From: a virus
Strand: one strand, 5' to 3'
Virus record (IMG/VR): IMGVR_UViG_3300030328_000950
Location: 1 to 42,528 of that record
DNA length: 42,528 nt
Shown here piece by piece: positions 1 through 42,528 of this stretch. The notes under the pieces were generated by a model. It was not told where the DNA came from, did no database searches, and worked only from the letters and a program-made list of their open reading frames with translations. Position 1 is the first letter of the stretch; each line of letters begins with the position of its first letter. The position numbers and the translations under genes are program-made.

Positions 1-11
1 AAGGATAGATT

Positions 12-551
12 ATGGCAAGTGAAATAAAAGTAGATACAATATCAGAAAAGACTTCTGCTAATGGTGTAACTATTGATGGTCTTAAAATAAAAGATGTGAC
101 CTCAGGTTCTGTTATGAGTAAGCCAATACTTCAAATTGTAACAGGAACATCAACTTCTGATACAGGTGGATTAGCTACAACATCTTTTACAGATACAGGA
201 CTTACTGCAAGTATTACTCCTACTTCTACATCAAGTAAAGTTTTAGTTGTGGTATCACAAACTTTACAACACCAAAGAAGTGGTGGTGGAGAAATGGGTG
301 GTTATCTTAATATTATGAGAGATAGTACAGAAGTTGGAGAGTGGTTTTGGAAAGGAGATGGTGGAAGTTATGATGGTCCAAGAGTACATACTTTTTCTTA
401 TACTGATAGTCCTAGTTCTACTTCATCATTAACTTACAAAACACAAATTGCAGGGTTTACAACAGATAATAGTGCTAGTGTTAGGGCAAATCAACAAACT
501 ACAGGTTCAGAAAGTCCATCAAGTATTCACTTAATAGAGATAGCAGGATAA
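12..551 (+). CDS. Putative receptor-binding / tail fibre tip protein, copy 2
   Basis: This 179-residue protein is rich in Ser, Thr and Gly and probably forms a beta-structured distal tail part. It resembles the product at 41778-42260: both open with a short stretch around DTISE/NTIAE and ANGVTI/NNGVQI, then share SITPxxTSSKxLV, RDSTE and DSPSxTSxxTYKT. It therefore looks like a diverged paralogue, with the paralogues differing most in the Gly-rich middle and at the end. AAGGA at bases 1-5 is a good ribosome binding site for ATG 12. A small partner gene follows after one base, as after the other copy. The role in host recognition is inferred from position after the tail fibre and from the duplication; no enzymatic motif is visible. 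Confidence 0.6.
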   Translation: MASEIKVDTISEKTSANGVTIDGLKIKDVTSGSVMSKPILQIVTGTSTSDTGGLATTSFTDTGLTASITPTSTSSKVLVVVSQTLQHQRSGGGEMGGYLNIMRDSTEVGEWFWKGDGGSYDGPRVHTFSYTDSPSSTSSLTYKTQIAGFTTDNSASVRANQQTTGSESPSSIHLIEIAG

Positions 552-552
552 T

Positions 553-837
553 ATGGATGCAGTAGATATAAAAGTATCAGCAATATCACAACTTGGTGGT
601 ACACAGTTTCAAGTGAAACCAGATTTATCTGTAGTATATTTTGATGGTAATGCAACAGAGCCAAGTGATAGCGATATTACAAGTAAGATTGCAGAAATAG
701 AAGTACAAGAAGCTAGAAAAAATTCTTACGCATCAATACAAGACCAATTAGATATGCAGTATTGGGATAATGTTAATGGAACTACTACTTGGAAAGACCA
801 CATAGCACAAGTTAAAGCTGACAACCCAAAACCTTAA
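553..837 (+). CDS. Small tail fibre assembly/chaperone-like protein, copy 2
   Basis: This 94-residue acidic protein carries the signature SIQDQLDMQYW near residue 61 and ends in NPKP. Short proteins with a Y-x-x-I-x-DQLD-x-x-W core and a Lys-Pro end are common just behind tail fibre genes of marine phages, where they are thought to help fibre assembly or attachment. The gene from 42260 has the same core (NITDQLDKLW) and the same upstream partner, so the two are paralogues. A TAA stop separates it by one base from the upstream gene, and AGGAT in the end of that gene serves as ribosome binding site. The role is inferred from context. Confidence 0.55.
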   Translation: MDAVDIKVSAISQLGGTQFQVKPDLSVVYFDGNATEPSDSDITSKIAEIEVQEARKNSYASIQDQLDMQYWDNVNGTTTWKDHIAQVKADNPKP

Positions 838-853
838 TGCTACAATCGTAGCT

Positions 854-949
854 ATGGACTTTATAATAGGTTTTATACTAGGTTATTTTTTAAAAGAACT
901 TAGTAAACTTATTGCAAGAATAACAAACTATAACATAGGAGATAAATGA
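854..949 (+). CDS. Small single-span membrane peptide (31 residues)
   Basis: ATG 854 opens a 31-codon frame: a hydrophobic start (MDFIIGFILGYFL) followed by a charged tail with several Lys and Arg. The stop TGA overlaps the ATG of the next gene (ATGA at 946-949), typical of translational coupling. The product looks like a minimal N-terminal membrane anchor with a basic cytoplasmic tail. Its place at the head of the lysis cassette suggests a holin, antiholin or accessory lysis peptide. The ribosome binding site is poor, so translation may depend on the gene before it. Confidence 0.5.
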   Translation: MDFIIGFILGYFLKELSKLIARITNYNIGDK

Positions 950-1161
950 AGGCACAAGTTAATCTAAGTCAAGTACTGCAAGGTGGATTAGCTGCATTAG
1001 TGGGGTGGTTATTTAAAACAGTCAACGACTTACAACAAGAAGTATCTGTATTGAATGTACAGATATCAGATGTCAAAGAAGATTTAATGTCTTTGGCTAT
1101 GAGAGAACAAGAGCTTAACTCTGCAATAACAGAGATACTTATAAAACTAGGAGGTGTATAA
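946..1161 (+). CDS. Membrane-anchored coiled-coil lysis protein (holin/antiholin-like)
   Basis: The 71-residue product has a hydrophobic segment at about residues 10-25 (VLQGGLAALVGWLF) followed by a heptad-like helix with regularly spaced Leu, Val and Ile. One membrane span plus a coiled coil fits small phage holins, antiholins or spanin-like anchors. GGAG (938-941) lies a few bases before ATG 946 as ribosome binding site. The gene overlaps the preceding 31-codon gene by four bases and is followed at once by three nested micro-frames, a DUF5675 gene and a holin-like gene. The lysis role comes from that neighbourhood. Confidence 0.6.
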   Translation: MKAQVNLSQVLQGGLAALVGWLFKTVNDLQQEVSVLNVQISDVKEDLMSLAMREQELNSAITEILIKLGGV

Positions 1162-1200
1162 GTGGACTGTTGTGGTGGTGGTTGTTGCGGTGGTAAATGA
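1162..1200 (+). CDS. Candidate Cys/Gly micro-peptide (12 residues)
   Basis: GTG 1162 directly follows the TAA of the previous gene and opens 12 codons giving MDCCGGGCCGGK: two Cys pairs separated by glycines. AGGAGG (1149-1154) lies at a suitable distance. The TGA stop overlaps the next ATG (ATGA at 1197-1200). The composition is striking and could bind metal or form disulphides, but a frame this short can arise by chance. It may instead be a coupling device that delivers ribosomes to the frames downstream. Confidence 0.3.
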   Translation: MDCCGGGCCGGK

Positions 1201-1277
1201 TAATAGTAAAAGATGATGGCAGTTTTATTAAGATATGTAATTGCAAGTATCCTGATATTAATTGTCATTGCGAATAG
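1197..1277 (+). CDS. Candidate cysteine-rich micro-protein (26 residues)
   Basis: ATG 1197 overlaps the stop of the 12-codon frame and encodes 26 residues ending in two C-x-C pairs (CNCKYPDINCHCE), a possible small zinc site. Its second half overlaps, in another frame, the membrane peptide at 1213-1350. Chain-like start/stop overlaps support translation, but conservation has not been tested. Confidence 0.35.
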   Translation: MIIVKDDGSFIKICNCKYPDINCHCE

Positions 1278-1350
1278 TTTTATAAATCCTATAACTCTAT
1301 ACTTAGTAAAGAAACAAAATAAGGAATACAATGAAGTTAACAGTTATTAG
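1213..1350 (+). CDS. Small membrane protein overlapping two other frames (45 residues)
   Basis: Tandem ATGs at 1213 and 1216 open a 45-codon frame with a convincing membrane span at about residues 3-24 (LLRYVIASILILIVIANS), then a polar tail with KK and NKEYNE. Its first 65 bases overlap the Cys-rich frame at 1197-1277 and its last 20 overlap the start of the DUF5675 gene, so all three frames are used in succession. Nested small membrane proteins are typical of phage lysis cassettes (holin/antiholin, inner and outer spanin), so a holin or spanin-type role is plausible. The ribosome binding site is weak. Confidence 0.45.
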   Translation: MMAVLLRYVIASILILIVIANSFINPITLYLVKKQNKEYNEVNSY

Positions 1351-1897
1351 AACACAGCTAGGTAAAGATGCAACCAATGGAATTTTATTAATTGATGGTG
1401 TCTTTGAATGCTATACATTAGAAGACCAGTATCAAGCAGTTAAGGTTATGCATGAAACTTGCATACCTGAAGGCACATACAATATAAAGTTTAGAACTGT
1501 TGGTGGATTTCACACCAAGTATAAAGCTAGATATGGTAAAGCACATTATGGTATGCTTGAACTACAATCAGTTCCTGGTTTTTCATACATACTTATACAC
1601 GCAGGGAATACTGATGAACACACATCAGGTTGTTTAATTGTGGGAGAAACACAGCAAGATTTAGACATAAGTGATGATGGGTTTATAGGACATTCAGGCA
1701 AAGCGTATTCAAAATTGTATAATAAAATTTCTAAGAAACTACTTATAGGTGAGAATGTTTCTATAGAGTATACAACAATAGACAAACTTTTAAATCCAAA
1801 ACAAAATAAATTATCAGGAGATAAGAAGTTGGATACTATTATTGCTAGACTAGAAAATATTGAAAACAAAATAAAGTTAGGAAGAATAATAAAATGA
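1331..1897 (+). CDS. DUF5675 family protein, candidate lysis enzyme
   Basis: The 188-residue product matches the DUF5675 pattern: an N-terminal beta-rich part with a LED turn near residue 35, PEGTYNI near 53, then YILIHAGN followed by a conserved SGC near residues 100-102 (TSGCLIVG). The His and Ser-Gly-Cys pairing recalls the active site of YkuD-type L,D-transpeptidases, which suggests a cell-wall role; that link is inference. Members are often found in phage lysis regions. About 40 C-terminal residues after TTID are Lys/Asn-rich and look like a helical tail. AAGGA (1321-1325) precedes ATG 1331. The TGA stop overlaps the ATG of the holin-like gene by four bases. No other endolysin was found outside the virion. 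Confidence 0.65.
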   Translation: MKLTVIRTQLGKDATNGILLIDGVFECYTLEDQYQAVKVMHETCIPEGTYNIKFRTVGGFHTKYKARYGKAHYGMLELQSVPGFSYILIHAGNTDEHTSGCLIVGETQQDLDISDDGFIGHSGKAYSKLYNKISKKLLIGENVSIEYTTIDKLLNPKQNKLSGDKKLDTIIARLENIENKIKLGRIIK

Positions 1898-2082
1898 GTA
1901 CTGAATTAAAATCAATGCTTGAAAAAACTCTTTGGACTTTCGTTGAAGCTTTTATTGGTGCATTAACAGTAGCACCATTAGTAGGTGTAGACGCTAGTGC
2001 ATTACAATTAGCTGCTATGTCAGGTGCAGGTGCTGCACTAGTAGTAGTTAAAGAGTTTGCTAAAAAACAAGTAAGTAAATAA
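1894..2082 (+). CDS. Holin-like small membrane protein
   Basis: The 62-residue product has a polar start, a first hydrophobic helix around residues 12-30 (WTFVEAFIGALTVAPLVGV), a second Ala/Gly-rich helix around 36-53, and a basic end (KKQVSK). Two short spans with a charged C terminus fit small phage holins. The ATGA overlap with the DUF5675 gene couples their synthesis, and AGGAAG just upstream is the ribosome binding site. This is the last gene before the convergent terminator hairpin. Confidence 0.65.
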   Translation: MSTELKSMLEKTLWTFVEAFIGALTVAPLVGVDASALQLAAMSGAGAALVVVKEFAKKQVSK

Positions 2083-2092
2083 TTTTAATATA

Positions 2093-2132
2093 GCAAAGCC
2101 GAGGGTGTTATCCTTTCTACCTCGGCTCTTGC
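2093..2132. terminator. Hairpin terminator between convergent operons
   Basis: Arms 2093-2104 (GCAAAGCCGAGG) and 2120-2132 (CCTCGGCTCTTGC) pair over about 12 bp around a 15-base loop. It sits between the end of the rightward lysis genes (2082) and the end of the leftward genes (2143). Neither side has a strong U-run, but the position fits a shared bidirectional terminator. Confidence 0.7.
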
Positions 2133-2142
2133 TTACTTTAAA

Positions 2143-2937
2143 TTAGAAGGGTGCATCGCCTTCTTTAATATCATCTAATGATTTAGCTTTAGGCATTTCA
2201 ACACCATTTCTCATAGCAGCGTAATCATTCCATGACTTAGGTGTCTGTCTGCTATCAACCCACCATGATTTAGAAAATACTTTACCGTCTACAGTATCTC
2301 CTGCTGTACATTTAGAAGCCATAATGCATCTAAAGTCAGGTGACTTCTGAGATTTCTTTTCTTCATCAGGGATATAATTGACGCTACCACCACACATACA
2401 CCATAGTCCTACGCTATCTAATGCTAATGAACCGTCCTCATGTTGGGTTACTGTAACTTTATATCCTGCACTCTCCATCTTTGCAATGATACCACCACTA
2501 GAGGAGGCGGAGGAAGTAGACGACCCACCTACTTCCTCCCTTTTAACTGCTACTTTCGCAGCAGGCTTTGTGCTTTGAGCCTTCTTGACAGTGGTGTCAC
2601 CCTGCGTTTTAGACATTTCTTCTCTACTAGGTCTTGCCTTATCACTACCTTGATACTTCCAATTAGCTAATGCTCTACCTATTGCAGAAGTTTCACAGTT
2701 CTCTAACCATGCTTCCTTATTAGCAAAGCCACCTTGTCCTTTGTATTCTTGTGCATACCCTGTTGCTACTGGTATTATTTCTTCCATATCATTATATATT
2801 TTTGCACCCATAACAACCATAGTGCCGTCTGCACTAAGTGTATGGATAAATGTATCAATCCTACCATTAGGATTATCAGACCAAAACTTCTTTAGTCTGT
2901 CTTCAACTGTTTCGTAGTTGTCTAAATTAAAAGCCAT
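2143..2937 (-). CDS. Putative ssDNA-annealing/recombination protein with SSB-like C-terminal tip
   Basis: The 264-residue product opens with a globular domain containing ENCETSAIGRALA (near residues 80-92), a motif recurring in a family of actinophage proteins and reminiscent of the E-x-T-x-A-x-x-RAL helix of Rad52/Sak-type annealing proteins. A low-complexity Ser/Ala/Gly linker follows (near 135-150), then a Cys-containing domain (CMCGG, then FRC and KC) that may bind zinc. The last residues, GDAPF after an acidic stretch, resemble the DDDIPF tip by which bacterial SSB recruits replication partners. It is the last gene of the leftward operon; AAAGGAGG precedes the ATG. Annealing of single strands is inferred from these motifs. 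Confidence 0.55.
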   Translation of the reverse strand: MAFNLDNYETVEDRLKKFWSDNPNGRIDTFIHTLSADGTMVVMGAKIYNDMEEIIPVATGYAQEYKGQGGFANKEAWLENCETSAIGRALANWKYQGSDKARPSREEMSKTQGDTTVKKAQSTKPAAKVAVKREEVGGSSTSSASSSGGIIAKMESAGYKVTVTQHEDGSLALDSVGLWCMCGGSVNYIPDEEKKSQKSPDFRCIMASKCTAGDTVDGKVFSKSWWVDSRQTPKSWNDYAAMRNGVEMPKAKSLDDIKEGDAPF

Positions 2938-2961
2938 ATAGCCTCCTTTATTAATATTATA

Positions 2962-4002
2962 TTACTCTTCTAAATTAACTAAGTACTCAGCAGTAACACC
3001 TTTATCAGGCTTAACAAATAGACAATGCTGTGATGGTCTACCCATACTAGCTAATTGTTCTAATGCATATCCATTGTGGCTTTCTGTACTACCATTAACC
3101 CACACTCTTGTATCGTTTATATACAAGTTAGTTGGTGTATGATAGTGACCACATACTGCGTGAGTAAAGTCTTCCATAAGACCATTAGCTGCTAGAGATT
3201 TCCAACCTAAGATTTTTTTATTATATCCATAGAAAGGAAGTCCCATGCTACCTCTAATGTTATCTCCGTGAAAGCACAGAAACTTTGCTTTCTTACCTAA
3301 GTCTGCTACTAAGTACCAAGTCTTATCAGGTACTATAAACTTAATTCTCTTTTCATTAGCAAACATTGTTTCCAATATCTTTCCTAACATACGGTCAGCG
3401 TTGCTCTCAGGGTTATAATCTCTACGACTACGACCACCTAAAGCACCGTGGTTTCCTATAACCCAATATACTTCTACTTCATCAAACTCAGTTAATAGTT
3501 TGCTAAAGAAACCATGTAGTATTCTTGGACCATCTACTGTTACTTGCTTATATAAAGAACTGTCTATCTCATGTGCTTGTCCAGGAAAGATAAGCTCTCC
3601 TTCTACGATGTCACCAAGGCACATTACTGCACACTTCTTTATAGAGTGATTAGCTTTTTGAACTCTAGTTATTTGTATAATCTTATCAGCATAACGAAGT
3701 ACTCTTTCTTCTGCTATGTCACTATTATAAGTAGGTGTTCTTTTTGCTAATTGAATATCACTAAGTAAAGGCACACATATTTCTTCTCCTTTTGTTTTAG
3801 ATTTAGCAGGTGCTTTTACTTTTGGTAAGTCAAGCGTACTTATACCATCTCTTGCACCCATATATACTGCTTCAACTAGGTCAGCTTTCTTATCCTTTAA
3901 CTTATCAATTTGTTTTAATAACCTTTGATTAGTTTGTTTAAGGTCTTTGATAGCTTCACTTTCAGCTTCTGCTAGTAAAGATGCAAGTTCTTTCTTATTC
4001 AT
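2962..4002 (-). CDS. Calcineurin-like metallophosphoesterase
   Basis: The 346-residue protein carries the metallophosphoesterase motif series: SDIQ at 81-84, GD at 130-131, GNH at 183-185, HGD at 245-247 and GHYH at 285-288. The usual first motif D-x-H is D-x-Q here, so one metal ligand is changed. Residues 1-45 form a Lys/Glu-rich coiled coil. Phage relatives of this fold include SbcD/Mre11-type nucleases and other phosphodiesterases; a DNA end-processing role alongside the annealing protein is attractive but not shown by the sequence. Its ATG overlaps the end of the upstream gene by eight bases, and the next gene lies 24 bases downstream. Confidence 0.75.
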   Translation of the reverse strand: MNKKELASLLAEAESEAIKDLKQTNQRLLKQIDKLKDKKADLVEAVYMGARDGISTLDLPKVKAPAKSKTKGEEICVPLLSDIQLAKRTPTYNSDIAEERVLRYADKIIQITRVQKANHSIKKCAVMCLGDIVEGELIFPGQAHEIDSSLYKQVTVDGPRILHGFFSKLLTEFDEVEVYWVIGNHGALGGRSRRDYNPESNADRMLGKILETMFANEKRIKFIVPDKTWYLVADLGKKAKFLCFHGDNIRGSMGLPFYGYNKKILGWKSLAANGLMEDFTHAVCGHYHTPTNLYINDTRVWVNGSTESHNGYALEQLASMGRPSQHCLFVKPDKGVTAEYLVNLEE

Positions 4003-4237
4003 TATGTAATGTCTTTAACCACTCTGCAACTCTTGACCTACTAACATCAATATTAAATTCCTCTGTCAGTATTCTATGGACACTACTAGCCACAGGTTTC
4101 TTTCCTTCTTGTACCATTTGTTCAATACCATTAGTGAAGGGTACAGCTTCAGCAGGTATTTTCTCATACCAAGGGATATGACCACCCCTTTTAGCGACCA
4201 TTGCTTTCTTAAGCAAATCGTTTATATCTATACTCAT
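3995..4237 (-). CDS. Small helix-turn-helix-like protein, candidate regulator
   Basis: Of several in-frame starts, ATG at 4237 is chosen because upstream codons run through the AT-rich palindromic promoter. The 80-residue product is basic at its start; its second half (SSVHRILTEEFNIDVSRSRV followed by AEWLKTL) reads like a helix-turn-helix of the type that distinguishes related binding sites. No Shine-Dalgarno site is visible, while a TATACT hexamer lies only seven bases before the ATG, so the transcript may be leaderless. As first gene under a promoter covered by a 14-bp palindrome it could be autoregulatory. A DNA-binding role is inference. Confidence 0.5.
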   Translation of the reverse strand: MSIDINDLLKKAMVAKRGGHIPWYEKIPAEAVPFTNGIEQMVQEGKKPVASSVHRILTEEFNIDVSRSRVAEWLKTLHNE

Positions 4238-4244
4238 GTCATTT

Positions 4245-4273
4245 AGTATATCATATGAGTATGCATATGCATA
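4245..4273 (-). promoter_or_regulatory. Candidate leaderless promoter overlapped by a palindrome
   Basis: On the minus strand TATACT (4250-4245) is a good -10 hexamer. The -35 position at 17-bp spacing (4273-4268) reads TATGCA, poor as a -35, and falls inside the palindrome TATGCATATGCATA. Transcription would start about at 4238, next to ATG 4237. Confidence 0.4.
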
Positions 4274-4316
4274 CGCATTAGAAAAAAATAAAAAAAAGTC
4301 TATATGCATATGCATA
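4260..4316. repeat. Two copies of a 14-bp perfect palindrome (operator-like)
   Basis: TATGCATATGCATA occurs exactly at 4260-4273 and 4303-4316, 43 bp apart (about four helical turns). A third exact copy is at 10684-10697 in the other leftward control region. Further TATGC/GCATA half-sites surround them. Binding sites for a dimeric regulator are likely. Confidence 0.6.
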
Positions 4317-4323
4317 TATATAT

Positions 4324-4372
4324 AAAAAAAAAGTAGTAAGGGTAGGTACAAAGGAAACCTACCCTACTACTT
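4324..4372 (-). terminator. Rho-independent terminator of the AAA+/VWA operon
   Basis: Arms 4372-4357 and 4347-4331 (minus strand AAGTAGTAGGGTAGGT with its complement, one bulged base) form a stem of about 16 bp with a nine-base loop, followed by nine U residues (complement of 4332-4324). The hairpin begins six bases after the stop of the VWA gene. Confidence 0.9.
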
Positions 4373-4377
4373 ATAGC

Positions 4378-6177
4378 CTAGCTTTTCAGGGACAACTGTT
4401 TAGCTAAGTCTTTTACATGTTCTTTAATTCGTATAGGAATAATATTATTCTTAAACATAAAGCGTAATATATCCTCTCTGTCTTGCTTTCGTAAATTAGC
4501 ACTACCACCACTTTCATCTACACCTACTACTTGTTGGTCACTAATCCATATACGAGGCTCAGGTTGTTCTGCTAACCACTTAAGTCCTTCGTAGTCAATA
4601 GAGTTCAATCCGTATTCTTGTAAGGCATCAATAGCTTTAGTATCAATACGACCATCTTGAGCGATTACTTTAATCATACCATCATAGCCGTCCTGCTTAC
4701 AGCCATAGCCTACATAACCTGCAATGTTAGAAGCTGGTAGTAGTTCTACTACTTCTCTAATGTCATCACTTGACCACCCCATACTGCCTGAACAATCTAT
4801 CATCATAGAAGCACCTGCAATAACTTTCCTATTACTAAATACTTTTCTATCAGTAGTCATACGATACATATTCTTAGGAACAATACCTCTATCACTATTC
4901 ATCTTTGATAGTTGTCTAAGAGCTTTAGGAACTTTACCATTAGGTACAAACTTCTTAACATCTGCTTTGCCGTGAGTACCTCTTGGATTACTGTAATAAT
5001 CTATAAGACCTCTCTTAGCGTTTTGGTCTGCACTTTCTATAATATCATTAGCAAGTTCGTTACTAACATTATCAGGTAATGATAGTGTTTCCTCGTATTC
5101 CTTAGCTAACCCATCTGCATTAATTAGCTCTTGTAAGTACTCCTCACTAGGAAGTTCCATAAGAGTATTTGCATAGACTTCAGCTTCTTTACTGTCATCT
5201 GTATTAGATAAGTAAGTAGCATAAGCACCCATCATTTGAGATATCTCATTGTACAAATGGTTGTAATAGTGTTGCTTATGGGGTTCAAGTAATCTCTTTC
5301 TAAGAATATTTACTTTTCTACGCATACTTTCTTTACCTGCTCTAGTACTAACATACTTATGATTATGAAAATCGTATGTCCAGTTAAAGAACCTAGCATT
5401 ATCTAAGTATCTCTTAGCTTCTCTTATCATACCCCATAGTGCTGAAACACAATCCTCTATATAAGCAATGTCTTTCTCTAATGTAGCTTCAGGTATATTA
5501 ATACCTACTGGATAGTGCTTATGTAAGTGAGCTTTGATATGTTCTCTTTCATTTTTTAAACGAGAACCGTAAGTATTAGCTACACCTGCAGTATGTAGTA
5601 AGTGTAGATACACTTCATACATAGGTGTATTATCAAACAACATATCAATAAGTTTCTTGTTTATATTTTCTTTACTAGCATCAGCCATCTCTGGTATAAA
5701 GAAATGAGAGGTCTGCATAAATAACTTTTCATTATTAGTTAGCTTTTCATCAGCCTCTTTCTTATCATTAATCTTACTTTTGTAAGACCAACTATCCATA
5801 CCATATGCTTTAGCAATCTTTTTAGCAACTCTTTCTGCTTTTTGTCTAGCAATTATTGCTGCAATAAGAAACTGTGCTATGTGTAGGGCTTCATCATTGT
5901 TCTTGAACTTCATGTCCTCAAATAACTGTGCCTTAGCATAAGCAATTTGTGTAAGGGTGTGTTCTTTATTCTGATTACTAAGATAGTTTGGAATAACTAA
6001 CTCTCTCTTATGTAAAGGTAGTAAAGAAGTACGCCTTACAACAGAGTACTTCCTTACTTTATTACCACGCATACTAAGGTTAGCAAGAGTAGAGGGTACT
6101 TCTTGTGAAGTACCCTTGCTCTTTGTAAATAATGTAGATTTCCTACTTGCTAACTCATCTAGGAAGTTACTCATCAT
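4378..6177 (-). CDS. CobT-like von Willebrand factor A domain protein
   Basis: The 599-residue protein ends in a VWA domain: the metal-ion-dependent adhesion motif D-x-S-x-S is DCSGS at 461-465 after a hydrophobic strand, and later strands such as VGYG and PRIWISDQQ continue the fold. The long N-terminal part is helical, Lys-rich and unrecognised. The protein directly follows a MoxR/CobS-like AAA+ ATPase and overlaps it by 11 bases. AAA+ and VWA partners of this type act together in metal chelatases (CobS/CobT, BchI/BchD) and in MoxR systems that mature or remodel protein complexes. A remodelling job on a host or phage complex is therefore likely; the substrate is unknown. Last gene of the operon, followed by a strong terminator. 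Confidence 0.75.
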   Translation of the reverse strand: MMSNFLDELASRKSTLFTKSKGTSQEVPSTLANLSMRGNKVRKYSVVRRTSLLPLHKRELVIPNYLSNQNKEHTLTQIAYAKAQLFEDMKFKNNDEALHIAQFLIAAIIARQKAERVAKKIAKAYGMDSWSYKSKINDKKEADEKLTNNEKLFMQTSHFFIPEMADASKENINKKLIDMLFDNTPMYEVYLHLLHTAGVANTYGSRLKNEREHIKAHLHKHYPVGINIPEATLEKDIAYIEDCVSALWGMIREAKRYLDNARFFNWTYDFHNHKYVSTRAGKESMRRKVNILRKRLLEPHKQHYYNHLYNEISQMMGAYATYLSNTDDSKEAEVYANTLMELPSEEYLQELINADGLAKEYEETLSLPDNVSNELANDIIESADQNAKRGLIDYYSNPRGTHGKADVKKFVPNGKVPKALRQLSKMNSDRGIVPKNMYRMTTDRKVFSNRKVIAGASMMIDCSGSMGWSSDDIREVVELLPASNIAGYVGYGCKQDGYDGMIKVIAQDGRIDTKAIDALQEYGLNSIDYEGLKWLAEQPEPRIWISDQQVVGVDESGGSANLRKQDREDILRFMFKNNIIPIRIKEHVKDLAKQLSLKS

Positions 6178-6859
6178 TATCCAGTTCTGTCATAGCATCT
6201 ATAATATTGGAAGTATCATCAGGAAATATTGCCCTTGCTGCTACTTCTAATGCACAACCTTTATCTAACAACTCTGCAAATGCTGTCCATTTACGAACAG
6301 AAAAGTTGCTACTATAATTGTAGTCCTCATATACTGCTTTGAGTTTGTTAGGTAGTGCTTCCAATGCATCAGGATGTACTTCATTAACCTCTATCTTTAC
6401 AGGAAATCTGTCGCCTAAAGCATCACTCAAATCTTGAGGTGTGCCGTTCATAGTAGCGACTATTTGAAATCCTTCAGCAGGTTTTACTACTTCCTTAGCT
6501 TTGTTAGGTAAGGTGAATTTCGCAAACTTAGGGTCGTCTAAGAGTGCATGTAAGAAAGTCATAACATCTACACCAGCATGGTCTATCTCGTTAATAACTA
6601 GTCTTGCACCTTCCTTCCAAGCACGAACACCAACACCATCAAGCCACTCAAATCCACCACTATCGGTAGCTATATAGTGTCCCATAAGCTCTGCTGCTGT
6701 GCTATCTTGTGTAAGTGTAATGTTATATACACCTTGTTCTTTGCTTAGTCCAAGTGTATTTGCTTGATATGTTTTACCTGTACCAGGTACTCCATAGAGC
6801 AATACTCTCGGTGTAAAAGGGATAACCTTTTTAAGTAATCCCCATATGTTTTGTTCCAT
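6167..6859 (-). CDS. MoxR/CobS-like AAA+ ATPase
   Basis: The 230-residue protein shows Walker A GVPGTGKT (23-30), Walker B LVINEID (87-93), sensor-1 Asn in ATMNG (near 138) and an arginine-finger candidate in GDRFP (R151). It is a compact single AAA+ module, as in MoxR or the CobS chelatase subunit. The gene lies between a small acidic protein and the VWA gene, so an ATPase/VWA pair is the obvious reading. GAGGAGG inside the end of the upstream gene is its ribosome binding site, six bases before ATG 6859. ATP hydrolysis is well supported; the target is not. Confidence 0.85.
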   Translation of the reverse strand: MEQNIWGLLKKVIPFTPRVLLYGVPGTGKTYQANTLGLSKEQGVYNITLTQDSTAAELMGHYIATDSGGFEWLDGVGVRAWKEGARLVINEIDHAGVDVMTFLHALLDDPKFAKFTLPNKAKEVVKPAEGFQIVATMNGTPQDLSDALGDRFPVKIEVNEVHPDALEALPNKLKAVYEDYNYSSNFSVRKWTAFAELLDKGCALEVAARAIFPDDTSNIIDAMTELDNDE

Positions 6860-6862
6860 GAC

Positions 6863-7348
6863 CTACTCCTCCTCTTTTTCTTGGTCTTGTACTTGCACTT
6901 CTTGTGCTAACATACTGTCAATGTCTTTGAAAAACTTTGTAGTAAGTCTATCTACATTGACATTGTTCCATACTTCCATAGGTTCCTCTTGTATATTAGT
7001 AACAAGTGGTACATCAGGAAGCATACTGTAAGCATCTAAAGGAATATCCACTGCGACAGAGTGAGTTTGCTCATGGTCGCCTTGTACTACAAATTCCCAT
7101 ATAGTCCTTACATGTTCCTCACACTCAACACCTTGCTTGTGCTTGTGAGATATAGCCATTTTAAGAAAGATAGGAAACCTATCATCTATACAGGCTAGTT
7201 CGCCTAGTGGTGTTGCTTCAAACAACCACTCTGCTATCTGTCTGTTGTACTCATTCTTAATGGACAGTTCATTAAGGTATCTCAGTATTGGTTTAGTAAT
7301 AGCAACATGCGTTTTAACTTTGCTTGTTGCTTCGTATTGAATACTCAT
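6863..7348 (-). CDS. Unknown protein of the AAA+/VWA operon (161 residues)
   Basis: I recognise no family. The sequence is mixed alpha/beta with no membrane span or Cys motif; residues 30-60 contain NRQIAEWLFEATPLGELACI, and the last third is acidic and Gln-rich. It ends KEEE, whose codons form the ribosome binding site of the ATPase gene. Immediate linkage to the AAA+ and VWA genes suggests an adaptor or a substrate of that pair. The start ATG follows the previous TAG by one base, with GAGGAGG inside the upstream gene. Confidence 0.75.
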   Translation of the reverse strand: MSIQYEATSKVKTHVAITKPILRYLNELSIKNEYNRQIAEWLFEATPLGELACIDDRFPIFLKMAISHKHKQGVECEEHVRTIWEFVVQGDHEQTHSVAVDIPLDAYSMLPDVPLVTNIQEEPMEVWNNVNVDRLTTKFFKDIDSMLAQEVQVQDQEKEEE

Positions 7349-7349
7349 A

Positions 7350-8042
7350 CTATTCCTCCTCCTCTACTTTGAGTTCTTTTAAGAACTTGATAATGTCATC
7401 ATCACTAACACCAGTATCAATATCTTTTATTATCTTGTTTCTATCTATTATGTTTCCTGCTGCATCACTATATCCACCTTCCATAATGTTTGCTATGGTA
7501 GGCACAGAGCCTAGTGATATCATTGCAGGTTCAGTATGTTCTAAACACTTTTCATAGAAATTACTAAAGTGTTCTCTATTATTTATTATGAACTCAGTAG
7601 ATTGTTTTAATAGAACTGCTGCTACACTAAAGTCGCTATAGTCTTTGCCTTCACTCTTTAGTTTATCTGCAATACTATCTCTCATACTAATATCACTAGC
7701 ATCACCTTCAACCATTCCTTCAAACTGATTTGCTACAAAGACAGCTAAACCCACCATCATATCAGCCATACGATTGAACCATAAAGTTCTATCTAACATA
7801 TTGAGTATGTCAGTATAGTCAGTAGATGCTATGTGAAATTTACCACCAGCTTCATTCTTGTGAATATTGCCGTCCTTATCTACCTCAGGTGGATAAAAGA
7901 AACCAACACCTTGTAGTTTCATTTCACCCATCATACTAATCTCTTGATAGTCCTTTAGACCAAGCTGTTCAGCTCGTTCCATTTTCTCTTTTAAGTTCCT
8001 ACTAAATTCGGCAAACTGTTCCTCGCTAGGTACATCTCCCAT
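7350..8042 (-). CDS. Unknown helical protein of the AAA+/VWA operon (230 residues)
   Basis: No family recognised. The protein is acidic and Met-rich: a Lys/Glu-rich helix at residues 8-30, a segment with FFYPPEVDKDG near 50, a hydrophobic helix near residues 87-105 (MADMMVGLAVFVANQF), and a C-terminal acidic helix ending KVEEEE. ATG 8042 overlaps the previous TAA by one base. The GAG codons of the tail give the ribosome binding site of the next gene. Confidence 0.75.
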   Translation of the reverse strand: MGDVPSEEQFAEFSRNLKEKMERAEQLGLKDYQEISMMGEMKLQGVGFFYPPEVDKDGNIHKNEAGGKFHIASTDYTDILNMLDRTLWFNRMADMMVGLAVFVANQFEGMVEGDASDISMRDSIADKLKSEGKDYSDFSVAAVLLKQSTEFIINNREHFSNFYEKCLEHTEPAMISLGSVPTIANIMEGGYSDAAGNIIDRNKIIKDIDTGVSDDDIIKFLKELKVEEEE

Positions 8043-8353
8043 TATTCCTCCTCTTGTTTAGTTAGCTTTGTATTTCTTGCTACTAAATAACGGTAACCAT
8101 TTCTAGTAGCTGTCTTGAACTCTATCTCTAAGTTCAATTCTTTAAGGCTAGTGCAATCAGTTCTAAGTTTATTAGCACCAGTTAAATCATCTAATGAAGT
8201 AACTCCTATAACTATCCACTTTCCTTTAGCACCTTGCACTTTTCTTAGTGCTTGTTTATACCTACTAGTAACAGCAGTACCTTTACCACCTCTACCTGTA
8301 GGTCGGTATTGTACTTCATCATTACTAATCTCATCACCTACTTTATAGGTCAT
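8042..8353 (-). CDS. Unknown basic protein (103 residues)
   Basis: No family recognised. The product is basic, with RPTGRGGKGTAVTSRYKQAL near residues 17-36, then a beta-rich stretch (GKWIVIGVT) and ATRNGYRYLVARNT near the end. Glycine-basic patches like these often contact nucleic acid, but this is only suggestive. ATG 8353 overlaps the upstream TGA (ATGA). The final QEEE codons provide the ribosome binding site for the next gene. Confidence 0.7.
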   Translation of the reverse strand: MTYKVGDEISNDEVQYRPTGRGGKGTAVTSRYKQALRKVQGAKGKWIVIGVTSLDDLTGANKLRTDCTSLKELNLEIEFKTATRNGYRYLVARNTKLTKQEEE

Positions 8354-8682
8354 TCTTCCTCCTCTATCTCGCTACAACCACACTCACAGTTTTGTACTGT
8401 GTCATATTCTGTAGCATACTTATTGTCTATGTCGTCCTTACATGTCTTACACATAGCACGACTATTGTTCCATATTGGAATTGGTCTATCTACTGGTATC
8501 TCTGCATTACACATATCGCAAATCCAAAAGTCATCTGCTATTCCTGTGTCTAATAAAGTATCTATAAAGAATACTCCATCACTTTGTTGGTTCTCTCTAC
8601 GAAAACGCATAGCTTCTACTCTTGCAATCTGTCTGTGCAATATAGGATTAGTAACCATATACCAATGGTTACTCTCCATCAT
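8350..8682 (-). CDS. Zinc-ribbon protein (about 110 residues)
   Basis: A C-x-x-C pair (CDMC) followed about 20 residues later by CKTC makes a standard four-Cys zinc ribbon; the C terminus adds CECGC before IEEEE. The start is uncertain: tandem ATGs at 8682 and 8679, GTGs at 8685 and 8691, and an ATG at 8658 are all in frame. I chose 8682 because an AGAGG lies 11 bases upstream. The gene overlaps the end of its upstream neighbour. Ribbons of this size serve in nucleic-acid or protein contacts; the role is unknown. Confidence 0.65.
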   Translation of the reverse strand: MMESNHWYMVTNPILHRQIARVEAMRFRRENQQSDGVFFIDTLLDTGIADDFWICDMCNAEIPVDRPIPIWNNSRAMCKTCKDDIDNKYATEYDTVQNCECGCSEIEEEE

Positions 8683-8932
8683 CACAACCACAACCTCTAC
8701 CTTGAGGGACTTGTTCTATATCTAACTTAATTTCTGTAACAGGAATATCGTGCCTCTTACAATTAATTAATAACATAGTTGTATCCCCTTCAAACTTGAA
8801 GCCTACTTCTAACTTCTGTTCATATGGTTTCCCATTAACACCACCAGTTTCATCTACACATTTAAAACAATGTATATACTGGTCAGCTTCAGGTCTGTTA
8901 TTACTAGGTAGTGTCACATTATCCCAGCTCAC
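8669..8932 (-). CDS. Small Cys-containing protein (87 residues)
   Basis: Translation starts at GTG 8932, overlapping the upstream TAG (TAGTG), with GGAGGAGGAA ideally placed. The product has HCFKC near residue 22, a single Cys-Lys-Arg-His later, and ends GCGCDDGE, so a zinc site using Cys and His is possible. No family recognised. It may pair with the neighbouring zinc-ribbon protein. Confidence 0.65.
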   Translation of the reverse strand: MSWDNVTLPSNNRPEADQYIHCFKCVDETGGVNGKPYEQKLEVGFKFEGDTTMLLINCKRHDIPVTEIKLDIEQVPQGRGCGCDDGE

Positions 8933-9210
8933 TATTCCTCCTCCTTGTTATCTTTGTTATCTATTGTTCTTACTGCTTCATTTATTGCTATCAACTGTGT
9001 TATTACAGTGTCATTTGCATCTTTATCTTTATTAACAAACTCAGTAAAACTTTCTCTGAACTCATCATTACTAAGTATGGTTGCAATAAACCTAGCACGA
9101 AAGCCTTGAGACTTTTCTCCTAAGTGTTCTACAATAGCCATCTGTCCTGCTACTAATATATCTACTCTTTTAAGTAGGATATTAATAGCTTTTCTTGTAG
9201 CCTTATCCAC
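8932..9210 (-). CDS. Unknown helical protein (92 residues), GTG start
   Basis: A longer frame begins at 9249, but GTG 9210 is the better start: it lies six bases after the perfect site GAGGAGGAGG (9226-9217) and overlaps the stop of the upstream gene. The product is helical, with basic residues at the start, a hydrophobic segment VDILVAGQMAIVEHL and an acidic end, NKEEE. No family recognised; a small coiled-coil or binding protein is possible. Confidence 0.65.
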   Translation of the reverse strand: MDKATRKAINILLKRVDILVAGQMAIVEHLGEKSQGFRARFIATILSNDEFRESFTEFVNKDKDANDTVITQLIAINEAVRTIDNKDNKEEE

Positions 9211-9436
9211 TACTATCCTCCTCCTCTTTAGACCATCTACTCTTAACAAAAAATGTAGGCTTATGGTCTAACAACTCTTTAGCAGTACTATCAGTGCTAT
9301 TATCTAGCATTGATACCATACTGTCTATAAGTAGTATCGCCTCATCTTTACCTATCTCTGTACTAAAAGTAAAATCTACTGTTAATACATTGACATCATT
9401 ATTATCAGTGCTGTACATTTCATATACTTCACTCAT
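9203..9436 (-). CDS. Unknown acidic protein (77 residues)
   Basis: No family recognised. The sequence begins MSEVYEMYSTDNN and alternates beta-like (VLTVDFTFS) and helical segments. Near the end SKEEEDSSG contains the GAG run that doubles as the ribosome binding site for the gene at 9210. Its ATG overlaps the upstream TGA (ATGA), with TTGGAG upstream as ribosome binding site. Confidence 0.65.
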   Translation of the reverse strand: MSEVYEMYSTDNNDVNVLTVDFTFSTEIGKDEAILLIDSMVSMLDNSTDSTAKELLDHKPTFFVKSRWSKEEEDSSG

Positions 9437-9732
9437 GCTTTCTCCAATCTCTTACTATTCTGTTTCTTTATAGTCTGATAACCACACTCAAAGCACTGCA
9501 CAATAACATGTACTGAGCTTTTTACATTGCTATGAATAGCAAGTTGTGTGTATGTACCGTTCCTGCAATTATCACATAACATAATTGTCCCTTCTATATA
9601 TGGCAAAGCCACAGTTTCGGTAGTTAGTTTCAACAGGGTGTGAATGATATCACAACTAACGCCTACTACTGTGGCTTCACCTCGTACAAGTATCCGTTTA
9701 TTAGCGAATACTGCTATGTCCTCACATAGCAC
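9433..9732 (-). CDS. Zinc-ribbon-like protein (99 residues), first gene of the operon
   Basis: CDNC near residue 53 and CFEC near residue 80 form a four-Cys zinc ribbon around a beta-rich segment. The N-terminal half has alternating hydrophobic residues and one further Cys pair. The frame starts at GTG 9732, with no clear Shine-Dalgarno site and a TACAAT hexamer at 9749-9744, so the transcript leader would be very short; the true start is uncertain. It heads the operon that ends with the AAA+/VWA pair. Confidence 0.6.
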   Translation of the reverse strand: MLCEDIAVFANKRILVRGEATVVGVSCDIIHTLLKLTTETVALPYIEGTIMLCDNCRNGTYTQLAIHSNVKSSVHVIVQCFECGYQTIKKQNSKRLEKA

Positions 9733-9790
9733 TAAGCCTACTGATTGTAGTTGTAGATATTTATATAGTTTCTATGAACATCAATAGACT

Positions 9791-9867
9791 TAGTGCTACG
9801 CACTAGGGGGCGTACTTATAAGGGGGCAAGGATAGGGCTTGCCTATATAAACCCTAGTGATAGCACT
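9791..9867. ncRNA. Candidate structured RNA or regulatory fold
   Basis: Nested complementary segments span a non-coding gap: AGTGCTA (9792-9798) pairs TAGCACT (9861-9867); CACTAGGG (9801-9808) pairs CCCTAGTG (9852-9859); and inside, GGCAAG (9825-9830) pairs CTTGCC (9838-9843). A competing small hairpin, TAGTGC-TAC-GCACTA, uses 9791-9805. About 21 base pairs lie in 77 bases. The element sits between the zinc-ribbon gene 9877-10380 and the operon starting at 9732, both leftward, so it could be an attenuator, processing site or small RNA. No U-run follows. Confidence 0.5.
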
Positions 9868-9876
9868 TAAATTATT

Positions 9877-10380
9877 TTAACAACCTAAATCGCAAGTCGT
9901 TTTACTTGTTGGTATATACATACCACAGTCCTTACAGTACTCTGCTGTATCAATAGCCTGTACTTTAATAGGGCGACAGTATCGCATTTCGTTATAGGGT
10001 TGCTTACATCTCTTACAATTACCACTATCTTCTGATTCTATACAGGAGTTCTCTGCTCTATTGATAGCCTTTCTATTAGCATTACTTTTAGCCATTAGTT
10101 TAAGACCTTCCTCTATAGCAAGTCTCTCCTCTATGCTAGTTCTCTTAACAGGGGCTTCTAAGTCCCTGCAATCACGGCATATATAGCCACGAACTAGTGA
10201 TTTACTACAGTACTTACATACCGAAGTCTTATCTAGAGCGTTATGAACTGGCTGTACATACTCTCTAACACCATTGAGATTAGGAATACCTGTATCTATA
10301 ATAGTGTTATTATCCTCATCATATACTTTCTTAGTGCGAGGAACACTTGGTCGCTTATATCTTTTACCCACAATAAACAC
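9877..10380 (-). CDS. Multi-zinc-ribbon protein (167 residues)
   Basis: Three Cys clusters are visible: CKYC with CRDC, about ten residues apart; CKRC with a following RYC; and CKDC with CDLGC at the C terminus. The N terminus is basic (GKRYKRPSVPRTKK). This reads as two complete and one partial zinc ribbon, suited to binding nucleic acid or RNA polymerase-type partners. The start is GTG 10380, with AAGGTAGG close upstream; GTG 10371 is an alternative. A good promoter lies immediately upstream, so this is probably an early gene. No named family recognised. Confidence 0.65.
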   Translation of the reverse strand: MFIVGKRYKRPSVPRTKKVYDEDNNTIIDTGIPNLNGVREYVQPVHNALDKTSVCKYCSKSLVRGYICRDCRDLEAPVKRTSIEERLAIEEGLKLMAKSNANRKAINRAENSCIESEDSGNCKRCKQPYNEMRYCRPIKVQAIDTAEYCKDCGMYIPTSKTTCDLGC

Positions 10381-10388
10381 CTACCTTT

Positions 10389-10416
10389 CTTATATATGAA
10401 TAAATAGAAAAGTCAA
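10389..10416 (-). promoter_or_regulatory. Sigma70-type promoter for the zinc-ribbon gene
   Basis: On the minus strand TTGACT (10416-10411) and TATAAG (10394-10389) are separated by 16 bp. The first codon lies at 10380, giving a leader of only a few bases. The -35 hexamer is half of a palindrome (10410-10425). Confidence 0.55.
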
Positions 10417-10425
10417 AATTGACTT
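10410..10425. promoter_or_regulatory. Palindromic operator over a -35 element
   Basis: AAGTCAAAATTGACTT is a perfect 16-bp inverted repeat containing the TTGACT -35 hexamer of the leftward promoter. A bound dimer would block RNA polymerase. The sequence differs from the TATGCATATGCATA palindromes, so a second regulator or a host factor may be involved. Confidence 0.4.
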
Positions 10426-10683
10426 GAGAAAAATTTAACACATTTCCCCTTTGCATAGATACTTATTAACTGACAAAATTTGACAACCCCTATGCATAAC
10501 TCCAGTATGCAGGCATACGATATATAAAAATTTTATACAGAAAAAAAAATAAAAATTATTTTTGTTCAAGCATAGATAGTATAAGTAGTAGTTGTTTAGC
10601 AGTGTATATAAATATACTGATGATGATGATGATTGATTGATGCATATTATTATTATTAATTATTATGTATATCATGATATGTA

Positions 10684-10697
10684 TATGCATATGCATA
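10684..10697. repeat. Third copy of the TATGCATATGCATA palindrome
   Basis: Exact match to the copies at 4260-4273 and 4303-4316. It lies about 300 bases upstream of the zinc-ribbon gene and touches the first direct repeat, so a shared regulator could act here. Confidence 0.6.
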
Positions 10698-10737
10698 GAG
10701 CTGATTGTGGTGTGGTATGAGCTGATTGTGGTGTAGT
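10698..10737. repeat. Two direct repeats, iteron-like
   Basis: GAGCTGATTGTGGTGTGGT (10698-10716) and GAGCTGATTGTGGTGTAGT (10719-10737) differ at one of 19 positions and are 21 bp apart, two helical turns, so a protein could bind both from the same side. Confidence 0.6.
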
Positions 10738-10780
10738 GTCTTTGTATATCTTATAAGAAAAAAAAACTTATAAATAAAAA

Positions 10781-10808
10781 AAGGCTACACCCCATAGGGT
10801 GTAGCCTT
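10781..10808 (-). terminator. Rho-independent terminator of the 148-residue gene
   Basis: A perfect 12-bp stem (AAGGCTACACCC at 10781-10792 with GGGTGTAGCCTT at 10797-10808) and a four-base loop, followed on the minus strand by a U-rich run (complement of 10772-10782). It lies six bases after the stop of the leftward gene 10815-11261. Confidence 0.9.
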
Positions 10809-10814
10809 AATATA

Positions 10815-11261
10815 TTAGGACATGTAATCCTGTATTTTACCTGTGAATTTTGAGTTCATAAACGCTTTACATTCTTGTAAAGTCGGTACTTCCTCAAATT
10901 GTTCAGAGATAGCATTGGTACCTATCTGTTCCATGAATTTAGTATTCATAGAACCGTCTTTATTAGGGGTATATGCTTTTCTCTTTAGAACTTTGGGATA
11001 ATTCTCAAACAATTCTTTAAGCTGAAGTACAGCCTCATATTGTTTAAGTATCCCTAAGTTCTTAAATTCTCCCTTAGAGTTGATAGTAGCTATCATGTAA
11101 CGAGTTTTACCCTCGCTTTCAGGGGAGAATTTAAAGGCGTATTTTCCCCTTAACTTAACGATACGCATATCGCTAGGCGCACCTTTCAGTTTGCTTTTGT
11201 ATGGGGAAATTACGGCTTCAGTATCAACCGTATAGTATTTTAGTGTGTGCTTACTTACCAT
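10815..11261 (-). CDS. Unknown basic protein (148 residues), own promoter and terminator
   Basis: No family recognised. The product is Lys-rich and compact, with beta-like strands in the first half (MRIVKLRGKYAFKFSPES, RYMIATINSKGEF) and helices later (YEAVLQLKELFENYPKV). AAAGGA precedes ATG 11261 by a normal distance. It is a single-gene unit with its own promoter upstream and a perfect terminator, next to the origin-like region. Basic charge and position suggest a DNA-binding or early host-takeover protein; this is inference. Confidence 0.65.
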   Translation of the reverse strand: MVSKHTLKYYTVDTEAVISPYKSKLKGAPSDMRIVKLRGKYAFKFSPESEGKTRYMIATINSKGEFKNLGILKQYEAVLQLKELFENYPKVLKRKAYTPNKDGSMNTKFMEQIGTNAISEQFEEVPTLQECKAFMNSKFTGKIQDYMS

Positions 11262-11289
11262 TTTAATATCCTTTCTATTAGCTTATAAG

Positions 11290-11319
11290 TACATAAACCA
11301 ACATAACATTTGAAGTCAA
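11290..11319 (-). promoter_or_regulatory. Candidate promoter of the 148-residue gene
   Basis: On the minus strand TTGACT (11319-11314) and TATGTA (11295-11290) are 18 bp apart. The -35 hexamer is identical to that of the promoter at 10389-10416. The -10 match is only fair. Confidence 0.4.
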
Positions 11320-11515
11320 GTCTAACCGTCTATTAATAAAACTTTAGTTTGCGTTACTTAGTATGTATGAGTTGTCGGTAGTTTTATAATAGAATTTAGA
11401 CTTTACTCATCTGTTAAAAGGTTGTGCTTGCTACTGCAAGTGCGTTCTTGTTGGGGGTTTATTACTTATAAGATAGAAATAATAATATATAGTAGAATTT
11501 TATTAATCTTTGATT

Positions 11516-11700
11516 TCAAACTCGTTTGATTCTTAATAAAAGGCGTCCCTGAGAAAAGATAGAATACCTTATAAAATAATAACTATAACTAACTAAAAAT
11601 AAAATAAACTCTAAATAAAATTGGGGGTGGGTGGCTTGGGAGGATACGATTTTACTATATTGGTTTATTTTATTTTTATACTTTAGTCAAACTTGTTTGA
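11516..11700. repeat. Two near-identical 14-bp palindromes
   Basis: TCAAACTCGTTTGA (11516-11529) and TCAAACTTGTTTGA (11687-11700) are inverted repeats with TCAAAC/GTTTGA arms, 171 bp apart. Their spacing would allow looping by a shared dimeric repressor. Confidence 0.5.
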
Positions 11701-11896
11701 TTTAGTTGTAGGATATATATTTTATTATTATATGTTTCTTTGAGGGGCACTATATATGGGAAGCATATGAGGAAATAGTTGTATAGATATGGTGTTATTA
11801 ATAAGGCATGTATATTTAGTACAATATAGGACATTAGTAAGTATATAGTTATGTAGTAGGAGAGAAAGTTAGTATATAGGTTTATATATACAATAA

Positions 11897-11963
11897 CCCC
11901 CTCTGCACCATGCGTAATATACAGGTGCATGATATAGGGGGGATTTAACCTGCCGTCCCCTAT
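11897..11963 (+). ncRNA. Mutually exclusive hairpins, RNA switch-like
   Basis: Hairpin A pairs CCCCCT (11897-11902) with AGGGGG (11936-11941) and, inside, TGCACC (11904-11909) with GGTGCA (11924-11929). Hairpin B pairs ATAGGGG (11934-11940) with CCCCTAT (11957-11963). Both need the same G-run, so only one can form, as in attenuators and riboswitches. No ligand class is recognised. Confidence 0.4.
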
Positions 11964-12106
11964 GTATCATTATGTAAGTAGAGAAAAATATGCTGGTAAA
12001 TGTGGGGAGTATGGGGGTGGCGTAGTCTTATGTTACAGGCATTTGAACAATCAAGGAAGGTATAGATTGATATCTACACCACCGTTCCCATTGTCCTATC
12101 TTAACA

Positions 12107-12160
12107 CACTCACAGTTAAAAAAGAAAGAAATCTTATCTTTTTTATAGTGAGAGTGAGTG
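12107..12160 (+). other. Long stem-loop in the late-operon leader region
   Basis: CACTCAC (12107-12113) pairs GTGAGTG (12154-12160), and AAAAAAGA (12118-12125) pairs TCTTTTTT (12137-12144) inside it. It could be a transcript-end signal or part of the late leader. Confidence 0.35.
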
Positions 12161-12356
12161 CGTAGTGCTAACCCTGTGTCACTCCCTCCCAAACCAGAAT
12201 GAACTAAAAATAGTAACAAATAAATATGTGAAGTAATAGGCTTTGACCCTAGTTAACACCGTGTAGCTAATCGGCTTGTGTATCCTTTTATGTTCTTACA
12301 AATCATTCCTCAGAGCTACTAATTTGTAATACCTGTGTTTATAACTATAGTCCTAC

Positions 12357-12362
12357 TATAAT
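12357..12362 (+). promoter_or_regulatory. -10 element of a candidate late promoter
   Basis: TATAAT lies 25 bases before ATG 12388, giving a leader of about 19 bases that carries the ribosome binding site AAGGAAGG (12375-12382). No good -35 hexamer is present at 17 bp (TGTGTT), so an activator or extended contacts may be needed. Confidence 0.4.
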
Positions 12363-12387
12363 TTAAATACAAATAAGGAAGGAAAAA

Positions 12388-12954
12388 ATGTTTGATTTTA
12401 AAGAACAATTAGAAATAGGTAAGCAGGGTGAGAAGTTAGTAAAAGGATATTATGAAGCACAGCAAAGTGAAGAAGGTAAAAATCTATATATAGTTAGAGA
12501 TGCACGACCTGAGGAACAAGCTAGAGGTGCTGATTTCTTTATAATTAATAACAAACTAGGTTTCAGATATGTAGAAGTTAAAACTGACACACAGGCACAA
12601 GATACAGGTAATGTAGCACTTGAGATACAGATAGTACAAGATGATGGTACAAAACAAGCAGGGTGCCAATTTAAAACATTCTCTGACTTTATGTTCTACT
12701 GGATTTATCCCAGCAACGAACTTCTTTACTGGCAACCTACTAAGTTATTACCATATCTAATAGATTGGATTATGGAAGATACATACAGAATTGTGGATGC
12801 TCAAAATAAAAATTTTTTTTCACGCAATCTTATTGTGCCAATTGACGCAATGCGTGCAACAGGGCTGGTACGCAGCGTATATGTAAGTGCTCATATTTTA
12901 AGGGAAGCAGTGTCAGGAAAGGAGGTAAAACCCAACACCGCCTCCAAGGTCTAG
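12388..12954 (+). CDS. PD-(D/E)XK nuclease family protein
   Basis: The 188-residue protein has the core of the PD-(D/E)XK nuclease fold: a Glu in GKQGEKLV (E15), the first catalytic Asp in RGADFFI (D49), and E-V-K (63-65) on the next strand in RYVEVKTD. Later residues (FKTFSDFMFYWIYP) form a Trp/Tyr-rich half. Likely jobs are Holliday junction or flap resolution before packaging, or host DNA attack. It is the first gene of the rightward arm, with a strong ribosome binding site, two genes upstream of terminase-linked micro-genes, which favours a packaging role. Active-site geometry was judged by eye. Confidence 0.7.
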   Translation: MFDFKEQLEIGKQGEKLVKGYYEAQQSEEGKNLYIVRDARPEEQARGADFFIINNKLGFRYVEVKTDTQAQDTGNVALEIQIVQDDGTKQAGCQFKTFSDFMFYWIYPSNELLYWQPTKLLPYLIDWIMEDTYRIVDAQNKNFFSRNLIVPIDAMRATGLVRSVYVSAHILREAVSGKEVKPNTASKV

Positions 12955-12960
12955 TATAAT
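12955..12960 (+). promoter_or_regulatory. -10 hexamer placed for a leaderless transcript
   Basis: Consensus TATAAT begins directly after the nuclease stop codon and lies six bases before ATG 12967, which has no Shine-Dalgarno site. Transcription would start at or next to the A of the ATG. No -35 match is seen. Confidence 0.4.
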
Positions 12961-12966
12961 AAAAGA

Positions 12967-13146
12967 ATGGCTAAGTTAATTACAAATTGCTCAAGCTGTG
13001 GAAACTTATATAAAATATCTAAAACATCTAAAGTATGTGTTAATCTTGGTTGTATAAAATACAACAAGATAGTTAGGAGAACATATGCCAATAAGCAAAA
13101 AAGGCAAAAAAACACGATACAAGGCAAAAGGCAAGAAGAAGTCTAA
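12967..13146 (+). CDS. Small zinc-ribbon protein (59 residues)
   Basis: The frame encodes a four-Cys ribbon (C8 and C11, then C24 and C29) followed by a strongly basic tail rich in Lys, Arg and Gln, suited to nucleic-acid binding. No Shine-Dalgarno site is present, but a TATAAT hexamer sits six bases upstream. Its last third overlaps the basic peptide at 13085-13153 in another frame. Proximity to the terminase suggests a packaging accessory; unproven. Confidence 0.55.
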   Translation: MAKLITNCSSCGNLYKISKTSKVCVNLGCIKYNKIVRRTYANKQKRQKNTIQGKRQEEV

Positions 13147-13153
13147 GTACTAA
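13085..13153 (+). CDS. Highly basic micro-protein (22 residues)
   Basis: ATG 13085 follows a strong AGGAGA (13075-13080) and encodes 22 residues of which about half are Lys or Arg, within MPISKKGKKTRYKAKGKKK. The TAA shares its last A with the ATG of the next gene (TAATG at 13151-13155), a coupling pattern used throughout this genome. Tiny Lys-rich proteins occur near packaging genes of other phages; DNA or capsid binding is plausible. Strong start signals make it more credible than most frames of this length. Confidence 0.55.
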   Translation: MPISKKGKKTRYKAKGKKKSKY

Positions 13154-13341
13154 TGCCTAAAATTAAAAAAGGAGAAAACATATTTAATACGCCTGAGTTA
13201 TTAAAAAAGTGGGCGTTAGAATTATCTGATGCATGTGGCAGTTTACTAGTTAGTAAAAAACCTAATGTAAGTAAAGTAGATGCATTGATAGATAAATTTG
13301 TTATGGATTACAATAACAATATGGAAGAGCAGGAAAAATAA
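13153..13341 (+). CDS. Unknown small helical protein (62 residues)
   Basis: The product is helical with a basic start (MPKIKKGENIFNTPELLKKW), a Cys-containing middle and an acidic Asn/Glu-rich end. It is coupled to the basic micro-protein upstream (TAATG) and lies four bases before the terminase. Because the expected small terminase gene is missing here, it could be a packaging partner, but at 62 residues it is short for that and no motif supports it. Confidence 0.55.
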   Translation: MPKIKKGENIFNTPELLKKWALELSDACGSLLVSKKPNVSKVDALIDKFVMDYNNNMEEQEK

Positions 13342-13344
13342 TAA

Positions 13345-15258
13345 GTGGCAAAAAATGTAATCTGCGTATCTCCTGATTGTGAGGAGAAGCTACCTACAGG
13401 GCAGCGTAAATATTGTTCTAAAACCTGTGCATGGAGAGAACAAAAAAGAAAAGCTAGATTAAAAGAACAAGGTAGAGATTATCAACCTGAAATTAAAGAA
13501 GTTAATAAAGGTAAAGTAACACAAGTCAGAAGGGGTGCTTTATACGATAAATTTGTTAATCAAGGATATGCTATTGACTTGATACAAAACAGAATGGATA
13601 GACAAGAAATAGCAACTGAATTAGGTTGCACTGCTGCACACATATCAAGATTACTAGGTGCCTTTAAAGAAGATTACGAAAAAGATAAACAAGCTGAAAG
13701 TTGGGAAGTGTCCGATGATGCAGCACAATCACTTCAAGATTTTCAAAATTTTAGAGATAGATATTTTTTAACTGAACAAGGCATACCTTTTGAAACAGCA
13801 GAGTTTCATCATAACTGGATAAAATCTATTAACAAAGCTTTACTTAATGGTGGTCAGCAAATGATACTAAGTCCACCACGACATGGTAAAACTGAGTTGT
13901 TAATACATTTTGTTATTTGGCTTATATGTAGAAATCCAAACATAAGAATTATGTGGGTAGGTGGTAATGAAGATATTGCTATGAACTCTGTAATGTCTGT
14001 TATGGATACATTAGACCAAAACGAAAAACTTAAAGAAGATTTTTGTGGACCAGGTGGTAGCTTTAAACCTGCAACTAGAGCAGGAAAGATGTGGTCTAGA
14101 AATGGCTTTACTGTATCTACAAGAACTGTATCAGGTATAAAGTCACCTACAATGATTGGTATAGGTAGAGGAGGTAAGATACTTTCTCGTGACTGTGATT
14201 TAATTATTGCAGATGACATTGAGGACCACAGTTCTACTATGCAACCTGCATCAAGAGAGAATACAAAAAAATGGTGGACTACAACATTAGGTTCTAGAAA
14301 AGAGGAACATACAGCTATGGTTCTAATAGGTTCTAGGCAACACCCTGAAGATTTATATTCAGCAATATTAGAGAACGATGCTTGGGAACATATTGTAGAA
14401 GAAGCACATGATAGCATGTGTATTATAGCAGAGTTTGATGAAGAAGAACATTACGAGTGTATGCTTTGGAAAGATAAGCGTAGTTTTAAATGGTTAATGA
14501 ATAGAAAGAAAGATGCTATGACTACTGGTGGTCTTAAAAATTTTGAAATGGTTTATTTAAACAAAGCCTTTAATGATAGCCTTAGATTATTTAATCCTGA
14601 ACAAATACAAGAATGTTATGACCCTAATATGCGTTTAGGTTATATACCTCAAGGTTCTTACTTAGTAGCAGGACTTGACCCTGCAGCTACAGGTTATCAA
14701 GCAGGATTTCTTTGGGCTGTAGAAACACACAATGGTGAAATTAAATTAACAATGGTAGATTTAGAAAACCATCAAGGTGGTGGGCTTGAAGAAGCTAGGA
14801 ACTTAATAAAGTTGTGGTATGAAAAATATAATTGTTACCATTGGATAATTGAAGAAAATGGATTTCAAAAAGCTATTAGACAAGATAAAACTACTAGAGA
14901 ATACGCAAACACTATGGGTATAAAATTAGAAGGACATGAAACTCATAAAAATAAATGGGATGAAAGATTTGGTGTAACTGCTCTTGCTCCTATGTTTTCT
15001 GATAAAATGATTTCGTTACCTTTTGCAGATGCTGATGCACAGAGTAAGACAATCGCTTATACAAAACAGCTTACATACTTTGCAAGCAAAAATTCTGCGA
15101 GAGGTAAAGCTAAATCAGATATAGTTATGGCAAGTTGGTTCCCAATGAAAGTTGTTAGAACCTTGACAAAATTAGCTTATTCTGATATGGCAATAGATTA
15201 CAAACCAAGCTTTACTGGTTATAATGAAAGCAGCTGGAATGAAGCACCATGGAGATAA
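13345..15258 (+). CDS. terL: Terminase large subunit with N-terminal zinc finger and HTH
   Basis: This 637-residue packaging motor has Walker A PPRHGKT near 177-183, Walker B DLIIADDIEDH near 285-295, and RNase H-like nuclease acidic residues in GLDPAATG (D445), IIEENG (E503/E504) and KSDIV (D592). Unusually, residues 1-30 carry four Cys (C7, C12, C24, C28) like a zinc finger, and residues 83-107 read as a helix-turn-helix (RQEIATELGCTAAHISRLL). DNA recognition, normally the job of the small subunit, may thus be built into this chain. It starts at GTG 13345; ATG codons further in would remove the Cys motif. Confidence 0.92.
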   Translation: MAKNVICVSPDCEEKLPTGQRKYCSKTCAWREQKRKARLKEQGRDYQPEIKEVNKGKVTQVRRGALYDKFVNQGYAIDLIQNRMDRQEIATELGCTAAHISRLLGAFKEDYEKDKQAESWEVSDDAAQSLQDFQNFRDRYFLTEQGIPFETAEFHHNWIKSINKALLNGGQQMILSPPRHGKTELLIHFVIWLICRNPNIRIMWVGGNEDIAMNSVMSVMDTLDQNEKLKEDFCGPGGSFKPATRAGKMWSRNGFTVSTRTVSGIKSPTMIGIGRGGKILSRDCDLIIADDIEDHSSTMQPASRENTKKWWTTTLGSRKEEHTAMVLIGSRQHPEDLYSAILENDAWEHIVEEAHDSMCIIAEFDEEEHYECMLWKDKRSFKWLMNRKKDAMTTGGLKNFEMVYLNKAFNDSLRLFNPEQIQECYDPNMRLGYIPQGSYLVAGLDPAATGYQAGFLWAVETHNGEIKLTMVDLENHQGGGLEEARNLIKLWYEKYNCYHWIIEENGFQKAIRQDKTTREYANTMGIKLEGHETHKNKWDERFGVTALAPMFSDKMISLPFADADAQSKTIAYTKQLTYFASKNSARGKAKSDIVMASWFPMKVVRTLTKLAYSDMAIDYKPSFTGYNESSWNEAPWR

Positions 15259-16983
15259 ATGAAACCTAAAGATATTATAGACCGAGCAATAACTTTGAAA
15301 CAAATGCATGATGATGTGTTGTTAGATAGAAGTAGATTTCGTTCAATATTAAATGGTGGAGAAGATGGCATAAGAGAATTACTTGGACCAGGTTTAGATA
15401 ATAACGAAGCATACGCTATACCTGCTCCTAACTTATTGTTATCTGCTTTAGATAGACTTGCACAAAAATTAGGTAAACCACCAACATTAGATGTGCATAT
15501 TACAAATGGTAGAGATAGTTCTAGAAATAAAATTAAAAAAGAAAAGCTAGAAAGAATAGTATCTTCATACGATAGAATGCAAAATATTGATGGTCAATTG
15601 CCACAAGTAGCTAGATGGTTACCTGGTTATGGGTTTGCTGTATGGGTCATTACAACTAAAAAAGATATAGATGGTAATTTATATCCAACAGCAGAATTAA
15701 GAAATCCATACGATTGTTTTCCTGGTTATTTTGGTAACGGTCAAGACCCACAAGAATTAGCTATTATACAAAAAGTTCCTGTTAAAAATTTAATTGAATT
15801 ATATCCTGAACTTAGGTCTTTCTTTAATGCTAAAGAACAAGATGCTTCACCTAACTACAGTGCGTATAACATGCACTATGGTGATGATGGTAGTTGGGAA
15901 AACTCAAACGAAAGCGGAGATGTAATACTTGAGTACATGAATATAGAAGGTACTTATGTAGTACATGTTGCTTCTAAAAAGATTGTAGACTTTGTACCTA
16001 ATCCATTAAAATCAGGTCCATCATTTGTAGTAGCTAAGAGATACAGCTTTGATAGATTACAAGGTCAGTTTGACCAAGTAATTGGTTTGATGGCTCAATT
16101 AGCAAAAATAAATATTCTGTCATCTATAGCTATGGAAGATGCAGTATTTACAGAAACAAATGTTGTTGGTGAAATAGAAAGTGGTCAATATCGTAAAGGT
16201 AGAAACGCTATAAACTATTTGTCACCAGGCTCACAAGTTATAAGACCTGCTACAAATTTACCGTATCAATTATTTGAAAGTGTTGGTAGATTAGAAAGAC
16301 AGCTTAGAGTTGTGGCAGGATATCCTGTACAAGATGATGCTATATCCCCTAACTCATTTGTTACTGGTAGAGGTTTAGAAGAATTACAAAGTGGTGTTGG
16401 TCAAATGGTTACTGAATACCACACAATATTAAGTAAAGCTATACAAGATGTTGATAGTAAAAGATTAGAGCTTGATGAAGTATTGCTAGGTAAAAAAAGA
16501 AAGCCATTGTCAGGTACATACAAAGGTGCAGCTTTTGCAGAATTTTATACACCAAAAAATGATATAGATAAAAATTATGTTACAAGAAGAAAATATGGAG
16601 CTATGGCTTCATTTGATGCACCTAATAAAATAATTACAGGGCTGCAATTATTACAAGCAGGTATTATTGATAGAGAAACTATGCAACAAGAAATGGATGG
16701 TTTAGAAAATATTACTGTTATTAATGAAAGAATTACAAGACAAAAGTCAGAGGACATTATGGACCAAATGTTAATACAAAAGTCACAACAAGGTGACAAT
16801 ACAGCAATGATGGCTATTGTAGAAATTTATAATAATCCTAAGAAAAAAGGTGAAATACTTGAAAAATATTTTTCTGCACAAGGAGAACAGCCTAGTCCTG
16901 AAGAAGCTATGATGATGCAACAACAACAGATGCAACAACAAGCTGGACCTCCAAATTTATCAGCTATGTTAGGTGGTGGCTAA
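15259..16983 (+). CDS. Portal protein
   Basis: The 574-residue protein follows the terminase directly and has the features of podoviral portals: an N-terminal helical region, YAIPAPNLLLSALDRLAQKL near residues 50-70, a Pro/Gly-rich segment (NPYDCFPGYFGNG near 150), the long clip and stem region, and a Gln/Met-rich C-terminal tail (AMMMQQQQMQQQAG). It forms the dodecameric ring through which DNA enters and leaves. GGAGA within the end of the terminase gene is its ribosome binding site. The TAA overlaps the ATG of the next small gene. The assignment rests on position, length and overall pattern. Confidence 0.85.
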   Translation: MKPKDIIDRAITLKQMHDDVLLDRSRFRSILNGGEDGIRELLGPGLDNNEAYAIPAPNLLLSALDRLAQKLGKPPTLDVHITNGRDSSRNKIKKEKLERIVSSYDRMQNIDGQLPQVARWLPGYGFAVWVITTKKDIDGNLYPTAELRNPYDCFPGYFGNGQDPQELAIIQKVPVKNLIELYPELRSFFNAKEQDASPNYSAYNMHYGDDGSWENSNESGDVILEYMNIEGTYVVHVASKKIVDFVPNPLKSGPSFVVAKRYSFDRLQGQFDQVIGLMAQLAKINILSSIAMEDAVFTETNVVGEIESGQYRKGRNAINYLSPGSQVIRPATNLPYQLFESVGRLERQLRVVAGYPVQDDAISPNSFVTGRGLEELQSGVGQMVTEYHTILSKAIQDVDSKRLELDEVLLGKKRKPLSGTYKGAAFAEFYTPKNDIDKNYVTRRKYGAMASFDAPNKIITGLQLLQAGIIDRETMQQEMDGLENITVINERITRQKSEDIMDQMLIQKSQQGDNTAMMAIVEIYNNPKKKGEILEKYFSAQGEQPSPEEAMMMQQQQMQQQAGPPNLSAMLGGG

Positions 16984-17138
16984 TGGATGAATTTGCAGAA
17001 ATAATAGCAAGAAACTTTCCTGAACAACCTATGTTTGAACCTGAAATGTATGAGATAAATGGTACTGAAGAAACTTTTACAGTATTTTATGCACCAGGTG
17101 TTGGAAGAATTGACATAACATTTACCCCTGATTTTTAA
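16983..17138 (+). CDS. Small acidic protein after the portal (51 residues)
   Basis: ATG 16983 overlaps the portal stop (TAATG). The 51-residue product is acidic with a beta-like end (ETFTVFYAPGVGRIDITFTP). The tight coupling on both sides makes it a real gene. No family recognised; a minor virion or assembly component is likely. Confidence 0.6.
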   Translation: MDEFAEIIARNFPEQPMFEPEMYEINGTEETFTVFYAPGVGRIDITFTPDF

Positions 17139-17139
17139 T

Positions 17140-17466
17140 ATGAGTAGAAATAGAAACAAAGCAGATTACAAAGCAGAAGATTTTAAAGGTCAAGCTAAAG
17201 AATTAGAAACCTTACAAGACGCTGCACCTATAGAGGTAGCAGAAGAACCACCAGTTCCTGCTCCTTCACAAGAACCAATGCCACAAGTTAATTTAGCAAA
17301 TGCAGTTGGTGATGCAACAGCTCCAAACCCTGACCCACTTGCTAGTCCTTTAGCAGGATTAAATCAAGGTAGATTTGAGCAAGCACCTGATGCAGATATG
17401 ATTTTACAAGAAATGTATAGGGTATTACCAAGTGCAGAAATAGCAGCTTTATTAAAACAGATGTAG
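17140..17466 (+). CDS. Pro/Ala-rich acidic protein (108 residues)
   Basis: A basic start (MSRNRNKADYKAEDFKG) is followed by a disordered Pro/Glu/Ala-rich middle (EVAEEPPVPAPSQEPMPQ) and a short C-terminal helix (MYRVLPSAEIAALLKQM). This layout suits a flexible assembly linker or a chaperone for the very large protein encoded next. The following gene starts seven bases downstream with AGGAG between them. Confidence 0.65.
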   Translation: MSRNRNKADYKAEDFKGQAKELETLQDAAPIEVAEEPPVPAPSQEPMPQVNLANAVGDATAPNPDPLASPLAGLNQGRFEQAPDADMILQEMYRVLPSAEIAALLKQM

Positions 17467-17473
17467 GAGATTT

Positions 17474-20400
17474 ATGGCTGAAATAAGATGGTGGTGGACA
17501 TCTCCTCTAACTGATGAGTATGAAAACCAAAAACAAGAAGAACGAATAGAACAATCTGCTATATTGGGTCAGTTATTTAATGCTGCTCCTGATAAAGCAA
17601 ATAATTTAAGAAACCTTGTTAATGAACATTTCTATTTACCAAAAGATGTTCTTGTAGGTTCTGCACTAATGGATTTAACTACTGATAGTCCTGAATTATC
17701 TACCATTGTAGAACGATGGTTAGATGTAGAAAAGACTTGGTGGGACAGAACTAAAGCTGTTGGTAGAGGAGTTATAAGAACTGCATTTACTGCATTTGAT
17801 AGTTTGCAAGATGAGATTGTTAAGAAACCAACACTTGCATATCAAAAATTTCTTAATGATAAGAAATGGAATGATGGAGTAGGTTTAGCTGGTGCTACTT
17901 TGCAACTGCTTACAAGTCGTGAAGCAAGAAATGATTTACAAAATATTAGACAAGAACTAGGTCCTTCAGTAGGTAGAGAAGCTATTACTTCTGCAATGAA
18001 AGGTGAAAAAGTAAATTTAGGAGAAGGATACTTTGCTAACTCTACATTAGCTGAAGATACAGATGTTTATAAAGAATTAGTTGGTAGAGGTGCAGACCCT
18101 GAAGAAGTTAAAAAAATTGTACAAACTTATTATGGTCAAGACATTACAAATTCTGAAAGAATGCGTGATGAAGGTTTAACTATACAAAATAGATTTGGTA
18201 CAACTAAATTAACTCCTGCTGCTGGTTTAGTCAGTAATATTATTGAACCTGGCACAAAATCATACAACATAGTCACAGGAGTTATTGATGGTGCTTATAC
18301 TTTATTAGCTGACCCATCAATACTTGTAGGTAGCTATTTATCTAAAGCTGGAAAAGCTACAAGAAGTTTAAGTCAAGCTGATGCATTAAAAGGTGCAGGT
18401 ATTATAGACAAAGCTGTAAGAAAAACTGTACATATACCAAGTGCTACAGATTATTTAGCTAATTCAAAAGGTGGAATGTTTATAGTTGACCAACTTATTA
18501 AAGCTGACAATTTTGATACTGTAGGTAGATTAATGAAGAACCAAGGTGATGCAGTATTACATAAAAAATTAAAACAAGCTACAACAAGAGATGAAGTATA
18601 TGATGCACTCATACCTGCAATAGAAGGACTAGAAGTAACTAAAAGATTAGACCCAACATCTTTGTTTTTAAAAGGCAACCTATCTAGTAGATTAGGTAAG
18701 TTAGTTGGTGGTGAGTATGGTGAAGCTGTAGGTTTATCAGGTGCTATTAAAAAATCACAATCAGAAAGTGGAGTAGCTAGATTATTTCAAGGTTTTCCAG
18801 TACCAAAATTAAATGTTAAAGATTTAAATCAATCGTTTTTTGATTTAAAAGATTGGATGAGATTTGCAAAAGTAGATGATGATATCGCTGAACCTGTGTT
18901 AGATAAGTTAGCAGAATTAGCTGAAAGCAGAATATTAAATCCTAACAAAGCACAAGCTATGCAAAATATGGGTGACATATTAGATATTTGGAATGATGTA
19001 TTAACACATATTGGTCAAAAGTTTGAAGCTATTGATTTACCTCCACAGTTAGTCAAAGGTATAAAAAGATGGATGGCTAGTGTAGATGAAACACATAAAT
19101 ATTTTGTTAATGAATTAGGACAAAGTGAATGGTTTCCTGGTTCTAAGTTTGACAGTATTAATACAAACATGCGTAAATACTTTGGTGAAGAACTAGATGA
19201 GGCTGATGCTTATAACATAATATCTAGAGTTATATCTAAATATAAAAAAGATAGCAATGTTGTTGATGATGAAGTACAAGATTTAGTTAATAAGTTAAGA
19301 GATATTGCTGATAGTCCTAATGAACAAGTACATAAAACTTTAGTAGATGAAGTTACTAGTGGTTATTATCCAGGTGCTGAAAGAGAAGCATTAGAGATAG
19401 CAGATGAGATAGGAATAAGAACAAGTGGTAGAGTTCCCTACGGACATACTGCTGTTGATGCAAAAGTAGACCAAGACTTTTTATCAGAAGAAATACGAAC
19501 TAGTGGTGCAAAAATATTTAGCATGGGATACAAAATGCGACCTGAAGAAACAATTGATTTAGGTAAAGAAGGTTCTACATTTGCAAGAGTATTAGCAGGT
19601 AAAAGAACATCTACTACAAGACATGCTGCTGGTTGGGCAAAAGAAGGTGGAGTTCCAAAAACAGGAGAAAAAATATATTTTAAAAATTATGAAGATGATG
19701 TAGTTGGAGTAACAGTTACAAATGTACGAACATTACCTCGTAATTTATTTACAAGTCCTGAACACAGACCATTGTTAGATGACATATTACAAACAGAAGG
19801 TTGGACAGAAGTAGAGTATGCATATCGTCTTAGAGATAGAGTAGAAAGTGGTAAAGCTATTCGTGTTGAATTTCAAATTAATGAAGGTTCTAGATATGAT
19901 AGTTTATCACCAAGAATGAAAAATTTAAATTTAACTGATATGAGAGGTGTAGATGAATACAACGCACAAGTAGCTTTGAATAAAGCTAAAGAAGGTTTAG
20001 CAATTGATATCAGTAATGATATGAAAAATTTATCTAATAGACAAAGAAGAAGAGCACAATATCTAATAAAAGAAGTAGAACAAACTGAAAAAGCATTAGA
20101 AAAAGTAAGAAGTGCTCGATTAGATTTAGATAGACAAATAATGCAAACTCCTGATAAAGCAACAAAGGGTGATGAATATGTAGAAGTTTATTCCAAACTT
20201 TCAAAAGATGATGAATCATTAAGACTATTACTAGTTAAAGACAGAGATGAACTTTATGAACTTGTACCTAACTATCGTAAAGTAGATGACTTGTCTGCAT
20301 CAAAAGATATTTATGACCCTGATTATTGGAAACAAGATTTTGGAATTGTTGACCCTAAAGGTGACAATATGGGTCAAGCAGTTAAATATAATATAGATAC

Positions 20401-23400
20401 AAGTGATGCAACAATAATTTTCACTAAGAAAAGATACTATGGAGATGGTAAAAAACAATTTCCTCAATCAAAAAATTTGCAAAAAATACAAAACTATTTA
20501 AATGATGGTAAATGGGAAGAACCTAAAAGTTCTAATTTAGCATCAGGTGTTTATCAAGGCAATAAGCCATATGTCATAATTGAAGTAGGTAAAGCTGGTC
20601 AATTAGGAAAGCAAGATATTGTTAAGTACCAAGACTTTCTTTTCAAAAACAAAGTTAAAAAATTAAATATAGTTGGTGACCAGTTAATTGAAAATGATGA
20701 ACTATATGATGTATTTAACAGATTAATGTTTTATAGAACTAAAGGTACTGCTATTACTGTAAATAAATTATTAAATGTTATAGAAGAAAACATTGACCAA
20801 TTAAGAAAAGTAGATATGGATGATGCTGAACCTGAAGATATTCTTAATGAAGTATTAGAAGAATTTAAGAATACTAGTGCAGGCAAATCTGTAGATACTG
20901 CGTATGAACCTAGAGCTACAGCACACTTACTATCTGAGTATTGGGACGAAGGTTATATTCCTATGCCTGACGCTAGGTTATTTCTAAGAGTATTTAGACC
21001 TATGAGAGATTTAAGTTTAAGACTTACAGGAAGGCATAAGAAGATGCCTGTTGATGAATATGAAAAACTATTAGCAAAACCTGTTGCAGATTTAGCAAAA
21101 ATAGAATTATCTACTGATAGAACATTTGTAGAAGAAGTAAGAAGATTAGTTGGTAAAACAAGAATAAGAATAAAACTAGATTCAGATGCTGAAAATGTAG
21201 CAAACATATCAGAAGGTATGCTTACTATGATTGGTGATGGTTACATGCAGAGAATATGGAAACCATCTGTACTTCTTAGACCTGCTTGGGTAACAAGAGT
21301 TGTAGGTGAAGAACAAATTCGTATGTGGGCAGATGATTTAGATAATGTATTTGCACACCCATTATCATCTCTTGCTTGGATACTTGGTAGAAAACCACAA
21401 AGAAATAGACAGTTATTTTTAAAGACTAGAGAAAAATCTCGTGATTATTTATCTGAACAATGGGGTCGTGGTGGTAAAGATATATTAGATGAAAGTTTAG
21501 AGAACAGTTTTTATCATCAAGAAGCAATGTCTAATACGCATAATGGTGTGTTGTTTGGTGTAAATCCTAAAAGAGCTAGAGGATTTACGCTAGTAGGAGT
21601 TGGTGGTAAAGGTTGGAATACACATTGGGCATCAGAGTTATTACAACTAGTAGATGACCCATTAGCATCTAAGATAGCTGCTATTACTTTAGACCCTGTA
21701 CAAGATGGTCAAAAATTTAAAGTTGCATTAGATGATATTAAACAAAGTTTTTGGAACGGAGAATTAAAAGAATGGAGAATGGCTTTTGTAGGTAACGCAG
21801 ATGATATGGGCAGAGCATCTAAAAAACTTATACTAGAAAACAGAGCACACGCTGATAGTTATATAGATAGTATTGTTGCTAGATTACATGTTAAAACTGG
21901 TGGTACATATGAAGCATTTGAAATTGTGCCTGGTGGTACACCTAAGTTAATTTCATCTAGAGATGATGCAAGGATATTACCTGCAGTAACAGATATTAAA
22001 AATCCTATTAGATATGATATTAAAACTAGTGGTGATAAAGAATTAATAGCACATATAGCAGGTGGTGCAGACGAGACTACTAATGTTGTACAAGTATTTA
22101 GTAAAAAGAAAAATGATTACCAAGATATTACTTTAAGTAGAAATATGACTAGAAGTGAATTTAGAGTTTACTCTACTTGGTTAAAGAATTTTAAAACAGA
22201 TGTTTTAGATGGAAGTCTTATAAAGTTTAAAGCATCACGATTTGAATTAGGTAGTGATAAGTTATCTGAATATGATAAAGTTCTTGAAACATTCTTTAGT
22301 ACTTTAATGGGTGCATCAACAAATGAACTATCTAGGTCTACAGCATTTAGACAGTACTACTGGAGATTTATTGAAAGTATTTATGCAAATATGGATGATG
22401 CATCTAGAGCTGTGATACTTAAACAAGCTAAATCAACAATGGGTGTTGGAGAAACTAATAGATTAATTCCTGGTTCAAGAGCTAAAAAATATGTAGATAG
22501 TCTAGAGAATATGGGTAAAGCAGATATATCTAAAATGATAGGCATTGATGATTTAGAAAGTGTAGATGATTTAGCAAAAGCTTATGCATTAAACGAAACT
22601 AAGAGTTTGCTATATGATTTAAATAATAGACATGTTATATCAGATATGTTAAGACTAATGTTCCCATTCGCAGAAGTATATATTGAGATAGCTGGTACTT
22701 GGACTAGATTACTTAAAAACCAAAAGACATTATTCGGTAGAAAAGTACAGCGTACAGTAGAAGGGTTTAGAGATACAAGCATATTTGGTGAGAATGAAGA
22801 TGAAGGTTTCTTTACTAGTGACCCTAGAACTGGTGAAGAAATGTACAACATAGCTGGATTTGGATTAAATAATAAACTTGACAGAGAACTTAATCCTGAC
22901 ACAGAAGATGCTTCTGCAGTTAATCCTATAACAGGTAGAAATGATTTAGAGGCACCACAAATAAATACAAGAATAGAAGGATATGCAAGCGGTTTGAATA
23001 TGGTTGCTGGTTCTATTATTCCAGGAGTTGGTCCTATAGTTCAATTGCCTGCATCAGCTGTATTGCCATCTACAGAAGGTATTGACCAAGCTATATTCCC
23101 ATATGGTAGACCTGCTTATAAAGTAACTGACCCATCATATTGGGTAGACGCTACACTACCTTCTTGGATTAATAAACTTCGTGCTGCTAATGGAAGTACA
23201 AGTAGTCCTGAATTACAAAGAGCTTACGCTAATAGAGTAAAAGAAATACAAAGAGCTATGTTTACTACTGGTATCTATGATGATAGTAGTCCAGAAGCAG
23301 AACAAGAAAGTTTAGAAAGAGCTAAGAAATTAGCTAATTCAATGTTGAAGTACCAAGCTTTTATACAATTTGTTATGCCTACAGGTGCAACAGTTAAATA

Positions 23401-24328
23401 TGAATATGAAGTTGGTCCTGAAGGTGCTGCATTCTTAGACCCATTTAAAGTTAAAGAGAATGACCCTCAGCATAAGTTTTTTGCTGATACTTTATTTGCA
23501 GATGCATACTACCAAATGTTAGCAAAAAGAAGTGGTGATAGAGTTGCAGCAATAGCAGACTTTATAAAGATGTTTGGATTTGACCCTACAGCATTAACTA
23601 CTTCTAAATCTAAAGCTATACAACCTACTACTTATACAACTGAAGGTGGATATTTTTATAAGCAAAATAAAGAACTTATGGATAGACACCCTGATGTTTC
23701 TTACTATCTGTTTCCAGATAGTCCTTTAGATGAGTTTGATTATCAAGCATGGGCTGATGCTTTTACACAAGGTAAGAGAATAGACTTATCACCTGAAGAA
23801 TTTCAAAGAAGCGTAAGACAAGCTCAAGGTTCATTAGCTTATGAAAACTTTAGAAGATTAATATTAGATACACCTTACTATCAAGGTTTTTCTATAGATA
23901 AAAAATTTGAAGCATTGTATATGTATAAATTAAATTTACAAGAACAATTTCCTGGTTATGGTACTACTTCTACTACACCTACTCCTTTAGATACAGATGC
24001 TAAGATTAAAGCCTTTAATCAGTTACTAAATGCAGAAGCAGGTAAAACTGTAAAACTACCTAATGGTGAAACAAAATTTATAGAACAATTAGATGTTGTT
24101 CAAGGTGCAATGAAATACATAATGGCTAGAGAAAAATTGCTTAAAGGATTAAAATATGAATACGGTGCTAATGCTACTTTGTATAGAGCAGAAGCTACTA
24201 AACAAAGACAGTATTTAAGTTTGTTAGCTAAACAGTTAATGATGCAGCACCCTGATTTCTACTATATATGGTATGATATATTCCGTAGAGAGATTGAAGA
24301 ACAAACTACATTTGGAGCATATAACTAA
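17474..24328 (+). CDS. Giant internal virion (ejection) protein with SLOG-like and ASCH-like regions
   Basis: At 2284 residues this is the largest protein here, using about a sixth of the genome. Around residues 627-665 the stretch with SGYYPGAEREALEIADEIGI and PYGH resembles the opening of YpsA-type SLOG nucleotide-binding domains; the matching second half (TSDATIIF near 970, KKLNIVGD near 1062) appears only after a long insertion. That insertion holds an ASCH/PUA-like region near 700-810 (AGKRTSTTRHAAGWAKEGG, GEKIYFKN). Later parts are helical, with a hydrophobic Gly-rich segment near residues 1837-1858 (GLNMVAGSIIPGVGPIVQLP) that could enter membranes. LRPAWVTRVVGEEQ (near 1274) recalls giant proteins of actinophages. 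It probably leaves the head during infection to aid DNA entry; a virion RNA polymerase was considered, but no such motifs were seen. Confidence 0.65.
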   Translation: MAEIRWWWTSPLTDEYENQKQEERIEQSAILGQLFNAAPDKANNLRNLVNEHFYLPKDVLVGSALMDLTTDSPELSTIVERWLDVEKTWWDRTKAVGRGVIRTAFTAFDSLQDEIVKKPTLAYQKFLNDKKWNDGVGLAGATLQLLTSREARNDLQNIRQELGPSVGREAITSAMKGEKVNLGEGYFANSTLAEDTDVYKELVGRGADPEEVKKIVQTYYGQDITNSERMRDEGLTIQNRFGTTKLTPAAGLVSNIIEPGTKSYNIVTGVIDGAYTLLADPSILVGSYLSKAGKATRSLSQADALKGAGIIDKAVRKTVHIPSATDYLANSKGGMFIVDQLIKADNFDTVGRLMKNQGDAVLHKKLKQATTRDEVYDALIPAIEGLEVTKRLDPTSLFLKGNLSSRLGKLVGGEYGEAVGLSGAIKKSQSESGVARLFQGFPVPKLNVKDLNQSFFDLKDWMRFAKVDDDIAEPVLDKLAELAESRILNPNKAQAMQNMGDILDIWNDVLTHIGQKFEAIDLPPQLVKGIKRWMASVDETHKYFVNELGQSEWFPGSKFDSINTNMRKYFGEELDEADAYNIISRVISKYKKDSNVVDDEVQDLVNKLRDIADSPNEQVHKTLVDEVTSGYYPGAEREALEIADEIGIRTSGRVPYGHTAVDAKVDQDFLSEEIRTSGAKIFSMGYKMRPEETIDLGKEGSTFARVLAGKRTSTTRHAAGWAKEGGVPKTGEKIYFKNYEDDVVGVTVTNVRTLPRNLFTSPEHRPLLDDILQTEGWTEVEYAYRLRDRVESGKAIRVEFQINEGSRYDSLSPRMKNLNLTDMRGVDEYNAQVALNKAKEGLAIDISNDMKNLSNRQRRRAQYLIKEVEQTEKALEKVRSARLDLDRQIMQTPDKATKGDEYVEVYSKLSKDDESLRLLLVKDRDELYELVPNYRKVDDLSASKDIYDPDYWKQDFGIVDPKGDNMGQAVKYNIDTSDATIIFTKKRYYGDGKKQFPQSKNLQKIQNYLNDGKWEEPKSSNLASGVYQGNKPYVIIEVGKAGQLGKQDIVKYQDFLFKNKVKKLNIVGDQLIENDELYDVFNRLMFYRTKGTAITVNKLLNVIEENIDQLRKVDMDDAEPEDILNEVLEEFKNTSAGKSVDTAYEPRATAHLLSEYWDEGYIPMPDARLFLRVFRPMRDLSLRLTGRHKKMPVDEYEKLLAKPVADLAKIELSTDRTFVEEVRRLVGKTRIRIKLDSDAENVANISEGMLTMIGDGYMQRIWKPSVLLRPAWVTRVVGEEQIRMWADDLDNVFAHPLSSLAWILGRKPQRNRQLFLKTREKSRDYLSEQWGRGGKDILDESLENSFYHQEAMSNTHNGVLFGVNPKRARGFTLVGVGGKGWNTHWASELLQLVDDPLASKIAAITLDPVQDGQKFKVALDDIKQSFWNGELKEWRMAFVGNADDMGRASKKLILENRAHADSYIDSIVARLHVKTGGTYEAFEIVPGGTPKLISSRDDARILPAVTDIKNPIRYDIKTSGDKELIAHIAGGADETTNVVQVFSKKKNDYQDITLSRNMTRSEFRVYSTWLKNFKTDVLDGSLIKFKASRFELGSDKLSEYDKVLETFFSTLMGASTNELSRSTAFRQYYWRFIESIYANMDDASRAVILKQAKSTMGVGETNRLIPGSRAKKYVDSLENMGKADISKMIGIDDLESVDDLAKAYALNETKSLLYDLNNRHVISDMLRLMFPFAEVYIEIAGTWTRLLKNQKTLFGRKVQRTVEGFRDTSIFGENEDEGFFTSDPRTGEEMYNIAGFGLNNKLDRELNPDTEDASAVNPITGRNDLEAPQINTRIEGYASGLNMVAGSIIPGVGPIVQLPASAVLPSTEGIDQAIFPYGRPAYKVTDPSYWVDATLPSWINKLRAANGSTSSPELQRAYANRVKEIQRAMFTTGIYDDSSPEAEQESLERAKKLANSMLKYQAFIQFVMPTGATVKYEYEVGPEGAAFLDPFKVKENDPQHKFFADTLFADAYYQMLAKRSGDRVAAIADFIKMFGFDPTALTTSKSKAIQPTTYTTEGGYFYKQNKELMDRHPDVSYYLFPDSPLDEFDYQAWADAFTQGKRIDLSPEEFQRSVRQAQGSLAYENFRRLILDTPYYQGFSIDKKFEALYMYKLNLQEQFPGYGTTSTTPTPLDTDAKIKAFNQLLNAEAGKTVKLPNGETKFIEQLDVVQGAMKYIMAREKLLKGLKYEYGANATLYRAEATKQRQYLSLLAKQLMMQHPDFYYIWYDIFRREIEEQTTFGAYN

Positions 24329-26100
24329 TGAGTGAAGAAGTAAAACCACAACTTACTGAAGAAGAAATAAAATTATTAGAGGATATATTAAACAATAGAA
24401 AAAATGTTCCTTATGAAGATACTAAAACTTCTGTTCTTGATATAGCTAGAGATATTAAACAACAATTCCAATCTGGCGTAGAAGAAGCTGACTTTGACGA
24501 AGAAGAGTTTTTAGAATTTTGGGGAGTCTTTGCTTGGATACCAAATATGGTTTGGAATGAAATAGTATATAAATCTATATTAAAACCTGGAGTAGAAGCA
24601 GTTACAGAGGTAGGTCAAGCTCAGATAGATGACCCTGCTCCTGATAGACAACAAGAACAAGGTATGAGTTATACCAAATGGACTAATATGATTTCTTATT
24701 CCTTAGGTAGAAGATACGATGAATTAGAACCTGAAGTAAGAGAAGGATTAGATTTAATATATAACACAGTAGACCCTGCTAGTTTAGACGAAATATCAAG
24801 TATGGCTGGACAACATCACGAGGCTATGATTGATGCAGTTATTGCAGGTAAAGACCCTAGAGATATAGTTATTACTGTAGATGATGCAAATATGGAAATA
24901 CTTGCTGAGTATTCATCAGAAGCAGATTTGTCATACAAAGCTTATTTAGAAAAAGAAGCAAGAGAAAATGGATACAGAGATGCAGTATTGACATTAACTG
25001 ACGAAGCTTTTGCGACAGGACAGAGAGCACAGTTAGAAGAAGGTATCATTACTCCTGAAGAATATTTAGATAATGTAGATAAAAGGTTAAGAGATTTAGA
25101 CATAGATGTAGAAGCATATCTTGAAGCACAAGATGCTGGTGCATTACCTCCAGGTACAATGGGTGCACCGCAAAATGAATTTATGGAAGTAATTGATGAC
25201 CCTTTCTTGCAAGTTAGTGCTTTTAATTTAGGTCAAACTAATTATTACGGACTAGGAGATGTAGACCTTAAAGGACCTGTATATTCTAATACAGATGAAA
25301 TACCATTGTATGAGTATGGATTAGGGAGACAGTTGTTTGCAAATGCATCTGCTGAAGAAATTATGGAAGTACAACTTTTATTAGTAGAATCAGGTTTCTT
25401 AAAACCATTTAGTTTTGTTTATGGTGTACTTGATAACAATGATGGTGGAACTTTACAAGCTATAGAAAGTGCTATGTCTAGATTTAATATTAATGGAGAA
25501 GCTGTAACAAGAGAAGACTTGTTAAGCATAATGTCATTACCAGGTGCCACACCACAAAACTTAACAGTATTTATTAAAGAGTTTTATAAAGATACATTAG
25601 AAGATTATGCATTTGGTACTAATAATTTTGAAACTTCTGACAGTTATGGAGTTAATTACAATAGTGTATTTACATACATTAAACCAAACTTTAATGATTC
25701 TAAGAACACTATAGGGGCTGCTATTGAAAGAGGATTAGGTAGACCTGCAAGTACTAGCGAAATTGAGGCTTATGTAGATTACATAAACAAAATTTCTTAT
25801 GATTTACAAAAAGAAAATTTTGCTATTAATCAAAGAAATATAGATAAACAAATTGAAGCAGAAAGACAAAGGCAAATGGCTTCAATGCAAGGACAACCAT
25901 ATGATAATGAAGTTGTACTTGAACAACCGTTATCTGGTGAAAATATGGGACAAGCATTGTATTCAGGTTTTAACGATTTTGTAAAAGAACAATATGGAGG
26001 TTTACTTGAAGGCAATCAACAAGCAGCTCTTTATAATAATGCTTTTGTTAATATGCTTAATTCAATGTCCAATCTTGGCAGATACAGTCAAGGAGGATAG
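24328..26100 (+). CDS. Internal virion protein with possible peptidoglycan-binding-like segment
   Basis: The 590-residue protein is acidic at its start (LTEEEIKLLEDIL) and largely helical. Around residues 345-395 a segment with EVQLLLVESGFLKPFSF and later LQAIESAMSRFNING resembles the small three-helix peptidoglycan-binding fold, a weak match. GRPASTSEIEAYVDYINK near 470 and a Gln-rich helix follow. Its ATG overlaps the stop of the giant protein and its end holds GGAGG, the ribosome binding site for the lysozyme-like gene. Position within the internal-protein block supports a role in ejection through the cell wall. Confidence 0.55.
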   Translation: MSEEVKPQLTEEEIKLLEDILNNRKNVPYEDTKTSVLDIARDIKQQFQSGVEEADFDEEEFLEFWGVFAWIPNMVWNEIVYKSILKPGVEAVTEVGQAQIDDPAPDRQQEQGMSYTKWTNMISYSLGRRYDELEPEVREGLDLIYNTVDPASLDEISSMAGQHHEAMIDAVIAGKDPRDIVITVDDANMEILAEYSSEADLSYKAYLEKEARENGYRDAVLTLTDEAFATGQRAQLEEGIITPEEYLDNVDKRLRDLDIDVEAYLEAQDAGALPPGTMGAPQNEFMEVIDDPFLQVSAFNLGQTNYYGLGDVDLKGPVYSNTDEIPLYEYGLGRQLFANASAEEIMEVQLLLVESGFLKPFSFVYGVLDNNDGGTLQAIESAMSRFNINGEAVTREDLLSIMSLPGATPQNLTVFIKEFYKDTLEDYAFGTNNFETSDSYGVNYNSVFTYIKPNFNDSKNTIGAAIERGLGRPASTSEIEAYVDYINKISYDLQKENFAINQRNIDKQIEAERQRQMASMQGQPYDNEVVLEQPLSGENMGQALYSGFNDFVKEQYGGLLEGNQQAALYNNAFVNMLNSMSNLGRYSQGG

Positions 26101-26101
26101 T

Positions 26102-26911
26102 TTGAAAAACGAATATAATATTGACGAACTATATTGGTTAGTGCAAGCAGCTACAGCATTTTTAACACAAGATGGATTTGAATTTAAAGAAAGCAATGGT
26201 CCAGTTAAGAACCCAACAGACCCAGGTGATGCTGCTTATTTAGTATCTATTGCTTTAGCTGAACACGGTAATAATGAAAGCAAAGTAGCTTATAGTAAAA
26301 AAAGTAACATAACAAATGTTGTTGATGGTGTCGTTACAGATGATTGGGGATTGTGGCAAATTAATGATGGTAAAGAAATATTAGAATACCTTACATCAAC
26401 ATCGCCACATACTAATTCTAATATCACTATATTTAAAAATAAAAGTAGAGCAGAGTTTAAAAAAATGATGTTGAATCCTTTTTATAATGCTATTGCTGCA
26501 GTTGCTGTAGCACAACTTGAATCTGATGACAATGGTTCTAATTTTAGTGAAGAGTTTCAAGGTGTAAATAATTGGTCTACTGTTAAACAAAAAAAGATTA
26601 TGATTTTAGAACCTTTGCAACAAGTAAGTTCTATTGCAGGAAAAATGGAAGTACAACAACAAATGACAGACAAACACTTAGAATACTGGGATGAGATATT
26701 TCAATCAGATATAAAGAATATAAAACCAGCAGATGAAATAATAATAGAACCTCGACCTCAAGTAGAAGAAGAGCCTGTAGATTTTATGTCTAATATGGTT
26801 GACCTTTTAAAGAAAGCAAATCAAAAAAGAGAAGATAAAAGAAATGAAAATGTTACGACTGACCCTTTGTTTAAAAACATAATGGAGGGAGGTTATTATG
26901 ACATTACCTAA
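26102..26911 (+). CDS. Virion-associated lysozyme-like (transglycosylase) protein, TTG start
   Basis: The product has a lysozyme-like core: ALAEHGNNE with the catalytic Glu candidate near residue 54, then DDWGLWQIND (near 83-92), as in G-type/SLT transglycosylases where a Glu is followed by a Gly-Leu-x-Gln-Ile strand. TTG 26102 is chosen as start because GGAGG (26092-26096) lies just before it. A longer frame from 25994 would add a signal-peptide-like start but would overlap the previous gene by over 100 bases. The enzyme would cut peptidoglycan locally during DNA injection. The C-terminal half is helical and charged. Confidence 0.7.
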   Translation: MKNEYNIDELYWLVQAATAFLTQDGFEFKESNGPVKNPTDPGDAAYLVSIALAEHGNNESKVAYSKKSNITNVVDGVVTDDWGLWQINDGKEILEYLTSTSPHTNSNITIFKNKSRAEFKKMMLNPFYNAIAAVAVAQLESDDNGSNFSEEFQGVNNWSTVKQKKIMILEPLQQVSSIAGKMEVQQQMTDKHLEYWDEIFQSDIKNIKPADEIIIEPRPQVEEEPVDFMSNMVDLLKKANQKREDKRNENVTTDPLFKNIMEGGYYDIT

Positions 26912-27011
26912 GGAAAAATTAAAAGAACTTATTCAAGCATCAAAAAATAAAATGGATATTGAAAAACAAATTCGCATAATAGAAGATATTAAAAATGATA
27001 GAAGACCTTAA
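26898..27011 (+). CDS. Small helical protein (37 residues)
   Basis: ATG 26898 follows GGAGGGAGG (26884-26892) and encodes a charged amphipathic helix (LPKEKLKELIQASKNKM). It overlaps the end of the lysozyme-like gene and the start of the 1825-residue gene. The very strong ribosome binding site supports translation; it may also couple ribosomes to the large gene downstream, whose own start signal is weak. Confidence 0.5.
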   Translation: MTLPKEKLKELIQASKNKMDIEKQIRIIEDIKNDRRP

Positions 27012-30000
27012 AAAAAAGTTAAAAGATATTCATTTAGAAATTGCAAAACTAAAAGATGAAATAACTCGTGAAGAATTTGGTGACCTTGGCCATCAAGCTC
27101 AAGAAGATGCCGTAGGTGAATTAGAATATCTCGAAAATAGTGCAAAGGAATTGGAAAAAGAAATTAATAGGCTGCAACAGCAGGATACAATTGGTGGAAG
27201 AACTTTAGATAACGCAAGGTTAGCAGCTGAATTTGACGAAGCAGGATTAACAGTTGAAGATTTAGGATTTGTAACTGAAACTACTCCCCGCACCATGTGG
27301 GTTAGTAATCAGCCTGTCCAGATACCTTCATCAAATTACGATAATCTTAAACCTGTAGATACTCCAGAAGCAGTAAAAGCTTTAGAAGAATTAAAGTTTC
27401 TTGAAAAACACATAGAAGAAATAAATAAAAAATTAAAGGCAATCGACAAATTAATTTATGATGAAATTGGTCCTAGTCCTAAGAACAAAGAACAAAATGA
27501 TAGATTAGCTGCAGCACTAGATAAAACAAAAGCTTATAAGTTATACCTCGTACAAATAGATTACCGTATTGCAGACCTAGAACAAGTAGTAGAAGGTGCC
27601 AAATTAGGAGACTGGAAAGAGCAACAAGCTGAAGCAGCTAAAGCAGCAGGAGTTGAACCGCCAGAAAATATTGATTTATTAACTAGATGGAATGGTGTAT
27701 TGTCTGATGAAGATATATTTAAACAATATGAAGAAGCAAAAAAAATTGAACGACCTTTAGAACAAAGAGCATCGCTAAGTTTTGTAGAAAGTCAAGATAA
27801 ATCTAAACAGGCAAAAACATTAGATTTCTTTGATAATTTGACTAAGAAATTTGATGAATTTATAGCTAATAGACCTACCGACACTACTACATTTACAGGC
27901 AACAACCCTACTGGGCATACATTTAAATGGACAATTTGGAATGATAAAATTATATATATAGATTTAATGATGATTAAACCTGAAAGGCAAGGAGAATTTG
28001 CAACATCACGAATGATTTTTGAAACTATTAATTGGATGGAAAAAGAGGGTATGCATATTGTAACACAGCCAGCTAATGACTGGGTTTATAAATCTATGGT
28101 AAGAAATGGTGGAAGGGATATAGGAGACGGACATATTTATTTTGGTACTGATATAAAACAATTCGAAAAAGATTGGTTAGCTTTATATAAGCCAGGTGTC
28201 TACGGTCCAGCCAACACATATATGGACCAGTATGCAAACTTAGTAGAATTATATACTCAATTAAATCCAGAACAAAAAAAGAAATATATGGAAATAGTAA
28301 ATCAATCTAATTTAGATAAGAATGAAATGGCTTTAGTTGATTCATATGTAAAAGAGATTGGTATTGATAATGTAGATTTTAAAAACTTAGACCTATGGCG
28401 AATGAGCACAGCATTCAGGGTTGCAAGAGAAGAGATGTCAGCACAAGATTATTTTAAAATACGAAATACAGGTAAATTAGAACAATTATTAAAAGGTCTT
28501 GATGAAGCAGACAATATTTGGAATTGGATGCTTTCAACTGAAAGTGGTGTTAAATTTTTGTCAGAATCATTATTAGAAATGGAAGCACTAAATGTAGATA
28601 CATCTTCTGAAAAATATACGGATTCTGAAAAATTAAGAACAGTTCTTGAGCGTAGATTAAAAGATAGAGGTCTACTTAATGATGTAACATTAAATGCAAA
28701 AGAACAAGAAAATTTGTTGTATTCATTTGGAAGACAAGGTTCACCATACGATATATCCGACCCAAATGGATGGTATCTTGACACACATCAATGGAATTTC
28801 AAAGTTACTGATGCTGATTTAGAAAGTTTTAAAAAATTATATGACCCTGAATTTCGTAAATCTTTTTTACAAAATTTACTAGGTTCTGAGATTCTTGGAC
28901 CAGAGATATCCCCAGAAGAAATATTATCCGAAATGTTTGAAGCGTATAGAACAGCAATAGAAAGTGATTCTAAAGTAAAAGTTTTTGAAATCAGAAGAAA
29001 ATATAATAATATATTAAGGCGTTATTTAACAGGTTTAGATTATTTACAAAGTGAAGTTATTACTATAGATTCTCACCCCACACTAGATATTCATAATCAA
29101 GTACTTAATGTTTATCACGCATCTACACCTATTAATGCAGCATTAGGATTTAGAACACCAGAATGGGATAGGGATAGTATGGGTGGAAGAACATCTGGTC
29201 ACGGTAGTAATACATACTTTGCTACAGGTTCTAATTACACACAAGACTACAGAGGATTTGGTGGTGTAAGATTAGAAGGAAGAAGTACTTATGTATATCA
29301 AATAGATTTAGATGCAAGTGGAATTGCTAATGAAAATATACTAAATTACCATAGACCTATGTCTACGCAGCTTACTGAAAGTTTATTAGATAGTGTAAAG
29401 TCTGGTATGAGTACTAGATATTACGAACAAGCAGTTCCAAAAATACAAGAATTTTTAGCTACAGACTCGGGACGAAGTTACAATGAATTTAAATTTTTTT
29501 TGCAGAGAGAAGTAGGATTTAAGATGCCTTTATCTTGGTGGGTAGACCAACTTAAAGATGCTGGTATTAAAGTTGTATATCATAGTGAGACAGGTAGAGG
29601 AGATAGACAGCCTACTAGAATATTAAGTTCAGATGGTCCTGTTACAATTAAAGGAGGTCCTAATACTCGTGGTAGGAATGAAGAAGAGTTATTATTTTTA
29701 GAACCAGAAACATTAGAGTATGAAGTAAGAGAATTAAGAAACACCTCAGGTGCTACACAGCAAACGCATAGCCAAATTAGTGATGATGATATTATACCTT
29801 TTGATAAAAAGAATGCAATGAAAGATTTAATAGGTGGATATTATAATCGTTTGAGTGATACTATAATAAGAGATTTTCCAGGCAATGCGTATTACTTAGA
29901 AGATTTACTTAGAGAGTTTAATACAGAGATAAGAAATAGACCTCCTAACCCTTTATATGATGAGTATGTTCAACAATTAGAAAGTGTAATTAAACAAGTT

Positions 30001-32472
30001 AGAAATCTTATTGATGAACAAGGACTAACAGGAAAACAAATATTACATCACATTGATTTTGATAAACTTACACAAGATGTTGGTGGTGGTAATATTACCT
30101 TTCTTCACCATAGAAAAACTATTGAGTCAAATCTTGGGTATGCAGACTTACCAGAATATCAAGCTGGAACAAGAGTAGATTCTGATGACATACTTTATAG
30201 ATATGAATTAAATAAATACAATGTACAAGTTAAAAAGTTTTACAAGGTAATAGCAAATGATATGACCGAAGAAAAATTACATTTAGTAGGGGAAGACGGT
30301 ATAAAGATAGAAACTTATTACGATATTGATTTTATTTACGATGAAAACATAAACAACCCTCATACTCGACCTCAAGCAGAGAGACTAACATATATAAGAG
30401 AAAGAATAAATAGAGTTCAAGCTTATGTAGAAAGTTTAGGCAAAGCATTAGAAGTCTCACCTACTAGTCCTACACAAGGATATCAACAGTCAACATTGTT
30501 AAATGAACTACTAACAAATCAACATACTGATAGAGTTTTAAGAATACCAGTATATTACAGAAACAATGAAGGTGTACCTCTAAACCCAGAAGATATAAGA
30601 GCTGGATACAATAAAGGTAGAAGACCAATAGTAAATCCACAAGGAGATATTGAATATTTAGACTTAGTAGAAGATTTGTTTACTACACGAAATACAGGTG
30701 GTTCTATTACTTTTGCTTTAGATACATACTTAAGAGACGATAATACCTTTTATCAAATGACAGGAGAAAAAATTAAACCTGGTGCAACAGATAATTTTTT
30801 TCAAATAGAAGTTAATACTAAAAATATAGTTAGCTTACAACAATTAAAGACAGGTGGATGGTTAACAAACTTTAATATAGAAGCTGCAGCAGATGCATTT
30901 AATTTACCTAGGTATAAATTATTAGAATATTTAGAAGAAGCAGGTTTAGTTAAAAGACCAAGAAGTAGTTATGAAATAGTAGGTGATAGTTTTTTTGGTA
31001 CACAAACAGAATTTGGTGAGGCAGATATTATAAATGAAAAAACTGTTAAGTTAGCTAAGTTAATTAGTCCAAATAAAGAAGTTGAATTAGTTATAAATAA
31101 ACTTTTAAGGGCTGCTGGTATTGAAGGTTATGTAAATCAACCGTTCCTTAATATGAAAGATTTGTTAGCTGAAGGTGAACGCACATCAACTTTTATTACT
31201 TTGTTTGACCCTAATGACTATGCAGGTGTTGGTAAACATATACCTGTTTTAAGACTAGATAATTGGGAAACAATGGGAACGAATATGAATCAGTTTGAAA
31301 CAGTTCTAGGTCAAGACACACCAGCATTAACTAGGTATGAAGATTTAAATATTGCTTACGACCAAAGAGTACTAGATGAAGGATTCGAAAGCCGTCTATT
31401 ATTTGATAAAGGATTTAATGCTGCCGAAAGAGAAGCATTAGGTTTAACAGGTGAGATAGGAGATTTAGTAAATGACAATATATTTGATAAGCACACTACA
31501 CAAAGGGTAATAGAAACTGGTAATTTAATAGACGATGTAGCAGCTATTAATGATGCTACTGATATGGTTATATCACAAATAGAGTGGGGGGAACCAATAA
31601 CAGAAGAAGAGCTTGCTGAGAGTATAAGAAAAGCTATAGCAGAAGGTAAATACATAGACCTAGAACTTTTAACTAGAAGAGGTAGAGCAAAAGCTTTACT
31701 TAACAAAAAGATTGTACAATTTATAAACTACAAAGGTAAAGTTGGTGCTGGTATTGCCTTCCTAGATTATTTTGAAATAATAGCTCTTGCAGCAGCTGCT
31801 TCTTATGGAGCTAGAGATTTAACAGTACCTAGGTTTCATGACCATCTTTTTGACTTGACTAAAGGAGTATTAGGTAAAGAATATGATGTAGATAGCTTAG
31901 AACTAGATATGGAAGAGTTTAGTAAATCTATGGAGATTGCAGATAAAGTTTCTCCTTTAAGTCATTTATATAGAAAGATAGCTGATAGACCTTTCTGGCA
32001 AACAGTAGGAGATTTTGATTGGATGGTTAGATATGGTGATGGAGGCTTTGGTCCTAAACCAATTAATCCATATAGACAACCTAGCATAGTAGAAGGTTTA
32101 GCACCTGCATTTATTGCAGGTATAACTCCATATTTATATATGAGTGATGTAGCTCAACCTTACGAAGGACAACCACCTATGTCAGATATAGCTTTGATTA
32201 CAAACTATAATATGCCTGCAAATACGGAAATCAGACAAGTTACTGCTGGAGAAGCTGAGTATATGGATGCTTCTCCTTGGGGTAAATTTTGGTTACAATT
32301 TAAAGATAACTATAAAGATTGGAAACATAAAAAAATAGAAGAAGAGAAAAACCCTTTTTGGATGGGAGAACATACACCTGCTGTGATAAGAGACGATAAT
32401 CCTTCTATGGGTATATACGAAAAATATGGTGTACCAAAAAAGAAATGGTATGATATAGGAAGGAGTTGGTAA
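26995..32472 (+). CDS. Giant internal virion protein with GNAT-like and ADP-ribosyltransferase-like domains
   Basis: This 1825-residue protein begins with a coiled coil (residues 1-65). Residues ~305-400 read like a GNAT acetyltransferase: a strand pair, then IKPERQGEFATSRMIFETI in the acetyl-CoA loop position and a following WMEKEG helix. Residues ~700-900 recall an ADP-ribosyltransferase or related NAD-binding fold: VYHAST at 703, NTYFATG near 740, then a VYQIDLD strand. Near 1580-1605 a hydrophobic stretch (FLDYFEIIALAAAASYGA) may insert in membranes. Multi-domain 'polyvalent' proteins carried in phage heads are known to pair such enzymes. The ribosome binding site is weak. Domain calls are by eye. 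Confidence 0.6.
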   Translation: MIEDLKKKLKDIHLEIAKLKDEITREEFGDLGHQAQEDAVGELEYLENSAKELEKEINRLQQQDTIGGRTLDNARLAAEFDEAGLTVEDLGFVTETTPRTMWVSNQPVQIPSSNYDNLKPVDTPEAVKALEELKFLEKHIEEINKKLKAIDKLIYDEIGPSPKNKEQNDRLAAALDKTKAYKLYLVQIDYRIADLEQVVEGAKLGDWKEQQAEAAKAAGVEPPENIDLLTRWNGVLSDEDIFKQYEEAKKIERPLEQRASLSFVESQDKSKQAKTLDFFDNLTKKFDEFIANRPTDTTTFTGNNPTGHTFKWTIWNDKIIYIDLMMIKPERQGEFATSRMIFETINWMEKEGMHIVTQPANDWVYKSMVRNGGRDIGDGHIYFGTDIKQFEKDWLALYKPGVYGPANTYMDQYANLVELYTQLNPEQKKKYMEIVNQSNLDKNEMALVDSYVKEIGIDNVDFKNLDLWRMSTAFRVAREEMSAQDYFKIRNTGKLEQLLKGLDEADNIWNWMLSTESGVKFLSESLLEMEALNVDTSSEKYTDSEKLRTVLERRLKDRGLLNDVTLNAKEQENLLYSFGRQGSPYDISDPNGWYLDTHQWNFKVTDADLESFKKLYDPEFRKSFLQNLLGSEILGPEISPEEILSEMFEAYRTAIESDSKVKVFEIRRKYNNILRRYLTGLDYLQSEVITIDSHPTLDIHNQVLNVYHASTPINAALGFRTPEWDRDSMGGRTSGHGSNTYFATGSNYTQDYRGFGGVRLEGRSTYVYQIDLDASGIANENILNYHRPMSTQLTESLLDSVKSGMSTRYYEQAVPKIQEFLATDSGRSYNEFKFFLQREVGFKMPLSWWVDQLKDAGIKVVYHSETGRGDRQPTRILSSDGPVTIKGGPNTRGRNEEELLFLEPETLEYEVRELRNTSGATQQTHSQISDDDIIPFDKKNAMKDLIGGYYNRLSDTIIRDFPGNAYYLEDLLREFNTEIRNRPPNPLYDEYVQQLESVIKQVRNLIDEQGLTGKQILHHIDFDKLTQDVGGGNITFLHHRKTIESNLGYADLPEYQAGTRVDSDDILYRYELNKYNVQVKKFYKVIANDMTEEKLHLVGEDGIKIETYYDIDFIYDENINNPHTRPQAERLTYIRERINRVQAYVESLGKALEVSPTSPTQGYQQSTLLNELLTNQHTDRVLRIPVYYRNNEGVPLNPEDIRAGYNKGRRPIVNPQGDIEYLDLVEDLFTTRNTGGSITFALDTYLRDDNTFYQMTGEKIKPGATDNFFQIEVNTKNIVSLQQLKTGGWLTNFNIEAAADAFNLPRYKLLEYLEEAGLVKRPRSSYEIVGDSFFGTQTEFGEADIINEKTVKLAKLISPNKEVELVINKLLRAAGIEGYVNQPFLNMKDLLAEGERTSTFITLFDPNDYAGVGKHIPVLRLDNWETMGTNMNQFETVLGQDTPALTRYEDLNIAYDQRVLDEGFESRLLFDKGFNAAEREALGLTGEIGDLVNDNIFDKHTTQRVIETGNLIDDVAAINDATDMVISQIEWGEPITEEELAESIRKAIAEGKYIDLELLTRRGRAKALLNKKIVQFINYKGKVGAGIAFLDYFEIIALAAAASYGARDLTVPRFHDHLFDLTKGVLGKEYDVDSLELDMEEFSKSMEIADKVSPLSHLYRKIADRPFWQTVGDFDWMVRYGDGGFGPKPINPYRQPSIVEGLAPAFIAGITPYLYMSDVAQPYEGQPPMSDIALITNYNMPANTEIRQVTAGEAEYMDASPWGKFWLQFKDNYKDWKHKKIEEEKNPFWMGEHTPAVIRDDNPSMGIYEKYGVPKKKWYDIGRSW

Positions 32473-33932
32473 TGTCAGAAAATGATTATGTTTTTATATT
32501 AGGACCAGATAATACTATTATATCTATAGCTAAGTCACTAGTTCCACAAGGTGAAACTTTCTATGCTACTAGAGAAGAAGCATTACAAAAAATAGTAGAT
32601 GATGGTATGCCTGCAGGATGGATGCATTCTAATAAGCCTGTAGCAGATTATGTGTATACAAAGAATGGAGTTGTTTATTTCTTATATGATGTATCTTCCG
32701 CTGTAGGAGGAACAGCTACAACATACCTTGAATACGAAGCAACTGGTTTAAGTGTAAAAGATTATGAAGCAAGTGGTGGAAGATGGGGTCCTGATGCAAT
32801 GGGTAACGATAGACAAGGACCTTTATTACAATATAGTCCACCTGTAGATGCAGAAGTTTTAAATTATGACCCTGCAGGTTTAGATGGAGAGCTAACAAGA
32901 AATCTAACTGTATCAAGTTTAAATTTAATTGATACACCACAAGGTTTTAATCTTGGTAATTATATTTCTGAAACAATGGGAGAGTTAAGAAAGAATTATC
33001 CTTGGTTATTTTCTGAAATAAATGGACAATATCCAGGTTTAACTTTGTTTTTACAATCAGTAACTTCTGGTTCAGAAATTACACAAGAACAATTAAATAA
33101 ATCAGGATTAAATGCTGGATGGACAGGTCTATCAATAGATTATTTAAATGCAACATTATCTGCTATGGATGCTAACAGTCCTGAAAAAGTTATTATTGAT
33201 AATGTAGAACAAACTAACAAAGCATTTACTAAATTAGAAACAAAGGTAAGTGATTCAATAGATATCGCATTAGGAAATATAGGTATTAATGCAGGAACAT
33301 TTAAAAAAGAAAACGATGAATTATATACAGATATAGTTCAAGTAATGATGAGAGGTAAGTATGCAGACACAGACCAATTTGCAGATTTCCTTGGTAGCTT
33401 CTTAGGAATAGATGGATATGAAGTAGCAAAAGATAGTTTGTATTACAACGACTTTACAGATTTAGCAAATGAAATAAATAACGCTACTAACTTTACACCT
33501 CACATTGACTTAGATACTTACAAGTCTTCACAAAGAGGTAAGAAATCATTGATAAATTATATAGGTATTGGATTGTATGATGCATTAAGTTCAGAGGAAA
33601 AAAATAAATTAATATCTTTATATTCAAGAGATGAGAATGCTGCACTAGCAGCGTTTCAAAATTTGTTTGATAGTGATATAAGATTTGAAAGATTTGCTAA
33701 TAAAGGTTTAAATTATTCATTAGTAACAGGTCCATATAGACAAAGCTATGAACAAATATTTGGAGAAAGTGTAGATGAAACTAGTACACAGTGGCTAGAC
33801 AGTTTAGGATTAAGCTATACTGAAGCTAAGAAATCTTATAGAAACCAAGCGTACTCGCAAGGAAATGATAAATTTATGAGAGATATAGCAACAACACTAC
33901 AAGGAGCATTAGGAGGACCAGTAATTAGATGA
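32472..33932 (+). CDS. Internal virion protein (486 residues)
   Basis: ATG 32472 is chosen over an upstream in-frame TTG because it overlaps the previous stop (TAATG) and has GGAAGGAG at the right distance. The product is mixed at first (DNTIISIAKSLVPQGETFY), with an acidic helical remainder. Segments such as QSYEQIFGESVDETSTQWL suggest helical bundles. The next protein begins with a similar layout (FVFTGDGKYASTDDEEVLKD), so the two may be distant relatives. A role as a companion of the ejected proteins is inferred from position. Confidence 0.55.
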   Translation: MSENDYVFILGPDNTIISIAKSLVPQGETFYATREEALQKIVDDGMPAGWMHSNKPVADYVYTKNGVVYFLYDVSSAVGGTATTYLEYEATGLSVKDYEASGGRWGPDAMGNDRQGPLLQYSPPVDAEVLNYDPAGLDGELTRNLTVSSLNLIDTPQGFNLGNYISETMGELRKNYPWLFSEINGQYPGLTLFLQSVTSGSEITQEQLNKSGLNAGWTGLSIDYLNATLSAMDANSPEKVIIDNVEQTNKAFTKLETKVSDSIDIALGNIGINAGTFKKENDELYTDIVQVMMRGKYADTDQFADFLGSFLGIDGYEVAKDSLYYNDFTDLANEINNATNFTPHIDLDTYKSSQRGKKSLINYIGIGLYDALSSEEKNKLISLYSRDENAALAAFQNLFDSDIRFERFANKGLNYSLVTGPYRQSYEQIFGESVDETSTQWLDSLGLSYTEAKKSYRNQAYSQGNDKFMRDIATTLQGALGGPVIR

Positions 33933-35053
33933 CAATATCAAATGAATTTTTAACTAATAATTCTATTAACAGAGGTTTATCAGTTGATGGGAAAGTATTT
34001 GTATTTACAGGTGACGGTAAATATGCAAGTACTGATGATGAAGAAGTATTAAAAGACTTATTAGATGCTGGTGGTGTAGCTATATCTAAAAACTTGCACG
34101 ATAACGAATCATATGGTCAACCACGAACTACTGACGATACTTCAACAACTACAGATGGAGTGTCTCTAACTAGAGCAGAAGCATTTAAGTTAGTACCTTG
34201 GTTACAAAAATATGCAGGTTCAGATGCTAATAAATTAGTAGATAGCTATATCAAAGGATATATAGATAGCGATGGTAGTGCAACTGTAGCATTAGCTGAA
34301 ATGAGATTTGGAGAAAGTGCAGACGCATACAAGAGGGTATTTAAAAATATAGTTGACCCTGAAACAAATGTATTAAAAATGACTGAAGCTGAATACATTT
34401 CAGGTTTAGAAAGTACATTGACAACTCTTACTGAGTATTCACTAGGCGGTTATGCTAGTGCAAAAGGTAAAGAAGTATGGGCTACATTAGTAGCTAATAA
34501 TGTATCTGCTGAAATATACAGAACTAGAATAGGTACTGCTTATGACTTAATAAAAGAAGTAGATGAGGAATTAAAGCAAAGTATTATTAATCAATATAAT
34601 GAATACTTTAGTGCAGAAACTGGTGCTACTGTCTCTATGGATACTGATAGTATATTGGCTTTAGCTATTGACCCTAATATAAATAATGACATATTGGAAG
34701 GTAGATTAAATGCATCAGAACTAGGTGCTATATATACAGGTACTGTTGGTGAAGCTATTGACTTAAGTACTATAGAAAGATACATAGGTGCAGGTGTACA
34801 GACATCACAAGCAGAGAAACTATTTACACAGGCTAGTACTAATGCAAGATTGTACGGTAGGTTATCTAGAAAGTATGGTAGAAATACAGACCTAGGTAAA
34901 GTATCTGCTATGTTAGAAGAAAGTTTATTTGGTAATGAGCTTGTTGCAGGAGAAATAAAAGCTATTGCATCTCAATCTTTGTCTGAAAGTTCTGCTGTAA
35001 CTGGTGCAGCTAAATCACAAACAGGACAAGTTATAGGCTTGACAGAAGAATAA
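33929..35053 (+). CDS. Internal virion protein (374 residues)
   Basis: The gene overlaps its upstream neighbour by four bases (ATGA). The product has a short N-terminal beta region, a Thr-rich linker (TTDDTSTTTDG near 67-77) and a long helical Ala-rich body ending in a disordered Ser/Gly tail. It is the last of the block of large proteins before the structured leader and the head genes. No enzymatic motif is visible. Confidence 0.55.
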   Translation: MTISNEFLTNNSINRGLSVDGKVFVFTGDGKYASTDDEEVLKDLLDAGGVAISKNLHDNESYGQPRTTDDTSTTTDGVSLTRAEAFKLVPWLQKYAGSDANKLVDSYIKGYIDSDGSATVALAEMRFGESADAYKRVFKNIVDPETNVLKMTEAEYISGLESTLTTLTEYSLGGYASAKGKEVWATLVANNVSAEIYRTRIGTAYDLIKEVDEELKQSIINQYNEYFSAETGATVSMDTDSILALAIDPNINNDILEGRLNASELGAIYTGTVGEAIDLSTIERYIGAGVQTSQAEKLFTQASTNARLYGRLSRKYGRNTDLGKVSAMLEESLFGNELVAGEIKAIASQSLSESSAVTGAAKSQTGQVIGLTEE

Positions 35054-35234
35054 TAACCACTACTATATATAGTACTGCGTGGTGAGTTCCGCAGGTTATA
35101 AATAGGGTCACAAATTCGAATAGTATTACCAAGGTGTACTATAGTCATTCGTAAATCCTTGTGATAAATCCCCTTTAATTACCTAGCGATTAATGTTATG
35201 GGGTTATATATACGCTAGAGAAAATGGAGTAATA
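35054..35234 (+). promoter_or_regulatory. Structured RNA leader before scaffold and capsid genes
   Basis: The 181-base gap is packed with inverted repeats. ACCAC (35056-35060) pairs GTGGT (35079-35083) around the self-complementary TACTATATATAGTA. CTGCG (35075-35079) pairs CGCAG (35090-35094). TCACAA (35108-35113) pairs TTGTGA (35159-35164) enclosing CGAAT/ATTCG and AGTA/TACT. CTAGCG (35183-35188) pairs CGCTAG (35213-35218), ending eight bases before the ribosome binding site of the scaffold gene. A structured leader that tunes capsid output or an RNA processing site fits best. Confidence 0.5.
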
Positions 35235-35681
35235 ATGGTAGACAATAACAATGTAGAAGAAGTAGACAACATAAAACAACTTAGAGAAGAGTATAAAAAG
35301 CTCAAGGCTGAGAACAAAGAGTTCAAGGCTAATGCTATGTCTTCTGCTTTAAGTACTTTAGGACTAGAAGCAGACAAAGGTATAGGTAAAGCTGTTACTA
35401 AACTTTATGATGGTGATGTTACTGTAGAAGCTATTTCAGAATATGTTGCCAAAGAGTTTGGAGAAGTTAGTAGTTCCGAACCAACCGAGCAAAAAGATGT
35501 TTCTGAAAATGTAGTACAAGCACAGAACCGTGTTGAACAACTTAATCAACTTGGAGTTAATGCAGAACCTGTTGATATATCACAGGAATTTGCCGCATTC
35601 ATTAATAGCTCAGAAACAAGCACAAGAGATAGCATCAACGCAAAACTGCGTATGATGGATAATTTAAAAAACAAAAAATAA
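35235..35681 (+). CDS. Scaffold protein
   Basis: ATG 35235 with GGAG (35226-35229) is preferred over the in-frame ATG at 35193, which lies inside the structured leader. The 148-residue product is acidic and helical: a Lys/Glu-rich coiled coil near residues 10-35, Asp/Glu-rich middle, and a basic C-terminal end (KLRMMDNLKNKK) like the capsid-binding end of phage scaffolds. It lies just before the major capsid gene, the standard place. Confidence 0.7.
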   Translation: MVDNNNVEEVDNIKQLREEYKKLKAENKEFKANAMSSALSTLGLEADKGIGKAVTKLYDGDVTVEAISEYVAKEFGEVSSSEPTEQKDVSENVVQAQNRVEQLNQLGVNAEPVDISQEFAAFINSSETSTRDSINAKLRMMDNLKNKK

Positions 35682-35702
35682 TTTATATAGGAGAAGATAT
35701 AT

Positions 35703-36827
35703 ATGGCAGAGATATCAGGATTAGGAGCTGATGCTCCAATCTATGCTCAACAAATTAATAACTTCACTGGTGAATTGTTTAAAGTTGGTGGTCAAAGAAC
35801 ACCTCTACTCTCTGCAGTAGGCGGACTTAACGGTGGCAAAACATTAAACTCTACATATTGGCAATTCCAAGTAGACGATGATGCTAAAGTTACTTCCGAA
35901 CCTGGCAAGGGTGCAGAAGGTGGTGCACCTACTGAATATCTTGGAAGAAAAAGAGCTGCATATACTTATGTAACTCAAGTTTTTCACAAGGGTGTACAAA
36001 TGACTTATACCGCTTTAGCATCTACTGGCAATCAAAACCCATTTGATTTATCAGCTAACGCTATCGAGTTCTCAGACGGACAAGGTGGCACAACAGCTGG
36101 TGACAAATTGGCATTGTTCGGTGGTTCAGCAGTGGCAGACGAATTTGCAGTACAAATGGAAAAAGCTATGACTAAATTAGCAAGAGAAGTTGAATGGTTC
36201 TTATTCAATGGTTCTTTCTCAGATGGTGCTCACGGCACACCTGGTTCAGGAACTAGAGAAATGTGGGGGATTGACCACTGGGTTAATCAAAACAAGAACG
36301 CTTCAAACACAGCAACCCTAAACCCATTAGGCGGTAACTGTTTTTACAACGATGCCGCAGGAGATGGTTCAGGTTCAGCTAGAGTTCTTTCCTTTGACGC
36401 TATTGCAGGTGCAATGAAGCTTCTTTATGATGCTCACGCACCACTTAAACAACCAGTTCTCTGTGTAAGTCCTAAACAATTGTTGGACCTTAACACAGAA
36501 CTTATTGGTGGTAATGTCGGTATTACTGGTGCAATCATTCCTAGAGATAGAAATGTTGCTGGTATTGACATTGATACAGTAGTAACCCCATTCGGTTCTA
36601 TTGGATTAATGGTCATTGACCCTGACATTATGCCAACTGGGTCTGCGTTTATTCTTGACTTGGCTTTCATACAGCCAGTGTTTACAAATATCCCTGGATA
36701 CGGAACAGTATTCGTAAGAGATATTGACCAAGATGCAAACGCAAGAGTTGGTAAAGCAATCTATATGGAGATGGGTGCAGAATATGGACCTCCTTCATAC
36801 CATTGTAAAATTCAAGCAGTAGCTTAA
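35703..36827 (+). CDS. Major capsid protein (HK97-like fold)
   Basis: The 374-residue protein follows the scaffold gene and shows typical capsid segments: an N-terminal arm with QQINNFTGELFKVGGQRTPL, an extended loop with SEPGKGAEGGAPTEYLGRK, a long spine helix (ADEFAVQMEKAMTKLAREVE) and a C-terminal beta-rich A-domain ending YGPPSYHCKIQAVA. It resembles the capsid group seen in N4/SU10-like podoviruses. AGGAGA lies upstream. Its third codon positions carry more C than the neighbouring genes, as expected of the most abundant product. A terminator hairpin follows. Confidence 0.85.
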   Translation: MAEISGLGADAPIYAQQINNFTGELFKVGGQRTPLLSAVGGLNGGKTLNSTYWQFQVDDDAKVTSEPGKGAEGGAPTEYLGRKRAAYTYVTQVFHKGVQMTYTALASTGNQNPFDLSANAIEFSDGQGGTTAGDKLALFGGSAVADEFAVQMEKAMTKLAREVEWFLFNGSFSDGAHGTPGSGTREMWGIDHWVNQNKNASNTATLNPLGGNCFYNDAAGDGSGSARVLSFDAIAGAMKLLYDAHAPLKQPVLCVSPKQLLDLNTELIGGNVGITGAIIPRDRNVAGIDIDTVVTPFGSIGLMVIDPDIMPTGSAFILDLAFIQPVFTNIPGYGTVFVRDIDQDANARVGKAIYMEMGAEYGPPSYHCKIQAVA

Positions 36828-36842
36828 TTTAATTTCAAGATT

Positions 36843-36869
36843 GGGGTGGAACTCCACCTCCACCCCTTT
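36843..36869 (+). terminator. Terminator after the capsid gene
   Basis: GGGGTGGA (36843-36850) pairs TCCACCCC (36859-36866) across an eight-base loop, followed by TTTCTT. Partial termination here would give more capsid than tail transcript. Confidence 0.75.
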
Positions 36870-36891
36870 CTTGTGCTAACATAGGAAAGAT

Positions 36892-37887
36892 ATGAGTTCA
36901 AATATAGGTCAATTAGTAGATAGAGTTTTCCGAGAGTACCTTGAACCTAATGATGATATACAATCTTTTACTGTATTAAGAGGTGACATGGGTGCTGATG
37001 CAACAGTTACCACACTTAATTATGATGCTAATTACTTAACATCAGAAGAAGAAGATTCATTAGAACCTGGTGCTGTTGTAGAAGTTAATAGAGAGTTAAT
37101 GTTAGTTACTGCATTAAGCACTACTGCACAACAGTTAACTGTTGAAAGAGCATTTAGAAGTACTACATTAGCTGCACATACTACAAAAGATGTAGTTAGA
37201 TTAAACCCTGTGTTTCCTAGAAATACAGTATTCAATGCAGTAGTAGACCAAATAGGAAATCTATATCCTACTTTGTATGCAACACAAACTAAATCTATAA
37301 CTTCTAAGACAGGTTATGTAATACTAGATGGTACAAACGATAATTATTTAATAGCACCAATTAAAGCTATATCTCAGAATACAGATTTCTCTGCAGGTTC
37401 AGATGAAACAGGTATAGTGTATCAAGGTGTTGCTGTAGAAATGGTAGACCTACCTAATCCTTTTACTTATACTGACCCTGATGGTGCATCACAAACTGTT
37501 ACTTACACGAAAGGACCTAATAAAGTAAATGCAATACAAGTTTATAATGTAAGTTCAGGACATACAGTTCATGTAACTTTTAAGAAAAAGTTTGTATCAC
37601 CAACTGCAGAAGATAATACATTAACAGATGTAGGTTTAGAAGATGAGTATGAACCTATTATAATGGCAGGTGTTGCTGCACAGTTAATATCAGGTAGAGA
37701 TATACCTTCTGCTACTGTAGAGAATGTTACACAATCTATGCAGACACAAGGCTTTCCTGTTAACTCTGCGTCTACAATTAGAAACTCATTACTACAATAT
37801 CAGCGTGTACTGATAGAACAAGCACGAAAGGACCTTAGAGCTAGGTTTCCTGAACCTGTCAGTATCAATAAAATATCTTATACATAA
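36892..37887 (+). CDS. Head-tail adaptor protein
   Basis: The 331-residue protein lies between the capsid and tail nozzle genes, where podoviruses place the tubular adaptor (T7 gp11 position). The N terminus (NIGQLVDRVFREYLEP) is helical; a beta barrel with GAVVEVNRELMLVTA and RAFRSTT follows, and the C-terminal half has long helices (DLRARFPEPVS). AGGAAAG precedes ATG 36892. The TAA overlaps the next ATG (TAATG). Confidence 0.65.
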   Translation: MSSNIGQLVDRVFREYLEPNDDIQSFTVLRGDMGADATVTTLNYDANYLTSEEEDSLEPGAVVEVNRELMLVTALSTTAQQLTVERAFRSTTLAAHTTKDVVRLNPVFPRNTVFNAVVDQIGNLYPTLYATQTKSITSKTGYVILDGTNDNYLIAPIKAISQNTDFSAGSDETGIVYQGVAVEMVDLPNPFTYTDPDGASQTVTYTKGPNKVNAIQVYNVSSGHTVHVTFKKKFVSPTAEDNTLTDVGLEDEYEPIIMAGVAAQLISGRDIPSATVENVTQSMQTQGFPVNSASTIRNSLLQYQRVLIEQARKDLRARFPEPVSINKISYT

Positions 37888-39857
37888 TGGCTAGAGTACC
37901 TACCGTATCTACTGTTACTAATCCTAAGAGAAAAGGGTATGACATTGCTTTAGATGAACTATTATTTAGAGCAGCAATAGGACCTGGCAGAGAAATGACT
38001 ATATCTACTGCTGAATTTCCACAACAAGAACTAAACCTGGCACAAAACCCTGAGGATATAACTACAAACATAGGTCAGATATTTTCTCGTAATGATTTTT
38101 CAGGTGGACAAGGATTAGACACAGCACATAAAAGAAACAACACACCTAAAGATGGAACTAGATTTTATGATAGTGCAGGAGTAGATGTATTTAATACAAC
38201 AGATACTTCCTATAGTGTTACCTTATTAAATGAAATGGTAGTAGAAGCAGACTTTGATTTAAGTTCTACTAACAACTATGTAGTACAAACTACTAATAAT
38301 AAAATATATGTAACAGATGGTACTACTGTATACGAAACATCAAACCACGGTGATAGCTGGACTACTTATAACTCAGGAACTAATGGTGCTACTCATGCTT
38401 TTACAGGCATGACATCAGTAGGTAATGATGTATATTTAACTACAGCTAACACAACAACTGCATCACAATTAATTAAATTTGATGGTAGCTCTTGGTCTAC
38501 ATTAACTACAGCACAATCATCTGCTGGTGGTTTAAATGGTATATGGTACGCTAAAGGACAGTTAATAATTACAGGAGATGATGGAGATGTTAAAAGAGTA
38601 TGGGGTGTAGTACCACACGCTAAGACTTGGAGTTCATCAGACCTACAAGACGCACAAGCTATACTTACTTTTGAAAGTGCATATGCTGTATCTCAAGTTG
38701 CAGATGCAGGTGCAGTAGTATTAGTAGGTGCTACCAATGGTAACATCTACTCTTTAAAAGATGTATCAGGAACTCTTACATTAAAAGGTCAAACTAATAT
38801 ACCATTTGAAGAAGTACATTGTATTGCAGCAACTGAAGGTTTAGTATTTATTGGTACTACTGAAGGTGGCTTTAGAGCTTTAGGTAGATTTTATACAGCA
38901 CAGTTAGTAGTAGCTGATGACTTACATGTATTAGCTAATAGACAATTAATAAAAGAATGGAACACTACACAAGACAATGTTCCTAAACATATGTTTGTTA
39001 CTAGAGATAGTGTGTATTGTGGAATACAAGAAGGAGCATCTGAAACTAATTTATGGAGATACTATCTACCAACAGGTGGATTTGCTAGAAGTTATAAGAT
39101 GGCTGATAGAGGTCATGTCACAGGTATTACACAAGCTAATGGTAAGTTTCTTGTAGCTGTAGCAGGAGCAGATGTTTATTTAGAAGGAACTAATAAAGTA
39201 ACATCAGGATATATTATACTTCCTAATGCAGATTTCTTTACATCAGAAGATAAACAATGGGTAGGTTTAGAAGTAGAACACGATGAACTAGGTAATGGTA
39301 AAACAATTAGTGCTTTTGTTTCAACAATATATGACACAATAGATAACCCTAATAGCACTGCTTGGGAATTGATTGGGCAATCTGTAACAGGTACAGGTAA
39401 TGTAGAGTATCAGCTTAACAGGAATGCTAGGTATATTAACACTAAGATAGTTATAGAACCTAATGTAACATTTACAGAAAGTCCTGAGTTTAGAGCTGTA
39501 TCTGTTAGAGCTTTGCCTAGACCTGAGTTAGTAGTTGTAACTATACCTATTAACTTATCAGACCAAATAGAAAGACCTAATAGAAAAGCATTCACTGTAG
39601 ACAATTTAGGTGAAGTAATTTATCAAACATTAAAACAAAAAGAAGGAGACAGTGTTACACTACAGTTGTACGAACCTAGCGAAATTATTAGAGGTGTGGT
39701 AGAATTTGTTCAATACCCAATCTCTGAAAGGTCAGAGCAGGGTTCAGTTACACAGTTTTGTTTACTAAGAGTAAGAGGTGTGAGAGCAGAAGATACTGCT
39801 ACTATTGTAACAAGACTACTTGGTGTAGGACAACTAGGAGTAGCAGGATTAGGATAA
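37887..39857 (+). CDS. Tail nozzle / tubular protein with beta-propeller region
   Basis: The 656-residue protein contains repeated short strands with Asp/Gly/Trp turns (NKIYVTDGTTVYETSNHGDSW, DVYLTTAN, QLIKFDGSSW, GNIYSLKD) of a beta-propeller over about residues 120-440, flanked by beta domains. That is the architecture of podoviral nozzle proteins (T7 gp12, P22 gp10 position). It forms the tip of the short tail. The next gene begins one base after its stop. Confidence 0.65.
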   Translation: MARVPTVSTVTNPKRKGYDIALDELLFRAAIGPGREMTISTAEFPQQELNLAQNPEDITTNIGQIFSRNDFSGGQGLDTAHKRNNTPKDGTRFYDSAGVDVFNTTDTSYSVTLLNEMVVEADFDLSSTNNYVVQTTNNKIYVTDGTTVYETSNHGDSWTTYNSGTNGATHAFTGMTSVGNDVYLTTANTTTASQLIKFDGSSWSTLTTAQSSAGGLNGIWYAKGQLIITGDDGDVKRVWGVVPHAKTWSSSDLQDAQAILTFESAYAVSQVADAGAVVLVGATNGNIYSLKDVSGTLTLKGQTNIPFEEVHCIAATEGLVFIGTTEGGFRALGRFYTAQLVVADDLHVLANRQLIKEWNTTQDNVPKHMFVTRDSVYCGIQEGASETNLWRYYLPTGGFARSYKMADRGHVTGITQANGKFLVAVAGADVYLEGTNKVTSGYIILPNADFFTSEDKQWVGLEVEHDELGNGKTISAFVSTIYDTIDNPNSTAWELIGQSVTGTGNVEYQLNRNARYINTKIVIEPNVTFTESPEFRAVSVRALPRPELVVVTIPINLSDQIERPNRKAFTVDNLGEVIYQTLKQKEGDSVTLQLYEPSEIIRGVVEFVQYPISERSEQGSVTQFCLLRVRGVRAEDTATIVTRLLGVGQLGVAGLG

Positions 39858-39858
39858 G

Positions 39859-41781
39859 ATGACGGCACAAAAGACTTTATTACAAAACGCATACGAAACA
39901 ACATTAGCACAAGCAGTAACAGCATCAGGTTCAGATGTTACATTAGTAGTTAACGCTGCACCAAATGGTTCTCCTTCCGCTAGTGTTCCTATGTATTTAG
40001 TTGTAGACCCTGATAGTGATGCATCAAGAGAGTATGTTAAAGTTACTAGCAATTCAGGTGTTAACCTAACTGTTACAAGAAATATAGATACTGTTAGTGG
40101 TGCATTAAATGCACACGCTATAGGTGCTAAGGTCAGAATGGTTGCTATGAAGCAACACTTTGATGACTTAAATGAAAGAGTAGATAAGATAATTAATGAT
40201 GATGGTAGTGCAGTAGTTACTTCAGGTGTCGTTAAAGATGAAGATGATATGGCATCTAACTCTGCTACACACCTTGCTACACAACAATCAATCAAAGCAT
40301 ATGTAGATGGACAGGTAGATACAAAAGATACATTAGCTGAATTAGATGATGTAACAATCGCATCTGTAGGCGACAATGAAGTATTAGCTTACGACAATAG
40401 TTCTAGTAAATTTATTAATCAAACTGCAAGTGAAGCAAGTCTTGCAACTTCAGCACAGGGTGCATTAGCAGATACTGCAGTACAACCTGCATCTTCTGAT
40501 ACCTTGACTAATAAATCTATAGATGTAGATAACAACACAGTAACAAACATAGAAGTAGATAACTTAAAGTCAGGTGTACTAGATACAGATATAAGTTCTG
40601 TTGCAGGTACAGATACTACAATACCATCAGCTAAAGCAGTAAAAACTTATGTTGATGCACAAGTAGATACTAAAGATACTCTTACAGAACTAGATGATGT
40701 AACTATTACTTCTGTAGGCGATAACGATATTATTGCTTATGATAACTCTTCAAGTAAATATATAAATCAAACAGCATCAGAAGCAGGTTTAGCTACATCA
40801 GCACAAGGTGCTTTGGCAGATAGTGCTACACAACCTAGTGATAATATTTCTACACTTACAAACGATAGTGGATTTATAACTTCATCTACTACAAACACTT
40901 TAACAAATAAAACAATAGATGCTGATGGCACAGGTAACAGTATCACAAACATTGAAGATGCTAATATCAAATCTGCTGCAGCAATAGATGCAAGTAAGAT
41001 TGCAGATGGAAGTGTTAGCAACGCAGAGTTTCAAAGACTTGATGGCGTAACTTCAGATATACAGACACAGCTTGATGCTAAGGGTGATGTAACAGCTTCA
41101 TCTACAACTACATTTACAAATAAAACTATTGATGCAGATGGTACTGGTAACTCAATAACGAATATTGAAGATGCTAATATTAAATCTGCTGCTGCTATTG
41201 ACGCTTCTAAAATTGCTGATGGTTCAGTAAGTAATGCAGAGTTTCAAAGATTAGATGGTGTTACATCAGACATACAAACACAGTTAGATGGTAAACAAGC
41301 ATCAGGTTCTTACATAACTGCAAGTAGTTCAGATACTCTTACTAATAAAACATTTGATGTTGAGGGTACAGGTAACTCTATATCTAACATTGATGTTGCA
41401 GATTTTAAGGCAGCAGCAATAGTAATTGAAAGTGAGGGTATTGGTTCAAACGATAACGATACAACATTACCTACATCAGCAGCAGTTAAAGATTATGTAG
41501 ATAACAATTCATCAGGTACAGCTAACGCATTAGTGGCTAGTGATAGCGATTTCACACTTACAGATGGAGTAGCTAGTGGTATTCACTACGAGTTAGACAA
41601 CACAGATATGGCAGATTGGAATGCAGGTGGTGTTGCATTAACAGCAGCAGGTGGAATGTTTAGACATAATCAAACACAATCTGCTACATTTACAGTAGCT
41701 TCAACAGAAGGCACAGTTCTTGCAGGACCTATTACAATAACAGGTACAGTAACAAATGCTGGTACAATGGTAATATTATGA
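39859..41781 (+). CDS. Repeat-built tail fibre protein
   Basis: The 640-residue protein has an attachment domain (residues 1-115) ending in a helical linker (KQHFDDLNERVDKII), then tandem repeats of triple-helix type: segments with DTLTNKSIDVDNN, DTKDTLxELDDVTI, YDNSSSKxINQTASEA and TIDADGTGNSITNIEDANIK recur. One 58-residue unit is repeated identically at 40903-41076 and 41116-41289. The C-terminal domain (TFTVASTEGTVLAGPITITG) resembles the trimer cap of other phage fibres. AGGATAAG precedes the ATG. It binds to the tail and probably carries the receptor-binding proteins encoded next (overlap ATGA). Confidence 0.8.
   Translation: MTAQKTLLQNAYETTLAQAVTASGSDVTLVVNAAPNGSPSASVPMYLVVDPDSDASREYVKVTSNSGVNLTVTRNIDTVSGALNAHAIGAKVRMVAMKQHFDDLNERVDKIINDDGSAVVTSGVVKDEDDMASNSATHLATQQSIKAYVDGQVDTKDTLAELDDVTIASVGDNEVLAYDNSSSKFINQTASEASLATSAQGALADTAVQPASSDTLTNKSIDVDNNTVTNIEVDNLKSGVLDTDISSVAGTDTTIPSAKAVKTYVDAQVDTKDTLTELDDVTITSVGDNDIIAYDNSSSKYINQTASEAGLATSAQGALADSATQPSDNISTLTNDSGFITSSTTNTLTNKTIDADGTGNSITNIEDANIKSAAAIDASKIADGSVSNAEFQRLDGVTSDIQTQLDAKGDVTASSTTTFTNKTIDADGTGNSITNIEDANIKSAAAIDASKIADGSVSNAEFQRLDGVTSDIQTQLDGKQASGSYITASSSDTLTNKTFDVEGTGNSISNIDVADFKAAAIVIESEGIGSNDNDTTLPTSAAVKDYVDNNSSGTANALVASDSDFTLTDGVASGIHYELDNTDMADWNAGGVALTAAGGMFRHNQTQSATFTVASTEGTVLAGPITITGTVTNAGTMVIL
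40903..41289 (+). repeat. Protein-identical repeats with divergent codons
   Basis: Two 174-bp units (40903-41076 and 41116-41289) encode the same 58 residues, but I count 30 of 58 codons different, including three AGT to TCA/TCT serine switches that need two or more base changes. Another pair, starting near 40312 and 40660, has similar but not identical protein. Confidence 0.85.
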
Positions 41782-42260
41782 GTTCGTTAAATGTAAATAC
41801 AATAGCAGAGTACACATCAAATAATGGTGTTCAAATACCTGGACATATAATACAAGTAGTACAAGGAACATTTGCTACACAAACTAGCAGAACAAGTAGT
41901 ACACACGCAGATACTGGTTTAAGTGTATCTATAACGCCTAAAGCTACTTCATCAAAAATATTAGTTATGATGTTGCATCACACAAAAATACAAAGAGATA
42001 CTACAAGTGCTAATGCTACAGTTAAATTATTAAGAGATAGTACAGAAATAGAAAGTGCAAATCATTTTTTTACTGATGCAGGTGGTAACGCAGCATCTAC
42101 ACAAAACTTAACTGCAAGTGTTTTAGATAGTCCTAGCACTACTTCTGCAATAACATATAAAACAACATTTGGTGTTGATAATGCTTCTAACTCAGAAACT
42201 ATTTATATATGTTGGGGTAATAAAACAGATAGATTAATAGCTATGGAAGTAGGTGGGTAA
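41778..42260 (+). CDS. Putative receptor-binding / tail fibre tip protein, copy 1
   Basis: The 160-residue protein shares its plan with the gene at 12-551: VNTIAEYTSNNGVQI start, SITPKATSSKILV, RDSTEIES, and DSPSTTSAITYKT, then a divergent end. It overlaps the tail fibre stop (ATGA). Thr/Ser richness and lack of enzymatic motifs fit a beta-structured tip. Two diverged copies suggest alternative or complementary host-surface specificities. Confidence 0.6.
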   Translation: MSSLNVNTIAEYTSNNGVQIPGHIIQVVQGTFATQTSRTSSTHADTGLSVSITPKATSSKILVMMLHHTKIQRDTTSANATVKLLRDSTEIESANHFFTDAGGNAASTQNLTASVLDSPSTTSAITYKTTFGVDNASNSETIYICWGNKTDRLIAMEVGG

Positions 42261-42528
42261 TGTCTGACAAGACACAAGCAATTTTATCTTTACAACCAAA
42301 TGCAAAGTTTACAATGGTAGGTGATGAAATAACATCTTGGGAAAGTGATGATATAACACAACCTACTGAAGAAGAAGTTAATGCAAAGATTGCAGAATTA
42401 AATATTTTAGATACTAGAAAAATAGCTTATGGAAATATTACTGACCAACTAGATAAACTGTGGCACGATATAAATGATGGTAAGCTAGATAAGACAGGTT
42501 CTTGGTATCTTGCAATTAAGAAAGTAAA
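42260..42528 (+). CDS. Tail fibre assembly/chaperone-like protein, copy 1 (runs off the window)
   Basis: ATG 42260 overlaps the previous stop (TAATG). The 89 complete codons visible include NITDQLDKLWHDINDG, as in the paralogue at 553-837 (SIQDQLDMQYW). The frame is open at the window edge. If base 42528 is joined to base 1, it continues for a few codons and stops at 20-22, overlapping the next gene's start and leaving AAAAAGGA as that gene's ribosome binding site. This fits a circular map and a product of about 97 residues. Confidence 0.6.
   Translation, partial: MSDKTQAILSLQPNAKFTMVGDEITSWESDDITQPTEEEVNAKIAELNILDTRKIAYGNITDQLDKLWHDINDGKLDKTGSWYLAIKKV

Follow-up and report, generated by a model that had tools for sequence, protein, structure and literature searches.

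A Glu-Glu-Glu end shared by many unrelated early proteins of one marine phage lineage and spelled according to the start of the next gene

The window, i.e. the whole stretch of DNA that was analysed (IMG/VR record IMGVR_UViG_3300030328_000950), is 42.5 kb long, has a GC content of 34% and contains no tRNA gene over these 42.5 kb. The left operon is carried by the minus strand and the structural genes by the plus strand, with an SU10-type capsid gene at 35703 on the structural side. The genes of the left operon considered here are given with their length in amino acids (aa), their C-terminal residues and the family of their homologues. EEE: Glu-Glu-Glu end, followed by the share of family members that carry it.

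9203..9436, minus strand: open reading frame (ORF), 77 aa, C-terminus KEEEDSSG; homologues form family F10.
8932..9210, minus strand: ORF, 92 aa, GTG start, C-terminus KEEE; family F35, EEE 6/7.
8669..8932, minus strand: ORF, 87 aa, C-terminus CGCDDGE, close junction without EEE; family F15.
8350..8682, minus strand: Cys-rich ORF, 110 aa, C-terminus EEEE; family F13, EEE 8/28.
8042..8353, minus strand: ORF, 103 aa, C-terminus QEEE; family F60, EEE 3/3.
7350..8042, minus strand: ORF, 230 aa, C-terminus EEEE; EEE in 34/34 family members.
6863..7348, minus strand: gene g161, 161 aa, C-terminus KEEE, followed by the AAA+ gene; family F7, EEE 34/44.
6167..6859, minus strand: AAA+ ATPase (AAA_5; Pfam PF07728, E=1e-19, and relatives), C-terminus DNDE, not EEE.
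4378..6177, minus strand: protein with a DCSGSMG (VWA/MIDAS-like) motif, found by eye in the sequence.
2962..4002, minus strand: calcineurin-like phosphoesterase (Pfam PF00149, slightly below the cut-off).

The AAA_5 ATPase adjoins the DCSGSMG protein; the arrangement of a MoxR-like ATPase with a VWA protein was checked, the motif being recognised by eye only, and Pfam and PHROGs searches with the 4378..6177 protein gave no VWA match in Pfam. Most of the proteins that carry the tail have no match in Pfam or PHROGs, and a fold search with the 230-aa protein found none (best E 1.8). Another acidic end occurs in the protein encoded at 2143-2937 (minus strand), which terminates in DDIKEGDAPF; members of its family (F1) mostly end in an acidic residue followed by xPF. 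This type of end is presumably comparable to the acidic tip of single-strand DNA-binding proteins.

Six junctions of the operon, all on the minus strand, are listed according to their position. SD: Shine-Dalgarno site.

Junction 1, minus strand: GAG GAG GAG (GAGGAGGAG) at 9226-9218, SD of the GTG start at 9210.
Junction 2, minus strand: tail GAG GAG GAA (GAGGAGGAATAGTG) at 8935..8943, SD of the GTG at 8932, TAGTG overlap.
Junction 3, minus strand: tail GAG GAG GAA GAA (GAGGAGGAAGAATGA) at 8353..8364, SD of the ATG at 8353, ATGA overlap.
Junction 4, minus strand: tail GAG GAG GAA (GAGGAGGAATAATG) at 8045..8053, SD of the ATG at 8042, TAATG overlap.
Junction 5, minus strand: tail GAG GAG GAG GAA (GAGGAGGAGGAATAGTATG) at 7353..7364, SD of the ATG at 7348.
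Junction 6, minus strand: tail GAG GAG GAG (GAGGAGGAGTAGGTCATG) at 6866..6874, SD of the ATG at 6859.

The sequence-only reading had described one design for these junctions, and it is found in 6/6: GAG-GAG-GAR lies in frame at or near the upstream stop, the next start is a few bases off and AGGAGG is present each time. The SD of the downstream gene is thus located inside the coding end of the upstream gene. Five upstream proteins have EEE or EEEE at their very end; the exception is the 9203-9436 protein at junction 1, the loosest case, where EEE lies four codons before the stop and the GTG start at 9210 gives an overlap of 8 with the upstream gene. The start overlaps the stop or is near it in all six (TAGTG, ATGA, TAATG, TAGTATG or TAGGTCATG). 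The design characterises six of about nine close junctions, since those at 8669 (DDGE), 6167 (DNDE) and 9433 (LEKA) in the same operon lack EEE. The statement that GAA is the preferred Glu codon elsewhere was borne out, the GAG fraction being 0.35 in gene interiors of the left operon and 0.16 in the right half, versus 16 GAG and 7 GAA among the tail codons (Fisher P = 0.0025). In-frame GAGGAG occurs only twice inside the interiors of the left genes.

Relatives were collected by IMG/VR searches with the AAA+ protein, with an AAA+ alignment and with the phosphoesterase as second anchor (loci L002-L135). Genes and starts were obtained with a purpose-written dicodon caller script. Once contained loci had been removed, 1084 distinct gene ends remained, which fall into 141 families; the last six residues were trimmed before clustering, to keep the tail from influencing the families. 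EEE is the end of 166/1084 genes belonging to 25 families, for about 1.5 expected from the interior frequency, these counts referring to related and not independent sequences; at <70% identity, it is found in 89/476 representatives. Many unrelated early proteins of one marine phage lineage therefore share a Glu-Glu-Glu end, and the same residues stand on unrelated proteins (25 families) beyond chance. EEE terminates 4/1118 genes (motif genes excluded) in 84 viral control loci lacking any homologue of the genes studied here. That purine-rich gene ends of an AT-rich phage would produce such tails by accident of composition is scarcely credible. KKK ends do exceed expectation (19 versus 0.3 among the 1084 gene ends), but EEE outnumbers KKK about 9 to 1 (89 to 4 at <70% identity), no other homotriplet, RRR and GGG included, was found among the 1084 gene ends, and EEE is largely missing from the other strand of these genomes. 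The 14-mer GAGGAGGAATAATG was also tried as a genome-wide background and dropped: the number of matches (at least 120) is uninformative by itself, many being predicted by chance for a sequence of this length. Among the matches listed, 36/120 belong to this lineage.

Among cultured phages, the closest phosphoesterase match is Streptomyces phage Dagobah; of the 44 genes checked there, none ends in EEE and a single one in EEEQG. This phage carries, at 18466-18702 of its locus (L258), a gene annotated as encoding a Pup-like (prokaryotic ubiquitin-like) protein with C-terminus GGE. The sole match among genome contigs is the 58-kb contig PBPX01000045.1 (L256, L257) of an Actinomycetota MAG. It carries the phosphoesterase twice, at an interval of about 43.9 kb, and is thus probably a phage genome whose assembly ran beyond its starting point. 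Distant matches are found in Streptomyces, Gordonia, Microbacterium and cyanobacterial phages. An Actinomycetota host is hinted at.

The spelling of the tail was compared between genes whose next start lies from -5 to +4 of the stop, i.e. with the tail in the SD zone (n=113), and genes whose next start lies at +13 or beyond (n=22). GAG is found at codon -3 in 95/113 and at codon -2 in 72/113 of the former, versus 0/22 and 0/22 of the latter (P = 1e-14 and 5e-9). At <70% identity, GAG is at codon -3 in 50/60 and at codon -2 in 37/60 of the former, versus 0/9 at either codon of the latter (P = 2e-6 and 5e-4). The longest complement to the anti-SD within the last 15 nt reaches at least 6 in 49/64 TAATG-type tails and is 3 in 22/22 distant ones. 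At ATGA junctions, GAG is less restricted to codons -3/-2 and is more often found at -4, as expected because the SD moves one codon upstream there. SDs located between genes peak at distance 7 (central A to start), as do those of TAATG junctions. The earlier proposal that GAG is selected for RNA function was upheld, as GAG is confined to tails lying in the SD zone and shifts with the start codon. Codon switch, shift at ATGA and matching SD distance together support the view that the GAG spelling serves to initiate translation of the next gene.

Selection on the RNA might also account for the residues: an overlapping start would force the SD into the upstream end, the best spacing would read GAG-GAG and EEE would be a by-product. 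Several observations agree with this minority possibility. The intergenic SD peak of 7 falls in the Glu frame in TAATG and ATGA geometry, GAG is confined to the SD zone, and tails differ when the next start is inside the gene. In this last case (offset -8), EEE tails are found in 0/69, so that the tail is useful and not indispensable. Distances 6 and 8 are nevertheless frequent among intergenic SDs (23 and 26, for 34 at 7) but scarce where the offset is -1 (4 and 3, for 59 at 7). SD pairing demands only G as the first base of codon -1, and the Glu share of interior Gxx codons is 23%, yet codon -1 is Glu in 61/62 offset -1 (TAATG) junctions with GAG-G at codons -2/-1, in 17/17 families. At codon -3 of TAATG junctions, GAG accounts for 49/53 of xAG codons, for an interior share of 41%.

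The tail is also kept where it has no such duty, which contradicts RNA selection as a complete explanation. In family F17, a protein of 46-52 aa encoded after the phosphoesterase, EEE is found in 19/20 members and is always spelled GAA GAA GAA; the neighbouring gene has its own AAAGGAGG-type SD in the spacer downstream of the tail. In L135 (EEEE, next start at +15) and L132, g161 precedes the AAA+ gene with GAA-GAA-GAA and a separate SD. In F17 and in these two loci, the tail is thus kept without an SD role. Homologues of this kind, with EEE as GAA and an independent ribosome-binding site, are those that the sequence-only reading had named as its own refutation. In the family of the 230-aa protein, EEE ends all members, down to 10% identity with the window protein and whichever of 12 gene families lies downstream. 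Columns -3 to -1 are Glu throughout (100%) and vary synonymously, columns -12 to -4 reaching just 21-50%. The tails of F17 and of the ~50-aa family F32 show no synonymous variation, and for this reason an RNA-level purine element may lie behind them.

Overlaps at -14 and -23 were set aside as evidence of a protein role, being frame shadows of the Lys-rich start of the next gene: F14 EEE tails (offset -23) overlap the next start MPPKKK, and g161 of L127, L052 and L050 has EEE as GAA over the AAA+ start ATGAAGAAGAAT (MKKN). In L042 (reverse strand, ~11089-11293; F14, also in L044 and L049), EEE is encoded in GAAGAAGAG, whose other frame gives the KKK of MPPKKKSSS; 23 bases thereby code for two runs of opposite charge.

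Both sides of the genomes are equally packed. Among representatives, coupled junctions end in EEE in 58/94 cases on the early side and 2/92 on the structural side, the latter being a weaker control than these counts suggest because strong intragenic SDs (at least 6 matched bases) are far fewer there (5/163 versus 106/230 on the early side). The frame of intragenic SDs (Glu:Gly:Arg) is 121:17:6 on the early side and 11:12:13 on the structural side; coupled structural junctions thus lack the Glu-frame bias, which also goes against RNA selection alone. The mean charge of the last five residues (family means) is -1.05 for early genes and +0.72 for the other strand. F32 and F14 are structural-side genes with EEE tails. 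The earlier reading therefore holds for the GAG spelling, which serves the SD, while its view that acidic tails are a by-product of extreme packing falls short as the full cause, given the GAA tails followed by their own SD, the packed structural genes without tails and the 61/62 Glu at codon -1. The Glu residues are probably also selected at the protein level.

The shared ending could alternatively have spread by homologous joining, GAGGAGGAATAATG acting as a recombination linker for swaps of early genes. Downstream of the 230-aa family stand genes of 12 different families, joined to it by a nearly identical junction; gene order varies, and L250 has another repeated junction, GTTTAAAC, at five successive genes. 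This origin is thought quite unlikely: it explains neither the GAA-GAA-GAA tails away from junctions nor the synonymous variation of tails whose Glu is retained. The L250 junctions (6793-9499, minus strand) are those of five consecutive early genes of a distant relative, in which an SD-like GGTT/GGGT is followed by the palindrome GTTTAAAC and then by ATG; this second recurrent design gives tails VV, GV or DV.

A docking tag read by the adjoining AAA+/VWA pair had been proposed as well. Tailed genes do adjoin the AAA+/VWA genes, and AlphaFold places residues 228-230 of the 230-aa protein with low confidence, this end being probably a flexible, exposed tail. This role is very improbable, because L206 and L254, whose early operon lies between structural genes, have neither AAA+ nor VWA genes and keep 4-5 EEE tails; F32 and F14, on the structural side, are tailed too.

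The preferred reading, given a probability of about 60%, is that the C-terminal Glu tail is under its own selection and is recruited as SD where the next start overlaps. Many small proteins of the early operon would end in a short acidic tail, Glu-Glu-Glu as a rule, and this tail would itself be selected. Where the next start overlaps the stop or is near it (TAATG, ATGA, TAGTG), the Glu codons would be spelled GAG-GAG-GAA, placing AGGAGG at the preferred distance from this start to act as its SD, either in de novo initiation or in reinitiation once translation of the upstream gene has terminated. For a more distant next start with its own SD, the residues would be spelled GAA-GAA-GAA and no stray SD would be made. 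Tails, codon switch, spacing, frame bias and persistence of the tail without SD duty are read directly from the sequence; from these, translational coupling and selection on the protein are inferred.

The predicted protein role is that of an exposed charged tail by which short early proteins would become more abundant or longer-lived, as would happen if host proteases recognise it poorly. Protection or level control appears the most plausible role, since AAA+/VWA docking is disfavoured, the model end is of low confidence and charged C-termini raise protein level. An unlikely alternative is a dedicated acidic C-terminal tag that one particular factor of the host or of the phage reads or deliberately ignores (a protease, for instance, or a proteasome-like system of a marine Actinomycetota host) and whose codons were co-opted as a standard ribosome-binding cassette.

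Intragenic SDs are known in closely spaced gene pairs (Palleja et al. 2009, PMC2784483, citing Eyre-Walker). In the present lineage, by contrast, the constrained codons encode the same residue triplet in 25 unrelated families, and this triplet persists at places that require no SD. ATGA/TGATG overlaps allow termination-reinitiation, and SD removal substantially reduced reinitiation in 4/5 Escherichia coli pairs (Huber et al. 2019, PMC6728339). The short stop-start overlap with an intragenic SD is common to both systems; a residue-level regularity of the upstream protein is not among the points reported there, and coupling in the present case is deduced from sequence. In bacteria, charged and polar C-terminal residues raise expression, probably through slower degradation, lysine and not glutamate being the most favoured (Weber et al. 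2020, PMC7246954). Charged C-terminal residues are likewise enriched here, but as a Glu triplet in the early genes of one phage lineage, whereas Lys/Arg are concerned there, across genomes.

One short stretch serving both RNA and protein constitutes a clean natural experiment: as three residues have two spellings according to the need for a ribosome-binding site, selection on the RNA and selection on the protein can be told apart codon by codon. Conserved C-terminal residues should be considered with caution, as the next gene may partly dictate them. Should the tail also act in the protein, one testable feature would be common to many small phage proteins whose function is unknown.
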